A stretch of DNA of 64,000 bases, taken from positions 1,212,005-1,276,004 of the forward strand of contig NZ_LR027558.1 in assembly GCF_900605005.1 (NCBI RefSeq), in the 5' to 3' direction. The position numbers and the translations under genes were made by a program. Source of the stretch: Acidipropionibacterium timonense (GTDB taxonomy: Bacteria > Actinomycetota > Actinomycetes > Propionibacteriales > Propionibacteriaceae). Under the pieces are notes generated by a model. The model made no database searches. It saw only the letters and a list, made by a program, of their open reading frames with translations, and was not told the origin of the DNA. Of the stretch, positions 1 through 64,000 are shown in pieces (position 1 is the first letter of the stretch; the number at the start of each line of letters is the position of its first letter).

Positions 1-134
1 CCGCCCGCACCAGCGCCCTGGCCGCCTGGAACATCCACTACAACTACCATCGACCCCACACCGCCTGCCGAGACCAGCCACCCGCCAGCCAAACCCCCGC
101 GCGCGTCACCAACGTCATGAGCTCCTACATCTAG
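1..134 (+). mobile_element. IS481-family transposase, C-terminal end (cut by window edge)
   Basis: The window opens inside a reading frame (codons from base 3) that ends with TAG at 132-134. The 43 visible residues include AAWNIHYNYHRPHTAC and end VTNVMSSYI, which match the C-terminal tail of IS481/IS3-type DDE transposases, where NxxRPH is typical. Only this tail is visible, so whether the element is intact or a remnant cannot be told. No inverted repeat was recognised between the stop and the next gene, which begins about 10-16 nt downstream. Confidence 0.75.
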
Positions 135-149
135 GCTGGAGGGATGGTG

Positions 150-839
150 GTGCTCAGGCTGGCAGGGCGACTTCGGACGGTCGTGGGGGCGACCCTGGTC
201 GTCCTGGCGGTGGTCATGGGCCTGCTCGTGCGACTGCGGGTCATCGTGCACGGCGACTCGCGGGTGCTGGCGGAGTTCCTCGAGAACCGGCGGCCGGGAT
301 TCACCCAGCTCATGAGGGCGGTCACCTGGCTCTTCAATCCGATGAGCGCGACGGTGCTGGCTGCGGTGGTGACCCTGGTCGTGTGGTGGGCCACGAGGGC
401 ATGGCGATCGGCGCTGCTCGTCGTCGCCGCGGTGGGGCTCTCGGGCCTGCTCACCCACGTGCTCAAGTTGTCCTTCGAGCGGGCCAGACCGCCGTTGCTC
501 ACCCGACTCACCACCGAACTCAACTTCTCCTTCCCCTCGGGTCATGCCACGGCGGTGGCGGCCCTGGGGTGTTCGATCGGCCTGGTCGTCGAGGCGGTGA
601 CCTGCTCGCGGCGGGTGGTCGTGGCCACCTGGTGTGCCATGGCGGTACTCGTCGCGGCGGTGGCGTCGTCCCGGCTGTACCTGGGGGTGCACTGGTTCAC
701 CGACGTCCTGGCCGGGTGCTTCGTCGGGGCCGGGGTGACCCTGGTGCTCAGCGCTGCTCTCCAGGGCGATCGGTCGGCGCCGGCCCCGGGTCAGTCCCAG
801 CCGAGTTCGGTGAGGCGGTCGTCGTCGATCCCGAAGTGA
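150..839 (+). CDS. PAP2-superfamily phosphatase, integral membrane
   Basis: This is a membrane phosphatase of the type-2 phosphatidic acid phosphatase superfamily, expected to dephosphorylate a lipid phosphate or pyrophosphate at the membrane. All three catalytic blocks are present: KLSFERARP, the PSGH block in FSFPSGHATA, and SRLYLGVHWFTD. About six hydrophobic segments surround them. GGAGGG at 138-143 sits 1 nt before ATG 144 but 7 nt before GTG 150, so GTG 150 is preferred, with ATG 144 and GTG 147 as alternatives. The 3' end overlaps the opposing metallopeptidase gene by 49 bases. The true substrate (phosphatidate, undecaprenyl pyrophosphate or other) cannot be told from sequence. Confidence 0.85.
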   Translation: MLRLAGRLRTVVGATLVVLAVVMGLLVRLRVIVHGDSRVLAEFLENRRPGFTQLMRAVTWLFNPMSATVLAAVVTLVVWWATRAWRSALLVVAAVGLSGLLTHVLKLSFERARPPLLTRLTTELNFSFPSGHATAVAALGCSIGLVVEAVTCSRRVVVATWCAMAVLVAAVASSRLYLGVHWFTDVLAGCFVGAGVTLVLSAALQGDRSAPAPGQSQPSSVRRSSSIPK

Positions 840-1135
840 TGGGCGACCTCGTGGATGACGGTGACGGCGATCTCGTCGACGAGCTCGTCGTGGTCGGGGA
901 AGGCCCGGCGCAGGGGCCCCGCGAAGATCGTGATGACGTCGGGGGGTACGAAACCCCACGTGGAGTCGCGGTCGGTGAGCGGGACCCCGTCGTAGAGACC
1001 GAGGAGGTCGGCCGGCTCGTCGGCGGGTGGTTCCTCGGCAATCTGGATGACGACATCGTCGAGGAGAGCCCGCAGCCGCGGCGGAATGCGGTCCAGTGCG
1101 TCGTCGATGGCGCGGTCGAAGGCCTGCTCGGTCAT
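791..1135 (-). CDS. Zincin-like metallopeptidase family protein (DUF1025 type)
   Basis: A 114-residue protein with the zinc-binding motif HEVAHHFG, an extended HExxHxxG, near its C-terminus, followed by DDDRLTELGW. This short architecture is the actinobacterial zincin-like (PF06262/DUF1025) family, whose substrates are generally unknown. It probably acts in the cytoplasm, as there is no signal peptide or membrane segment. It lies downstream of aspS in the same direction, separated by the palindrome at 1155-1228, so it may be partly co-transcribed. Its last 49 coding bases overlap the end of the convergent PAP2 gene. Family call is firm, function is not. Confidence 0.85.
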   Translation of the reverse strand: MTEQAFDRAIDDALDRIPPRLRALLDDVVIQIAEEPPADEPADLLGLYDGVPLTDRDSTWGFVPPDVITIFAGPLRRAFPDHDELVDEIAVTVIHEVAHHFGIDDDRLTELGWD

Positions 1136-1154
1136 GGTGTCTCCCGCCGGTCAT

Positions 1155-1228
1155 GTCAGGAGAATCCCGGGAGCGGAGGAATCCTCCCCTTCGGGGGAAC
1201 ATTGTCCCGCTCCGGGGATTCTCCTGAC
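1155..1228. repeat. Nested palindromic intergenic repeat, copy A
   Basis: The 74-bp element begins GTCAGGAGAATCCCGGGAGC and ends with its near-complement GCTCCGGGGATTCTCCTGAC, giving arms of about 22 bp with one or two mismatches. The centre holds a second hairpin, CTCCCCTTCGGGGGAAC. It lies between aspS and the downstream metallopeptidase gene. A related element, copy B, occurs at 14434-14512 in opposite orientation and shares the outer arm, the central TCCCC...GGGGAACA hairpin and the CGCTCCGGGG segment. Function is unknown; it could act as a terminator, as an mRNA-stabilising structure or as a dispersed REP/MITE-like element. Confidence 0.8.
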
Positions 1229-1248
1229 GGTGCCTCGTGGACCAAGGC

Positions 1249-3063
1249 TCAGGCGGAGGCCTCGTCCTTGGCCTTCTCGGCCTTCTTCACGGGCTTGGCG
1301 TCGACCCCGGCCTCCCGCCGCTGCTGGATCGAGATCGGTGCCGGGGCCGCGGTGAGCGGGTCGAATCCGTTGCCGGTCTTGGGGAAGGCGATGACGTCGC
1401 GGATGGAGTCGAACCCGCCGAGCAGCATGACGAGACGGTCGAGACCGAAGGCGATGCCACCGTGCGGCGGGGCGCCGAACTTGAAGGCGTCGAGGAGGAA
1501 GCCGAACTTCTCCTGGGCCTCCTCCGCCCCCAGGCCCATGACCTTGAACACCCGCTCCTGGACGTCCCGGCGGTGGATACGGATGGACCCGCCGCCCACC
1601 TCGTTGCCGTTGCACACGAAGTCGTAGGCGTAGGCCAGGGCCGACCCGGGGTCGGTGTCGAAGGTGTCGAGGCACTCGGGGGTCGGGCTGGTGAAAGCGT
1701 GGTGGACGGCGGTCCAGGCACCCTCGCCGACGGCGACGTCACCCTCGGCCTGGGCCTCCTTGGTCGGCTTGAACAGCGGCGCATCGACGACCCAGCAGAA
1801 GGCCCAGTCGGACGGATCGTAGAGCTTGCACCGGCGACCGATCTCGAGCCGGGCCGCACCGAGCAGCTCCTGGGAGGCGGTGCGGGCGCCGGCGGCGAAG
1901 AAGATGGCATCGCCCGGGGTGGCGCCGACCGTGGCGGCGATCCCGGCCTTCTCCTCGTCGGAGATGTTCTTGGCGACCGGGCCGGCCAGCGTGCCGTCCT
2001 CGCCCACGGTGATGTACGCCAGGCCCTTGGCCCCGCGGGTGCGGGCCCACTCCTGCCAGGCGTCGAACTGGCGACGCGGCAGGGAGGCCCCGCCGGGCAT
2101 GACGACGGCACCGACGTAGGGGGCCTGGAACACCCGGAAGGGGGTGTTCGCGAAGAACTCGGTGACCTCGGTGATCTCGTTGCCGAAGCGCAGGTCGGGC
2201 TTGTCGGAGCCGTAACGGTCCATGGCCTCGTGCCAGGTGATCCGGCGCAACGGGGCCTGGATGTCGACGCCGATGAGCTTCCAGCACTCGGCCATGACCT
2301 CCTCCGCCAGGGCGATGACGTCGTCCTGGTCGACGAAGCTCATCTCGACGTCGAGCTGGGTGAACTCGGGCTGCCGGTCGGCCCGGAAGTCCTCGTCGCG
2401 GTAGCACCGGGCGATCTGGTAGTACCGCTCCATGCCGGCGACCATGAGCAGCTGCTTGAAGAGCTGGGGGCTCTGCGGCAGGGCGTACCAGCAGCCGGGG
2501 GCCAGGCGGGCCGGGACGAGGAAGTCGCGCGCACCCTCGGGAGTCGAGCGGGTGAGGGTCGGCGTCTCGATGTCGTAGAAGTCGTGCCGGTCGAGGACCT
2601 CACGAATGGTGTGGGTCACCCGCGAGCGCAGCACGAGGGCCTCGTGCTGGCGGGGACGACGCAGGTCGAGGTAGCGGTACTTGAGCCGGGCGTCCTCGCC
2701 GACGGTGATGTGCTCGTCGATCTGGAACGGCAGTGGGGCCGAGACGTTGAGCACCTCGAGAGTCGAGATGTTGACCTCGATCTCCCCCGACGGGAGGTTC
2801 GGGTTGGCGTTGCCCTCGGGGCGGGCCTCGACGACGCCGGTGACCCGGATGCAGAACTCGTTGCGCAGGTCGTGGGCGCCGGAGGACTCGAGGATCTCGT
2901 CGCGGATGACGACCTGGGCCAGACCGGAGGCGTCCCTCAGGTCGATGAAGGCCACGCCGCCATGGTCGCGCCGGTGCCCGACCCATCCCGCGAGGGTCAC
3001 CTCCTTGCCGATGTCGCTGGAGCGCAGGGTTCCGGCCTCGTGGGTTCGCAGCACGGGATTCAT
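1249..3063 (-). CDS. aspS: Aspartate--tRNA ligase
   Basis: Class II aminoacyl-tRNA synthetase of about 604 residues, the bacterial AspRS length. It charges tRNA-Asp in the cytoplasm. The N-terminal anticodon-binding OB fold starts LRTHEAGTL...[19 protein letters not shown]. Class II motif 2 appears as [19 protein letters not shown] and motif 3 as [15 protein letters not shown], and the large bacterial GAD insertion lies between them. The frame opens further upstream to 3087, but the family begins at the [11 protein letters not shown] position, GGAAGG precedes this ATG, and a promoter-like -10 overlaps the upstream ATG. With gatCAB in the same window the enzyme could be non-discriminating, but that cannot be decided here. 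Confidence 0.97.
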
Positions 3064-3082
3064 CCTTCCGTTGTCGGGGCCT

Positions 3083-3109
3083 CGCATAGACGGTACGGGC
3101 CTCGGGCAA
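3083..3109 (-). promoter_or_regulatory. Candidate aspS promoter
   Basis: Read on the minus strand, TTGCCC (3104-3109), a 15-nt spacer and TATGCG (3083-3088) lie about 20 nt before the preferred aspS start at 3063. The spacer is short, so this is a plausible but weak call. If correct, transcription starts just after 3083, which excludes the upstream ATG at 3087 as the start codon. Confidence 0.4.
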
Positions 3110-3189
3110 GACTATCCCCCGGGCTCATGAGGACGCACACCACAGCGCGGTCCACGAGCCCGGGGGACGTCGTCCGGGGATGAGAGGGT

Positions 3190-4260
3190 TCAGCCGGTGA
3201 TCTCCGGGAACCACTCCTCGACCTGACGACGGATCGCGTCGTTGCCGCCGGAGCGGCGGTTGTGGGCGAGGATCCACTCGCGCATCGAGCCGTCGGCGCA
3301 GGCGTCGACCTTGGCCCGGGCCGATGCCGGGTCGCGCAGCACCTGCTCGAGGAGGTCGACGGCGTGGTCGGCGTCGTCGTAGAGGTACGGGTAGTCCTCG
3401 GGGACGATCTCGCCGGCCCACTTGGCCCGGGGCAGGACGCCGACGGCGCCGGCCAGCAGGGCCTCCATGTACTCGAAGCCGTAGGCCTCGTCGCGGGCGG
3501 TGGCGACGAAGGCCGTCATCCGGGCCAGGGACTCCCAGTACTCCTCACGCTCACCGAAGAGCGGCCCGACCTGGGCCCAGCGCGGGGCACTCATCTTCAT
3601 GGCGAAGACGCTGGCCAGGTCACGCTGGCCGAGGCGGGCCTCCATCTTGAGGGGGACGCGGTCGGCCACCCGGCTGACGATGTCGAGGAAGAGCTTGGGC
3701 TGCTTGGTGTCGTTGAGGTGGATCGACGGGTACAGGACGGTCGGCACCTCGGTGTCGACGTGCTCGCGCAGCAGGTCGTCACGGATGCCGGGCTGGACCC
3801 AGGCGACGCGGGCCTGGTGGGCCAGCGGTGGGATGGTCCAGCGCCGGACGATCTCGACGACCTCCCCGGCGGTCCGCTCGCCGGCACACAGCGTCGGGAA
3901 GAGGGCGTAGGACAGGCCCATCGCGGCGAAGTTCACCTTGTGGTGGTAGTGGGACGGCGGCAGCCACTGGAAGTTGAGGATCTTGGGTTCGTCGCCCTCA
4001 CGGTGGAGGATCTGGAAGGCGCCGACCGAGTCGATGACGTCGAGGTTGATGAGCAGCGTCGACTTGGCGTCGAGGCTCTCCAGGGTCCGCAGCTTGAAGT
4101 CGGGGTAGTCGCGGTCCTCATGGCCCACGACGACCGAGTCGGGGTACATCTTCATGAGTCGCTCGACGATGTTGCTGCCCGCGCCCCTCTTCGTCAGGTG
4201 GCCGTCCTCGTCGACGATGGGGGTGTCGTCCAGAAATCCGAGCTTGATCGCAATCGTCAT
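3190..4260 (-). CDS. Glycosyltransferase-like protein (GT4/GT-B type)
   Basis: A 356-residue soluble protein. The C-terminal half resembles GT-B family 1/4 glycosyltransferases: DEAYGFEYMEALLAGAVGVL followed by an acidic patch, with EYMEALLAG in the position of the sugar-nucleotide-binding ExxxxG region. The N-terminal half, with RDYPDFKLRTLESLD and LINLDVID, does not fit a well-known enzyme. ATG 4260 is preceded by GGAGAAGGACCC, a good ribosome site, so the long upstream extension of the frame is not coding. The gene stands between aspS and a TetR gene on the same strand. Substrate and product are unknown; the C-terminal similarity alone supports the family call. Confidence 0.65.
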   Translation of the reverse strand: MTIAIKLGFLDDTPIVDEDGHLTKRGAGSNIVERLMKMYPDSVVVGHEDRDYPDFKLRTLESLDAKSTLLINLDVIDSVGAFQILHREGDEPKILNFQWLPPSHYHHKVNFAAMGLSYALFPTLCAGERTAGEVVEIVRRWTIPPLAHQARVAWVQPGIRDDLLREHVDTEVPTVLYPSIHLNDTKQPKLFLDIVSRVADRVPLKMEARLGQRDLASVFAMKMSAPRWAQVGPLFGEREEYWESLARMTAFVATARDEAYGFEYMEALLAGAVGVLPRAKWAGEIVPEDYPYLYDDADHAVDLLEQVLRDPASARAKVDACADGSMREWILAHNRRSGGNDAIRRQVEEWFPEITG

Positions 4261-4315
4261 GGGTCCTTCTCCGGATGGTGTGTCTCGCGCGTCCTTGCGC
4301 CCTCCAGGACGAACT

Positions 4316-5011
4316 CTAGCGTGATCCGGCGACGCTCGTCGGCAGGGCGGGCCGTGGTCCGGTGAGGGTGAGCTGCAGGCCCGGTGCCTCCCGGGCGACG
4401 AGTTCCTCGCCGGACAGATCGCGCAGTCCGTCCAGGCCGACGATGTAGCGCGTCGTGAAGATCCCGAGCAGCCGCGCCAGGCCGAGGCTGGCCCGGATGT
4501 GGGCCTCTGCGGGGTCGTGGACGGTCTCGAGGACGCGCGCCACCGGGGCGATGAGCATGTCCTCGTAGAACCCGCGCAGGGACTCGAACGCCCCGGGTTG
4601 TTCGAGGATGGCCTGGACGACCCCCTGCATCGACGGGCTGCCGGACTCGTCGGACGCCGTGACGTGCCCGTCCCAGGCCTCGACGAAGGCGCGGACGAGC
4701 GACTCCCCAAGGTCCAGTGGCGTGGCGAGCTCGCAGACGGCGGCGATGATCCGGTGCGGTCCGTTCGGCAGGGACATCGCCTCGAGGTAGAGGTGCTGCT
4801 TGGACCCGAAGTAGTAACTCACCAGGGAGGTGTCGACCCCGGCGTCGCGGGCCACGGCACGCAGGGACACCGACTGGAAGTCGGCGTCGAGGAAGAGCCG
4901 TCGGGCCGAGGTGAGGATCGCCGAACGGGCCGCACCGGCGTCGGAGCGCGGACCTCGGCGTCCGGGTTCCTCGGACAGGTGGCTGTCCCCTGGGGTGCGA
5001 CGTGCGGGCAT
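4316..5011 (-). CDS. TetR-family transcriptional regulator
   Basis: The N-terminal third is a TetR DNA-binding domain: ARSAILTSARRLFLDADFQS, then the helix-turn-helix LRAVARDAGVDTSLVSYYFG with the typical YYFGSK end. The C-terminal ligand domain is of the TetR_C type and carries no recognisable ligand signature. At ATG 5011 there is no ribosome site, but TAGGGT lies 7 nt upstream, compatible with a leaderless transcript. The gene is divergent from the large activase-type gene at 5141, and a short dyad (5115-5135) lies between them. It may control itself and that neighbour, which is inference from position. Confidence 0.85.
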   Translation of the reverse strand: MPARRTPGDSHLSEEPGRRGPRSDAGAARSAILTSARRLFLDADFQSVSLRAVARDAGVDTSLVSYYFGSKQHLYLEAMSLPNGPHRIIAAVCELATPLDLGESLVRAFVEAWDGHVTASDESGSPSMQGVVQAILEQPGAFESLRGFYEDMLIAPVARVLETVHDPAEAHIRASLGLARLLGIFTTRYIVGLDGLRDLSGEELVAREAPGLQLTLTGPRPALPTSVAGSR

Positions 5012-5018
5012 GGCGGCC

Positions 5019-5024
5019 ACCCTA
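5019..5024 (-). promoter_or_regulatory. Candidate -10 element for the TetR gene
   Basis: On the minus strand the hexamer TAGGGT (TANNNT) lies 7 nt before ATG 5011, with no Shine-Dalgarno sequence. This spacing would place the transcription start at or next to the start codon, giving a leaderless mRNA. Confidence 0.4.
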
Positions 5025-5114
5025 ACCCGCGGGCCGTTGACGCCGTCCATCGACCCCTCGACCCGTCGGGGTGAGCGGGCCTCGGGTCGAATGTCGACCC
5101 CACCCGCACGGCGT

Positions 5115-5135
5115 CATTTCCATGGTGTTGAAATG
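5115..5135. promoter_or_regulatory. Candidate operator dyad between TetR gene and activase-type gene
   Basis: CATTTC (5115-5120) and GAAATG (5130-5135) form a perfect 6-bp inverted repeat with a 9-nt spacer, ending 5 nt before ATG 5141. The size and position fit a TetR-family operator, but arms this short can occur by chance. Confidence 0.3.
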
Positions 5136-5140
5136 GACTC

Positions 5141-8100
5141 ATGGACGCACGAGTCATGCGGATGGGTCTGGACGTCGGGTCGACGACGATCAAGGCCGTG
5201 GTGTTCGACGGGGACCCGGCCGACGGCGCCCCCGTCGTCTTCGAGGACTACCGTCGACACCGCGCCGACATCACCGGCGCCCTGGCCGACCTGCTCGAGG
5301 ACGCCTCGGCCGCCCTTCCCGGGGCCCGCGTCATCGCCTCCGTCACCGGCTCGGCCGGGCTGGGCAGCGCCGATGCCCTGGCGATCCCCTTCATCCAGGA
5401 GGTCATGGCCGAGACGGCCGCCGTCCAGCACTGGAATCCCGAGGCCGACGTCCTCCTCGAGCTCGGTGGCGAGGACGCCAAGATCACCTACCTCAAGCCC
5501 GTCCCCGAGCAACGGATGAACGGCTCCTGCGCCGGCGGTACCGGTGCCTTCATCGACCAGATGGCGACCCTGCTGCACACCGATGCCGCCGGGCTCAACA
5601 CACTGGCCCTCGACGCCAGGACCACCCATCCCATCGCCTCCCGCTGCGGTGTCTTCGCCAAGTCGGACCTCCAGCCGCTGCTCAACGAGGGAGCCAGGCA
5701 CGAGGATCTGGCCGCCTCGGTCATGCAGGCGGTCGCCACCCAGTGCATCGCAGCCCTGGCCTGTGGCCGGCCGATCCGTGGTCAGGTCGTCTTCCTCGGC
5801 GGCCCGCTGCACTTCATGCCGAGCCTGCGCGCGGCCTTCGCCAGGCTGCTGGCCGGCAAGGTGAGCGACTTCGTCACCCCCGAGCGGGCCCAGCTCTACG
5901 TCGCCATGGGCGCCGCGCTCAAGGCGGACGGGGACGACGTCGACCTGTCCGATCTGGCTCGTCGCGCCCGCTCCGTGCGGGCCTCGAGCGGGGTGAGCCA
6001 GTCCATGCCGCCGCTGTTCCACGACGAGGAGGAGCTCGCCGAGTTCCGGGCCCGGCACTCCCGGGCCAAGCTGCCGCGGATGCCCCTGGAGCACGCCAGC
6101 GGCAACCTCTTCCTCGGTATCGACGCCGGCTCGACGACGATCAAGTCGGTGCTCCTCGACGAGTCCCTCACCATCGTCGCCAGCCACTACGCCTCGAACG
6201 AGGGCGACCCGGTGAGCGCGGCGGTGAGGATCCTCGCCGACCTCTACGACGACCTGCCCGCCGGGGCCGTCATCGCCCGCACCTGCACCACCGGCTACGG
6301 CGAGGGACTCGTCAAGGCCGCACTGGGCGCCGACGACGGCGAGGTCGAGACGATGGCCCACTACCGGGCCGCCGAGCACCTGTGCCCCGGCGTCACCTCG
6401 ATCATCGACATCGGCGGGCAGGACATGAAGTACCTGCGGGTCGTCGACGACGTCATCGACTCGATCAGCGTCAACGAGGCCTGTTCCTCGGGCTGCGGCT
6501 CCTTCCTCCAGACCTTCGCCGCCGGCATGGGCACCGACATCGAGCACTTCGCCACGATGAGTCTGGACGCCGAGCACCCGGTCGACCTCGGCAGCCGGTG
6601 CACGGTCTTCATGAACTCCTCGGTCAAGCAGGCCCAGAAGGAAGGTGCCGCCCCCGGTGACATCGCCGCCGGCCTGTCCTACTCGGTCGTGCGCAACGCC
6701 CTGTACAAGGTCATCAAGCTCACCGATCCGGCCCAGCTCGGCGACAAGGTCGTCGTCCAGGGAGGGACCTTCCTCAACGACGCCGTCCTGCGCGCCTTCG
6801 AGCTGCTCACCGGCCGACAGGTAGTCCGGCCCGCCGAGGCCGGTCTCATGGGCGCCTACGGGGCCGCCCTCACGGCGCGGGCCAGGTTCCACGCCGGGGA
6901 GCCCTCCGGCACTGGCCTGCGGGAGCGCGAGGAACTCGACGGGTTCGCCGTCGAGACCCATCGCGACGACTGCATGCTGTGCCAGAACCACTGCCAGCGC
7001 ACCATCTCGACCTTCTCCGACGGCCGTGTCTTCGTCTCGGGCAATCGCTGCGACCGCGGGGCCCAGGTCGACAACCGGCGACTGTCGCGGCAGCCGAAGT
7101 CGGAGCTGCCCAATCTCTTCGAGGCCAAGTACAAGAGGCTCTTCGGCTACCGCCGTCTCACCGAGAAGGCGGCCTTCCGTGGCGACCTGGGCCTGCCCCG
7201 GGCCCTCAACATGTACGAGAACTACCCCTTCTGGTTCACCACCCTGTCCACCTTGGGGTTCCGGGTCATGATCTCCGGACGCTCGAGCCATGAGCTCTTC
7301 GACAAGGGCATGGAGTCGATCGCCTCGGAGAACATCTGCTATCCCGCCAAGCTCGCCAACGGCCATGTCGAGGACCTCGTCGAGCGCGGCGTCAAGCGGA
7401 TCTTCGACCCGTGCATCCGATTCGAGCAGGTGAGCGTGGCCGACGCCGACAACCACTTCAACTGCCCCGTCGTCGCCTCCTACCCGGAGGTCATCCGCGC
7501 CAACGTCGAATCACTGCGCGAGCAGGACGTCGAGTTGCTCAGTCCCTTCCTCTCGCTGGCCGACGCCGACAAGCTCGCCGAGCGGCTCGCCGAGATCTTC
7601 GCCGCTGACGGGGTGAGCGTCGAGGAGGCGCGGACGGCCGTCGCGGCGGGTTTCGCCGAGGACGCCGCCTTCCGCGCCGACATCCGCCGGATGGGCGAGG
7701 AGGCGTTGGAGTACATGAGCGAGCACCACGTGCCCGGCATCGTCCTGGCGGGCCGGCCCTACCACGTCGACCCGGAGATCCATCACGGGATCCCCGAGAT
7801 GATCAACTCCCTGGGCATGGCGGTGCTCACCGAGGACAGCGTCGCCCACCTGGGGGCCGACCTGCTCGAGCGTCCGCTGCGGGTCCGCGACCAGTGGATG
7901 TTCCACTCGCGTCTGTACCAGGCGGCGGCCTTCGCCCGCACCCGCCCCGACCTCGAGCTGGTCCAGCTCAACTCCTTCGGATGCGGGCTCGACGCCATCA
8001 CCACCGACCAGGTGCGCGAGGTCCTGGCCGCCCGCGACCGGATCTACACGAGCCTCAAGATCGACGAGGTGTCCAACCTCGGCGCCGCGCGGATCCGGCT

Positions 8101-9541
8101 GCGGTCCCTCCAGGCCGCCGCCCGCGAGCGCGCCGATCGCGACCGCGTCGTCCACGAGGTGAGCGAACCGGCGTCGGTGCCCTTCACCAAGGCCATGCGA
8201 CGGACCCACACCATCCTCGTCCCGCAGCTGGCGACCTACCAGACGGCGGTGGCCGAGGCGGCGCTCACCGCCAGCGGGTACCGGGTCGAGGTGCTCAAGG
8301 AGGCGTCGCGGGCCGACATCGAGTACGGCCTGTCGGTGGTCAACAACGACGCCTGCTTCCCGGCCATCGTCGTCATCGGCCAGCTCGTCTCGGCCCTGCG
8401 ATCGGGACGTTACGACCTCGAGCACACCTCGCTCTTCCTCACCCAGACCGGTGGCATGTGCCGGGCGACGAACTACATCGCCCTGCTGCGCAAGGCCCTC
8501 AAGGACGCCGGCTTCGGTCAGGTGCCCGTCATCGCCGCCAGCCTGCAGGGCCTCGAGGACAATCCCGGGTTCAAGCTCACGGCGCCGCTCGTGCACCGGA
8601 TGGCCCAGGCGATCACCCTGGGCGACGTCATCCAGCGGGTCCATCTGCGCACCCGGCCCTACGAACTGGAACCCGGATCGGCCGACGCCCTCATGGAACG
8701 GTGGACGCGGATCGCCAGGGAGCACTTCCTCGACTCGGGCAGATCGGCCACGTGGGGGAGGCGGACGAGCTACCACTGCCTGGTGCGCGGCATCGTCGAG
8801 GAGTTCGACGCCCTGCCGCTGCGTGACGAGCCGCGTCGTCCCCGGGTCGGGGTGCTCGGCGAGATCCTCGTCCAGTTCCATCCGGACGCCAACAACCACA
8901 TCGTCGAGACGATCGAGTCCGAGGGGTGCGAGGCGGTCCTGCCCGGGCTCATGTGGTTCGTCCACAACTGCCTGGCCGCAGGCGACTACAACTGGGCCAC
9001 CTTCGGCACCGACAAGTGGGGACGCCACGTCAAGCACGCCTTCCTGGCGCTGCTGAGGCAGTACCAGAAGCCAGTCGACGCCGCCCTGGCCAGGTCGCGC
9101 CGGTTCGAGGTGCCGACCTCCATCGAGACGATCCGGGACGAGGCCCAGCGGATCGTCCAGCTCGGCAACCAGGCCGGCGAGGGCTGGTACCTCGTCGGGG
9201 AGATGGTCGACATGATCCGCGAGGGGGTGCCGAACATCGCCGTCGTCCAGCCCTTCGCCTGTCTGCCGAACCACGTCACCGGACGGGGCGTCTTCCGGGA
9301 GGTGCGACGGCAGTACCCGCAGGCCAATGTCGTCTCCATCGACTTCGACCCGGGTGCCTCGCAGGTCAACCAGCTCAACCGGATCAAGCTCATGGCCGCC
9401 ACCGCCCGGGACCGGCACGAGGTGCCGGCGGAGCCGGTCCCCGTCCCGGCCGAGGCCACGGTGCCCCAGTCGCCAGACGTCGATCCGTTCGCCGAGATCG
9501 CGGTGCGCGACGCCCGGGAGGCCGCCTCGATCGGCCTGTGA
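5141..9541 (+). CDS. Fused double activase / 2-hydroxyacyl-CoA dehydratase-like protein
   Basis: A 1,466-residue cytoplasmic protein. Two BadF/BadG/BcrA/HgdC-type ASKHA ATPase domains come first, each with a phosphate loop (GLDVGSTTIK near residue 8, GIDAGSTTIKS near 325) and an activase cysteine motif (GSCAGGTGAF near 127, ACSSGCGSF near 445). A DUF2229/HgdB-like region follows from about residue 605, with CMLCQNHC and a downstream Cys, ENICYPAKLANGH, NSFGCGLDAITTDQV, NNDACFPAIVV and QPFACLPNHVTGRG. The family couples ATP hydrolysis to low-potential electron transfer through Fe-S clusters. No separate dehydratase subunit is nearby. No ribosome site is obvious, so starts at 5141, 5156 and 5162 are all possible. 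Substrate unknown. Confidence 0.88.
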   Translation: MDARVMRMGLDVGSTTIKAVVFDGDPADGAPVVFEDYRRHRADITGALADLLEDASAALPGARVIASVTGSAGLGSADALAIPFIQEVMAETAAVQHWNPEADVLLELGGEDAKITYLKPVPEQRMNGSCAGGTGAFIDQMATLLHTDAAGLNTLALDARTTHPIASRCGVFAKSDLQPLLNEGARHEDLAASVMQAVATQCIAALACGRPIRGQVVFLGGPLHFMPSLRAAFARLLAGKVSDFVTPERAQLYVAMGAALKADGDDVDLSDLARRARSVRASSGVSQSMPPLFHDEEELAEFRARHSRAKLPRMPLEHASGNLFLGIDAGSTTIKSVLLDESLTIVASHYASNEGDPVSAAVRILADLYDDLPAGAVIARTCTTGYGEGLVKAALGADDGEVETMAHYRAAEHLCPGVTSIIDIGGQDMKYLRVVDDVIDSISVNEACSSGCGSFLQTFAAGMGTDIEHFATMSLDAEHPVDLGSRCTVFMNSSVKQAQKEGAAPGDIAAGLSYSVVRNALYKVIKLTDPAQLGDKVVVQGGTFLNDAVLRAFELLTGRQVVRPAEAGLMGAYGAALTARARFHAGEPSGTGLREREELDGFAVETHRDDCMLCQNHCQRTISTFSDGRVFVSGNRCDRGAQVDNRRLSRQPKSELPNLFEAKYKRLFGYRRLTEKAAFRGDLGLPRALNMYENYPFWFTTLSTLGFRVMISGRSSHELFDKGMESIASENICYPAKLANGHVEDLVERGVKRIFDPCIRFEQVSVADADNHFNCPVVASYPEVIRANVESLREQDVELLSPFLSLADADKLAERLAEIFAADGVSVEEARTAVAAGFAEDAAFRADIRRMGEEALEYMSEHHVPGIVLAGRPYHVDPEIHHGIPEMINSLGMAVLTEDSVAHLGADLLERPLRVRDQWMFHSRLYQAAAFARTRPDLELVQLNSFGCGLDAITTDQVREVLAARDRIYTSLKIDEVSNLGAARIRLRSLQAAARERADRDRVVHEVSEPASVPFTKAMRRTHTILVPQLATYQTAVAEAALTASGYRVEVLKEASRADIEYGLSVVNNDACFPAIVVIGQLVSALRSGRYDLEHTSLFLTQTGGMCRATNYIALLRKALKDAGFGQVPVIAASLQGLEDNPGFKLTAPLVHRMAQAITLGDVIQRVHLRTRPYELEPGSADALMERWTRIAREHFLDSGRSATWGRRTSYHCLVRGIVEEFDALPLRDEPRRPRVGVLGEILVQFHPDANNHIVETIESEGCEAVLPGLMWFVHNCLAAGDYNWATFGTDKWGRHVKHAFLALLRQYQKPVDAALARSRRFEVPTSIETIRDEAQRIVQLGNQAGEGWYLVGEMVDMIREGVPNIAVVQPFACLPNHVTGRGVFREVRRQYPQANVVSIDFDPGASQVNQLNRIKLMAATARDRHEVPAEPVPVPAEATVPQSPDVDPFAEIAVRDAREAASIGL

Positions 9542-9581
9542 GGGGGCTCCCGAGGGTGCTTGGGGTGCGGATCGACGTCGC

Positions 9582-9587
9582 TAGGCT
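9582..9587 (+). promoter_or_regulatory. Candidate -10 element for GNAT gene
   Basis: TAGGCT (TANNNT) lies 8 nt before ATG 9596, which has no ribosome-binding sequence. This fits a leaderless or nearly leaderless transcript, as at several other starts in the window. Confidence 0.35.
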
Positions 9588-9595
9588 TGGCCGTC

Positions 9596-10159
9596 ATGGA
9601 CCACCGCGGCACCCGCACCCTCACCACCTCCCGGCTCCTCCTGAGGCGTCTCACCCTCGACGACGTCGACCAGATGTTCGAGAACTGGGCGTCCGACCCG
9701 CAGGTGACGCCTTTCCTGTCCTGGCCGCCGCACGCCAACCGCGACGTCACTCGCGCCCTGCTCACCGACTGGGTGGCCCAGTACGAGGACCCCACGGTGC
9801 ATCGCTGGGGGGTGACGGTCGACGGTGTCCTCATCGGCACCATCGACGTCGTCCGCTCGGTGGAGTCGGTCGGGCTGGCCGAGGTGGGCTACTGCTACGG
9901 ACGTCCCTGGTGGGGTCGGGGGTACGCCACCGAGGCGCTGCGGGCGGTCATCGGTGAGCTCTTCGCCATCGGCTACCACAAGGTCGAGGCCGTCCACGAC
10001 CCCGACAACGTCGCCTCGGGCCGCGTCATGGACAAGGCCGGCATGGTGCGTGAGGGCCTGCGTCGGGCGTGCATCCGCACGAACATGGGCATCCGGGACA
10101 GCCAGTACCATGGCCTACTGCGTAGCGAATGGCCGGCTGACGCATACTTGATGTCGTGA
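9596..10159 (+). CDS. GNAT-family N-acetyltransferase (RimJ/RimL type)
   Basis: A 187-residue GNAT protein opening TLTTSRLLLRRLTLDDVDQM, the usual start of the RimJ/RimL-like Acetyltransf_3 group. The acetyl-CoA binding block is WGRGYATEALRAVI, and VHDPDNVASGRVMDKAGM is the typical NxxS/GxRVMEKxGF-like segment. It would transfer acetyl from acetyl-CoA to an amine on a protein N-terminus, antibiotic or small molecule, and the acceptor cannot be told. Its stop codon overlaps the GTG of the next gene, so the two are probably translated together. A TAGGCT hexamer 8 nt before the start suggests its own promoter. Confidence 0.88.
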   Translation: MDHRGTRTLTTSRLLLRRLTLDDVDQMFENWASDPQVTPFLSWPPHANRDVTRALLTDWVAQYEDPTVHRWGVTVDGVLIGTIDVVRSVESVGLAEVGYCYGRPWWGRGYATEALRAVIGELFAIGYHKVEAVHDPDNVASGRVMDKAGMVREGLRRACIRTNMGIRDSQYHGLLRSEWPADAYLMS

Positions 10160-10950
10160 GGATCATGGTCGGTGAGGGCAGCAGACGACGCATCGCGGTC
10201 GGAAGCCTCCTCGTCGCAGCCCTGGCCTCCCTGAGCTGGACCCTGGGCGAGATCACCGGCACCCCGGCGTCAAGCCTGCGGGCCTACGCCAGCGAGATGG
10301 CGGCCGTCGACCAGCCGCACCACCTCTTCTTCCACCTGTGCGACGCCGTCATGGGACTGGCCCTCGTCGTCCACGGGCTCGCCGCCCGTCCTCTGGCGAG
10401 GGTGCGACGTGAGGAGCTCGGCGCGATCGGACTGGCCCTGGCCGGGGTGGCGACCCTGGCCGACGTCGCCTTCCCCATGGACTGCTCCCCCGCCCTCTCG
10501 GCAGCCTGCCGGGTCGCCGATGCGACCGGCGCGGTGAGCACGAGCCATCTGCTGCACGAGGTCTCGAGCGTCGTCGTCGAGCTGGCCCTCATCGGTGCCT
10601 TGCTCGTGACGACCGGACTGCTCGGGCGCGTCCGGGTGTGGGTGCGGGCCCTCATGGTGCCCTGGGCCCTGGCCTACGGGCTCACCCTGGGCTGCGCGGC
10701 AGGCCTGTGGCGGGACACCCCGTTGGATGTCGTCGGGCTGTGGCAGCGCATCGCGCTCACCTGCGTGACGACATGGTGGGTGCTGCTCGCCCTTGACCGG
10801 TGGTCGCGCGGGGCCGACCACGGGACGCGGGTCGCGCCCGGCACGCTCACCCGCGCGCGGGCGGCCTCACCAGTTGCCGACGACACCCGGGTGCAGGTCG
10901 GTGGCGGGCGGCATCCAGGTCGCGGGATGAGCGACGACCTGGTCGCCTGA
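10156..10950 (+). CDS. DUF998-like integral membrane protein
   Basis: The 264-residue product has about six hydrophobic segments (for example SLLVAALASLSWTLGEITG and LALAGVATLADVAFPMDC) arranged like the DUF998 family of actinobacterial membrane proteins. No catalytic motif is recognisable. GTG 10156 overlaps the stop of the upstream GNAT gene; ATG 10165 is an alternative start. The last 28 codons, a hydrophilic tail ending GRGMSDDLVA, run 84 bases into the convergent hisS gene. That tail may be poorly constrained, since its sequence is dictated by hisS. Function unknown. Confidence 0.7.
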   Translation: MRIMVGEGSRRRIAVGSLLVAALASLSWTLGEITGTPASSLRAYASEMAAVDQPHHLFFHLCDAVMGLALVVHGLAARPLARVRREELGAIGLALAGVATLADVAFPMDCSPALSAACRVADATGAVSTSHLLHEVSSVVVELALIGALLVTTGLLGRVRVWVRALMVPWALAYGLTLGCAAGLWRDTPLDVVGLWQRIALTCVTTWWVLLALDRWSRGADHGTRVAPGTLTRARAASPVADDTRVQVGGGRHPGRGMSDDLVA

Positions 10951-12231
10951 CCGGATGTCCTTGACCTCGTCGGCCGCACGGGCGTCCTCGTGCACCGACC
11001 CGGGGAACCACACGAAGGGGATCGAGCGGCGGTCGGCGTAGCGGATCTGCTTGCCGAACTTGTCCGCCTTGGGAGCCACCTCGCACGGGATGCCGCGGGC
11101 CCGCAACTGTCGGGCGACGTCCTCGGAGTGGGACCGGTCGTCCTCGGTGTTGACGGCGACGAGAACCGCGCTGGGGACGGTGCGGGTCGACGTGAGCTGC
11201 CCCTTCGAGATGACCGGGGCCAGCAGTCGGGTGAGGCCCAGGGAGATGCCCACCCCGGGGTAGACGTGCTTGCCGTCGGAGGCCAGGGAGTCGTAGCGAC
11301 CACCCGAGGAGACGGACCCCATGGCCTCGTGGCCGGTGAGCATCGTCTCGTAGACCGTGCCGGTGTAGTAGTCGAGACCGCGGGCGATCTTGAGGTCGGC
11401 GACCATCCGTCCGGGGACGGACCGGTTGACGGCGGTGACGACGCGGTCGAGGGCGTCCAGACCCTCCTCGAGCATGTCGTTGGCCACCCCCAGGGCTCGC
11501 ACCTGCTCGATGAACGAACTGTCGGGCTCGCAGATCCCGGCGAGGGCGACGCACTTGGCGGCCACCTCCTCGCAGAGGCCGAGCTCCTCGGTGAGGAGTT
11601 CGCGGACGGCGTCCGGACCGATCTTGTCGTACTTGTCGACCCGCTGGAGGACGGCCATCGGCTCGGCGATGCCCAGCCCGCGGTAGAAACCCTCCGAGAG
11701 CTTGCGGTTGTTGACGTGCATGGTGACGGTCGGGAAGTCGAGTTCGGTGTGCAGCCGCTCGAGGGCCTCGAGCATGACGAGCGGGGCCTCCACGTCGTGG
11801 TGCTCGGCGAGGGTCTCGGAGCCGACGATGTCGATGTCGGCCTGGGTGAACTCGCGGTAGCGGCCCTCCTGGGGGCGCTCCCCCCGCCAGACCTTCTGGA
11901 TCTGGTAGCGCCGGAACGGGAAGGTGAGGTGTCCGGCGTTCTCCAGGACGTACCGGGCGAAGGGCACGGTGAGATCGAAGTGCAGGCCGAGCTGGTCGGC
12001 GGCCTCGGCGTGCTCGTCGGGATCGGCGTGCAGCCTGTTGACGACGTAGACCTCCTTGTCGATCTCGCCCTTGCGGGTGAGGGAGGCCATGGTCTCGACG
12101 GCACGGGTGTGGATGGGGGCGAACCCGTGCAGCTCGAAGGTCTCCTCGAGGATCCGCGTCACATGGTTCTCCACCATCTGTCCCTGGGGCAGGAACTCGG
12201 GGAAACCGGACAGGGGCTTGAGGCGGGCCAT
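10867..12231 (-). CDS. hisS: Histidine--tRNA ligase
   Basis: Class II synthetase of 454 residues that charges tRNA-His in the cytoplasm. The N-terminus is MARLKPLSGFPEFLP; the histidine-binding signatures ARGLDYYTGTVYE and SSGGRYDSL, and class II motif 3 GVGISLGLTRLLAP, are all present. The C-terminal anticodon-binding domain follows (VLVAVNTEDD...). ATG 12231 is preceded by GAAGGA with 6 nt spacing, so the longer upstream frame is not used. An MBL-fold hydrolase gene lies upstream on the same strand. Its 3' end is overlapped by the convergent DUF998 gene. Confidence 0.97.
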   Translation of the reverse strand: MARLKPLSGFPEFLPQGQMVENHVTRILEETFELHGFAPIHTRAVETMASLTRKGEIDKEVYVVNRLHADPDEHAEAADQLGLHFDLTVPFARYVLENAGHLTFPFRRYQIQKVWRGERPQEGRYREFTQADIDIVGSETLAEHHDVEAPLVMLEALERLHTELDFPTVTMHVNNRKLSEGFYRGLGIAEPMAVLQRVDKYDKIGPDAVRELLTEELGLCEEVAAKCVALAGICEPDSSFIEQVRALGVANDMLEEGLDALDRVVTAVNRSVPGRMVADLKIARGLDYYTGTVYETMLTGHEAMGSVSSGGRYDSLASDGKHVYPGVGISLGLTRLLAPVISKGQLTSTRTVPSAVLVAVNTEDDRSHSEDVARQLRARGIPCEVAPKADKFGKQIRYADRRSIPFVWFPGSVHEDARAADEVKDIRSGDQVVAHPATWMPPATDLHPGVVGNW

Positions 12232-12369
12232 GGAGGATCCTTCGTCAGGTGTGGTCGACGGGTGACAGGGGGCGTGGTGGCGCCCACGGCTGTCCATTCT
12301 GCCAGCACCGGCGTCGGCCGTGACGAGCGGTCGGCACTGCGGACGTCGGCGCGGGCCGCGACCGGGGGC

Positions 12370-13038
12370 TCAGAACTGCAGGTAGGGGTTGGTCCGGTGC
12401 TCGGCCCACATCGTCGTCGCCGGACCGTGGCCCGGCAGCACGTGGGTGGGGTCGGGCAGGGGGTGGACGACCTCGCGGAGGCTGGCGTCCATGACGGCGG
12501 GGTCCCCGCCGGGCATGTCGGTGCGGCCGATCGAGCCGGCGAAGAGGACGTCACCGGAGAAGACGATGGGCCCGTGCTCGGGGTCGGTGAACCGGATGAG
12601 GGAGCACCCCGGGGTGTGACCGGGGGCGTGGAGGAACTCGAGGTCGAAACCGGCGATCTCGTGGTGGGAGTTCGGGGCGACGTCGACGACCTCCTCGGGC
12701 TCCTCGAGGTGGGTCGAGCCGTAGCTGGCCTCGAGCATGGGCGCGGCGAAGTCGAGCAACCCGGCCATGGGGTCGCGCAGCAGGTGACGGTCATCGACCG
12801 GGCACCACAGGCCGATGTCGTGGGCCAGCCCCACCCGGCGGGCGTCACCGATGTGGTCGATGTGACCGTGCGTGCACACCATGGCGACGGGGGTGAGGTG
12901 GTGCTTGTCGAGGGCGCGCCCGAGGGGTTCGAGGGCCTCCATGCCGGGGTCGACGATGACCGCGTCGGCCCCCTCCTGGGCGGCGAGAACGTAACAATTG
13001 GCCTGGAACGGACCGGTCACGATGGAGGTGATGAGCAC
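12370..13038 (-). CDS. MBL-fold metallo-hydrolase (glyoxalase II-like)
   Basis: A metallo-beta-lactamase-fold protein of about 222 residues. The binuclear metal motif THGHIDHIGD (HxHxDH) is followed by HAPGHTPGCSL, FSGDVLFAGSIGRTD and VLPGHGPATTM, in the order seen in glyoxalase II-like hydrolases that cleave thioesters. The frame opens to ATG 13071, but that codon would collide with the divergent DUF349 start at 13070. GTG 13038 begins VLITSIVTGPFQANCYVL, where family members start, so it is preferred. It lies upstream of hisS on the same strand. The actual substrate is unknown. Confidence 0.88.
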   Translation of the reverse strand: MLITSIVTGPFQANCYVLAAQEGADAVIVDPGMEALEPLGRALDKHHLTPVAMVCTHGHIDHIGDARRVGLAHDIGLWCPVDDRHLLRDPMAGLLDFAAPMLEASYGSTHLEEPEEVVDVAPNSHHEIAGFDLEFLHAPGHTPGCSLIRFTDPEHGPIVFSGDVLFAGSIGRTDMPGGDPAVMDASLREVVHPLPDPTHVLPGHGPATTMWAEHRTNPYLQF

Positions 13039-13069
13039 AACGTCGAGCTTATCGGGCAGTATTGGGCCC

Positions 13070-14314
13070 ATGAGTCACGATGCAGGTCCGCAGTCCTTCG
13101 GCAGGGTCGACGACGACGGGACCGTCTACGTCCGCACATCCACCGGTGAGCGGTCGGTCGGTCAGGTGCCGGACGTCACCGCCGAGGAGGCGCTCGAGTT
13201 CTTCGTTCGCAGGTATCGCTCCCTCGAGACGGAGGTGGGTCTCCTGGAGTCCCGGCTGTCGTCCGGGACGGTGTCCCCGTCGGAGGCGCAGAACGCCGCC
13301 GCCAGGCTCGCCGAGTCGATCGAGCAGGCGAACGCGGTGGGTGACCTGGACGGGCTCCGGGCGAGGGTCGAGGCCCTCGCACCGACGATCGAGGCCAAGG
13401 CCGAGTCGCGTCGCGAGGAGCGCGCCGAGGCGCACGCCCAGGCCCGTGCCGCCAAGGAGGAGATGGTCGCCCAGGCCGAGCAGATCGCCGAGGGCAACGA
13501 CTGGCGCGGCGGGGTCAACCGGTTCCGCGCCCTGCTCGAGGAGTGGAAGAAGCTCCCCCGCATCGACAAGAGGACCGACGACGAGCTGTGGCACCGGTTC
13601 TCCGGAGCCCGGACCGCCTACACCCGGCGCCGCAAGGCCCACTTCGCCGAGCAGAACGCGGTGCGCGACAGCGCCCGCAGGGCGAAGGAGGCCATCATCG
13701 AGGAGGCCCGCCCCCTGGCCACCTCGACCGACTGGGGGGCGACCTCGCGGGCTTTTCGCGACCTCATGAATCGGTGGAAGGAGGCGGGCCCGGCGGCTCG
13801 CGAGATCGACGACAAGCTGTGGAAGGAGTTCCGGTCGATCCAGGACACCTTCTTCGACGCCCGTACCGCCGCGCAGTCCGAGCAGGACGAGGAGTACCGC
13901 GGCAACCAGGAGGCCAAGGAGAAGCTCCTCGACGAGGCCGAGGGGTCGATCCTTCCGGTGACCGATGTCGAGGCCGCCAAGGAGGCCCTGCGTCGTTTCC
14001 TCGACCGGTTCAACGAGCTCGGTCGGGTGCCGCGCGACTCGATGCGACGCATCGACGCCCGGGTGCGCGCGCTCGAGGACAAGGTGCACGCCGCCGAGCA
14101 GGCCGAGTGGAAGCGCACCGACCCGCAGGCCCGCGAGCGGGCCCAGGCGACGGTCGACATGCTCACCGCCCAGATCTCCAAGCTCACCGCCGACGCCGAG
14201 CGCGCCGAGGCGGCCGGCAAGGACCGCGATGCCCGCAAGGCCCGCGAGTCGATCCAGACCTACGAGTCCTGGCTGGACCAGGCCCGGCGCACCCTGGACG
14301 ACTTCACCGCCTGA
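13070..14314 (+). CDS. DUF349 domain-containing protein
   Basis: A 414-residue, very charged and largely helical protein made of DUF349 repeats, recognised by recurring W...FR.L...W units: DWRGGVNRFRALLEEWKKL, DWGATSRAFRDLMNRWKEA and the variant AKEALRRFLDRFNELG. Long coiled-coil stretches rich in Glu, Arg and Ala link them. There is no signal peptide or membrane segment. The frame is open to 12998, but MSHDAG at 13070 is the sensible start, with AGTATT 6 nt before it as a possible -10 of a leaderless message. Members next to hisS/rel are common in actinobacteria; the biochemical role is not established. A strong hairpin follows the stop. Confidence 0.9.
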   Translation: MSHDAGPQSFGRVDDDGTVYVRTSTGERSVGQVPDVTAEEALEFFVRRYRSLETEVGLLESRLSSGTVSPSEAQNAAARLAESIEQANAVGDLDGLRARVEALAPTIEAKAESRREERAEAHAQARAAKEEMVAQAEQIAEGNDWRGGVNRFRALLEEWKKLPRIDKRTDDELWHRFSGARTAYTRRRKAHFAEQNAVRDSARRAKEAIIEEARPLATSTDWGATSRAFRDLMNRWKEAGPAAREIDDKLWKEFRSIQDTFFDARTAAQSEQDEEYRGNQEAKEKLLDEAEGSILPVTDVEAAKEALRRFLDRFNELGRVPRDSMRRIDARVRALEDKVHAAEQAEWKRTDPQARERAQATVDMLTAQISKLTADAERAEAAGKDRDARKARESIQTYESWLDQARRTLDDFTA

Positions 14315-14328
14315 GTGAGCTGTCCCAC

Positions 14329-14361
14329 CGCGCCCCGGAACCCTGAGGGTTCCGGGGCGCG
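14329..14361 (+). terminator. Strong hairpin after DUF349 gene
   Basis: A perfect 15-bp inverted repeat (left arm 14329-14343, CGCGCCCCGGAACCC; loop TGA; right arm 14347-14361) begins 14 nt after the DUF349 stop. No T-tract follows, as is usual for actinobacterial terminators. It lies between the convergent DUF349 and rel genes and could serve both. Confidence 0.75.
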
Positions 14362-14433
14362 GCGCTGTCGGGTGGTCCGGGGGCCGGTTGCGGTCCCGGG
14401 GAGTAATGCTGTCGGGCGGGTGCCCGACACTCG

Positions 14434-14512
14434 GTGTGAGGAAAATCCCCCGGAGCGCACAGATGTTCCCCGCCAGGGGAACAAAGCCTGCGTGGGGGTG
14501 ATTTCCTGACAC
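14434..14512. repeat. Nested palindromic intergenic repeat, copy B
   Basis: Outer arms GTGTGAGGAAAATC and GATTTCCTGACAC enclose a central hairpin GTTCCCCGCCAGGGGAAC. Read on the minus strand it aligns with copy A (1155-1228) along most of its length, sharing GTCAGGA-AATC, the TCCCC/GGGGAACAT core and CGCTCCGGGG-ATT-TCCT-AC. It lies between two convergent genes. Two related copies within 13.3 kb suggest a dispersed element, but only a genome search can say how many exist. Confidence 0.7.
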
Positions 14513-14563
14513 CGCGGACGCGAGCCGACCTGACCGGACCCGCCGATGGTGCGTGGGAAACCC

Positions 14564-16882
14564 TCAGGCCTTGACCCGGAAGACGTCGTAGACCCCCGAG
14601 ATGCGACGGATCGACTCGATGAGGTGCTTGAGGTGGGTCGGGTCGGGCGACTCGAAGGTGAGCCGCAGCCGCGCCAGGTGGTTCTTGCCGGCATTCATCG
14701 TCGCCGAGATGAGCGAGATGCCCTGGTCGGCCAGCACCTTGCCGGTGTCGAGAAGCAACCCGGCCCGGTCCAGACCTTCCACCTGGACGGTGACGACGTA
14801 ACCCTCCTGGGGTGCGCCGGACCACGAGACCGGGACGATCCGTTCGGGGTACTGGAGGAGATGCTTGGCGTTGGAACAGTCGGTGCGGTGCACCGAGACC
14901 CCGTCGGCTCTCGTGACGAAGCCCATGATGTCGTCGCCCGGCATCGGCGTGCAGCACCGGGCGAGCTTGACGAGCATGTTGGGATCGCCGTCGACCTCGA
15001 CCCCCAAGGCGGAGCGACGTCGTGGCGGCGGTTGGACGGCGACCGGGAGGTCCTCCTCGGCCTCGGCCGCGGCCTCCTCGGCTCCCCCACCCAGGGCGAT
15101 GAGCCGGTCGACGACGGCCTGGGCGCTGACATTGTGCTCCCCCACCGCGGCGTAGAGGGAGTTGATGTCGGGCACCCGCAGGTCGTCGGCCACCGCGGTG
15201 AGGTACTCGACGGTGAGCAGGGTCTGCATGGGCAGCCCGGCGTGACGGATCTGGCGGGCGATGGCGTCCTTGCCGCTCTCGATGGACTCCTCGCGCCGCT
15301 CGCGGGTGAAGTGGGCCTTGATCTTCGAGCGGGCCCGGGGCGAGGCGACGAAGCCCAGCCAGTCACGGCTCGGGCCGGCGTCCGGGGCGTTCGAGGTGAG
15401 GACCCCGACGACGTCGCCGTTCGAGAGCTTCGAGTCCAGCGGCACGAGCTTGCCGTTGACCCGCGCCCCGATGCAGTGGTGGCCCACCTCGGTGTGGACG
15501 GCGTAGGCGAAGTCGACCGGGGTGGAGTCCTGGGGCAGGGCGATGACGTCACCCTTGGGGGTGAAGACGTACACCTCCCGCGAGTTGATCTCGAAGCGCA
15601 GGGAGTCGAGGAACTCGCTCGGGTCGTCCTCCTCCTTCGACCACTGGTTGAGGTTGTAGACCCACGACAGGTCGGACCCGTCGGCCTGGACCCCCTTGCC
15701 GACGGCGTTGGGGTTCTCCTTGTACTTCCAGTGGGCGGCGACGCCGTACTCGGCGCGTCGATGCATCTCGTGGGTGCGGATCTGCAGTTCGACTGGGTGG
15801 CCGCCCGGTCCCAGCACGGTCGTGTGCAGGGACTGGTACATGTTGTACTTCGGCATGGCGATGTAGTCCTTGAACCGCCCGGGCAGGGGGTTCCATCGCA
15901 CGTGCATGACGCCGAGAGCTGCATAGCAGTCCCGCGGGGTGTCGACGAGGATGCGCAGGCCGACGAGGTCGTAGATGTCGGAGAAGTCCCGACCACGCAC
16001 GACCATCTTCTGGTAGATCGAGTAGTAGTGCTTCGGCCGGCCGTAGACGGTGGCGGCGATGCCGGCGTCGGCCAGGTCCTTGCGGACCGTCGAGATGACC
16101 TCCTTGAGCTGCTCCTCCCGGCGCGGGGCCTGCTCGGCGACGAGGTGGACGATCTCGTCGTAGACCTTGGGCTGCATGGTCGAGAAGGCGAGGTCCTCGA
16201 GCTCCCACTTGATGGCGTTCATGCCGAGCCGATGGGCCAGCGGGGCGAAGATCTCGAGGGTCTCCTTGGCGATGCGGTTCTGCTTGTCGGGTCGCAGGAA
16301 GCCCAGGGTCCGCATGTTGTGCAGTCGGTCGGCCAGCTTGATGACGAGGACCCGGATGTCGCGGCTCATGGCGATGACCATCTTGCGGATGGTCTCGGCC
16401 TTGGCCGAGTCCCCGTACTGCACCTTGTCGAGCTTGGTGACGCCGTCGACGAGGAGCGCCACCTGCTCGCCGAAGTCGGCGGTGAGCTGCTCCATCGTGT
16501 ACGAGGTGTCCTCGACGGTGTCGTGGAGGAGGCCGGCGCACAGGGTCTGGTCGTCCATGCCCAGCTCGGCCAGGATCATCGCGACGGCCAACGGATGGGT
16601 GATGTACGGGTCACCGGACTTGCGGGTCTGGCCACGGTGGTAGTGGTCGGCCGTCTCGTAGGCGCGCTGGAGGAGGGCGACGTCGGCCTTGGGGTGGGAG
16701 GCCAGGACGACCGACATGAGGGGGTCGAGCACCCCCTGGGTCGGCGGCTGTTTGGGGGCACCCCACCGGACGATGCGCTCGCGCATGCGCATTCGCGGCT
16801 GGGGGGCCGGCGTGGGGCTCTCGGACGTGCCGAGGCTCGCGCGATCCGCCCGGTAGGGCCCGTAGACGCTCTCGTCGGCCAT
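14564..16882 (-). CDS. rel: Bifunctional (p)ppGpp synthetase/hydrolase Rel
   Basis: A 772-residue RelA/SpoT homologue that makes and degrades (p)ppGpp during starvation. The HD hydrolase domain contains ITHPLAVAMIL and LCAGLLHDTVEDT. In the synthetase domain, GRPKHYYSIYQKM and PGRFKDYIAMPKYNMYQSLH carry the RXKD motif typical of bifunctional enzymes. A TGS domain (VYVFTPKGDVIALPQDSTPVDF, here cut: begins VYVFTPKGD) and a C-terminal ACT domain (VEGLDRAGLLLD) follow, with ARCCTPMPGDDI between them. AGGAGG lies 8 nt before ATG 16882; a GTG at 16891 overlaps that site and is unlikely. It follows a K+ channel gene on the same strand. Confidence 0.96.
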   Translation of the reverse strand: MADESVYGPYRADRASLGTSESPTPAPQPRMRMRERIVRWGAPKQPPTQGVLDPLMSVVLASHPKADVALLQRAYETADHYHRGQTRKSGDPYITHPLAVAMILAELGMDDQTLCAGLLHDTVEDTSYTMEQLTADFGEQVALLVDGVTKLDKVQYGDSAKAETIRKMVIAMSRDIRVLVIKLADRLHNMRTLGFLRPDKQNRIAKETLEIFAPLAHRLGMNAIKWELEDLAFSTMQPKVYDEIVHLVAEQAPRREEQLKEVISTVRKDLADAGIAATVYGRPKHYYSIYQKMVVRGRDFSDIYDLVGLRILVDTPRDCYAALGVMHVRWNPLPGRFKDYIAMPKYNMYQSLHTTVLGPGGHPVELQIRTHEMHRRAEYGVAAHWKYKENPNAVGKGVQADGSDLSWVYNLNQWSKEEDDPSEFLDSLRFEINSREVYVFTPKGDVIALPQDSTPVDFAYAVHTEVGHHCIGARVNGKLVPLDSKLSNGDVVGVLTSNAPDAGPSRDWLGFVASPRARSKIKAHFTRERREESIESGKDAIARQIRHAGLPMQTLLTVEYLTAVADDLRVPDINSLYAAVGEHNVSAQAVVDRLIALGGGAEEAAAEAEEDLPVAVQPPPRRRSALGVEVDGDPNMLVKLARCCTPMPGDDIMGFVTRADGVSVHRTDCSNAKHLLQYPERIVPVSWSGAPQEGYVVTVQVEGLDRAGLLLDTGKVLADQGISLISATMNAGKNHLARLRLTFESPDPTHLKHLIESIRRISGVYDVFRVKA

Positions 16883-16981
16883 GGGCCCCACCTCCTACAG
16901 ACGTGGGCCCAGCATAGTGGTTCCGGCGCGGTGGACGGCCGCTTGACCGCTCACGGGGCGGTCAGCCCGCGGCGCAGTTGC

Positions 16982-18082
16982 TCAGATGACCGGGATCATC
17001 CCGGTCGTCGTCCCGCCCCGGTGCACCGCCTTGCGCACGATGATGAGCATGTCGCCGGTCTGCAGCTTGTCCAGGGTCGGGTCGTAGAAGTTGCGCAGGG
17101 TGTCGTTGCGGATGACCGCCAGGACCTTCTCGTTGACGATGTCGGAGGGCCTGGCTCCGACCTCCTGCGGGGTCACCATGCGCTGACCGACCTCCATCCC
17201 GTGCGCGGCCGAGAGCAGGTCGTCGACGACCGTGCCGACGTAGGGATTGACCGAGGAGAGCCCGAGCAGACGACCCACGGCGTCAGCGGAGGTGACGACG
17301 GCATCCGCCCCGGACTGGCGCAGCAGCGGAAGGTTCTGCTCCTCCCGACCCGAGACGACGATGTGGGCACGGGAGTTGAGCTGGCGGACGGTGAGGGTGG
17401 TGAGGATCGCGGTGTCGTCGCGGTTGAGGGTGATGATGACCTCGCGGGCCTTGCCGATCTCGGCCCGGCGCAGCAGATCGCGTCGGGTGGCGTCACCCTC
17501 GAAGGCGGCCAGCCCCTGACGGTTGGCCTCGGCCACCGCCGAGGGGCGCGAGTCGATGACGACGATGCGGTCCTGCGGGATGTCGTGGGCACGCAGGGTG
17601 TTGACGGCGCTGCGACCCTTGGTGCCGTAGCCGATGACGACGGTGTGGTTGCGCATGTGTCTCCTCCATCCGGCGTCGCGCAGGCCGCGCCGCCCCTCGT
17701 TCGCGAGCACCTCGATGGTGGTGCCGACGAGGAGGACGAGGAAGCCGATGCGCAACGGCGTGATGACGATGGCGTTGATGAGCCTGGCGTGCGGGCTGAC
17801 CGGGGTGATGTCGCCGTAACCGGTCGTCGTCACCGTGACGGTCGAGTAGTAGATGGCGTCGACGAAGGAGATGCCGTCGTGAGCGGTGTTGTCGACGTAG
17901 GACCCACGGTCGAACCACACGATGAAGGTGCTCACCAGGAGCAGCAGGAGGGCCAGGGAGAACCGCCGGGCCAGCTCGACGACGGGGGTCGTCGTGCGGA
18001 ACGGCAGGCTGACCATGGCCATCCTGCCACGCCCGTGACCGGCCTCCGGATCGACCGGAATACGCTCCTCCTCCATCTCCAT
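16982..18082 (-). CDS. Two-TM potassium channel with RCK (TrkA-N) regulatory domain
   Basis: A 366-residue channel subunit. Two membrane segments (LALLLLLVSTFIVWF and NAIVITPLRIGFLVLLVGTT) flank a pore with selectivity filter TVTTTGYGD. A cytoplasmic RCK/TrkA-N domain follows, with the Rossmann motif VVIGYGTKGRSAV and FEGDATRRDLL, and then a TrkA-C-like segment. It would mediate regulated K+ flux across the membrane. It starts 6 nt after apt and is followed by rel, so it is probably part of their operon. The start is uncertain: ATG 18082 has no strong ribosome site, and MAMVSLPF about 20 codons later is an alternative. The RCK-bound ligand cannot be predicted. Confidence 0.9.
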   Translation of the reverse strand: MEMEEERIPVDPEAGHGRGRMAMVSLPFRTTTPVVELARRFSLALLLLLVSTFIVWFDRGSYVDNTAHDGISFVDAIYYSTVTVTTTGYGDITPVSPHARLINAIVITPLRIGFLVLLVGTTIEVLANEGRRGLRDAGWRRHMRNHTVVIGYGTKGRSAVNTLRAHDIPQDRIVVIDSRPSAVAEANRQGLAAFEGDATRRDLLRRAEIGKAREVIITLNRDDTAILTTLTVRQLNSRAHIVVSGREEQNLPLLRQSGADAVVTSADAVGRLLGLSSVNPYVGTVVDDLLSAAHGMEVGQRMVTPQEVGARPSDIVNEKVLAVIRNDTLRNFYDPTLDKLQTGDMLIIVRKAVHRGGTTTGMIPVI

Positions 18083-18088
18083 CGCGGA

Positions 18089-18625
18089 TCAGACCGTGAG
18101 GACCGCGCTGAACGAGTCGATGCCGGCCTTCGACAGCACCTCGCGACCGCCGAGGAAGCTCAGCTCCATGAGCACGGAGACGTGGACGAGGTCGGCTCCG
18201 AGTTGACGCAGCAGGGAGGCGGTGGCCGTCACCGTGCCGCCGGTGGCCATGACGTCGTCGATGACCATGACCCGCGATCCGGGCCGGATGGCGTCCTGAT
18301 GGACGGTGAGGGTGGCCTCACCGTACTCGAGGGCGAAGGTCTGCGAGTACACCTGTCCCGGTAGCTTGCCCGGCTTGCGGACCGGGACGAACCCGGCCCC
18401 CAGGGCCAGGGCCACCGGGGCGGCGAACATGAAACCACGGGCCTCCATGCCGACGACGACGTCGATGTCACGGGGGGCGCTGAGGACGAGCTCCTCGATG
18501 GCCGCCGAGAACCCGTTCGGGTTGGCCAGCAGCGGCGTGATGTCCTTGAAGGTCACCCCGGGGGTGGGGAAGTCCGGGACGTCCCGGATGAGGTCCGCGA
18601 TGAAGTCGCGCTTGGACACGGTCAC
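18089..18625 (-). CDS. apt: Adenine phosphoribosyltransferase
   Basis: A 178-residue type I phosphoribosyltransferase that salvages adenine to AMP using PRPP. The PRPP-binding motif is VMVIDDVMATGGTV. PDFPTPGVTFKDITPLL near the N-terminus and VVVGMEARGFMFA are diagnostic for Apt. The GTG start at 18625 overlaps the secF stop codon by 4 bases, with AGAGGAAG just upstream; GTG 18619 is an alternative. The position between secF and the channel/rel genes fits the conserved actinobacterial secDF-apt-rel order. Confidence 0.96.
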   Translation of the reverse strand: MTVSKRDFIADLIRDVPDFPTPGVTFKDITPLLANPNGFSAAIEELVLSAPRDIDVVVGMEARGFMFAAPVALALGAGFVPVRKPGKLPGQVYSQTFALEYGEATLTVHQDAIRPGSRVMVIDDVMATGGTVTATASLLRQLGADLVHVSVLMELSFLGGREVLSKAGIDSFSAVLTV

Positions 18626-19812
18626 TTCTTCCTCTGTGAGCGGGTGGTCTTGCGGGGCTGGGGACGCGACGAGGCTCCGGTGCGGACCTGCCTGCTCGAC
18701 GCCGTGCCGTCGGCCCGGGTGGAGTCGGAGGGGGCGTCGACGAGACTCGTCGGGGCGACCTCGACGGTGCGTGCCTCGACCTGGGCCGCGGCCCGGGAGG
18801 ACTTCTCACGGCGACGACGAACCCTGGCGTCGTGCTCCTTGATGGCGGGCTCGCGGCTGCGCAGCTGGGCCAGGAAGGGCGTCGCGATGAAGATCGAGGA
18901 GTAGGCGCCGGCGATCATGCCGACGAAGAGCGCCAGGCCGAGGTCCTCGAGGGGGCCCGAACCCAGGACGAAGGCGCCGGCGAAGAGCAGCGCGGCGACC
19001 GGCAGGACGCCGATGACCGTCGTGTTGATCGACCGGACGAGGACCTGGTTGATGGCCAGGTTCGCGGCCTCGTCGTACGTGAGGTCGCGCTTGACGATGT
19101 CGTGGGTGTTCTCACGGACCTTGTCGAAGACGACGACCGTGTCGTAGAGCGAGTAGCCGAGGATGGTGAGGACGCCGATGAGGGTCGACGGGGTCACCGT
19201 GAAGCCGACGAGGGCGTAGACACCGATCGTCACGATGAGGTCGTGCGCCAACGCCAGGATGGCCGCGACGGACATCTTCCACTCGCGGAAGTACGCCCAG
19301 ATGAGCAGCATGACGAGGACGAGGAAGACGACGAGCGCCTGGACGGCCTTGTTCGTGATCTGGGAACCCCACTGGCTGCCGACCTTGGAGTAGGTGACGG
19401 CGTCGGCCTTCGTCCCGGCGACCTTGGCGATGTCGTTCTGGAGGGTGGCGACCTCGGCCGAGCTCAGCGCGCGGGTCTGGACGCGCACCGAGTCGGTTCC
19501 GAGCCGCACGACCTCGGTGCCGTCGAGATCGGGCAGGTCGGAGCTGATGACGGCCTTGCGCACGTCGTCGGTGGTGGCGTGGGTGGCCGCCACCGAGGTG
19601 CGGAACTCGACACCACCCTTGAAGTCGATGCCCAGGTTGAGGCCGCGGGTGAGCAACCCGATGAGGGAGACGGCGATGATGACGAGGGTGACCGTGTACC
19701 AGAACCTGCGGTGGGCGATGAACGGGTAGGAGAGCTCGCCGGTGTAGAGCTGGTGGGTGAACCCTGCCTTCTTGGCGGGACGGGCCTCGGGGGCGGCGGT
19801 CGTGGACGACAT
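18622..19812 (-). CDS. secF: Protein translocase subunit SecF
   Basis: A 396-residue RND-like membrane protein that works with SecD and the SecYEG channel to drive late steps of protein export. Six membrane segments are visible. Conserved SecF motifs include GLNLGIDFKGGVEF in the periplasmic domain and GVLTILGYSLYDTVVVFDKVREN and SINTTVIGVLPV in the C-terminal membrane region. A basic, Ser/Arg-rich cytoplasmic tail ends in RKTTRSQRKK. One nucleotide separates it from secD, and it overlaps apt by 4 bases. Confidence 0.96.
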   Translation of the reverse strand: MSSTTAAPEARPAKKAGFTHQLYTGELSYPFIAHRRFWYTVTLVIIAVSLIGLLTRGLNLGIDFKGGVEFRTSVAATHATTDDVRKAVISSDLPDLDGTEVVRLGTDSVRVQTRALSSAEVATLQNDIAKVAGTKADAVTYSKVGSQWGSQITNKAVQALVVFLVLVMLLIWAYFREWKMSVAAILALAHDLIVTIGVYALVGFTVTPSTLIGVLTILGYSLYDTVVVFDKVRENTHDIVKRDLTYDEAANLAINQVLVRSINTTVIGVLPVAALLFAGAFVLGSGPLEDLGLALFVGMIAGAYSSIFIATPFLAQLRSREPAIKEHDARVRRRREKSSRAAAQVEARTVEVAPTSLVDAPSDSTRADGTASSRQVRTGASSRPQPRKTTRSQRKK

Positions 19813-19813
19813 C

Positions 19814-21553
19814 TCAGGCCTCCTTGCTGTCGGACTGGGTGCGGGAGGTCGTCCTGGCCGCGCGACCGGTGCGGGACCGCCTGCCGAGCAGCGACTCCTG
19901 GGTCACGCCCATGTGCGAGGCCTCGAGGCCGGATCCCCGGCGTCCCTGACCCCAGAAGGTCGACCGACCCAGGAGGATGACGATGGGATGGGTGAAGAAG
20001 AAGCAGATGAGCAGGTCGATGACCGTCGTCAGGCCGAGGGTGAAGGCGAATCCCTTGACCTGGTCGACCGAGAGGATGAAGAGGACCACCGCCGACAGCA
20101 GGGAGACGCCGTCGGCCATCATGACCGTGCCGCGGGCCTTGCGCCATCCGGTCTCCAGGGCGGTGCGCAGGGTGCGACCCTCGCGGATCTCGTCGCGGAT
20201 CCGTTCGAAGTAGACGATGAACGAGTCGGCGGTGATGCCGATGGCGACGATGGCCCCGGCGATGCCGGCGAGCGACAGGGTGAAGCCGACCGCGGAGCCG
20301 AGGAGCACCATCGAGGCGTAGGTGAAGAGACCGGCGATGGCCAGGGAGCTGATGACGACCAGACCGAGGCCCCGGTAGTAGAGCAGGCAGTAGCCGGCGA
20401 CGAGGATGAGGCCGATGACCCCGGCGATGAGACCGGCACGCAGCTGCTCACCACCGAGGGTCGGGGAGACGGCGTCGACGCTGGAGACGTCGAAGGACAG
20501 CGGGAGGGCGCCGTACTTGAGGACGTTCGCCAGGTCGTTGGCACTCTGCTGGGTGAAGTTGCCGGAGATCGCGGCCTGGCCGGTGTTGATGGGGCAACTG
20601 GCGCCCTTGGTGCCGTCCAGCTGCGGGGCGCTGATGACCTTGCCGTCGAGGACGATGGCGAACTGGTTGCGCGGGCTGGTCTGGCTGCACAGGTAGGTCG
20701 TGGCCGCCCCGAAGTCGGTGGCGCCCTGGTTGTTGAACTTGAGCTCGACGACGTACGAGACGCTGTTCTGCGGCATGGCGGCGTTCGCCTGGGTGACGAG
20801 GGTGCCGGGCAGGGCGACCGGGGAGAGGAGGTACTTGACCTTCTTCTCCCGATCGCACGTCACCAAGGGCTTGTCGAGGTCGTCGGCGACCTTGTCGGCG
20901 CAGGTGTACTTCGCGAAGGCGGCCTGGTCGGCGGCCGAGGGCGTCCAGTTCTCCGCCGTCGTCACCCGGTTCGAGGTCGCATTCTTCGCCGTGGAACTGG
21001 CGGACGCCGACGCGCTCGTCGAGGAGCCGGCGGACGCCGACCCGGACGAGGCACTGGCCGAGACCGGGGCCTGCGGCAGCGCGCTGGCCGTCGTCCCGGT
21101 CGTGGCCGGAGCCTGGGGCAGGGTCGACGGGGCGGCGGCCGAGGGGCTCGCGCTGGCGCTGGCCGTCGGGGTGGCCTGGGCGTACGTGTACACCATCCGG
21201 AACCCGAGTTGGGCGGTCTGGCCGACCATCTCGACGAGCTTGCGGGAGTCGACGTTCGGAGCGGAGACGACGATGTTGCGACTGCCCATCGTCTTGACCG
21301 AGGACTCCCCCACGCCCAAGGAGTTGACCCGCTGCTGGATGATGTTGCGCGCCTGCTCGAGGCTGGTCGGGGTCACCGACTTCCCGTTGGTGGCGTTGGC
21401 CGTGAGGGTGATCGAGGTGCCTCCTCGAAGGTCGAGGCCCAGACGGGGCGACCACGTGCTCGTGATCGCCATGAGTCCGTACATGGCCGCGGTCACCAGG
21501 AAGAAGATGAGCAACGTCCTGGCCGGGTGCGGCGTGCGCTTCTGAGTTGCCAC
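19814..21553 (-). CDS. secD: Protein translocase subunit SecD with Ser/Ala-rich insertion
   Basis: A 579-residue partner of SecF. TM1 (LLIFFLVTAAMYGLMAI) is followed by RLGLDLRGGTSITL, the SecD signature. The C-terminal membrane block contains GIAGAIVAIGITADSFIVYF and GFAFTLGLTTVIDL. The first extracytoplasmic domain is interrupted at about residues 127-195 by a Ser/Ala/Thr/Pro-rich stretch with LPQAP twice, not part of the conserved fold. Four cysteines follow outside the membrane (two near 218 and 233). The start is a GTG with AAGGA about 12 nt upstream, so it is slightly uncertain. It lies in the operon yajC-secD-secF. Confidence 0.96.
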   Translation of the reverse strand: MATQKRTPHPARTLLIFFLVTAAMYGLMAITSTWSPRLGLDLRGGTSITLTANATNGKSVTPTSLEQARNIIQQRVNSLGVGESSVKTMGSRNIVVSAPNVDSRKLVEMVGQTAQLGFRMVYTYAQATPTASASASPSAAAPSTLPQAPATTGTTASALPQAPVSASASSGSASAGSSTSASASASSTAKNATSNRVTTAENWTPSAADQAAFAKYTCADKVADDLDKPLVTCDREKKVKYLLSPVALPGTLVTQANAAMPQNSVSYVVELKFNNQGATDFGAATTYLCSQTSPRNQFAIVLDGKVISAPQLDGTKGASCPINTGQAAISGNFTQQSANDLANVLKYGALPLSFDVSSVDAVSPTLGGEQLRAGLIAGVIGLILVAGYCLLYYRGLGLVVISSLAIAGLFTYASMVLLGSAVGFTLSLAGIAGAIVAIGITADSFIVYFERIRDEIREGRTLRTALETGWRKARGTVMMADGVSLLSAVVLFILSVDQVKGFAFTLGLTTVIDLLICFFFTHPIVILLGRSTFWGQGRRGSGLEASHMGVTQESLLGRRSRTGRAARTTSRTQSDSKEA

Positions 21554-21639
21554 GGTGTGAGGAATCCTTGATCAGATGGCTTGCGTCGTCCTCGGCAGGA
21601 CGACGCTGGGAAAAGTGGTTGAGGGCCCGGACGGGCGGG

Positions 21640-22083
21640 TCAGGCCCGATCCTCCCCGGCGGAAGGGTACTCCTGGCCGGTCGCGGAACCCTCGGGCACG
21701 AGGTTCGTAGCGCCGTCGGACGCCTCCTCGGCAGGGACCGTCGGCTCGGTCGACCCGGGAACCGGGGTGACGTCGTCCTCGACGATGAACTCCTCCTCGT
21801 CGTCGTCGACGACCCGGGTGATCGCGGCCTTGAGCACGACGATCTTGCAGCCGGGGGCGAGTTCCACCCAGGCCTGCTTGTCGCCGAGGGTGTCGATGGT
21901 GCAGAAGATGCCGCTGGTGAGGACGACCCGGGTGCCCGGACGCAGCCCGTTCTCGAGGCTGGCGCGGGCCTCCTGCTGCTTCTTCGCCTGGCGTCGGGTC
22001 ATGAACGACATGAGGCCGAGGAAGACGATGAGGACGAGCAGCAGAGGCATCATGGAGCCGAAGCCGCTGGCGAGAAGAGGCAT
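21640..22083 (-). CDS. yajC: Preprotein translocase subunit YajC
   Basis: A 147-residue Sec accessory protein with one N-terminal membrane segment (LLLVLIVFLGLMSFM), then the basic MTRRQAKKQQEARASL and the YajC fold: LRPGTRVVLTSGIFCTIDTL, GDKQAWVELAPGCKIVVLKA. An acidic C-terminal tail follows. ATG 22083 is preferred because it places the membrane segment close to the N-terminus; the frame is open to a GTG at 22119 without a ribosome site. It is upstream of secD in the same direction. Confidence 0.93.
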   Translation of the reverse strand: MPLLASGFGSMMPLLLVLIVFLGLMSFMTRRQAKKQQEARASLENGLRPGTRVVLTSGIFCTIDTLGDKQAWVELAPGCKIVVLKAAITRVVDDDEEEFIVEDDVTPVPGSTEPTVPAEEASDGATNLVPEGSATGQEYPSAGEDRA

Positions 22084-22168
22084 GAGGGTGCTTTCGACGG
22101 AGTGGACGCTGGCGCCCACATGCTACCCGCCGACGCCGACAGGAACCGAACCCGCTGATCGTCGGTGC

Positions 22169-23188
22169 TCAGAACAGCCCGTCCGAGGACGGTGAGTCCT
22201 GCCTCAGACCCAGATGGGCCCAGGCCCGATCGGTGGCCACCCGGCCACGCGGGGTACGCATGAGGAACCCCAGTCGGACGAGGAACGGCTCGGCGACCTC
22301 CTCGACCGTCTGCGGCTCCTCCCCCACGCTGATCGCCAGGGTCGACAGGCCCACCGGGCCACCTCCGAACTTCTCACAGACCGCGGTGAGGACCGCCCGG
22401 TCGAGACGGTCCAGGCCGAGCGGGTCGACCTCGTAGAGATCGAGGGCGGCCGCCGCCACCGCGGGGCTCACCGGTGAGTGCCCGGCGACGTCGGCGTAGT
22501 CGCGGACGCGGCGCAGCAGCCGGTTGGCGATACGTGGGGTGCCCCGCGAGCGGCTGGCGATGGTCGACGCCGTGCCCGCGGCGAGGTCGATGCCGAGGAC
22601 CCGCGACGAGCGGGTGACGATTCCGGCGAGGTCCTCGGGATCGTAGTAGTCGAGCTGTGCGGTGAACCCGAAGCGGTCACGCAGCGGTCCGGGCAGCAGA
22701 CCAGCGCGGGTCGTCGCCCCGACGAGGGTGAACGGCGGGATGTCGATGGGGATGGCCGTCGCGCCCGGACCCTTGCCGACGACGACGTCGACCCGGAAGT
22801 CCTCCATGGCCAGGTAGAGCATCTCCTCGGCCGGCTTGGACATGCGGTGGATCTCGTCGAGGAAGAAGACCTCCCCCTCGGTGAGGGAGGAGAGGATGGC
22901 CGCCAGATCGCCGGCGTGCTGGATGGCCGGTCCGGACGAGATGCGGATGGGAACCCCCATCTCGGCGGCGATGATCATGGCCAGGGTCGTCTTGCCGAGC
23001 CCGGGCGGGCCCGAGAGGAGGACGTGGTCGGGCACGGCGTGGCGGCTGCGCGCGGCGGCGAGGACGAGTCCGAGCTGTTCGGAGACCCGTCGCTGACCGT
23101 GGAAGTCGTCGAGGACGCCGGGACGCAGCGCGGCCTCCTCAGCCTTCTCGGGCGGTTCGGCCCACGGGGTCACCGGTGAGCTCTCCAT
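22169..23188 (-). CDS. ruvB: Holliday junction branch-migration helicase RuvB
   Basis: A 339-residue AAA+ motor that, as hexamers with RuvA, drives branch migration of Holliday junctions. Walker A is [11 protein letters not shown], Walker [10 protein letters not shown], and sensor 1 GATTRAG. The C-terminal winged helix follows ([20 protein letters not shown]). ATG 23188 has AGGGAGGA at good spacing. It is separated from ruvA by about 190 nt that consist mostly of a 27-bp minisatellite, unlike the tight ruvA-ruvB junction usual in bacteria. Confidence 0.97.
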
Positions 23189-23245
23189 CGTGGTCCTCCC
23201 TCATGAGTCGTATGGCTCGGTGCGCCGGGCAGGGCGATCCCCTCC

Positions 23246-23400
23246 AGTGCGCGAGACTGCGCAACTCCACCCAGTGCGCAAGACTGCGCAACTCCATCTA
23301 GTGCGCAAGACTGCGCAACTCCATCTAGTGCGCAAGACTGCGCAACTCCATCTAGTGCGCAAGACTGCGCAACTCCATCTAGTGCGCAAGACTGCGCAAC
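23246..23400. repeat. 27-bp minisatellite spanning the ruvA stop codon
   Basis: Six units begin at 23246, 23273, 23300, 23327, 23354 and 23381, exactly 27 bp apart; the last is partial. The inner units are identical and the first two are slightly diverged. Each holds two copies of the self-complementary hexamer TGCGCA 4 nt apart, so each can fold into a small hairpin. On the minus strand a unit reads TTGCGCAGTCTTGCGCACTAG followed by ATGGAG (split here as codons for LRSLAH, stop, ME). The 23381 unit encodes the end of RuvA; the others lie between ruvA and ruvB. Confidence 0.95.
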
Positions 23401-23987
23401 GCCGCCCGCATGAGCACCCCGAGCGACACCTCCGGATTCTCCTCCTTGAGCGGGGCCACCGACTCGACGGCACGCTCGGCATCCCGCGACGACCATCCCA
23501 GACCCTCCAGGCCCTCGGCCAGCTGCTCACGCCAGGGCTCGGCAGTCGTCGGCCGGGCAGGGCTCGGGGCGTCCTCCCCCGACCCCAGGAGCACTGCCTT
23601 CTCCCGCAGCTCGAGGACGAGTTTGGCCGCGCCCTTGCGCCCGATCCCCGGCACCGAGCACAGGGTCGCCAGGTCCTCGGTGCGCAGGGCGGCAGCGAGC
23701 CGGTCGGCGTCGAGCACCGAGACGATGGCCATGGCCAGCCTCGGCCCGACCCCCGAGGCGGTCTGGACGAGGTCGAAGGCGTCCCGGTCGGTGGCGCGGT
23801 CGAAGCCGTACAGGGTGAGCGAGTCCTCGCGCACGACGAGGGAGGTCTCCACGGTCATGGTCTCCCCCGGCCGTGCCGCTGCCGCGGTCGCCGGTGTGCA
23901 CTGGACGCGCAGACCGACCCCGGCGAGGTCGAGGACGACCCAGGTGGGGCCGGCGGCCGAGACCGTGCCGCGGAGGTGGGAGATCAC
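23379..23987 (-). CDS. ruvA: Holliday junction DNA-binding protein RuvA
   Basis: A 202-residue RuvA: an N-terminal OB fold (VISHLRGTV), two helix-hairpin-helix motifs ([13 protein letters not shown] and [16 protein letters not shown]), and a C-terminal RuvB-binding domain joined by a flexible Pro/Ala linker. It binds four-way junctions and loads RuvB. GTG 23987 overlaps the ruvC stop as GTGA and is preceded by GGAAGGA; the longer upstream frame is not coding. The last residues, LRSLAH, and the stop codon are encoded by one unit of the 27-bp minisatellite. Confidence 0.96.
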
Positions 23988-24556
23988 CGGACGAGATCCT
24001 TCCAGGAACGCGGGACCGGACGGTTGCCCCGCTGGGCTGCGACGGCGGCCGCGAGACGATCCTGCGCACCGCCCCGCCACAGGTGGGTGATGGCCAGGGC
24101 CACCGCGTCGGCGGCGTCGGCCGGCTGGGGGGCCGCCGCCAGCCGGAGCACCCGCGCCACCATGGAGCCGACCTGCGCCTTGTCGGCCCGGCCCGACCCG
24201 GAGATCGCCGCCTTGACCTCACTGGGGGTGTGGACGCCGACCGGCACCCCGTGCCGGGCACCGATCATCTGTGTCAGACCCATGGCCTGGGCGGTGCCGG
24301 CGACCGTCGCCCGGTTGTGCTGGGCGAAGACCCGCTCCACCGCCATGGCATCGGGCCGGTGGGCGGCGAACCACTCCTCGAGGCCGTCATGGATGCGCAG
24401 GAGTCGGGCACCGTGCTCGAGATCGGCCGGGGTGCGGATGACCCCCACCCCGAGCAACTCCAGCGGAACCCCTGGGCCTCCCCGGACGATCCCCACTCCA
24501 CAGCGCGTCAGTCCCGGGTCGACGCCCATGACGACGGTCCCGGGACGGCGTACCAC
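23984..24556 (-). CDS. ruvC: Crossover junction endodeoxyribonuclease RuvC
   Basis: A 190-residue RNase H-fold nuclease that resolves Holliday junctions with RuvAB. The first catalytic Asp is in [11 protein letters not shown], the Glu in AVERVF, and the C-terminal Asp pair in [15 protein letters not shown] 24556 has GAGGAGGA about 8-9 nt upstream and is preferred over ATG 24529. The site overlaps the end of yebC (stop 24561-24563), so the genes are probably translated in sequence. The gene overlaps ruvA by 4 bases. Confidence 0.95.
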
Positions 24557-24560
24557 GGGC

Positions 24561-25352
24561 TCAGTCCTCCTCGAGGGCGGCGGCGAGCTCCGGGGTGATG
24601 TCGGCGTTGGTGAAGACGTTCTGGACGTCGTCGAGATCGTCCAGGGCGTCGGTGATCTTGAAGAGCTTGCGCGCGTCGTCGAGCTCGATCGGCTGGTTGA
24701 AGTCGGCGCGGAACTCGACCTCGGCCGAGTCGTAGTCGATGCCGGCCGCCTGGATGGCCTTGCGCACCTCGACGAAGGCGTTGGGGTCGGAGATGACCTC
24801 GAAGCTCTCGCCGTCGTCGACGATGTCCTCCGGCTCGGCCTCGAGAGTGGCCTCCATGAGCTGGTCCTCGTCGACCTCGTGGGTGACGCTCTTGCGTCCC
24901 TCCTCGACCTCGAAGGTCTTGGAGACGGTGACGACGCCCTTGCGCTGGAAGAGACGCTGCACCGAACCGCCGTCGGCCATGGTGCCGCCATTGCGGGTCA
25001 CCGCGACACGGACGTCCGAGACGGCGCGGTTGCGGTTGTCGGTGAGGCACTCGATGAGCACGGCGACGCCCGCCGGGCCGTAGGCCTCGTACATGATCGT
25101 CTCGTAGTTGACGGCGTCGGCGCCCTCACCGGAGCCACGCTTGACCGCGCGGTCGATGTTGTCGTTGGGGACCGAGCTCTTCTTGGCCTTCTGGATGGCG
25201 TCGTAGAGCGTCGGATTGCCCGAGGGGTCACCGCCGCCGATCCGGGCGGCCACCTCGATGTTCTTGATGAGCTTGGCGAACAACTTGCCGCGCTTGGCGT
25301 CGATGGCCGCCTTCTTGTGCTTCGTGGTGGCCCACTTGGAGTGACCGCTCAT
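24561..25352 (-). CDS. YebC/PmpR-family DNA-binding or translation factor
   Basis: A 263-residue member of the YebC family, with the invariant start [20 protein letters not shown] and [27 protein letters not shown] and [13 protein letters not shown]. Family members have been described as transcription regulators and, more recently, as factors helping ribosomes at proline stretches; sequence alone does not choose. ATG 25352 is preceded by GAGGAA. It heads the yebC-ruvC-ruvA-ruvB group, the standard actinobacterial arrangement. Confidence 0.95.
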
Positions 25353-25451
25353 GTAGCCGGTTCCTCGCTTCCTCGGATCGATGTCGCGACGTCGTCTGGT
25401 CGCCGTCCCGGGCGCGGCGCCACTGCTGGCCGGCCGCGCAGACGATCGGTC

Positions 25452-25478
25452 AGTCTACACGGGGTGGACGACCCTCAA
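25452..25478 (-). promoter_or_regulatory. Candidate yebC-ruvCAB promoter
   Basis: On the minus strand TTGAGG (25473-25478) and TAGACT (25452-25457) are separated by 15 nt, about 100 nt before yebC. The -35 hexamer overlaps the priA stop codon. The -10 is good but the spacer is short. Confidence 0.4.
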
Positions 25479-26236
25479 GGGACCTGCGGAGCGGAGTCGG
25501 CGGGGGTGACGCGCCGACACACGTCGAGGGCCTCCGGCAGGGTGAAGTTGCCGACGTACAGGGCGGTGCCGACGATGGCCCCCTCGACGCCGATCGGCAC
25601 GAGGCCGCGAAGCCGGCGCAGGTCCTCCAGGGTCGAGATGCCACCGGAGGCGACGACCTTGCCGGCGGTCCGCGCGCAGACCTGACCGAGCAGTTCGTAG
25701 TTGGGGCCGGTGAGCATCCCGTCGGAGGCGACGTCGGTGACGACGTACCGCTGGCAACCGGCGGCCTCCAGACGCGCCAGGACGTCGAGCAACTCCCCGC
25801 CCTCCCGGGTCCAGCCGCGGGCAGCCAGCCGCGTACCGCGGACGTCCAGACCGATCGCCACGCGGTCGCCGTACCGGGCGACGACCTCGTCGCACCACTG
25901 CGGGTTCTCCAACGCGGCCGTACCGATGTTGACCCGGGTGACGCCCGCCGCGAGGGCGGCATCGAGTGAGTCCTGGTCGCGGATGCCGCCGGAGACCTCG
26001 ACGTCGATGTCGAGCTCGCCGACGATGGCACGGATGATGTCGGTGTTCGAGCCGCGTCCGAAGGCGGCGTCAAGGTCGACCAGATGGATCCAGGAGGCGC
26101 CCTGGGACTGCCATCGCCGGGCCACCTCGAGGGGGTCACCGAAGACCCGCTCGGAGCCGGCCACCCCTTGCTGGAGCTGGACGGCACGACCCCCCTGGAC
26201 GTCGACGGCGGGCAGCAGGACGAGTTCTCCGGTCAC
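25475..26236 (-). CDS. priA: Bifunctional HisA/TrpF isomerase PriA (ProFAR and PRA isomerase)
   Basis: A 253-residue (beta-alpha)8 barrel that performs the fourth step of histidine synthesis. [41 protein letters not shown] and [13 protein letters not shown] match actinobacterial PriA closely, and the segment [19 protein letters not shown] carries the Arg-x-Trp typical of PriA, which also isomerises phosphoribosylanthranilate for tryptophan. The trp cluster in this window has no trpF, which fits. The GTG start at 26236 sits downstream of hisH in the his operon. Bifunctionality is inferred from motif and context. Confidence 0.93.
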
Positions 26237-26294
26237 CGTTCGACCGTATCAGCCGCCGGTGACCAGTTGGTGGACCGACCGGTGATCGGGCGGA

Positions 26295-26921
26295 TCAGTC
26301 CTCGTCGAGCGAACTCATCCAGTTGGCGAGCAGACGCACCCCGGCGGCCCCCGACTTCTCCGGGTGGAACTGGGTGGAGCAGATGGGGCCCAGCTCGGTG
26401 GCGGCGATGAAGACGGCGTCCTCGTGGGTACTCGTCGTCACCCCGCTGTGCAGCTGAGGGTCGACGACGCCGAAGGAATGGACGAAGTAGAACCGTTCCC
26501 GCTCGATGCCACGGAAGAGGCGCGTCCCGTCACAGGGACGCACGGTGTTCCATCCCATGTGCGGCAGGCGGTCGGCCGGCAGCGGGCTGACGACTCCCGG
26601 CAGCAGTCCGAGGCCGGCCACCGGCGCGTCCCGTTCCTCTCCGTACTCGAAGAGCATCTGGTGTCCGACGCAGATCCCGAGCAACGGCCGCTCGTGCTCG
26701 ACGTGGTCGAGGACGAGCTCGTCCCCGCCCATGGCACGCAACCCGTCCATGGCGGCGGCCAGGGCACCCACCCCGGGCAGCACCAGGGCCTCCTGGGCGG
26801 CGAGTTCGTCGACGTCGTTCGAGAGCACCACCCGGGCCCCGGCCTCGCGCAGGGCCCGGCAGGCGGAGTGGAGGTTGCCCGAGCCGTGGTCGATGACACC
26901 GACCCGCAACTCCTCACTCAC
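26295..26921 (-). CDS. hisH: Imidazole glycerol phosphate synthase, glutaminase subunit HisH
   Basis: A 208-residue class I glutamine amidotransferase that feeds ammonia to His[19 protein letters not shown] opens the protein; the catalytic Cys lies in [13 protein letters not shown] and the His-Glu pair in [13 protein letters not shown] 26921 overlaps the end of hisB by 8 bases and is preceded by GGGAGGG. The partner hisF is not in this window. Confidence 0.96.
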
Positions 26922-27558
26922 CGTCGCCCTCCCGGGTCGACTCGCCGAGGGTGCCCTTGGTGCTGGGCACCCGGCCGGCATTGCGCGGGTCGAGGGAGAC
27001 GGCGACCCGCAGGGCACGGGCCAGGGCCTTGTACTGGGCCTCGCAGATGTGGTGAGGGTCGCGTCCGGCCAGCAGACGCAGGTGGATGCACAGCCCCGCA
27101 TTGAGGGCCAGCGAGGTGACGACGTGCTCGGTCATCGACCCCTGGTAGGGCACCCCGGAGCCGCCGATCCTCGCATACACCTGGCCCTCCGGCTCCCCGG
27201 TGCACGAGACGTAGGGCCGGCCGGCGACGTCGACGACGCAGTGGGCCAGGGCCTCGTCGAGGGGCACGGTGGCCTCCCCGAAGCGGGTGATCCCGACCTT
27301 GTCGCCGAGGGCGCGGGCCAGGGCCTGTCCCAGCGCGATGGCGGTGTCCTCGACGCTGTGGTGACCGTCGATCTCGACGTCACCGACGGTGTCGATCGCC
27401 ATGTCGATCCCCGAGTGCCGCGACAGGGCGGTGAGCATGTGGTCGTAGAAGCCGACCCCGGTGCTGATCGTCGACTCACCGGTGCCGTCGAGGTCGACCG
27501 TGACGTCGACCGTCGACTCGCTCGTGGCCCGGTGGATGTGCGCCCGGCGATGGTTCAT
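26914..27558 (-). CDS. hisB: Imidazoleglycerol-phosphate dehydratase
   Basis: A 214-residue monofunctional IGPD that converts imidazole glycerol phosphate to imidazole acetol phosphate. The two Mn-binding blocks are [16 protein letters not shown] and [34 protein letters not shown] is also diagnostic. ATG 27558 overlaps the hisC stop (ATGA), so it is translationally coupled to hisC. Confidence 0.97.
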
Positions 27559-28739
27559 GAGGTGCTCTCCTGGGTGGTCGGGGCCGTCGCGGCGGGATCG
27601 TCGTGGCCGAGCACCCGGGCGCTCGCCAGTACCTCGAGCAACGCGTCCTGGAAGGCATCGGTCTGCTCGGGGGTGCCGGCGCACACCCGCAGGTAACCCT
27701 CCGGCCCGACCTCGCGGACGAGCACGCCGCGGTCCAGCAGCCCCTGGAAGACGCCGTGGCGATCGGCGAAGCGTCCGAAGAGGACGAAGTTCGACTGGCT
27801 GTCGACGACCTCCAGGCCGTGCAACCGCAGCCACTCGGACATCGCCGCGCGGGTGGCGCGCAGCTCGTCGACCCGCTCGAGCATCTCGGGTGCGTGGGCC
27901 AGGGCGGTCCTCGCGACGGCCTGGGTGGTGGCCGAGAGGTGGTAGGGCAGTCGGACGATGCGCAGGGCGTCGATGACCGCCGGGGCGGCGACGGCGTAGC
28001 CCACGCGGCCTCCGGCCAGGGCGAAGGCCTTGGACAGGGTGCGGACGACGATGAGACGGCCGTACTTGGGCAGCAGCGCGATGGCCGAGTCGGCCGGGGT
28101 GTCGGCGAACTCCTGGTAGGCCTCGTCCACGACGATCATGGCCTCGGTGCCCCGGCAGATCTCCTCGATGACGGCGACCGGCACGGCGGTCCCGGTGGGA
28201 TTGTTCGGGGTCGTGAGGAGGACGACGTCGGCCCCGGCGGCGTTGATGGCCTCGATGGCGGCCGGGGCGTCGATCCCGAACCACGCATTGCGCTCGGCGG
28301 TGACGTACTCGCTGTGCGTGTTGCGGGCGTACTCGGGGTACATCGAATAGGTCGGGGTGAAGGTCATGACGGTCCGTCCCGGCCCGGCGAAGGCCTCGAG
28401 GATCTCGATCATGACCTCGTTCGAGCCGTTGGCGGCCCACACCTGGTCGACGCCGACCCCGAACCCGACGTACCGGGCCAGGTCGGCCCGCAGGTCGAGG
28501 GCCTCGCGATCGGGGTAGCGGTTGAGCTGCCCGGCCACCTCGGAGACGGCCTTGGCCATGTCACGACGCACGGCCGCCGAGGGCGGGTAGGGGTTCTCGT
28601 TGACGTTGAGGCACACCGGCACGTCCAACTGCGGCGCACCGTAGGGCTCCTGGCCGACGAGTTCGGGGCGCAGGGGCAGTTCGGACAGCCGGATGGGGTT
28701 GACCCGCGGCAGCTCGGGGACGGAGTCCGAGGTCGTCAT
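27555..28739 (-). CDS. hisC: Histidinol-phosphate aminotransferase
   Basis: A 394-residue fold type I PLP aminotransferase. [11 protein letters not shown] near the N-terminus and [15 protein letters not shown] are HisC signatures. The PLP lysine lies in [17 protein letters not shown], preceded by [11 protein letters not shown]. It converts imidazole acetol phosphate to histidinol phosphate with glutamate as donor. ATG 28739 overlaps the hisD stop by 4 bases. Confidence 0.96.
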
Positions 28740-30040
28740 GACATCCTCCGAACCGCGACGGCGTTGGCGTGGCCGGGCAGGTTCTCGGCCAGGGCGAAGC
28801 GCTCGACCCCCTCGGCCAGGGCGAGCAGGGCCTGTCGGGTGTAGTCGATGACGTGGACGGCGCGCATGAAGGAGCGCACCGACAGACCCGAGGAGTGGTG
28901 GGCCGCTCCCCCGGTGGGCAGGACGTGGGTCGATCCGGCCGAGTAGTCGCCCAGGGAGACCGGCGCCCAGGAGCCGACGAAGATCGCCCCGGCGTTGTGC
29001 ACCCGGGCGGCGACCTTGGCGGCGTCGCGGGTCTGGATCTCGAGGTGTTCGGCGGCGTAGGCGTCGACGACGGCCAGGCCCTGTTCGAGATCGCGGACGA
29101 GGACGATCCCGGACTGTTGCGAGCTCAGCGAGGTGCGGATCCGGTCGGCGTGCAGGGTGGCGTCGACCATGGGATCCAGGGCCTCCTCGACCGCGGCGGC
29201 CAGGGCCGGTGAGTCGGTGACGAGGACGGCGGCCGCCATGGGATCGTGCTCGGCCTGGCTCATGAGATCGGCCGCGACGAACCGTGGATCAGCGGTCTCG
29301 TCGGCAAGAATGGCGATCTCGGTCGGCCCGGCCTCCGAGTCGATGCCGACGATGCCGCGCAGGTGACGCTTGGCGGCGACGACGTAGATGTTGCCCGGAC
29401 CGGTGACGAGGTCGACCCGCCGGCACAGGCCCGGCACCCCGTGGGCGAACATCGCGATGGCCTGGGCGCCGCCGACGGCGTACACCTCGTCGACGCCCAG
29501 CAGACGGCACAGGGCGAGGATGTTGGGGTGCGGGAGTCCGCCGAAGTCGGCCTGCGGCGGGGAGGCCACCGCGATCAACCCGACCCCGGCCACCTGGGCG
29601 GGGACGACGTTCATGATGACGCTCGAGGCCAGCGGGGCCAGGCCACCCGGAACGTAGAGTCCGACCCGGTCCACCGGGACGAGGCGTTGGGTGACGTGGG
29701 CCCCCTCGGCCACCTCGATGACATCGGACGAGGTCTCCCTCTCGGCGGCCTCACAGACGGCCCGGCGTCGTCGGACGGACTCCTCGAAGGAGGCCCTGAG
29801 GTCGGGGTCGAGGTCGGCCAGGGCGGCGTCGAGCTGCTCGACCGGCACCCGGAGGTGCTCGGGAAGACAATGGTCGAACCGTTCGCTGAACTCGCGCAGC
29901 GCCTCCTCACCGCGGTCGCGCACGGCGTCGCACACCGGGACGACGGCGGCCAGGGCCGACTCGACGTCGACCGCGGCCCGCGGCACCGCGGCCCGGTAGT
30001 CGTCGAGATCGCTGGTGGAGATGTCGACCGTTCTCAGCAT
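28736..30040 (-). CDS. hisD: Histidinol dehydrogenase
   Basis: A 434-residue zinc-dependent NAD+ enzyme that carries out the last two oxidations of histidine synthesis. Recognisable blocks are [65 protein letters not shown] and [14 protein letters not shown], which carry the metal and catalytic His/Glu residues. The frame is open to 30547, but MLRTVDIS at 30040 is the start: TACACT lies 6 nt before it and there is no ribosome site, which points to a leaderless message. It is first in the hisD-C-B-H-priA operon. Confidence 0.96.
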
Positions 30041-30046
30041 GCGGCA

Positions 30047-30052
30047 AGTGTA
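30047..30052 (-). promoter_or_regulatory. Candidate -10 of the his operon (leaderless hisD)
   Basis: TACACT on the minus strand lies 6 nt before ATG 30040, so transcription would start at or next to the A of the start codon. No -35 with ideal spacing stands out. A small inverted repeat, CCGCC-N5-GGCGG, lies just upstream and may be regulatory. Confidence 0.5.
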
Positions 30053-30104
30053 CGGGCCGCCTGAATGGCGGACGGAACCCGCCAGGTGGTGGGATGACGA
30101 CGTG

Positions 30105-30878
30105 ATGACGAGCCCCTTCCTTGCGCTGCCCCCGCTCGACGTGTCCCTGCCGGTGGGCACCGGAGCCGTCGTCAACACCCTGGCCGTCGTCCTCGGCGGA
30201 CTGCTCGGGATGCTCTTCGGGACGCACCTGTCGACACGCACCCGGGACGCCCTCATGGACATCCTCGGGCTCTTCACCATCGTCATCGGCATCCAGACGG
30301 CGGCCGCCATGAACTCCAAGGACCTCACCTTGGCGGTGCCCGGCGGGGCCGGGGCGGTCGTCGTCCTCATCGGACTGGCACTGGGCACCGCTATCGGTTC
30401 GGCGATATCCCTCGATGCCCAGCTGGACCGGTTCGCGGCGTGGCTGCAGGCCAAGGCCCACGGACGCGGCGGCAACAGGCTGGGCGAGGGTTTCGTCACC
30501 ATGACCCTCGTGGCGACCATCGGCCCGCTCACCATCCTCGGTTCCATGACCGAGGGGCTGGGGGGAGGTCCCGGTCAGCTGCTCGTCAAGTCGGTGCTCG
30601 ACGCCGTGACAGCCATCTCCTTCGCCTCGGCCATGGGCTTCGGGGTCGTCCTGGCCAGTGTGGGCATCGGGCTGGTCGAGGGAGTGCTCATCCTGGCCGG
30701 GGTGGCCCTGGGGGGCGTCCTGTCGACACCCATCATCGAGTCGATCACCGCGTGTGGCGGCGTCGTCCTCCTGGGCCTGGGCATCAAGTTGCTGCGCATC
30801 CGCGACGTGCCGGTCGCGGCGATGCTCCCCTCACTGGTCGTCGCGCCGCTCCTCGTCGTCGCCTGCGGCTGGCTGTGA
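30105..30878 (+). CDS. DUF554 family membrane protein
   Basis: A 257-residue membrane protein with about seven hydrophobic segments. [40 protein letters not shown] and [17 protein letters not shown] are typical of DUF554 (YdfK-like) proteins, whose function is unknown. ATG 30105 is chosen because it starts shortly before the conserved block; GTG 30102 is adjacent. The gene is divergent from hisD. Its last 48 bases overlap the convergent gene at 30831-31544. Confidence 0.85.
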
Positions 30879-31544
30879 GGCCGCGCGTCGGGCCCGGATC
30901 GTCACGACGAGGGAGCAGACGAGCAGGGCGACCATGGCCCCGGCGATCCACAGGAGGATCGGTGTCCACGTGTGCAGGTGGAAGTCGACCTGGACGTCGT
31001 CGCCCGGCTTGGCCCCGGCGATGCGGGTGGCGAAGGAGCCCGGACCGATGAGCACCCCGATCCACCAGCACACGAGTGCCGCCACCAGCGAGGCCAGCCC
31101 GGCGATGAGGACGACGACGCTGCCACGGCGGGAGAAGAGCCACCACGCCGCGAGCGCGCAGATCGCCCCGACGACCAGGCCGATGAGGCCGTAGGTCGAG
31201 TCCGTCGAGATCATCTGGGTGAGGCCTCGTTCGGTCGTCGACGCCGAACCGTCGTCGGCCACGTGGTACGTGGGCAGGGTGGCCACGCCATGCCAGACGG
31301 CGGCCGCCAGACCACCGAGGACGGCGCTGACGAGGATGAGGACGGCGCCGAGCAGGATCGGTGCCTGCTGGGGGCGGGACGCCGGACCACGGCGCCCACT
31401 CCCCCCGCCTGTGCCTGCCCGGCGCTGCCCGGTGCCTGCCCGGCGCTGGTCGGGACCGGGCCGACCGGACGGGTTCACGGCTCGGCCCCGCCCTCCGGGT
31501 GCGCCCGAGGTCGACGGGCCGGGTCGGGTGGCCGGGGTGCTCAT
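30831..31544 (-). CDS. Hypothetical membrane protein downstream of dnaE
   Basis: A 237-residue protein with a Gly/Arg/Pro-rich cytoplasmic N-terminus that includes the duplicated heptad QRRAGTG, followed by four hydrophobic segments (for example ILLGAVLILVSAVLGGLAAAV and GLIGLVVGAICALAAWWLF) and a charged tail. It is not recognised beyond this topology, though DUF2567-like actinobacterial proteins have a similar layout. ATG 31544 overlaps the dnaE stop by 4 bases, so it is translated with dnaE. The end overlaps the convergent DUF554 gene. Confidence 0.7.
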   Translation of the reverse strand: MSTPATRPGPSTSGAPGGRGRAVNPSGRPGPDQRRAGTGQRRAGTGGGSGRRGPASRPQQAPILLGAVLILVSAVLGGLAAAVWHGVATLPTYHVADDGSASTTERGLTQMISTDSTYGLIGLVVGAICALAAWWLFSRRGSVVVLIAGLASLVAALVCWWIGVLIGPGSFATRIAGAKPGDDVQVDFHLHTWTPILLWIAGAMVALLVCSLVVTIRARRAASQPAAGDDEERRDDQ

Positions 31545-34500
31545 GCCGACCTCCCGGGGATGCAGGAGGGCCCCAGGAGCGCCTTGAGATCGGCCATGAG
31601 CGGCTGGTCGGTGGTGACCTTGAGATCGTCACCGAGACGGAAGGTCGTCATCTCTTCTCCTTCGAGGAGGCGCAGGTGCACCTCCGATGCCCCGGGATGG
31701 TTGCGCAGGACGCCGCGCAGATTCTCGACGACCGACCGGGTGCAGCGGGAGGCGCGCAGCTGCAGGGTCAGGGGGACCTGTCCTCCCTCTCCGATGTCGA
31801 GCACCCAGACGTCCGAGGCCGACATCTCGGCGGTCTCGTCGCGTTCGCGGACCCGACCACGGATCTTGAGGATCCCGTCGACGGCCAGCAGCGGCTCGAC
31901 CCGCTGGTACACCTTGGGGAAGCAGGACACGGTGATGGAGGCGTCGAGGTCCTCGACCGTCACGGAGGCCCAGATGTCGCCGTTCTTCGTCGTCCTCCGG
32001 ACGATCTGGGTCACCATCCCGGCGATGGTGAACTGGCCCTCCCGGGGGCCGTCGGAGGAGATGAGCGAAGCGATGGACACGTCCCGTTCGGCCTCCAGAG
32101 CCGCTTCCATGCCGTGCAGCGGGTGGTCGGAGACGTAGAGCCCGAGCATGTCGCGTTCGAAGGCGAGCTTGGTCCGTCGGTCCCAGTCGCTGTCCGGGAC
32201 GGTCCGTTCGACGCCGAGCTGGGTCGGCCCGTCGTCGGTGGCCGTCCCGAAGAGGTCGTCCTGGCCGTTGGCCTCGTTGCGCTTGAGGTCGATGACGGCG
32301 TCGACCGCGGTCTCGAAGACCTCCATGAGGCCACGCCGGGAGTGCCCCATGGAGTCGAAGGCGCCGGCCTTGATGAGCGATTCGATGAGCCTCTTGTTGC
32401 ACACGGCCAGCGGCACCTGGTCGAGGAACTCGAAGAAGTCGCCGGCCGGATCGTGCTCCTTGCGAGCGGCGATGATCTCGTTGACGGCGTTCTCGCCGAC
32501 GTTGCGGATGGCGCCCAGACCGAAGCGGATGTCCTCGCCGACGGCGGTGAACTCCAGCGAGCTGGCGTTGACGTCGGGCGGCAGCACCTTGATGTGCTGG
32601 GCCCTCATGTCGGCCAGGTACATGGCCATCTTGTCCTTGTCGTCCCCCACGGAGGTGAGCAGGGCCGCCCCGTACTCGGCCGGGTAGTTGGCCTTGAGGT
32701 ACGCGGTCCAGTAGGAGACGAGGCCGTAGCCGGCCGCGTGCGACTTGTTGAAGGCGTACCCGGCGAAGGGGACCATGACGTCCCAGAGGGTCTGGATGGC
32801 GTCGTCGGAGTAGCCGTTCTTGCGCATCCCGGCCTGGAAGGGCACGAAGTTCTGGTCGAGGATGTACTTCTTCTTCTTGCCCATGGCCCGGCGCAGCAGG
32901 TCGGCGCCACCGAGGGTGTAGCCCGCGAGCTTGCGGGCGATCGACATGATCTGCTCCTGGTACACGATGAGGTGGTACGTCGGGGCGAGGATCTCGTCGA
33001 GGTCCTCCTTGAGCTCGGGATGGATGGGGATGATGGGCTCGCGCCCGTTCTTGCGCTGGGCATAGAGGATGTGGGCGTTGGCGCCCATCGGACCGGGTCG
33101 GTAGAGGGCCAGGACGGCGACGATGTCGTCGAACTCGGTGGGGCCCATGAGCCGCAGCAGGGCCCGCATGGCCGTCCCGTCGAGCTGGAAGACGCCGAGG
33201 GTGTCGCCCCGGGAGAGCATCTCGTAGGTCTTCCGGTCGTCGAGCGGGACCTTCTGCAGATCGACGTCCTCGCCCCGGTTCTCCTTGATGATCTTGAGGC
33301 AGTGGTCCATGATGCCGAGGTTGCGCAGGCCCAGGAAGTCCATCTTCATGAGCCCCATCTCCTCGAGCTGGGGGTAGGCGAAACCGGCGATGATCATGCC
33401 GTCCTTGTCCCTCTTGTGCATGGGGACGAGGTCGAGCAGGGGCGCGCTGGACAGGATGAAGGCACAGGCGTGGACGCCGGTGCCGCGGATGAGGCCCTCG
33501 AGCCCCTTGGCGGTCTCGACGACCTTGCCGACGTCGGGGTTGTCCTCGACGAGCTGACGGAACTCCCCACCCTCGTTGTAGCGGTCGTGCTCGGGGTTGA
33601 AGATCTGACTGAGCGGGACGCCCTTGCCCATGATGTCGGGCGGCATGGCCTTGGTGATCTTGTCGCCGAGGGCGAAAGGGTAGCCGAGGATGCGGTTGGC
33701 GTCCTTGACGGCGGCCTTGGCCTTGATCTTGCCGAAGGTGTTGACCTGGCTGGTGTAGTCGGCGCCGTACTTGTGGGTGACGTACTCGATGACCTTGTCG
33801 CGCTGGCGATCGTCGAAGTCGAGGTCGATGTCCGGCGGGTTGACGCGTTCGGGGTTGAGGAACCGCTCGAAGAGCAGGCCGTGTTCGAGCGGGTTCACCT
33901 GGATGATGCCGGTGAGGTAGGCGACCATCGACCCGGCGGCCGAGCCTCGTCCCGGACCGACCGGCACGCCCATGGCCCGGGCGGCGTTGCAGATGTCGGA
34001 GACGACGAGGAAGTACGAGGAGAAACCCAGCGGCTCGATGACCGCCAGTTCGGTCTCGACGCGGTCGAGGACCTCCTGGGGGGGGTGCGGTCCGAACTTC
34101 TCGTCGAGCCCCTCGGCGAGCTTCTTGCGCAGCCAGGACTCCTGGGTCTCCCCCTCCGGGACGTCGAACTGGGGCATCCGGTCGACGTAGGCGAAGACCT
34201 CGTCGTAGTCCTCGATCATCTCGGTGAGGGCCAGCGTGTTGTCGGCGGCCTCGGGATGGTCCGGGAAGAGAGCGCGCATCTGCTCGGAGGTCTTGATGTA
34301 GTAGCCCGAGCCGTTGAACCGGAAGCGGTTGGGGTCGTCCTTGTTGCGTCCCACGCCGACGCACAGCAAGGAGTCGTGGGCGTCGGCGTCGTCCTCGTGG
34401 ACGTAGTGCGAGTCGTTGGTGGCCAGCAGCGGGATGTCGAGCTTGGAGGCCAGGCGCAGCAGGTCGGCGCGCACCTCCCGCTCGATGGGGACGCCGTGGT

Positions 34501-35116
34501 CCATGAGCTCGCAGAAGTAGTTCTCCTTGCCGAAGATCTCCTGGTAGGCGGCGGCGGCCTCGAGCGCCTCGTCGAACTGGCCCAGACGAAGCCGGGTCTG
34601 CACCTCCCCCGAGGGGCACCCGGTCGACCCGATGACCCCTTCGGCGTACTGGGAGATGAGATCGCGGTCCATCCGCGGCTTCATGTAGTAGCCCTCGTAG
34701 GAGGCCAGGGAGGACAGTCGGAAGAGGTTGTGCAGTCCGGTGGGGTTGCGCGCCCACATGGTGAGGTGGGTGTAACGGCCGCCGCCGGAGACGTCCTTGC
34801 CCCCCTCGGCGTCCGGGTCGCCGGAGTCACGGCGTCTCCCCCAGAACTCCTGGCTGCGGGAGAACCTCGACGACGGGGCGACGTACGCCTCGATGCCGAT
34901 GATGGGCTTGACGAGGGGGTTGTCGTTGCCGTTGTACTTCTTCCTGGCGAGCTGGAAGAACTCGTAGGCCCCGAACATGTTCCCGTGGTCGGTCATGGCG
35001 ATGGCCGGCATGCCCTGGCGCGCCACCTCGGCGAAGAGCTTCTCATTGCTCGCCGCACCGTCGAGCATGGAGTACTCGGTGTGGGTGTGCAGGTGGACGA
35101 AGTCGGAGCGGGCCAC
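31541..35116 (-). CDS. dnaE: DNA polymerase III subunit alpha
   Basis: A 1,191-residue replicative polymerase of the DnaE1 type. The N-terminal PHP domain starts FVHLHTHTEYSMLDG, with the further motif AMTDHGNMFG. The palm domain has PDIDLDFDD near residue 428 and GPGRGSAAGSMVAY before it. The internal clamp-binding motif QDDLF lies near residue 951, and an OB domain with GQFTIAGMVTQIVRR and a C-terminal tail follow. GAAGGGAAG precedes ATG 35116. The upstream region is shared with the divergent HdeD-like gene. Confidence 0.97.
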   Translation of the reverse strand: MARSDFVHLHTHTEYSMLDGAASNEKLFAEVARQGMPAIAMTDHGNMFGAYEFFQLARKKYNGNDNPLVKPIIGIEAYVAPSSRFSRSQEFWGRRRDSGDPDAEGGKDVSGGGRYTHLTMWARNPTGLHNLFRLSSLASYEGYYMKPRMDRDLISQYAEGVIGSTGCPSGEVQTRLRLGQFDEALEAAAAYQEIFGKENYFCELMDHGVPIEREVRADLLRLASKLDIPLLATNDSHYVHEDDADAHDSLLCVGVGRNKDDPNRFRFNGSGYYIKTSEQMRALFPDHPEAADNTLALTEMIEDYDEVFAYVDRMPQFDVPEGETQESWLRKKLAEGLDEKFGPHPPQEVLDRVETELAVIEPLGFSSYFLVVSDICNAARAMGVPVGPGRGSAAGSMVAYLTGIIQVNPLEHGLLFERFLNPERVNPPDIDLDFDDRQRDKVIEYVTHKYGADYTSQVNTFGKIKAKAAVKDANRILGYPFALGDKITKAMPPDIMGKGVPLSQIFNPEHDRYNEGGEFRQLVEDNPDVGKVVETAKGLEGLIRGTGVHACAFILSSAPLLDLVPMHKRDKDGMIIAGFAYPQLEEMGLMKMDFLGLRNLGIMDHCLKIIKENRGEDVDLQKVPLDDRKTYEMLSRGDTLGVFQLDGTAMRALLRLMGPTEFDDIVAVLALYRPGPMGANAHILYAQRKNGREPIIPIHPELKEDLDEILAPTYHLIVYQEQIMSIARKLAGYTLGGADLLRRAMGKKKKYILDQNFVPFQAGMRKNGYSDDAIQTLWDVMVPFAGYAFNKSHAAGYGLVSYWTAYLKANYPAEYGAALLTSVGDDKDKMAMYLADMRAQHIKVLPPDVNASSLEFTAVGEDIRFGLGAIRNVGENAVNEIIAARKEHDPAGDFFEFLDQVPLAVCNKRLIESLIKAGAFDSMGHSRRGLMEVFETAVDAVIDLKRNEANGQDDLFGTATDDGPTQLGVERTVPDSDWDRRTKLAFERDMLGLYVSDHPLHGMEAALEAERDVSIASLISSDGPREGQFTIAGMVTQIVRRTTKNGDIWASVTVEDLDASITVSCFPKVYQRVEPLLAVDGILKIRGRVRERDETAEMSASDVWVLDIGEGGQVPLTLQLRASRCTRSVVENLRGVLRNHPGASEVHLRLLEGEEMTTFRLGDDLKVTTDQPLMADLKALLGPSCIPGRSA

Positions 35117-35193
35117 GGTCTTCCCTTCTGCTGGACGACTGCGACCACAGTAGTGGGTGAGGCCGTCCCGACGAACACGGCCGGAACCGCACG

Positions 35194-35199
35194 TACGCT
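35194..35199 (+). promoter_or_regulatory. Candidate -10 of the HdeD-like gene
   Basis: TACGCT lies 6 nt before ATG 35206. The same -10/start geometry as at hisD suggests a leaderless message, although GGAGTC between them could be read as a poor ribosome site. Confidence 0.45.
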
Positions 35200-35205
35200 G
35201 GAGTC

Positions 35206-35859
35206 ATGACTGCACGGTTGCTGGCTCGCCCCTGGACGTCCGCGTGGTGGATGCCCGCCCTGAGAGGGGCGGTCGCCATCGCCGCCGGGATCATGGCCCT
35301 GGTGTGGCCGAGCCTCACCCTCTCGACCCTCGTGGTGCTCGTCGGCGTGTACATCATCGTCGACGCGGTCCTCACCCTGGTCCACTCGTGGGCCGTCCGC
35401 GGCGCCCCGGGCTCCTCCGCGTTGAGATGGTGGGCGGTCCTCGGGGCGGTCGTGGGTCTGCTCATGCTCCTTCGGCCCGGCACGACCCTGCACGTACTGC
35501 TCCTCATCCTGGCGGGATGGGCGGTGGTCTCGGGCCTCGTCGTCCTGGCGGTGGCCACCCTCCTCCGGCCGTTCACCCGGTCGGCGTGGTCGTGGGCCGC
35601 GGCGGTGGGGATCGTCTCCGTCGTGCTCGGTGTCGTCGTCCTCGCCCATCCGGGATTCGGCGTGAGCGTGCTCAGCTGGATCCTCGGGTTGGGTGTCATG
35701 GCCTACGGCGTGGGCCACATCGGTCTGGCCCTGGGGCTCCGGAGGTTCACCGGGGTCCTGCCGAACGAGGAGCGGAGTACGCAGGACCCGACGGTCATCG
35801 AGGGCACGGTCGTCGACGATCGGACCGAGGAGCCGACCCGGCCGACCCTGGACTCCTGA
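35206..35859 (+). CDS. HdeD-family (DUF308) membrane protein
   Basis: A 217-residue protein with six hydrophobic segments as three paired repeats, typical of HdeD/DUF308: ALRGAVAIAAGIMALVWPSL, then WWAVLGAVVGLLMLLRPGTT, then VGIVSVVLGVVVLAHPGFG. Each repeat carries a G.....L..P pattern. A hydrophilic tail follows. HdeD proteins are linked to acid or stress resistance in enterobacteria; in actinobacteria the role is not known. It is divergent from dnaE. Confidence 0.85.
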   Translation: MTARLLARPWTSAWWMPALRGAVAIAAGIMALVWPSLTLSTLVVLVGVYIIVDAVLTLVHSWAVRGAPGSSALRWWAVLGAVVGLLMLLRPGTTLHVLLLILAGWAVVSGLVVLAVATLLRPFTRSAWSWAAAVGIVSVVLGVVVLAHPGFGVSVLSWILGLGVMAYGVGHIGLALGLRRFTGVLPNEERSTQDPTVIEGTVVDDRTEEPTRPTLDS

Positions 35860-35901
35860 CCCCGGGGCGGGTCGCCGGCGGTGTGGTCAGCCTGTCCTTG
35901 G

Positions 35902-35930
35902 TTGCCGCAGGGATGTTGAACGATCAATAT
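35902..35930 (+). promoter_or_regulatory. Candidate promoter of the DUF2231-like gene
   Basis: TTGCCG (35902-35907), a 17-nt spacer and CAATAT (35925-35930) end 7 nt before ATG 35938. The hexamers and spacing are good, and the message would be leaderless. Confidence 0.5.
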
Positions 35931-35937
35931 CGGCCTC

Positions 35938-36363
35938 ATGACCGCACTGCTTCTGGCCAGCCCGCCACTGCATCCACTCGTCGTCCATGGCGCCGTCGTC
36001 CTCACCCCGATCTTCGCGATGGCCGTCATCGCCTTCGTGGTCCGACCCTCGTGGCGCTGGTTCCTGCGCCGGCCGACGGTCGTCTCCGGGGTGCTGGCCG
36101 CCGGCTTCGTCCAAGTCTCCCGCATGGCCGGCGACGTCCTGGCGCACACGATGAGCAACAACCGTGCCGCCATCGGCGCCCATGAGCAGATGGCCGACCT
36201 GCTCACGATGTGCCTGTACCCCTGCGTCGTCCTCTTCCTCGTGGCGGCCTGGACGCTTCCCGGAGCCACCGGCCTGGCCTCGGGACGACTGGGCCGTGAG
36301 GAGCGGTGGCGCCCCTGGGGACGTCTCGCCGGAGGGGCGTCGGTCCTCCTGGCCGCGGCGTGA
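35938..36363 (+). CDS. Small membrane protein, DUF2231-like
   Basis: A 141-residue protein with four hydrophobic segments. Its N-terminus, PLHPLVVHGAVVLTPIF, resembles the HPxxVHxPxG block of DUF2231 membrane proteins, which may bind haem or metal through the histidines, though that is not shown. No partner gene suggests a role: HdeD-like is upstream, and the sugar operon begins 195 nt downstream from its own promoter. Function unknown. Confidence 0.7.
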   Translation: MTALLLASPPLHPLVVHGAVVLTPIFAMAVIAFVVRPSWRWFLRRPTVVSGVLAAGFVQVSRMAGDVLAHTMSNNRAAIGAHEQMADLLTMCLYPCVVLFLVAAWTLPGATGLASGRLGREERWRPWGRLAGGASVLLAAA

Positions 36364-36453
36364 CGGGTCACCGTGGTCCTGGCCGGACGCAGCGGGGCCG
36401 TCGCGGTGTGGCGGTGAGGTGATGTCTCGACAAGGCGTGTCAACGACGGGTAC

Positions 36454-36482
36454 TTGACATGGAAGCGCTTCCGTACGAGACT
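36454..36482 (+). promoter_or_regulatory. Promoter of the beta-glucoside operon
   Basis: A perfect -35 TTGACA (36454-36459), a 17-nt spacer and GAGACT (36477-36482) lie about 75 nt before the binding-protein gene. The first operator fills most of the spacer, so repressor binding would block RNA polymerase directly. The -10 is weak, which is common in actinobacteria. Confidence 0.7.
36460..36473. promoter_or_regulatory. LacI-family operator O1
   Basis: TGGAAGCGCTTCCG, a palindrome except for the last base, lies between the -35 and -10 of the promoter. The central CG and length are typical of LacI-family sites, and it is close to the CebR box known from Streptomyces (TGGGAGCGCTCCCA). The cognate repressor is probably the LacI protein at 41257-42258. 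Confidence 0.85.
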
Positions 36483-36493
36483 TCATGTCGTCA

Positions 36494-36507
36494 TGGAAGC
36501 GCTTCCA
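36494..36507. promoter_or_regulatory. LacI-family operator O2
   Basis: TGGAAGCGCTTCCA is a perfect 14-bp palindrome starting 34 bp after O1, just downstream of the expected transcription start. Two sites about three helical turns apart would allow cooperative binding or dual blocking. Confidence 0.88.
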
Positions 36508-36558
36508 CCATGAGGGTGGGCGATCCGGACTGATCATCGGACGAAGGAGTCGACGACC

Positions 36559-37878
36559 ATGTCGATCAGGAACCATCCACGCCGGCGGGGCGTCGCCCTG
36601 GCAGCCGTCGCCCTGGCGGCATCGCTGGCCATCACCGCCTGCGGTGGCTCGAACTCGGGAACCGGCACGACGACGAGCACCGCCAAGAGCAACGAGAAGA
36701 TCACCCTCACCGTGGCGACCTTCAACGAATTCGGGTACGACAGCCTCTACGCGCAGTACATGAAGCTGCACCCGAACATCAAGGTCGTCCCGAAGAAGGC
36801 CGCCACGAGCCAGGAAGCTCGCGACAACATGAACACCCGCCTTGCCGCGGGCTCGGGACTGTCCGACATCGAGGCCATCGAGGTCGACTGGCTGCCCGAT
36901 CTCATGCAGGCCCCGGACAAGTTCGTCGACCTCACCTCCGATGAGGTCAAGGGCCGCTGGCTCGACTGGAAGACCCAGGCGGCGACCACTCCGGACGGCA
37001 AGCTCCTGGGGTACGGCACGGACTCGGGCCCCGAGGCCATCTGCTATCGCGCCGACCTGTTCAAGAAGGCCGGCCTGGCGTCGGACCGCGACTCGGTCGC
37101 CAAGATGCTCACCGGTGACTGGGAGAACTACTTCAGCGTCGGACAGAAGTTCGTCGCCAAGTCGAACGGCGTCGCATGGTTCGACTCGGCCGGGGCCATT
37201 CTTCAGGGTCGCCTCAACCAGATGAAGAACCCGTACTCCTCGTCGGACACCGAGGAGAAGATCATCCCGCTCGACCAGAACAAGCCGATCAAGGACATCT
37301 ACGACTCCACGGTCAAGGCTTCGAAGGACGAGAAGCTGTCGGCAGGGCTGGCCCAGTGGAGTCAGGACTGGGTCAACTCGTTCCAGACCGGCAAGTTCGC
37401 CACGATGCTCTGCCCGGCCTGGATGACGGGAGTCATCGAGGGCAATGCCAAGGGGGTCAAGGGTTGGGACATCGCCGACGTCTTCCCCGGCGGTGGCGGC
37501 AACTGGGGTGGGTCGTACCTCACCGTCCCCAAGATGGGCAAGCACACCGAGGAGGCCAAGGCCCTGGCGGCATGGCTGACCGCTCCTGAGCAGCAGATCA
37601 CTGCGTTCAAGACGAAGGGCAACTTCCCGAGCCAGAAGGCAGCTCTCGACAACGCCGAACTGCTCAAGCAGACCAATCCCTTCTTCAACAGTGCGCCGGT
37701 GGGCAAGATCTTCTCCGATCGCGCCAAGGCCGTGACGGTGAATCCCTTCAAGGGCCCGAACTACTTCGCCGAGACGACGGCGGTCTCCGACGCCCTCAAC
37801 CGGGTCGATGTCGACAAGACGGACTCGGCGGACGCCTCGTGGAAGAAGGCCGTGGCCGAGGTTGCCGGACTCGGCTGA
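36559..37878 (+). CDS. Sugar ABC transporter substrate-binding lipoprotein (CebE-like)
   Basis: A 439-residue family 1 solute-binding protein. The signal peptide RRRGVALAAVALAASLAI ends in the lipobox ITAC, with Cys28 as the lipidation site, so it is anchored to the outer face of the membrane. The SBP_bac_1 body follows: VDWLPDLMQAPDKFVDL, GPEAICYRADLFKKAGL and a C-terminal lobe with GGSYLTVPKMGKHTEEAK. GAAGGAG lies 9 nt before ATG 36559. It is first in an operon with two permeases, a GH1 beta-glucosidase and a LacI repressor; the arrangement suggests cellobiose or another beta-glucoside, as in Streptomyces cebEFG-bglC. Confidence 0.92.
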   Translation: MSIRNHPRRRGVALAAVALAASLAITACGGSNSGTGTTTSTAKSNEKITLTVATFNEFGYDSLYAQYMKLHPNIKVVPKKAATSQEARDNMNTRLAAGSGLSDIEAIEVDWLPDLMQAPDKFVDLTSDEVKGRWLDWKTQAATTPDGKLLGYGTDSGPEAICYRADLFKKAGLASDRDSVAKMLTGDWENYFSVGQKFVAKSNGVAWFDSAGAILQGRLNQMKNPYSSSDTEEKIIPLDQNKPIKDIYDSTVKASKDEKLSAGLAQWSQDWVNSFQTGKFATMLCPAWMTGVIEGNAKGVKGWDIADVFPGGGGNWGGSYLTVPKMGKHTEEAKALAAWLTAPEQQITAFKTKGNFPSQKAALDNAELLKQTNPFFNSAPVGKIFSDRAKAVTVNPFKGPNYFAETTAVSDALNRVDVDKTDSADASWKKAVAEVAGLG

Positions 37879-37891
37879 TCGAAGGGACCGT

Positions 37892-37922
37892 GTGGCGGGC
37901 GATGCTCCCCATCGCCCGCCAC
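37892..37922 (+). terminator. Intercistronic hairpin after the binding-protein gene
   Basis: A perfect 13-bp stem (GTGGCGGGCGATG, 37892-37904; loop CTCCC; complement 37910-37922) lies between the binding-protein stop and the first permease. Such hairpins often stabilise the upstream message or cause partial termination, so that binding protein is made in excess over permease. The permease has its own site, AAGGAGGA, 22 nt later. Confidence 0.8.
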
Positions 37923-37944
37923 CAGCCCGAGGAAGGAGGACACG

Positions 37945-38922
37945 ATGTCAGTGACGCGAACGCGGCAGATGCCGACCCCACGACGAACCATCGGCCAGAG
38001 GTGGTCCACCACCGAGGTCAAGGTCGCCCCGTACCTCTACGTGGCACCGTTCTTCATCGTCTTCCTCATCGTCGGGATGTTCCCGCTGCTCTACACGGGC
38101 TATCTGTCCTTCCGGAAGTGGAATCTCATCCGCGGTGACTTGGGCCCGGCAGGCTGGTCCAACTACGCCTACGTCCTCGACCAGGCACGGTTCTGGAAGG
38201 GTCTGGGCAACACCTTCAGCATCTTCCTCCTCTCCTCGGTTCCCCAGGTCATCGCCGCAGTCCTCATCGCCGCGGTGCTCAATGCCAATCTGCGGGCGAA
38301 GACCTTCTGGCGCATGGGCGTCCTCGTGCCCTACGTCGTCGCGCCCGTCGCGGTGTCCCTCATCTTCGGTCAGCTCTTCGCGGACGGCTCCGGCGCCATC
38401 AACACCTTGCTCACGACCATGGGCCTGCACCCCATCGCCTGGCACGGAGGCGGCATCTGGCCACACATCGCCATCGCAAGCATGGTGAACTTCCGCTGGA
38501 CGGGCTACAACTCGCTCATCTTCCTGGCCGCGATGCAAGCCATTCCCCAGGACATCTACGAAGCCGCAGTCGTCGACTGCGCCAATCGCGTGCAGACCTT
38601 CCTGCGGGTGACGATCCCCATGCTGCGCCCGACGATGATCTTCGTCGTCATCACGTCCACCATCGGAGGTCTGCAGATCTTCGACGAGCCGCGCATGTTC
38701 GACAACATCGGCATGGGAGGAGCCGACCGTCAGTGGATGACCCTGACGATGTACCTCTATGAACTCGGCTGGGGGTCCCAGCACAATCTCGGTCGCTCCG
38801 CCGCCGTGGCGTGGCTGCTCTTCCTCGTCGTCGTCCTCATCGCACTGCTCAATTTCGCCCTCACCCGCCGTATCTCCAGCACGGGATCGACCACCGGCCA
38901 TCGTCGAGGAGGCCACCGATGA
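37945..38922 (+). CDS. Sugar ABC transporter permease (CebF-like, MalF type)
   Basis: A 325-residue permease with six membrane segments, beginning LYVAPFFIVFLIVGMFPLLY. The cytoplasmic EAA loop that docks the ATPase is EAAVVDCANRVQTFLRVTIP. AAGGAGGACACG precedes ATG 37945. Its stop overlaps the ATG of the second permease. It should pair with that permease and the upstream binding protein; no ATPase gene is in the operon. Confidence 0.93.
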   Translation: MSVTRTRQMPTPRRTIGQRWSTTEVKVAPYLYVAPFFIVFLIVGMFPLLYTGYLSFRKWNLIRGDLGPAGWSNYAYVLDQARFWKGLGNTFSIFLLSSVPQVIAAVLIAAVLNANLRAKTFWRMGVLVPYVVAPVAVSLIFGQLFADGSGAINTLLTTMGLHPIAWHGGGIWPHIAIASMVNFRWTGYNSLIFLAAMQAIPQDIYEAAVVDCANRVQTFLRVTIPMLRPTMIFVVITSTIGGLQIFDEPRMFDNIGMGGADRQWMTLTMYLYELGWGSQHNLGRSAAVAWLLFLVVVLIALLNFALTRRISSTGSTTGHRRGGHR

Positions 38923-39827
38923 CCATGTCAGCGCCCATGGCCGAACAGCTCGCCGGCAAGGGAGCAGCCCGGCGAATCCGGCGACGCGAACGCATGGACC
39001 ACGGACGTCGACGTCCAGGCGCAGTCACCTACGGTCTCCTGGTGCTCGTCGTCGTCATTTCGGCGTTCCCCCTGTACTACGCCTTCCTCCTGTCGACCTC
39101 GACCGCCGAGGACATCGCACGCCACCCCCTGCCATCCCTCGTTCCGCAGACTCACTTCCTCGACAACCTCGAGCGAGTGGTCGACTCGGGCATCCCCCTG
39201 TGGCACGCCCTGGCGAACTCCGTCATCGTCGCCGTGATCACGGCCGTGTCCACGGTGTTCTTCTCGACCTTGGCAGGTTTCGCCTTCTCGAAGCTGCGGT
39301 TCCGCGGACGCCAGGGCCTCCTGGCCTTCGTCGTCGGGACCATGGCCGTCCCGACCCAGCTCGGCATCGTGCCCCTGTTCATCGTCATGTCCAAGCTCGA
39401 GTGGACCGGCAAACTCGTCTCGGTCATCGTGCCGGGACTGGTCACCGCCTTCGGGGTGTTCTGGATGACCCAGTACCTGTCCGAGGCCATCCCGTTCGAG
39501 CTCGTCGAAGCCGCGAGGATCGACGGTTGCTCGATGTTCCGGACCTTCGTCCATGTCGCGCTTCCGGCCGCACGGCCGGCAGCCGCGATGCTCGCGCTGT
39601 TCACCTTCGTCGGGTCCTGGACCAACTTCTTCTGGCCGTTCATCGTCCTCGGATCGACCAATCCGACTCTGCCGGTGGCGTTGCAGTTGCTGCAGGCCAG
39701 CTACTTCAAGGACCTCTCCCTCATCATGGCCGGGGTCGTCATCGCGACGGTGCCCGTCCTCATCATGTTCGTCTTCGCCGGACGCCAACTCGTGTCCGGC
39801 ATCATGCAAGGAGCTGTCAAGGGATGA
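38919..39827 (+). CDS. Sugar ABC transporter permease (CebG-like, MalG type)
   Basis: A 302-residue permease with six membrane segments, of the MalG type (TYGLLVLVVVISAFPLYYAF). The EAA loop is EAARIDGCSMFRTFVHVALP. ATG 38919 overlaps the first permease stop (ATGA); ATG 38925 is an alternative. Its own stop overlaps the beta-glucosidase start, so permeases and enzyme are coupled in translation. Confidence 0.92.
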   Translation: MTMSAPMAEQLAGKGAARRIRRRERMDHGRRRPGAVTYGLLVLVVVISAFPLYYAFLLSTSTAEDIARHPLPSLVPQTHFLDNLERVVDSGIPLWHALANSVIVAVITAVSTVFFSTLAGFAFSKLRFRGRQGLLAFVVGTMAVPTQLGIVPLFIVMSKLEWTGKLVSVIVPGLVTAFGVFWMTQYLSEAIPFELVEAARIDGCSMFRTFVHVALPAARPAAAMLALFTFVGSWTNFFWPFIVLGSTNPTLPVALQLLQASYFKDLSLIMAGVVIATVPVLIMFVFAGRQLVSGIMQGAVKG

Positions 39828-41230
39828 CCACGATCTCGTTCCCGAAGGACTTCATCTGGGGCACCGCCACCTCGTCGTACCAGGTCGAGGGTGCGATTGC
39901 TGTGGACGACCGTCAGGAGTCCGTGTGGGATGCGTTCTGTCGAGTGCCTGGCGCCATCGCCAACGACGATGACGGGACCGTGGCCGTGGACCACTACCAC
40001 CGCCTCGACGAGGACGTCGACCTCATCGCGGCCCTGGGGGTGAGTCACTACCGGTTCTCGATCGCATGGCCCCGGGTCATGAGGTCCGATGGCACGGTCA
40101 ACCCGCGCGGACTGGACTTCTACGACCGCCTCGTCGACCGCCTGCTGGAGGTCGGCGTCGAGCCGTGGGTCACCCTGTTCCATTGGGACCTGCCCACCTC
40201 CCTGCCCGGGGGTTGGCTGTCGCGTTCGACGGCGCAGGCGATGGTCGACTACGCCCTGGCCGCCCACGAACGACTCGCCGACCGAGTCCGGATCTGGACC
40301 ACCCTCAACGAGCCGTGGTGTTCATCCCTGCTCTCGTACGCCGGAGGTGAACACGCTCCCGGCCACACGGACGGCGGCGAGGGGCTGCTCGCCGCCCATC
40401 ATCATCTCCTGGCCCATGGGCTCACCGCCCGGGCACTGCGTGAGGTCGATCCAGACGCCACCCTGGGCATCACCCTCAACATCGGCGAGGCCATCCCAGA
40501 TGTCGTCGATGACCCGGCCGACGTCGACGCCGCCCGTCGGGTCGACGCCACGCTCAACCGGCTGTGGCTGGATCCGATCTTCAAGGGGCACTACCCTGCC
40601 GACCTCATCCACGACGCCGGACCGCTCTGGCCGGAGCACGCCATCCACGACGGCGACCTCGACATCATTTCGACGCCCATCGACGTCGTGGGGATCAACT
40701 ACTACACGACCTCGGTGGTCCGGGCTCGGCGGGACGGTGACGGTCCTGTCGAACCCAGAGTCGTCCGTGGCCGGACTCTCGGCGCCGCGAACCCGTTGGC
40801 ACCGGAGGTCGTGACGGTCCCCCGTGCGCTTCCGGTCACCGACATGGGATGGGAGATCGAGGCCGACGGCCTGCGTCGGATCCTCACCCGCGTCGACCGG
40901 ATGTGGACCGGACCGGCCGGGGTGTGGCTCGCGGTCACCGAGAACGGCGCCGCCTGCCGCGATGACGTGGTCGTCGATGCCCGCGTCGTCGATGACGACC
41001 GCATCTCCTACGTGTCCCGGCATCTCGCCGCGGTCCACGCCGCCCGTGAGGACGGGGTCGACGTCCGTGGCTACTTCCTGTGGAGCCTCATCGACAACTT
41101 CGAGTGGGCAGCGGGCTACGCGAAGAAGTTCGGCATCGTCTCGGTCGACGACAGGCTCGATCGCCACCCCAAGAAGTCCTTTGAGTGGTACTCCGAGGTC
41201 TGCCGCTCCGGTGAGGTGGCCGGGAACTGA
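39824..41230 (+). CDS. GH1 beta-glucosidase
   Basis: A 468-residue glycoside hydrolase family 1 enzyme, cytoplasmic, without signal peptide. It begins FPKDFIWGTATSSYQVEGA. The acid/base Glu is in WTTLNEPW and the nucleophile Glu in AVTENGA. GHYPADLIHDAGPLWP and GYFLWSLIDNFEWAAGYAKKFG are also GH1 blocks. It would cleave beta-glucosides such as cellobiose imported by the neighbouring transporter. It overlaps the permease gene by 4 bases. Aglycone preference cannot be read from sequence. Confidence 0.95.
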   Translation: MTTISFPKDFIWGTATSSYQVEGAIAVDDRQESVWDAFCRVPGAIANDDDGTVAVDHYHRLDEDVDLIAALGVSHYRFSIAWPRVMRSDGTVNPRGLDFYDRLVDRLLEVGVEPWVTLFHWDLPTSLPGGWLSRSTAQAMVDYALAAHERLADRVRIWTTLNEPWCSSLLSYAGGEHAPGHTDGGEGLLAAHHHLLAHGLTARALREVDPDATLGITLNIGEAIPDVVDDPADVDAARRVDATLNRLWLDPIFKGHYPADLIHDAGPLWPEHAIHDGDLDIISTPIDVVGINYYTTSVVRARRDGDGPVEPRVVRGRTLGAANPLAPEVVTVPRALPVTDMGWEIEADGLRRILTRVDRMWTGPAGVWLAVTENGAACRDDVVVDARVVDDDRISYVSRHLAAVHAAREDGVDVRGYFLWSLIDNFEWAAGYAKKFGIVSVDDRLDRHPKKSFEWYSEVCRSGEVAGN

Positions 41231-41256
41231 GCTCTCGCGCTAGTTTCGACACCGAC

Positions 41257-42258
41257 ATGTCCGATCCGATGACGCCGACCCTTGATGACGTGGCCCTCCA
41301 TGCCGGAGTGTCCCGCGCCACGGCCTCCCGCGCCCTCTCAGGTGCCGGTGGGGTCCGCCCGACGACTCGCGAGGTGGTCCTCGCCGCGGCGGACCGACTC
41401 GGCTATGTCCCGAACCAGGCCGCTCGGTCCTTGGTGACGCGCCGTGCGGGACTGGTCGCCGTCATCGTCCCGGAGTCGCAGGAGCGTATCTTCTCCGATC
41501 CGTTCTTCCCGCGGGTCTACCACGGCGCGGTGACCGCCTTCGCCGGTTCGGGCACCCAGGTCGTGCTGAGCATGTCAGCACCGACAGGGGGTCCGTCGTT
41601 GAGCCAGCTCGTGGGTTCGGGCCACCTCGACGGGGCACTCGTCGTCTCGCACCATGACGGCAACGGCGACGAACTGCGGCTCGTCGAGAGGACGAAGGTC
41701 CCGGTCGTCTACGTCGGTGTGCCCTGTGTCGAGGTCGCCCACTCGGTCGATCTGGACAACCGGGCCGGTGCCCGCATCGCCACTGCTCATCTCATCTCCA
41801 TCGGACGACGGCGTCTTGCCACCGTCACCGGACCACTGGACATGCACTCCGCCAGACAGCGCCTCGAGGGGTTCCGTGACGCCCTGCGGGACGCCGCCCT
41901 CGAACCCGCCCTCGTCGTCAGTGCGGACTTCACCATGGACGGCGCCAGGGACGTCTTCGACCGGGTGCGGAGGCTCGACATCGACGGTGTGTTCGTCGCA
42001 TCGGACCTCATGGCCTGTGGTGTCCTCCAGTCGCTGTCCCGTCGAGGCCTTCGGGTACCGCAGGACGTCGCCCTGGTGGGTTTCGACGACTCCCCCGCGG
42101 CGCGTACGGTGAGTCCCGCACTCACCACCATGACCAATCCGGCGGTGAGGATGGCCCACGAGGCCGGTCACATGCTGCGTGGTCTCATGGAGGGCCGACC
42201 CGATGTGCCCGCCAGGGTGACGTTCACGAGCGAGTTGGTCAGACGACAGTCGGCCTGA
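41257..42258 (+). CDS. LacI-family transcriptional repressor (CebR-like)
   Basis: A 333-residue repressor. The DNA-binding helix-turn-helix is TLDDVALHAGVSRATASRAL, followed by the hinge helix VPNQAARSLVTRR. The sugar-binding domain is periplasmic-binding-protein-like, with LISIGRRRLATVTGPLDM and VFVASDLMACGVLQSLSRRG and DVALVGFDDSPAA. It lies 26 nt after the beta-glucosidase gene without an obvious ribosome site; TAGTTT 10 nt upstream could be a -10. It is the natural candidate to bind the two TGGAAGCGCTTCC operators at the operon promoter. Confidence 0.94.
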   Translation: MSDPMTPTLDDVALHAGVSRATASRALSGAGGVRPTTREVVLAAADRLGYVPNQAARSLVTRRAGLVAVIVPESQERIFSDPFFPRVYHGAVTAFAGSGTQVVLSMSAPTGGPSLSQLVGSGHLDGALVVSHHDGNGDELRLVERTKVPVVYVGVPCVEVAHSVDLDNRAGARIATAHLISIGRRRLATVTGPLDMHSARQRLEGFRDALRDAALEPALVVSADFTMDGARDVFDRVRRLDIDGVFVASDLMACGVLQSLSRRGLRVPQDVALVGFDDSPAARTVSPALTTMTNPAVRMAHEAGHMLRGLMEGRPDVPARVTFTSELVRRQSA

Positions 42259-42315
42259 GGCACGACTGCGCCGCGCGTGCCCCGGCGCCCGGCGAACCCG
42301 GGACCGATTCGTCCG

Positions 42316-42332
42316 CTTCCATGGCATGGAAG
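42316..42332. terminator. Inverted repeat after the LacI gene
   Basis: CTTCCATGGCATGGAAG is an 8-bp perfect inverted repeat around a single base, between the convergent LacI and 42368-42703 genes. It may be a weak terminator. It also resembles the operator half-sites (TGGAAG) in opposite arrangement, and could be a relic site. Confidence 0.35.
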
Positions 42333-42367
42333 AGGTCGCGGAAGGTGCCCCCGTCCGGCGCCCGACC

Positions 42368-42703
42368 TCAGCGCCGCACGCCCATGTCCCGCCTCGGGGG
42401 CGCGACGGCGTCGATCTGCTCGTCGGCCAGCTCGGCGTCGAGTCGGGCGTCGAGCGCGCGGCTGCGCTCCTGCGACCGCAGGTAGGCCCACCACACCGCG
42501 GCTGCGAGCATCGCCAGGAAGAAGGCGCTGCCGCCGAAGGCACCGGTGACGAACATCCAGTCGTGCTCGGAATGGGCCATGACGCCGACGAGGTCGCAGA
42601 GGACGAACCCGATGACGCTCACCAGCGTCGCCAGCCGCGCGCGACGCAGGGTGGCGTGCCGTTCGTCGGTGTCGAGATCGTTGAGGTCATACCTGGGGTC
42701 CAC
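42368..42703 (-). CDS. Hypothetical small membrane protein
   Basis: About 111 residues, with two hydrophobic segments (LATLVSVIGFVLCDLVGVMA and FVTGAFGGSAFFLAMLAAAVW) and a charged tail containing RSRALDARLDAELADEQ. No family is recognised. The frame opens to 42811; GTG 42703, starting VDPRYDLNDLDTDERHATL, is preferred because the more upstream part has low-complexity Arg/Gly/Pro composition. It follows gltD on the same strand. Confidence 0.55.
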   Translation of the reverse strand: MDPRYDLNDLDTDERHATLRRARLATLVSVIGFVLCDLVGVMAHSEHDWMFVTGAFGGSAFFLAMLAAAVWWAYLRSQERSRALDARLDAELADEQIDAVAPPRRDMGVRR

Positions 42704-42786
42704 GGTTCCATGAAACCACAGGTCGCCGCCGAGATCCCCACGGGCTCGACGGCGACCTGGTGACATCACCGGTCCTCGATGCGACC

Positions 42787-44269
42787 TCAGACCATGAGCT
42801 GACGGGTCCACGGGTCGATCGGTCGTGGCAGGGCCGACCTCGTCCCCTGGAGGTAGGCGTCGACCCCGTTGGCGGCCGACCGGCCCTCGGCTATGGCCCA
42901 GACGATGAGGGACTGTCCTCGACCGGCGTCACCACAGACGAACACCCCGGGGACACTCGTCTGGTAGTCGGCGTCCCGCTTGATGTTGCCGCGCTCGTCG
43001 AGGTCGAGACCGAGTTCCTCGACCAGTCCGGTGTGCTGCGGATGGGTGAAGCCCATCGCCAGAACGACGAGTTGCGCCGGGATCTCGCGTTCCGTGCCGG
43101 GGACCGGGACGAAGGACCTGCCCTCCCGACGGACCTCGGTGACCTTGAGGGCCCGTACCCGGCCTTGCTCGTCGCCGAGGTACTCGAGGGTGTTCGTCGA
43201 GTAGACCCGCTCGCCACCCTCCTCGTTGGCACTGGCCACCCGGTAGATCATGGGGTACGTCGGCCACGGCTGGTTGGCCGGTCGCTCGGCCGGCGGGTGC
43301 GGCATGATCTCCAGCTGGGTCACCGAGCGTGCACCCTGTCGCAGCGCCGTGCCGAGGCAGTCGTTCGAGGTGTCCCCGCCGCCGATGACGACGACGTCCT
43401 TGTCGGTGGCGAGGATCTGGTCCTCGATGACCGCCCCGTGGAGGACCTTCGTGCTCTGGGTGAGGTAGTCCATGGCCTGGTGGATGCCGTCGAGCTCACG
43501 ACCGGGCGCCCGCAGGTCCCTACCCACCGTCGACCCGATGGCCAGGACGACGGCGTCGAACCGCTCGAGCAGATCGGCACCCGAGATGGCCTTCTGGCCC
43601 TCCTGGGCCTGGCCCCCGATCAGCGTGTTCGGCCGGAACACCGTCCCCTCGAGGTTCATCTGCTTGACCCGCCGGTCCAGCACCGCCTTCTCGAGCTTGA
43701 ACTCGGGGATCCCGTACCGCAGCAGGCCGCCGATGGCGTCGGCCCGCTCGTAGACGACCACCGTGTGACCGGCCCGCGTAAGCTGCTGGGCGGCAGCCAG
43801 CCCCGAGGGCCCCGACCCGACGACGGCGACCGTCTTGAGGGAGTGCCACTCGGGCACCTTCGGGATGACGCGACGGTCCTCCCAGGCCTTGTCGATGATG
43901 GACACCTCGACGTTCTTGATCGTCACCGGATCACGGTTGATCCCCTCGACACAGGCCGTCTCGCAGGGAGCCGGGCAGAGGCGTCCGGTGAACTCGGGGA
44001 AGTTGTTCGTCGAGTGCAGTCGGTCGAGGGCCTCGCGCCACTCGTCACGCCAGATGAGGTCGTTCCATTCCGGGATGAGGTTGCCCAGCGGGCATCCGGT
44101 GTGGCAGAACGGGATGCCGCAGTCCATGCACCGGCTGGCCTGCTCGGTGATGATGGGCAGCAGGGCGTGCCCCGGGCTCACCGGGTACACCTCCTGCCAG
44201 TCCTGCACCCGTTCCTCGACCGGTCGGCGATCGGCGACCTGACGGGGAACCTTCATGAATCCGCGTGGA

Positions 44270-44277
<8 letters not shown>
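42787..44277 (-). CDS. gltD: Glutamate synthase (NADPH), small subunit
   Basis: A 496-residue flavoprotein that passes electrons from NAD(P)H to the large subunit. The N-terminal Cys-rich Fe-S region has [20 protein letters not shown] and [12 protein letters not shown]. The FAD-binding fold is [15 protein letters not shown], and the NAD(P) region has [13 protein letters not shown]. The C-terminal FAD block is [22 protein letters not shown] 44277 overlaps the end of gltB by 8 bases, so the two are coupled. Confidence 0.97.
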
Positions 44278-48793
<4,516 letters not shown>

Positions 48794-48912
48794 CCGGAAC
48801 TCCTCTCTGACCGGCCGGCAGACCGGGACGGGGGCACTCCCCCGCACACTGCGCCTGCACGGTAGTCGACAGAGTGGCACATGAGCCCACGAGTCGACTC
48901 GGGCTGTCCACA

Positions 48913-48934
48913 AGGTGGGATGGCCGTCCCACCT
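48913..48934 (-). terminator. Hairpin between lgt and gltB
   Basis: AGGTGGGA (48913-48920) and TCCCACCT (48927-48934) form an 8-bp stem with loop TGGCCG in the 157-nt gap after lgt. It may limit read-through from the trp-lgt operon into gltB. There is no T-tract. Confidence 0.5.
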
Positions 48935-48950
48935 GGTGTCCGTGGCGGCG

Positions 48951-49862
48951 TCAGGACTCCTCGTCGGCGACAGGGCTCCTGCTCTCGTCGGAGGCGGGGT
49001 CCGACCTGTCGCGGGAGGCGGGGCCCGAGCTGTCGCCGGAGGCGGGGCCCGCGGTCTCGGCGCCGTGGTGACGGCGGGACAGGACGACGAGGACGACGAC
49101 GGCGACGGCCCAGACGATGACCGAGGTGTACGAGTTGATCCGCCAGCCGTCGACATGGTTGGCCGGGTCGATGCGCAGGCGTTCGACGAAGAACCGTCCC
49201 GTGGTGTACACGACGACGTACAGCGCGAAGAGGCGCCCGTGACCGAGCTTCCACCGCCGGTCGGCCCACAGGAGGAAGCTCGCCCCGAGGCCGTTCCAGA
49301 TGAGCTCGTAGAGGAAGGTCGGGTGGAAGGTGGCGTACTGCTCGTAGCCGAGCGGACGGTGGTCCGGGTCGATCCGCAACCCCCACGGCAGGCTCGTGGG
49401 GCGCCCGAAGAGTTCCTGGTTGAACCAGTTGCCGAGGCGGCCGATGGCCTGGGCGTAGAGGATGCCGGGGGCCAGCGAGTCGGCCACGAGGGTGAAGCTC
49501 AGGTGACGGTGTCGGCAGACGAGCCAGATGGCCAGGGCGCCCCCGGCGATCGAGCCCCAGATGCCCAGACCTCCCTGCCAGATGAAGAAGGCCCGGTACC
49601 ACTGGCGTCCCGGGCCGAAGTAGAGCTGATGGTCGGTGATGACGTGGTAGACCCTGGCGCCGATGATGCCGAAGACGACTCCCCAAGTGGCGAGCACCTC
49701 GAGGTCCTCGGCCTTGCCGCCGCGGGCCACGTACCGCCGGGAACCGAGCCAGTAGGCCAGGACGATCCCGATGAGGATGCAGATGGCGTACATGTGGATC
49801 CGCACCGGACCGATGTCGAACCCACTCCAGGTCGGACTCGGGATGCTCAGCAGGGTCGTCAC
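48951..49862 (-). CDS. lgt: Phosphatidylglycerol--prolipoprotein diacylglyceryl transferase
   Basis: A 303-residue integral membrane enzyme that attaches diacylglycerol to lipobox cysteines such as that of the binding protein in this window. Seven hydrophobic segments are visible. The Lgt signature is [13 protein letters not shown], preceded by [14 protein letters not shown], and the active-site region [11 protein letters not shown] follows. The C-terminal cytoplasmic tail is a low-complexity Ser/Asp/Pro stretch with repeated SGPAS/SDPAS. GTG 49862 is the likely start, with CACAAT 6 nt before it and no ribosome site. It follows trpA, as in many actinobacteria. Confidence 0.96.
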
Positions 49863-49868
49863 GGCGTC

Positions 49869-49874
49869 ATTGTG
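49869..49874 (-). promoter_or_regulatory. Possible -10 before lgt
   Basis: CACAAT on the minus strand ends 6 nt before GTG 49862. Only part of the -10 consensus is met, so this is a weak call. If right, lgt has a leaderless transcript in addition to read-through from trpA. Confidence 0.25.
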
Positions 49875-49950
49875 CCCCGCTGCGGACGCCGGCTCCAAGA
49901 CGAGCCGGCCCCGGCCGGGTCGGATCCGACGAGGCAGGGCCGCACGGCGG

Positions 49951-50774
49951 TCACCTGCGGACCCGACGCACTCCGGTGACGAGGTCGTCGACGATGTGCC
50001 GCATCCGCTCGATGCCCGATGACGCCGGCTGCCCGGCCTCGTCGGCCTCGACGAGGGCCCGCACCAGGGCCGACCCGACGATGACGCCGTCGGCGAAGGA
50101 GCCGACCTCGGCCGCCTGGTCTCCGTCGGACACGCCGAGGCCGACACCGACCGGGATCGCGGGGTCGACTCCACGGATCCGCTCGACGAGGGCCGGGGCC
50201 GCGCTCGAGGTGTGCGTCCGGGTGCCGGTGACCCCCATGATCGAGGTCGCGTAGACCCAGGCGTTGCAGGCCGCCAGGGTCGAGCGCAGCCGCTCATCGG
50301 TCGACGACGGCGCGACGAGGAAGACCCGGTCGAGCCCGTGGGCGTCCGAGGCCTCCATCCACTCGGCCGCCTCGTCGGGGGTGAGGTCGGGGGTGATGAG
50401 ACCTGATCCGCCGGCGGCGGCCAGATCGCGGGCGAAGGCGTCGACCCCGTAGTGCTCGACGAGGTTCCAGTAGGTCATGACGACGCAGGGCGTGCCGGTC
50501 GAGGCGACCGTCTCGGCGGCACGCAGGGCGTCGCGGGTGCGCACCCCACGATCGAGTGCCCGTGTCGTGGCGTGCTGGATGACGGTGCCGTCCATCATGG
50601 GGTCGGAGTACGGCAGTCCGATCTCGACGAGGTCGACGCCGGTGCCGGTCGTCCCCTCGGTGAGGGCACGCATGGCGGCCAGCGAGTCGTCGACCGTGGG
50701 GTGTCCGACCGGAAGGTAGCCGACGAGGGCGGCACGGTGCTCGTCGCGGGCGCGCTGGAAGGCGTCGATGCTGC

Positions 50775-50778
<4 letters not shown>
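49951..50778 (-). CDS. trpA: Tryptophan synthase alpha chain
   Basis: A 275-residue TIM barrel that splits indole-3-glycerol phosphate to indole. [33 protein letters not shown] and [12 protein letters not shown] are TrpA blocks containing the catalytic Glu (VDLVEIG) and Asp (YSDP). The final phosphate-binding loop is [15 protein letters not shown] 50778 overlaps the trpB stop by 4 bases. Confidence 0.97.
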
Positions 50779-52013
<1,235 letters not shown>

Positions 52014-52086
52014 CGTGGGCGTCCTTCCGTCGGCTACCTGGTGTCCACCCATCTTGGGGGGCCAGGGCCACGTCCGCCCGGCGGTC

Positions 52087-52893
52087 TCAGGAGATGGTCG
52101 TCCTTGCGGTGATGGCGCGAAGCGTGCCTGTCGGGTCGCCGTCGCGCACGAGGGCCTCCCCGACGAGGACGACGTCGGCCCCCTGGTCGTGGAACCACAC
52201 GGCGTCGTCGACCCCACGGATCCCCGACTCGGCGACCTTGACGACGTCCTCGGGCAGGTCGCCGACGAGCCGACCGAAGACGCCGGGATCGACCTCGAGG
52301 GTCTTGAGGTTGCGCGCGTTGACACCAATGAGGCGAGCGCCCACATCGACCGCCCGGCGTGCCTCCTCGCTCGTGTGCACCTCGACGAGGGCCGTCATGC
52401 CCAGGCTCGTGGCCAACTGGTACAGCTCGGCCAGGTCCTCGTCGGACAGGGCGGCGACGATGAGGAGAACGAGGTCGGCGCCGTGGGCCCTGGCCTCGAG
52501 CACCTGGTACCGGGTGACGATGAAGTCCTTGCGCAGCACGGGGATCGGCACGGCGGCGCGGACGGCGTCGAGGTCGGCCAGCGACCCGGAGAACCGACGC
52601 CGCTCGGTGAGGACGCTCACCGCTGCGGCGCCGCCGGCGTGGTACGCATCGGCGAGCGCGGCGGGGTCGTCGATGGTCGCCAGGGCTCCCTTCGAGGGGC
52701 TCGACCGCTTGACCTCGGCGATGACCGACAGGCCCGGGGCGGCGAACCGCGGCAGCGGGTCGAGGGCCGGCTCGATGAGCTCGATCGCCTCGCGCAGACT
52801 CGCCTCCTCGACGAGGACCTGCCGCTCGTGGAGGTCCTCGAGGACCCCGGCGATGATCTCGTCGAGAACGGTTCCGGTGTGACGGACCGTCAT
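52087..52893 (-). CDS. trpC: Indole-3-glycerol phosphate synthase
   Basis: A 268-residue TIM barrel that closes the indole ring. [13 protein letters not shown] carries the catalytic Glu and Lys, [13 protein letters not shown] the second Lys, and [15 protein letters not shown] and VAESGIRG the phosphate site. It is a TrpC-only protein, not fused to TrpF. It lies between the HGxxPAAW protein and trpB, 10 nt after the former. Confidence 0.97.
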
Positions 52894-52903
52894 GGGCAGC
52901 CCG

Positions 52904-53155
52904 TCAGGACTCGTCGGCGCGGGGACGCGACAGGTGGGACTGCCCGTACCCGAGGGCCTTGAGGATGCCGGCGGCGACGAGGGCGAGGACGACGAGGGCC
53001 GCCCCGACGATGCACGTGGGCCAGTTGGGTCCGGTCATGGCGCCGATGGTGGCGACGATGAACCCGACGAGGGCGGTGACCGATCCGGTCCAACCCGCAG
53101 GGCTCCTGCCGTCCTCGTACTGGCGAACGGGTCTGGTCGAGGTCTGGGTCGGCAT
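52904..53155 (-). CDS. HGxxPAAW-family small membrane protein
   Basis: An 83-residue protein with two hydrophobic segments. The variant motif [11 protein letters not shown] stands where relatives have HGxxPAAW, followed by [16 protein letters not shown] and the second segment. This family is found in actinobacterial trp operons next to trpC; its role is unknown. GAGGAGGA lies upstream of ATG 53155. It is co-directional with the trp genes, 39 nt after the Trp-associated membrane protein gene. Confidence 0.85.
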
Positions 53156-53194
53156 CGGTGTCCTCCTCGTGCTCGGGCGCGGCTGCTCCGAAGA

Positions 53195-53785
53195 CTATCG
53201 CGAAGTGCCCTCGTCCGTGGCCGCGTGACCGGGGCGCGTCTGTGTCCCGACGGCGTCACCGGCCGTGGGGTCCTCCCCGCGCGAGAGCGCGTCCCACAGC
53301 AATCGCTCGTCGGTGAGGTCGACGCTGCGCTCGGTCGTGCGGGTGCGGCGGGCCGGCCAGCGGCTTGCCGTCGCGCTGACGAGCACGCCGGCGGCCGCGA
53401 GCAGCACCCCGCACGTCGCCAGGGTCCACGGCCACATCGTCACGCTCGAGGCCACCCCGTGGGCCTCGACCCCATAGCTGGCCCAGAGATGGTCGGGAGC
53501 CGATCGACCCGCCAGGGCGGCGGTGACGAGGCCCACCCCGAGCAGCGCGTCGAGGACTCCGACGAGTCGGCGTCCCAGGGCACCGACGGTGAGCAGGAGC
53601 ACGGTGCCGATGACGACCATGGCGCCCAGGGAGTCGACGAGTCGTCCGTGCACCTGCGCCCCGGTGAGCTCGACCGATCCCCAGCGCAGCCACGGGCGTC
53701 GGTCGATGGCCAGGGCCGCCAGCCCGAGCAGGGCCGGCACCGTGACGACGGCACCGCGGCGTGCCGGCGAGAGCGGCTGCGTCAC
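53195..53785 (-). CDS. Trp biosynthesis-associated membrane protein (TIGR02234-like)
   Basis: A 196-residue membrane protein with four hydrophobic segments (VTVPALLGLAALAIDRRPWL, LGAMVVIGTVLLLTVGALG, LLGVGLVTAALAGR and WPWTLATCGVLLAAAGVLV). RPWLRW and the general layout match the actinobacterial family encoded between trpE and trpC. GTG 53785 overlaps the trpE stop (GTGA) with GGGGGAG upstream. A hydrophilic tail follows. No biochemical function is established. Confidence 0.85.
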   Translation of the reverse strand: MTQPLSPARRGAVVTVPALLGLAALAIDRRPWLRWGSVELTGAQVHGRLVDSLGAMVVIGTVLLLTVGALGRRLVGVLDALLGVGLVTAALAGRSAPDHLWASYGVEAHGVASSVTMWPWTLATCGVLLAAAGVLVSATASRWPARRTRTTERSVDLTDERLLWDALSRGEDPTAGDAVGTQTRPGHAATDEGTSR

Positions 53786-55281
53786 GACCCGCTCCCCCAT
53801 GCCTCGGCCGCACGCACAGCGGTGACGACGGCCGCCGCCTTGTTCTGGCACTCGAGGTTCTCCTTGGCCCCGACCGAGTCGAGGACGATGCCGGCCCCGG
53901 CCTGGATGTGGGCGACGCCGTCCTTGAGCACGGCGGTGCGGATGGCGATGGCGCAGTCGGAGTTGCCGTCGAGGTCGAAGTAGCCGACGACCCCTCCGTA
54001 GACCCCCCGTCGGGTGGTCTCGAGCTCCTCGATGATCCGCATGGCCGAGATCTTCGGGGCTCCCGAGAGGGTGCCGGCGGGGAAACACGAGAGGGTGACG
54101 TCGAGGGCGTCGACGTCGTCGCGGGGCACCCCGGTGACGGCGGCCTCCAGGTGCATGACGTGGGAGTACCTCCCGACCTCCATGAACCGGGTGACGTTGA
54201 CCGTGCCCGGCACACACACCCGGCCCAGGTCGTTGCGACCCAGATCGACGAGCATGGTGTGCTCGGAGCGTTCCTTCTCGTCGGCCAGGAGTTCGGCCTC
54301 GAGGCGCTGGTCCTCCTGGGAGGTGCGGCCGCGGGGCCGGGTCCCGGCGATGGGATGGGTCGTGGCGACGCCGTCCTTGACGGTGACGAGGGACTCGGGC
54401 GACGAGCCGACGATGTCGAAGCCGGGCAGCCTCAGCAGGTAGAGGTACGGGCTGGGGTTGCAGCGGCGCAACTGCCGGTAGATGTCGAGGGCGTCGGCAC
54501 CGGTGGCCAGGTCGAACCGTTGGCTGGGGACGACCTGGAAGATGTCGCCGTCCTTGATCCGCTCGATGGCGACGTCGACGAGGGTGGCGAACTCCTCGGG
54601 GGTGCGCTGCCGCATGACCGGGACCTGCGCCGGCGGCACGTCGGGGCGGGTGATGGACTGTCGGGCCGAGGCGATCCGGGTGGCCATCGCCGCGATCCGT
54701 TCCTCGGCGCGACGCCAGGCGGCCTCGACCTGAGCGTCGTCGGCGTCGGCGTCGACGACGTGGTTGCTCACCAGCCACAGCTCCCCGCGGTGGTGGTCGA
54801 GCACGGCCATGTCGCCGGCGATCATGAAGCACATCTCGGGCAGGCCGAGGTCGTCGACGGTGTCGTCGCCGATGTCCTCGAGGTGGCGGACGACGTCGTA
54901 GCCGAGGAACCCCACGAAACCCGAGGTGAGCGGCGGCAGGTCGGGGGCCGAGGGGGTCTGCAGCTCGCGCAGCGCCTCCTTGAGGGTGGCCAGCGGCCCG
55001 CTGGAGCCCAGGCCGCTCACCGGCTCACCGATCCACCGACCTCGTCCGTCCTCGACGGTGAGCGCCGTGTCGCAGCGCACGCCGATGAACGACCAACGGC
55101 TCCAGATCCCCGACTCGGCCGACTCGAGGAGGAAGGTGAGCGGCCGGTCACCGCACAGGTGGTGGTAGAGGCCGACGGGGGTGAGGTCGTCGCACACCAT
55201 GGTGGCGTGGACACTGACCACCCGCCCACTTCGCGACCGGAGGGTCTCCTCGAGGGTCGGTGTGAGGGTGAGGTCGCTCAT
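53782..55281 (-). CDS. trpE: Anthranilate synthase component I
   Basis: A 499-residue chorismate-binding enzyme that makes anthranilate. [19 protein letters not shown] lies near the N-terminus. [45 protein letters not shown] and [11 protein letters not shown] are the conserved chorismate-site blocks. ATG 55281 overlaps the hisI stop. Its glutaminase partner trpG, and trpD, are not in the window. Confidence 0.96.
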
Positions 55282-55646
55282 CGGGTCTCCTCGGTGTCGT
55301 CGGGAAGCAGGAGGTCGGCGTCGAAGCAGGTGTGGTCGCCGGTGTGGCAGGCCCCGCCGGTCTGGTCGACGACGAGGAGGATCGTGTCCCCGTCGCAGTC
55401 GAGGCGCACCTGGCGGACGTGTTGGGTGTGGCCGGAGGTCTCGCCCTTGACCCAGTACTGCCGGCGTGACCTCGACCAGTAGGTCGCCCGTCGGGTCGCC
55501 AGGGTGCGGGCGAGGGCCTCGTCGTCCATCCACGCCATCATGAGCACCGCCCCGGTCGACCGCTCCTGGACGACGGCCGGGACGAGTCCGGCGTCATTGC
55601 GCTTGAGGCGGGAGGCGATGGCGGGGTCCAAGGACATGGGCTCCAT
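55278..55646 (-). CDS. hisI: Phosphoribosyl-AMP cyclohydrolase
   Basis: A 122-residue zinc enzyme that opens the purine ring of PR-AMP in histidine synthesis. [45 protein letters not shown] and the metal cysteines in [12 protein letters not shown] are present. Start may be ATG 55646 or ATG 55637 (MSLDP), the latter with GGAG just upstream. It is the first gene of the run leading into trpE, an arrangement common in actinobacteria. Confidence 0.96.
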
Positions 55647-55802
55647 TCAACACCCCGACGGCGCCCGGCGCCCGCCACGACCGATCGGCGTCACGGGACG
55701 GTGGCGTCCGGGAAGTGCCGTGTGGGAGGCACCGGTGCTGCGCGCGACGGCGGGCGCGGACGCCGGCACGTGCAAGGATGGGGACGAGTGAAGGGAGTCG
55801 CC

Positions 55803-56450
55803 ATGTCACTGGCCCAGACCGAACGCGCCGCCCTGGCCGCCGACCTCGACCGGCTGGGCCCCACGGCCCCGACCCTGTGCGAGGGCTGGCTGGCCGATGA
55901 CCTGCTCATCCATCTGCTGCTGCGCGAGAACGACCCGTTGGCCGTGCCCGGCATGGCCGTCGAGGTCTTCGACGAGGTCACCGCCGCCCGACGCCGTCAG
56001 CTCGAGTCGCGCACGACCTTCGCCGAGCGGGTCGACCGGCTGCGTCGTGGGCCGGCGCCGTGGAGCGTCTTCCGGGTTCCCGGTCTGGACCGGGTGGCCA
56101 ACGGTGCCGAGTTCTTCGTCCACCACGAGGACCTGCTGCGCGCCCAACCCGGCTGGTCCGCACCACGCGACCTGGGGCGTCCCACCCAGACCCATCTGGC
56201 CCGGATCCTGGCCCGCAGCGGGCGGCTGCTGCTGCGGCACAGCCCGGTTGGGGTCCGCGTCGAACTCATCGACCAGTCCGGTGACCTCCACCTGCTCGGG
56301 CTGCGTCCCGGCTCCCGGATCGTCACCCTCGTCGGATTGCCCTCCGAGGTGCTCCTCCACTGCTTCGGACGCAAGGAGGCCGCCCGCGTCGAGGTGCTGG
56401 GCGAGCCGGACGCCGTCACCGATTTCCTCGGGACGGACTGCGCCGTCTGA
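55803..56450 (+). CDS. TIGR03085-family (mycothiol-dependent DinB-like) protein
   Basis: A 215-residue protein of the maleylpyruvate isomerase/DinB-like superfamily. LAQTERAALAADLDRLGP, LCEGWLADDLLIHLLLREND, ANGAEFFVHHEDLLRAQPGW and LHLLGLRPGSRI match the actinobacterial TIGR03085 group. The His residues of DLLIHL and FFVHHEDLLR would be metal ligands, as in mycothiol-dependent relatives. GAAGGGAG precedes ATG 55803. It lies alone between hisI (divergent) and gatB (convergent). Substrate unknown. Confidence 0.85.
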   Translation: MSLAQTERAALAADLDRLGPTAPTLCEGWLADDLLIHLLLRENDPLAVPGMAVEVFDEVTAARRRQLESRTTFAERVDRLRRGPAPWSVFRVPGLDRVANGAEFFVHHEDLLRAQPGWSAPRDLGRPTQTHLARILARSGRLLLRHSPVGVRVELIDQSGDLHLLGLRPGSRIVTLVGLPSEVLLHCFGRKEAARVEVLGEPDAVTDFLGTDCAV

Positions 56451-56474
56451 GTCACCCCGTCCGAGGTGTCAGCA

Positions 56475-56506
56475 CGGGGGCCGGCTCCGGCGGACCGACC
56501 CCCGTC
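56475..56506. terminator. Bidirectional hairpin between convergent genes
   Basis: ACGGGGG (56475-56481) and CCCCCGT (56500-56506) pair across a GC-rich loop that can itself fold. The hairpin lies in the 61-nt gap between the TIGR03085 gene and gatB, both of which end here. Confidence 0.55.
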
Positions 56507-56511
56507 GTCAC

Positions 56512-58017
56512 TCACGACAGCTTGGCGAGGATGAGTTCGCGCACCCGCTTGGCGTCGGCCTGACCGTGCATGGCCTTCATGACCTGCCCGATGAGCGCCC
56601 CGGCAGCCTGCACCTTGCCGCCACGGATCCGCTCGGCGACGTCAGGGTTGGCGGCGATGGCCTCGTCGACGGCTGCCCCGAGGGCGGCGTCGTCCGAGAC
56701 GACGGCCAAGCCCCGAGCCGTGACGACGTCCTGCGGGTCACCCTCACCGGCGACGACCCCGTCGATGACCTGACGGGCGAGCTTGTCGGTGAGCGAGCCG
56801 TCGTCGACGAGCGCCTGCAGCTGGGCCACCTGGGACGGGGTCATGCCGACCTCGGAGAGCTCGATGCCGGCCTCGTTGGCACGCCGGGACAGCTCGGTGA
56901 GCCACCACTTGCGGGCCGAGGCCGGGTCGCAACCGGCGGCCACGGTCGCCTCGACGAGGTCGAGGGCACCGGCGTTGACGAGGGCGTCGACCTCGAGCTG
57001 GGACAGACCCCACTGGGCCCTCAGCCGGGCACGCTTGGCGGCCGGCAGCTCGGGCAGGGTGTCGCGCAGCTGCTCGACCCATTCCCGGCTCGGCGCCACC
57101 GGGACGAGGTCGGGCTCGGGGAAGTAGCGGTAGTCCTCGGCGTCCGACTTGTCCCGTCCGGCAATGGTGAACTCGCCGTTCTCCTGCCACATCCGGGTCT
57201 GCTGACGTAACGCTCCTCCTGCGGCGAGGATCGCTCCCTGACGGCGGATCTCGTAGGTGAGCGCCCCCTCGACCGACCGCAGCGAGTTGACGTTCTTCGT
57301 CTCGGTGCGGGTGCCCAGGACGTCCGAACCCTTCGGCATGAGCGAGACGTTCGCGTCGCACCGCAGGTTGCCCCGTTCCATGCGGGCCTCGGAGACCCCC
57401 AGGGCGATCATGATGTCGCGCAGGTGAGCCATGTACGCCTTGGCGACCTGCGGGGCGAGGGCCCCCAGCCCGCGCACCGGCTTGGTGACGATCTCGATGA
57501 GGGGGACGCCGGCCCGGTTGTAGTCGAGCAGCGAGTGGTCGGCACCCTGGATCCGTCCCTCGGAGCCGCCGACGTGCAGCGACTTGCCGGCGTCCTCCTC
57601 CATGTGCGCACGCTCGATCTCGACCCGGAAGGTCCGGCCCTCGACCTCGAGATCGACATGTCCGTCATGGCAGATGGGCTCGTCGTACTGGGAGATCTGG
57701 TAGTCCTTGGTCATGTCGGGGTAGAAGTAGTTCTTCCGCGACATCCGGCTCCACGGGGCGATCTGGCAGTTGAGGGCCAGACCGATACGGATCGCCGACT
57801 CGACGGCGTGACCGTTGATCGCCGGCAACGATCCGGGCAGACCCAGACAGACCGGGCAGACGTTGGTGTTCGGCTCGGCCTGCGAGTCGGTGGAGCAGCC
57901 ACAGAACATCTTCGTGGCGGTCGACAGTTCGACGTGGACCTCGAGGCCGAGGACTGGCTCGAAGCGCCCCATGACCTCGTCGTAGTCGAGCAGCTCGTCG
58001 GTGCTGTAGGCGCTCAT
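56512..58017 (-). CDS. gatB: Asp-tRNA(Asn)/Glu-tRNA(Gln) amidotransferase subunit B
   Basis: A 501-residue tRNA-binding and kinase subunit of GatCAB, which phosphorylates and amidates misacylated Glu-tRNA-Gln or Asp-tRNA-Asn. [20 protein letters not shown] carries zinc cysteines with [30 protein letters not shown] and [15 protein letters not shown] follow. The C-terminal tail domain ends in [20 protein letters not shown] 58017 overlaps the gatA stop. Confidence 0.97.
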
Positions 58018-59531
58018 CGGGCATCCTCCCTGTCGAACTCGCCGCTGAGGTGCGGGGCCCGGTCGAGCAGCGGGCCACCCCACCGGTCCTCGAGGATCCG
58101 CTCCAGGGCGGCGCCGACCCGGTAGACGCGGTCGTCGGCCATGACCGGGGCCATGACCTGGAAGCCCACCGGCAGACCGTCGGCCAGGCCGCACGGGAAG
58201 GACCCCGCCGCATTGCCGGCCATGTTCGCCGGGATGGTGCACAGGTCGGCCCGGTACATCGCCATTGGATCGGCGGTGCGCTCCCCCAGCCTGAAGGCGA
58301 CGGTCGGCGTCGACGGCGCGACGAGGACGTCGCAGCTGGCCCAGGCGTTCTCGAAGTCGCGCGCGATGAGGGTGCGCACCTTCTGCGCCGAGCCGTAGTA
58401 GGCGTCGTAGTAGCCGGCGGACAGGGCGTAGGTGCCCAGGATGATCCGCCGCTTGGCCTCGGCCCCGAACCCGGCGCCACGGGTCATCGACATGACCTGC
58501 TCGGCGCTGTGGGTGCCGTCGTCACCGATGCGCAGGCCGTAGCGCATGGCGTCGTAGCGCGCCAGGTTGCTCGACACCTCGGCGGGCTGGATGAGGTAGT
58601 AGGCCGGCAGGGCGTACTCGAAATGCGGGCAGGACACCTCGACGACCTGCGCCCCGGCGTCCACCAGGGCCTCGACTGCCTCGTGGAAGCGTGCTTCGAC
58701 GCCGGGCTGGTAGCCCTCACCGCCGAACTCCTTGACGACGCCGATGCGCATCCCGGTGACGTCACCGGAACGGGCCGCGGCGACGACGTCGGGCACCGGC
58801 TGGTCGATGGAGGTCTGGTCCATGGGGTCGTGGCCGCCGATGACCTCGTGCAGCAGGGCGGCGTCGAGCACCGTGCGGGCGCAGGGGCCGGGCTGGTCGA
58901 GGGAGCTGGCCATGGCGATGACCCCGTACCGGGAGGTGCCGCCGTAGGTGGGCTTGACGCCGACGGTGCCGGTCACCGCGGCGGGCTGCCGGATGGAGCC
59001 GCCGGTGTCGGTGCCCAGGGCCAGCGGTGCCTCGAACGCGGCCAGGGCCGCCGCCGAGCCACCCCCCGAGCCCCCCGGGATGCGGTCGAGGTCCCACGGG
59101 TTGTGGGTCGGACCGAAGGCCGAGGTCTCGGTCGAGGAGCCCATGGCGAACTCGTCGAGATTGGTCTTGCCCAGGACGACGAGCCCCGCGTCGAGGCAGC
59201 GGCGCACGACCGTCGACGTGTACGGGGGCACCCAGCCCTCGAGCATCCGCGAGGACGCCGTCGTCGGCAAACTCTCGTAGCAGAAGAGATCCTTGACGGC
59301 GATGGGGACGCCGGCCAGCGGGCCGAGCCGCTCGCCGGTGGCGATCCGCTCGTCGATCGACCTGGCGGTCGCCAGGGCGCGGTCGGTGTCGAGGGCGAGG
59401 AAGGCGTGCACCGGCCCGTCGACGGCGTCGATGCGATCCAGATGGGCACGAGTGACCTCCTGCGAGGACACCTCGCGGGAGGCGATGAGCCGGCCGAGCT
59501 CGGCGGCGTCGGTACGGACGAGGTCGGTCAC
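58014..59531 (-). CDS. gatA: Asp-tRNA(Asn)/Glu-tRNA(Gln) amidotransferase subunit A
   Basis: A 505-residue amidase-signature glutaminase that supplies ammonia to GatB. The Ser-cisSer-Lys triad is visible as the Lys in [10 protein letters not shown], the cis-Ser in [15 protein letters not shown] and the Ser in [15 protein letters not shown] 59531 overlaps the gatC stop. It sits in the gatC-gatA-gatB operon. Confidence 0.97.
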
Positions 59532-59827
59532 TGGGCGTCCTCCTCAAGGATCCGCGGCACCCGGAAACGGTTGTCCTGCGCGCGGGGGGCCCCGGCCAGG
59601 GCGTCGGCTGGCGGCAGGGACGGGCGGGGCTCGTCGGACCGGAAGACGTTGCTCAGCGGCAGGGCGTGCGAGGTGGGCGGGACGTCGGCGGTGGCGACCT
59701 GGGAGACCACGGCGACCGAGTCGAGGATGAGGCCGAGCTGGGGGGCCAGCTGTGCGGTCTCGTCATCGGTGAGGTCGATGCGTGCCAGGCCGGCCAGGCG
59801 GACGACGTCATCAGGCGTGAGGGCCAC
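59528..59827 (-). CDS. gatC: Asp-tRNA(Asn)/Glu-tRNA(Gln) amidotransferase subunit C
   Basis: A 99-residue subunit that stabilises GatA-GatB. It begins [20 protein letters not shown], has [19 protein letters not shown] and ends [15 protein letters not shown], all conserved in GatC. GTG 59827 is preceded by AGGAGA, so the much longer upstream frame is not coding. It is first in the operon and divergent from the ACT-domain gene. Confidence 0.95.
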
Positions 59828-59958
59828 GATGGATCTCCTGCGGTGGACCGGGTGCGGGACGTCCCGAGGGCGGGACGGGCCCAATCCTAGGCCCTCGGGC
59901 GGCTGTGCCCGGGTGCGTCCGCCGCCATGGCATTTGGGCTCGTCGCTGTGACGAGGGA

Positions 59959-59964
59959 CAATAT
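59959..59964 (+). promoter_or_regulatory. Candidate -10 of the ACT-domain gene
   Basis: CAATAT ends 5 nt before GTG 59970, with no ribosome site, again fitting a leaderless or near-leaderless transcript. Confidence 0.4.
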
Positions 59965-59969
59965 GCCCC

Positions 59970-60587
59970 GTGCTCATCGTCCGCATCCAGGTTCCTGACG
60001 TCCCGGGCACACTGGGACAGGTCGCCACCGCCATGGGTACGGTCGACGCCGACATCTCGGCCATCGAGATCGTCGAGAAGGGCGAGGGGTACGCCATCGA
60101 CGACTTCATCCTCAACCTCCCGCCGTCCACCCTGCCGGACACCCTCGTCTCGACCTGCGACATGCTCGACGGCGTCAAGGTGCTGTGGCTGTCGCGGTAC
60201 CCGGAGAACTGGGGCATCGAGTCGGACATCGCCGCTCTCAACCGGATGGGCGAGGACCCGCAGCACTCCGCCGAGATCCTCACCGAGGCCACCCCCGTCG
60301 TCTTCCACTGCCAGTGGGCGGCCCTCTTCGACGCCGACCAGTCGGTGCTCACGTCGACGGCGCTGGCCCCCGAGTTCACCCCGGAGGCGGTCGCCAGGCT
60401 CGAGCCGCTCGACGTCACCCATGCGGCCGAGCTCCAGGACGGGTGGATGCCCGGCTGGGGAGACACCGTCATCGCCGTCGCCCCGCTGTCGGGTGGCCGC
60501 AGCCTGGCCCTGGGACGTCAGGGCGGCCCGGCCTTCCTCACCTCCGAGCTCAACCGACTGCAGCACATGGCTGCGCTGGCGAACTGA
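59970..60587 (+). CDS. ACT-domain amino-acid-binding protein
   Basis: A 205-residue soluble protein. The first 70 residues are an ACT domain: LIVRIQVPDVPGTLGQVATA and AIEIVEKGEGYAIDDFIL. The rest, with VFHCQWAALFDADQS and GRSLALGRQGGPAFLTSELN, resembles a GAF- or GNAT-like fold but no family is certain. A regulatory or binding role is likely. It is divergent from gatC and followed 6 nt later by a membrane protein gene. Confidence 0.75.
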   Translation: MLIVRIQVPDVPGTLGQVATAMGTVDADISAIEIVEKGEGYAIDDFILNLPPSTLPDTLVSTCDMLDGVKVLWLSRYPENWGIESDIAALNRMGEDPQHSAEILTEATPVVFHCQWAALFDADQSVLTSTALAPEFTPEAVARLEPLDVTHAAELQDGWMPGWGDTVIAVAPLSGGRSLALGRQGGPAFLTSELNRLQHMAALAN

Positions 60588-60593
60588 GGACGT

Positions 60594-61112
60594 GTGGTCG
60601 CCCACGTCTGGCTGACCTGGCGGTTCTGGTACGAGATCCTCTCGGCCCTGGGCTTCGGGATCGCCTCGAGCCTCATCCCCGTCCTCAACTCCGAGATCTT
60701 CATCGTCGGCTCGTTGGCCAGTGGACTGCTCGGGCCACTCGAGGTGTCCATCGGGCTGGCCATCGGTCACGCCATCGGCAAGCTCATCATGTTCATCGGG
60801 ATCCGCCAGGGCAAGAACCTCAAGTGGTTCAAGCACAAGGAGCCCAAGCCAGCGCCGCCGGGGTCCTGGCGGGAACGGCTGGGGCGCTGGAACGACCACG
60901 CCGCCCGGGCGGTCGAGCACCCGCGATGGGGTCTGGTCATCCTCATGGTCTCGGCCATCACCGGTGTGCCGCCGGTCTATCTCACCGTCATCTACGCGGC
61001 CACGACGAGGATGCGCACGCTCCCCTTCACCCTCACCATGGTCATCGGGTTCTTCCTGCGCTGCTACGCCCTGGCCCTGGCGACGAAGTGGGGCGTCCAC
61101 CTCGTCATCTGA
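60594..61112 (+). CDS. DedA/YqaA-like small membrane protein
   Basis: A 172-residue protein with four to five hydrophobic segments. IPVLNSEIFIVGSLASGLLG and IGLAIGHAIGKLIMFIGIRQG resemble VTT/DedA-type (YqaA) membrane proteins. WGLVILMVSAITGVPPVYL continues the pattern with a short Pro-rich re-entrant segment. GTG 60594 follows the ACT-protein stop by 6 nt, with GAGGA close upstream. Its relation to lipid transport, proposed for DedA, is only analogy. Confidence 0.7.
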   Translation: MVAHVWLTWRFWYEILSALGFGIASSLIPVLNSEIFIVGSLASGLLGPLEVSIGLAIGHAIGKLIMFIGIRQGKNLKWFKHKEPKPAPPGSWRERLGRWNDHAARAVEHPRWGLVILMVSAITGVPPVYLTVIYAATTRMRTLPFTLTMVIGFFLRCYALALATKWGVHLVI

Positions 61113-61189
61113 GGCCCGTCGCGGCTCGCCGGGCCGGGGCAGTCGGCGTCGGCCCGGGATTCGGCTCGAGGCTGTCGGCCCCTGTGGAT

Positions 61190-61396
61190 TCAGCTCTGTG
61201 GGATGAGGACCTGGAAGAAGTAGTACCCGACCCCGACGAGAGCGCCCAGGACGAGGACGAAGACGATCGGTGCGAGGATCCGCTGCACCTTCTTGAGCCG
61301 GGTCGACGGCACCTTGCGCGGACCCCATTCGCCGAGCCTGGGACGCACCCGGATCGGGGTGCGTCCGTCGAGGTTGAGGTCGGTGAAGAAGGGCAC
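61190..61396 (-). CDS. Small single-TM hypothetical protein
   Basis: A 68-residue protein: a polar N-terminus (MPFFTDLNLDGRTPIRVRP) and a C-terminal membrane segment (ILAPIVFVLVLGALVGVGYY). GTG 61396 has TACCCT 7 nt upstream on the minus strand, and no ribosome site. It is convergent with the DedA-like gene. It reads like a real small membrane protein, but no family is recognised. Confidence 0.55.
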   Translation of the reverse strand: MPFFTDLNLDGRTPIRVRPRLGEWGPRKVPSTRLKKVQRILAPIVFVLVLGALVGVGYYFFQVLIPQS

Positions 61397-61403
61397 GGTC
61401 CCG

Positions 61404-61409
61404 AGGGTA
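61404..61409 (-). promoter_or_regulatory. Candidate -10 of the small membrane gene
   Basis: TACCCT (minus strand) lies 7 nt before GTG 61396, which again would give a leaderless transcript. Confidence 0.35.
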
Positions 61410-61479
61410 CCGTGCCCCGGTCGGGCGCGGCGGGCGACGAGGTCGCCGTGGCCCGGATCGTGGCGACCGGGGTCGTGGA

Positions 61480-61746
61480 GGCCACGTCGCTCCGCAAACC
61501 GTCACCTCCCGCCCCCCACGGGCCACCCTGCTCCAGAACCTGCACCGTGCTCCTGGAATCGCCACTGCCCGTGGCCCGGGAGGCCACTTCGTTCCGGAAA
61601 CCGTCGCCGTCCGCAGCCCGGGACGCCACATAGCTCCAGAAGTTGTACCAGGCTCCACGAACCGTCACTGCCGAGGCCGGGACCGGGGCCACTCTGCTCC
61701 GAAAATCGCCCCCTCAGGGGCCGTAGGGCCCACCTGGCTCCAGAAC
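61480..61746. repeat. Spaced GCTCC/GGCCAC repeat array
   Basis: GCTCC or GTTCC occurs at 61489, 61530, 61549, 61591, 61633, 61652, 61696 and 61737, and once more at 61756 in the hairpin. Spacings are 41, 19, 42, 42, 19, 44, 41 and 19. Most copies are preceded by GGCCAC and followed by NGAA. On the minus strand the units read GGTTYTGGAGC-N4-GTGGCC with variations. The spacing is close to two and four turns of B-DNA. Confidence 0.75.
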
Positions 61747-61784
61747 CTGCACGATGCTCCTGGAGTATCTGGAGCATCGTGCAG
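61747..61784. repeat. Perfect 14-bp inverted repeat at the centre of the island
   Basis: CTGCACGATGCTCC (61747-61760), loop TGGAGTATCT, and GGAGCATCGTGCAG (61771-61784) form a perfect stem. It follows the spaced array and precedes the tandem repeat. It could be a terminator for the methionine synthase gene upstream on the minus strand, or a cruciform/recognition site. Confidence 0.85.
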
Positions 61785-61867
61785 AAAGGGGAGCAAAGTC
61801 ATCCCTGAGGGCTTTTTCCGGAGCGAGGTGCCGGACGGGAGAGGCTCCACGAGGGGACCCTTGGGTG

Positions 61868-61957
61868 GGGCAGGGTTCTCACGTGGACCACCGGACTGGG
61901 CAGGGTTCTCACGTGGACCACCGGACAGGGCCCGATTCCCAGGTGGAGCGCGGAACA
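61868..61957. repeat. 30-bp tandem repeat
   Basis: Two nearly identical 30-bp units (61868-61897 and 61898-61927), GGGCAGGGTTCTCACGTGGA... ending CCACCGGAC(T/A), are followed by a degenerate third (61928-61957). Each full unit contains the palindrome CACGTG. The unit resembles the units of the array to the left in opposite orientation. Confidence 0.85.
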
Positions 61958-62112
61958 CGATTCCCGTCGACCGCGTGCGGACACTCATCGACGACCAGTG
62001 CCCAATCTGGAATCCGTCGCCATCGCGCGTCACGTGGAGCCGGGAATGGCCGAGTCTTCTCCATCGACGCCCCGAGAACGTCTCACCTCCCGGCAGACTG
62101 ACCCCAGGAAAA

Positions 62113-63090
62113 TCAGCCTCGCAGGTGCTCCTCGACGAGCTCGGCAGCTCGGGCGAGCGCGTCGAGCTGGCTCGACGCCGCCGCTCGACTCCATCCGGCC
62201 AGGCCGCAGGCAGGCACGAGGATTCCCAGGTCTGCGAGCCGGCAGTCACCGACCCCCAGACGACGCGACAGCTCGAGCACCCGTCGGACGATCTCGTCGA
62301 CCGGCATGACGACGTCGGCCCTGTCGGTCGGCACGACACCCAGGCCCACCCGACCACCGGCATCCATCCTGGCCGCGACGGCGTCGAGCATCCGCGTCCC
62401 GGGGCGGGACAGGTCGAGCACGACAGGACCCGGGACATCGGGCAGGGGAACGTCGGCGGCGCACGAGTGCCACCCGACCTCGGCCAGCCCCTCGAGCCCG
62501 GTGACGAGGACGCCGGTGAGCTCGGTGGCTCGGGCCCACGACATCGCCGGCCAGTGATGCAGGCCCGACTGCGTCGGGACCCGTCCGCCGAGCACCGCAC
62601 CGATGCTCGGCTCGTCGAGCTGGACGACCCACCTCACCTGTGGCATCCGACGGCGCAGCTCCCCCATGAGCGTCGCCATGCCGGACGCCAGCCCTGCCGT
62701 CACCTCACGGAGCGCCCCCTCGTCGGCAAGGAGGCACTCACCGTGCCGCAGGTGCAGCCCGACCGCCAACGTCAGCGGCCCACAGATGCCGATCTTCACC
62801 GTCGCGGGCGCCCCGGCCAGGGTCTCCTCGAGGTCGTCGAGGTCCCTGCGCAGCCATGACCCGGCCCGACGGTGCGCCCCGTCCGAGGAGTCGGCGAGAC
62901 GCCATCCGCCCGGCCCGAGGTCCACCGGCAGATCGTCGAGCACCGCGCAGCCGCGCCCGAGGATGCCCGCCTCGACGCCCCGCCCCGGCAGTTCGGGCAG
63001 TGGGATGAGCTGCCCGAAGAGCTCGGCAACCGCCGCCAGTGCCCCGCGCATGTCGGTTCCCGGCAGTGAGCCGACGCCCGTGGCGATCAC
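62113..63090 (-). CDS. Core-MetE-type methionine synthase (cobalamin-independent family)
   Basis: A 325-residue protein that corresponds to only the C-terminal catalytic barrel of Met[17 protein letters not shown] is the start block; [15 protein letters not shown] carries the conserved DEP, and zinc ligands are visible as His and Cys of [11 protein letters not shown] and Cys of [10 protein letters not shown]. It would transfer a methyl group to homocysteine; the donor is uncertain, since the N-terminal folate domain is absent. ATG 63090 overlaps the mnmA stop by 4 bases, an order also seen in other actinobacteria. The zinc Glu is not certain by eye. Confidence 0.85.
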
Positions 63091-64000
63091 GATCGGACCG
63101 CCTGCGCCACCGACACCCCGGCCCGCTCGGTGCCGCAGATCGTCGCGGACCCGATGACGAGGTCGCCGTCATACAGCACCGCGGCCTGTCCCGGCGCCAC
63201 CCCACGCAGCGGCTCGTCCACCTCGATGACGACTCCCCCGTCGACGCGACGGACACCGCACCCCACCGGCTGCCCGTGCGCCCGCACCTGGACCTGCCCA
63301 CGCCAGGTCGACGCCGGCTCGCCGGAACACCACACCGGCCGGATGGCCTCGAGCCGCCGCACGCTCAGTCCGTCCTCCCCGCCGACGACGACGGTGTTCG
63401 ACACCGGCTCGATGTCCAGGACGTATCGCGGACGCCCATCGGCCGCCGGAACCCCCAGGTGCAGACCGCGCCGCTGCCCGATGGTGAAGTGGTGATACCC
63501 GTCGTGGCGACCCACGACCCGGCCGGTCTCGTCACGGATGACCCCGTCGCGAGTGCCGAGCTCCCCGCTGAGCCAGCCGGCGGTGTCGCCGTCGGGAATG
63601 AAACAGATGTCGTGCGAGTCCGGCTTGGCCGCCACCGACAGCCCCAGCTCGGCAGCCTCCTGCCGCACCTGTACCTTGGGCGTGTCGCCGAGCGGGAAGA
63701 GCGAGTGCGCGAGTTGCTCCTGATTGAGCACCGCCAGGACGTAGGACTGGTCCTTGCCCGCGTCGGCCGCCCGATACATCCGGGTGACGCCGTCGACCGC
63801 CTCCAGTCGCGCGTAGTGACCGGTGGCGACGGCGTCGAACCCCAGATCGAGCCCACGCTCCAGGAGGGCGGCGAACTTGATCCGCTCGTTGCAGCGCAGA
63901 CACGGGTTCGGGGTTCGCCCGGCGGCGTACTCGGCGACGAAGGGGTCGATGACCTCGGCCGCGAACCGGTCGGAGAAGTCCCACACGTAGAAGGGGATGC
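63087..64000 (-). CDS. mnmA: tRNA-specific 2-thiouridylase MnmA (5' end outside window)
   Basis: The visible 304 codons hold the C-terminal four-fifths of MnmA, which thiolates U34 of tRNAs. [16 protein letters not shown] contains the first catalytic Cys and [16 protein letters not shown] the second. [12 protein letters not shown] and [15 protein letters not shown] are also conserved, and [16 protein letters not shown] leads into the C-terminal beta-barrel. The N-terminal PP-loop lies beyond base 64000, and the frame continues open to the edge. It is upstream of the methionine synthase gene and overlaps it by 4 bases. Confidence 0.95.

Follow-up and report, generated by a model that had tools for sequence, protein, structure and literature searches.

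The stop codon of ruvA in Acidipropionibacterium timonense is spanned by a minisatellite which is probably one of a genome-wide burst of arrays grown by local slippage, often seeded by hairpins at gene ends and tolerated there. The window (the whole stretch of 64,000 nt that was analysed; G+C 69.5%, genome size 2.82-Mb) was screened with TRF, which placed a tandem array at 23246-23400 on the minus strand, with a period of 27 bp, 5.7 copies, 97% matches and a score of 289. None of 40 first-order Markov surrogates of the window scored above 71, so the array consists of head-to-tail units in the range of ~10-100 bp beyond chance. The flanking genes, ruvA (23379-23987, Pfam RuvA_N and RuvA_C) and ruvB (22169-23188, starting ATG GAG, Pfam RuvB_N and RuvB_C), lie on the same strand. 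We take the gene order on this strand to be yebC, ruvC, ruvA, ruvB, yajC, secD, where yebC, ruvC, yajC and secD were named by eye from their protein sequences.

Read along the minus strand, the array takes in the final 22 nt of ruvA, among them the stop, and extends 133 nt into the spacer between ruvA and ruvB. Its first unit, U0 (23379-23399), comprises the last 18 coding nucleotides of ruvA (TTGCGCAGTCTTGCGCAC, encoding LRSLAH) and the stop TAG at 23379-23381. Three identical units follow, U1-U3 (23298-23378), each made of ATGGAG, the same 18 nt and TAG, and each forming a closed mini-frame (MELRSLAH and a stop). U4 (23271-23297) begins with ATGGAG and has TGG in place of the stop, and the diverged last unit, U5 (23244-23270), reads GTGGAG TTGCGCAGTCTCGCGCAC TGG, with CTT changed to CTC and no stop. 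The first-pass annotation had given every unit the last six residues of RuvA, a stop and an ATG GAG. This is complete for U1-U3, but TAG is retained in only 4/6 units and ATGGAG in only four, GTGGAG being found in one and ruvA codons occupying that place in U0. TAG and ATG abut at four places, after U0, U1, U2 and U3. Exact periodicity is kept over 128 bp at most.

Relatives were drawn from 22 family loci examined for the junction, of which L054 yielded none and at L048 the match was to another stop; the 13 relatives counted exclude the distant loci L038-L054. None of the 13 carries a repeat at the ruvA-ruvB junction (TRF on each junction, minimum score 30), a comparison that the first-pass annotation had recommended. 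In the relatives, RuvA terminates in LRSLA with at most one further residue, so the unit corresponds to the tail of ruvA and the first bases past its stop. The array core (TGCGCAGTCTTGCGCA) has six genome-wide matches at up to two mismatches, every one inside the ruv array. A 17-mer searched with one mismatch allowed in 197 family genomes, this one included, matched the ruv array and, besides it, single sites at three places in two further genus-group genomes. Both the absence from the corresponding place in 13/13 relatives and the confinement of the core to this locus point to a local origin. The earlier suggestion of a young array is supported: it is a homogeneous and probably young minisatellite built from the 3′ end of ruvA. 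The first-pass annotation would have counted the same array at unrelated loci against its reading, and the core was matched only here (up to two mismatches). Dispersed palindromic repeats of the REP type were rejected since all six core matches lie inside the array, and an operator array of a regulator since the core is absent from other promoters of the genome (up to two mismatches in 16). A shared mobile sequence was rejected because the core is restricted to the ruv locus and because the units of the 37 arrays described below are no more alike than shuffled units.

That the copy number is an artefact of assembly has next to no probability. What speaks for it is a set of six tandem duplications in 400 kb, exact or almost so and with a period of 137-138, which resemble unmerged contig overlaps; against it, the ruv array has a period of 27 bp and diverged end units. 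Moreover, its longest periodic stretch of 128 bp falls short of the 137-138-bp period, so an assembler working with such a word length should resolve the array. The scan for these duplications took in the window and the initial 400 kb sampled from this genome, their period lying outside the array filter given below. They are of different sequences, exact over 127-137 bp, and are found at L059 4830-5100, L065 11107-11382 (near an integrase-core gene), L066 6774-7055, L070 7089-7365 and L073 4457-4735 and 15470-15738.

The first-pass annotation took the array for a tandem duplication of an original ruvA/ruvB junction. From the ruvA stop to the ruvB ATG there are 190 nt, of which 5 x 27 = 135 come from the units; the leader before ruvB is thus lengthened by 135 nt, as had been anticipated, and 55 nt are left. 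These 55 nt (23189-23243, minus strand) contain the ruvB ribosome-binding site GAGGGAGG (by eye) and are homologous to the 53-nt spacer of relatives. Spacer lengths among the relatives are 53 nt in seven Cutibacterium genomes, 73-104 nt in five Acidipropionibacterium-type genomes and 166 nt in G004. Against the C. avidum and G003 spacers, the 55 nt show 38 and 40 identical columns of 59. In alignments covering nine of the 13 relatives, no shuffle out of 300 was as good for C. avidum, G003, S24M or G005, and only one, two and six of 300 were as good for C. namnetense, G001 and C. porci. Similarity to the A. jensenii spacer is weak (22/300 shuffles as good), and the match to that of A. thoenii is no better than shuffles (192/300 as good). 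Since the 55-nt spacer aligns with the relatives' 53 nt and keeps the ribosome-binding site and the ATG GAG, the two genes were probably already separated in the ancestor. Judged from the sequence, the start of ruvB is neither shifted nor consumed by the array. The array does not abut ruvB, which starts 55 nt below it, and in view of the intact ruvB start and spacer a duplicated junction was rejected as the origin. Among the 13 relatives ruvB starts with ATGGAG in six, GTGGAG in five and GTGGAA in two, so both forms seen in the units are used as ruvB starts, a point in favour of a duplication; the resemblance of the unit's ATGGAG to this start is best taken as coincidence, six bases allowing neither proof nor exclusion.

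A variant of the same idea, in which the duplicated junction acts as a ladder of termination and reinitiation that passes ribosomes from ruvA to ruvB, is highly improbable. The four abutting TAG ATG pairs would suit it, as would the ATG GAG start of ruvB and the GTGGAG of U5, which is the ruvB start in 5/13 relatives. The 55 nt of ancestral-like spacer before ruvB argue against it, and no ribosome-binding site was seen by eye close before the unit ATGs. U4 and U5 have no stop, so the ladder breaks at its last two units and leads into an out-of-frame overlap: the frame opened by the ATG of U4 (23139-23297, minus strand, 52 codons, predicted only) would run through U5 and the spacer and overlap the ruvB start out of frame.

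The abundance of such arrays was assessed in 800 kb beyond the window (864 kb in total) and in 400 kb from each of four relatives (1,600 kb), keeping arrays with a period of 10-70, at least 85% matches and a TRF score of at least 100 (also 60), with overlapping rows collapsed. Strong arrays (score at least 100) number 37 in this genome and 16 in the four relatives (binomial P 3e-7), or 42.8 per Mb against 20.0, 12.5, 2.5 and 5.0, and are therefore 2 to 17 times commoner here than in the sampled relatives. Eleven of the 37 lie inside genes, nine across a stop codon, none across a start and 17 in intergenic or edge positions, one gene-edge array being counted with the intergenic ones. None of the relatives' 16 arrays spans a stop or a start (nine stop-spanning arrays against none, P 8e-5). 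At a score of at least 60 there are 57 arrays here (12 across stops, none across starts) and 51 in the relatives (four across stops, three of them in G004, and two across starts), so the tendency is not entirely limited to this species. Sequence similarity among the units of the 37 arrays does not exceed that among shuffled units, so each array grew out of local sequence. Loss of NucS was rejected as the cause of the burst, since the NucS family is matched in 9/9 genus-group genomes, this one included. Loss of SbcD does not set this genome apart: the family (TIGR00619) gives a match below cut-off in all nine genus-group genomes (G000-G008) alike, which suggests a diverged SbcD-like protein. 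Elsewhere in the window, a 24-bp repeat of 2.8 copies lies inside a predicted gene at 48985-49051, its period divisible by 3, and two arrays, at 61477-61672 (103 bp, 1.9 copies) and 61868-61947 (30 bp, 2.7 copies), are neighbours near the window end.

Besides ruvA, the genes whose stops are spanned are lexA, rpoA, a whiB gene and those for a LuxR-type response regulator, a biotin carrier protein, an exonuclease-domain protein, a weakly response-regulator-like protein (below the Pfam cut-off) and a flavin-containing amine-oxidase-family protein. These nine arrays begin 9-39 nt before the gene end, stop included, and their units are mutually unrelated. Periods range from 25 to 39 bp, being 25, 26, 26, 26, 28, 29, 33 and 39 in the eight other than ruvA. 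The recurrence of this architecture at lexA, rpoA, whiB, the biotin carrier gene and others speaks against the role specific to recombination that the first-pass annotation had proposed, and the tuning of recombination finds no support in this analysis. Importance had also been attached to 27 as a multiple of 3. The first stop ends translation whatever the period, so a multiple of three is unnecessary for RuvA. Periods are divisible by 3 in 11/11 arrays inside genes and in only 3/9 across stops, and selection for a unit that keeps the frame was rejected because the other eight stop-spanning periods are mostly not multiples of 3. Matching 3′ ends were compared in relatives for four of the nine loci, and arrays were present in 0/8 for rpoA, 0/8 for whiB, 0/13 for ruvA and 0/1 for lexA, whose ends were readable in 2/9 genomes (this one and G004). 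LexA itself has a close copy only in G004 (79% identity), and seven other genus-group genomes give 32-43% matches (L217-L225); divergence or replacement of LexA inside the genus group may account for this.

Hairpins are a common property of the stop-spanning units. Perfect stems average 5.6 bp in these units, against 4.1 in shuffles and 3.9 in pseudo-units laid over other stops of the same genome (0/400 as long on average in each case). The excess is smaller for arrays inside genes (26/200 shuffles as long on average) and in spacers (10/200). Each ruv unit can form a perfect stem of 6 bp (shuffle mean 3.5, P 0.013). The first-pass annotation held that the array adds hairpins; this stands for the individual unit, but the complete leader, when folded, gains no stability over its shuffles (z = +1.43; 184/200 shuffles fold at least equally well). 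Slippage promoted by hairpins is an established mechanism, and the long stems fit it. Two of the nine units (lexA and the LuxR-type regulator) have no long stem, which counts against the slippage reading.

The same stems might instead have been selected, gene-end hairpins being amplified since several of them improve transcript ending or mRNA stability. We regard this as very unlikely. In its favour are the unusual stem lengths themselves, which neither 400 shuffles nor 400 draws of other stops equalled on average, and the position of the rpoA array. Downstream of rpoA (L208-L216), eight relatives have a strong G-rich hairpin (GCAAGGGGG...CCCCTTGC, by eye), and at this place the present genome has its 26-bp stop-spanning array. 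There are only nine arrays, however, two of them without long stems, and hairpins favour slippage even in the absence of selection. A scan at the ruv array gave no terminator-like site, and ruvA-ruvB looks operonic, so that the ending of a transcript there would presumably be harmful.

The kinds of genes involved speak against plain neutrality. Genes for regulators, RNA polymerase or repair make up 5/9 by a strict count (ruvA, lexA, rpoA, whiB, LuxR-type regulator), compared with 5/40 controls (Fisher P 0.011), and 7/9 when, in a loose count, the exonuclease-domain and weakly response-regulator-like proteins are taken in as well (Fisher P 0.0003); the category was set after the list was seen and the sample is small. 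The 40 controls were drawn at random from genes followed by a gap of 20 nt or more, and 9/40 have no Pfam family. Those counted in the category were a sigma factor, a UvrD-like helicase, a GntR regulator, a response regulator and a LacI-like protein, and an integrase-core (transposase-type) gene and a translation factor were left uncounted. Pure neutrality does not predict this richness, which therefore counts against it. One could then suppose that the stop-spanning arrays are a selected set, in which hairpin-forming 3′ ends of regulator and repair genes were independently amplified into length-variable elements that tune transcript ends or downstream expression, the ruv array having replaced a damage-inducible promoter of ruvB. 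We consider this proposal quite unlikely.

Placement of the arrays bears on the same question. Were the 37 arrays placed at random anywhere, they would span 3.2 stops and 2.0 starts, compared with nine and none observed; the excess at stops counts against the slippage reading. When the 26 arrays outside gene interiors are placed at random there, 10.9 are expected across stops, 7.2 across starts and 7.9 in intergenic sequence, compared with 9, 0 and 17 observed (stop to start 9 to 0 against 10.9 to 7.2, P 0.011). If gene interiors are closed to arrays, stop-spanning arrays are thus close to the neutral expectation and it is the start-spanning ones that are missing. Their absence is as expected if such arrays harm the next gene. 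Genes were called with a simple hexamer gene finder, which makes starts approximate (that of ruvB was 15 nt off) and so bears on the start-spanning count.

Taken together, these data are most consistent with slippage at gene ends. A stretch of 27 bp, comprising the last ruvA codons, the stop and a few spacer bases, would first have been duplicated in this lineage and later expanded to some six copies. The probable mechanism is replication slippage or unequal exchange, aided by the TGCGCA-N4-TGCGCA hairpin. The ruv array would be part of a burst across the genome, of which the sampled relatives have fewer arrays or none. Outside gene interiors, arrays would persist in spacers and across stops, where the upstream protein is unaltered, with none found across starts. 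At the ruv locus the effect on RuvA or RuvB is probably slight, ruvB being at most 135 nt further from ruvA. We infer slippage as the cause, the hairpin as the seed and near-neutrality alike. Inspection of the junction sequences by eye revealed no microhomology to account for the initial duplication of 27 bp, which counts against this reading, and the presence of NucS leaves the burst unexplained by NucS loss.

The ruvA-ruvB spacer of relatives carries a motif that this genome does not. The mycobacterial P1 DNA-damage promoter, of the PafBC type, has been described as tTGTCRgtg-8 nt-TannnT (PMC5656591). A related pattern, TGTCR-N11-(T/C)AnnnT, was found in the spacers of 13/13 relatives (L007, L008, L009, L010, L011, L012, L013, L017, L019, L023, L024, L036 and L037), with 9/9 scored positions in 12 and 8/9 in G004; the scoring string had been loosened at the -10 after the relatives were inspected, and their -10 is the published TAnnnT in 5/13 and CAnnnT in 8/13. 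Only one of 2,000 random 60-nt stretches of G003 reached 9 on this score. The motif is absent from the spacer of the present genome, where the best match is 6/9, the score most often reached by random 190-nt stretches drawn from this genome. Its presence in both neighbouring groups suggests that it was lost here, and in the relatives it is possibly a separate damage-inducible promoter of ruvB. Genome-wide, P1-like matches number 29, compared with 12 for the reversed pattern. Frames after 16 of the 29 sites were inspected and 15 gave a row, with gene names assigned by eye. Several sites precede housekeeping-looking genes, and one, with a mismatch in the first bases, lies 45 nt before a frame for a RecA-like protein. 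Another P1-like motif (TGTCGGCGTCGGCGGGTAGCAT) is found at 22120-22141 on the minus strand, between ruvB and the yajC-like frame and directly upstream of the latter; it could be due to chance, as 0.26 are expected in the window and 23/100 window shuffles also match.

The missing motif points to a change of possible consequence in this region, which counts against the slippage reading. It also speaks for supposing that the array and the missing P1-like promoter alter ruvB expression, copy number setting distance, RNA folding or out-of-frame translation and thereby tuning RuvB. To this may be added the distance of 190 nt between ruvA and ruvB, compared with 53 in seven Cutibacterium genomes, and the three mini-frames followed by a fourth that overlaps the ruvB start out of frame. 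There is also a precedent in Mycobacterium tuberculosis, where MIRU copies in the senX3-regX3 spacer, with promoter activity, are reported to drive regX3 (PMC4213456). We nevertheless judge such a regulatory leader unlikely. ruvB retains its own ribosome-binding site, and the leader shows no excess folding. Similar arrays stand at gene ends outside the ruv locus, two of them in convergent spacers where there is no downstream leader, and the 166-nt spacer of G004, which has no repeat, indicates that a long distance alone is tolerated. A scan for one promoter type found no sigma-70-like promoter between 23150 and 25500, nor is there a P1-like match in the array, and a new promoter within the array was rejected on these grounds.

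On its own, the ruv locus is thus an ordinary and probably young minisatellite, and the wider pattern across the genome is the more useful result. The features that first drew attention, the repeated stop codon and the multiple of three, are to be expected where slippage at gene ends is tolerated. As independent events that arose naturally, the arrays lend themselves to studying how tandem duplications are seeded by hairpins in high-GC, NucS-carrying bacteria, and they are candidate typing loci for the species.

Lastly, the array can be set beside known systems. Stop-spanning arrays of this kind were not found among titles and the opening lines of abstracts in the open-licence literature on ruvA/ruvB repeats, stop-codon minisatellites, Cutibacterium MLVA and MIRU. 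MIRU of the M. tuberculosis complex are one dispersed sequence family, with small frames whose stop and start adjoin. The ruv array resembles the element of senX3-regX3 as a tandem repeat in the spacer between two same-strand genes and in its short frames with touching stop and start (TAG ATG). It is not a MIRU, because its unit does not form a dispersed family and its core is found at the ruv locus only. P1/PafBC promoters are matched by the ruvA-ruvB spacers of the relatives and not by that of this genome. By the features tested, with one genome per species, the ruv array is a bacterial minisatellite. Like the VNTR loci used in MLVA typing, the arrays of this genome have head-to-tail units of 20-40 bp, near-identical inner copies and a diverged edge copy, and lie mostly outside gene interiors or, inside genes, have periods divisible by 3. 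They differ in their density, which exceeds that of the sampled relatives (42.8 vs 2.5 to 20 per Mb), and in that 9/37 repeat the stop codon of a gene.
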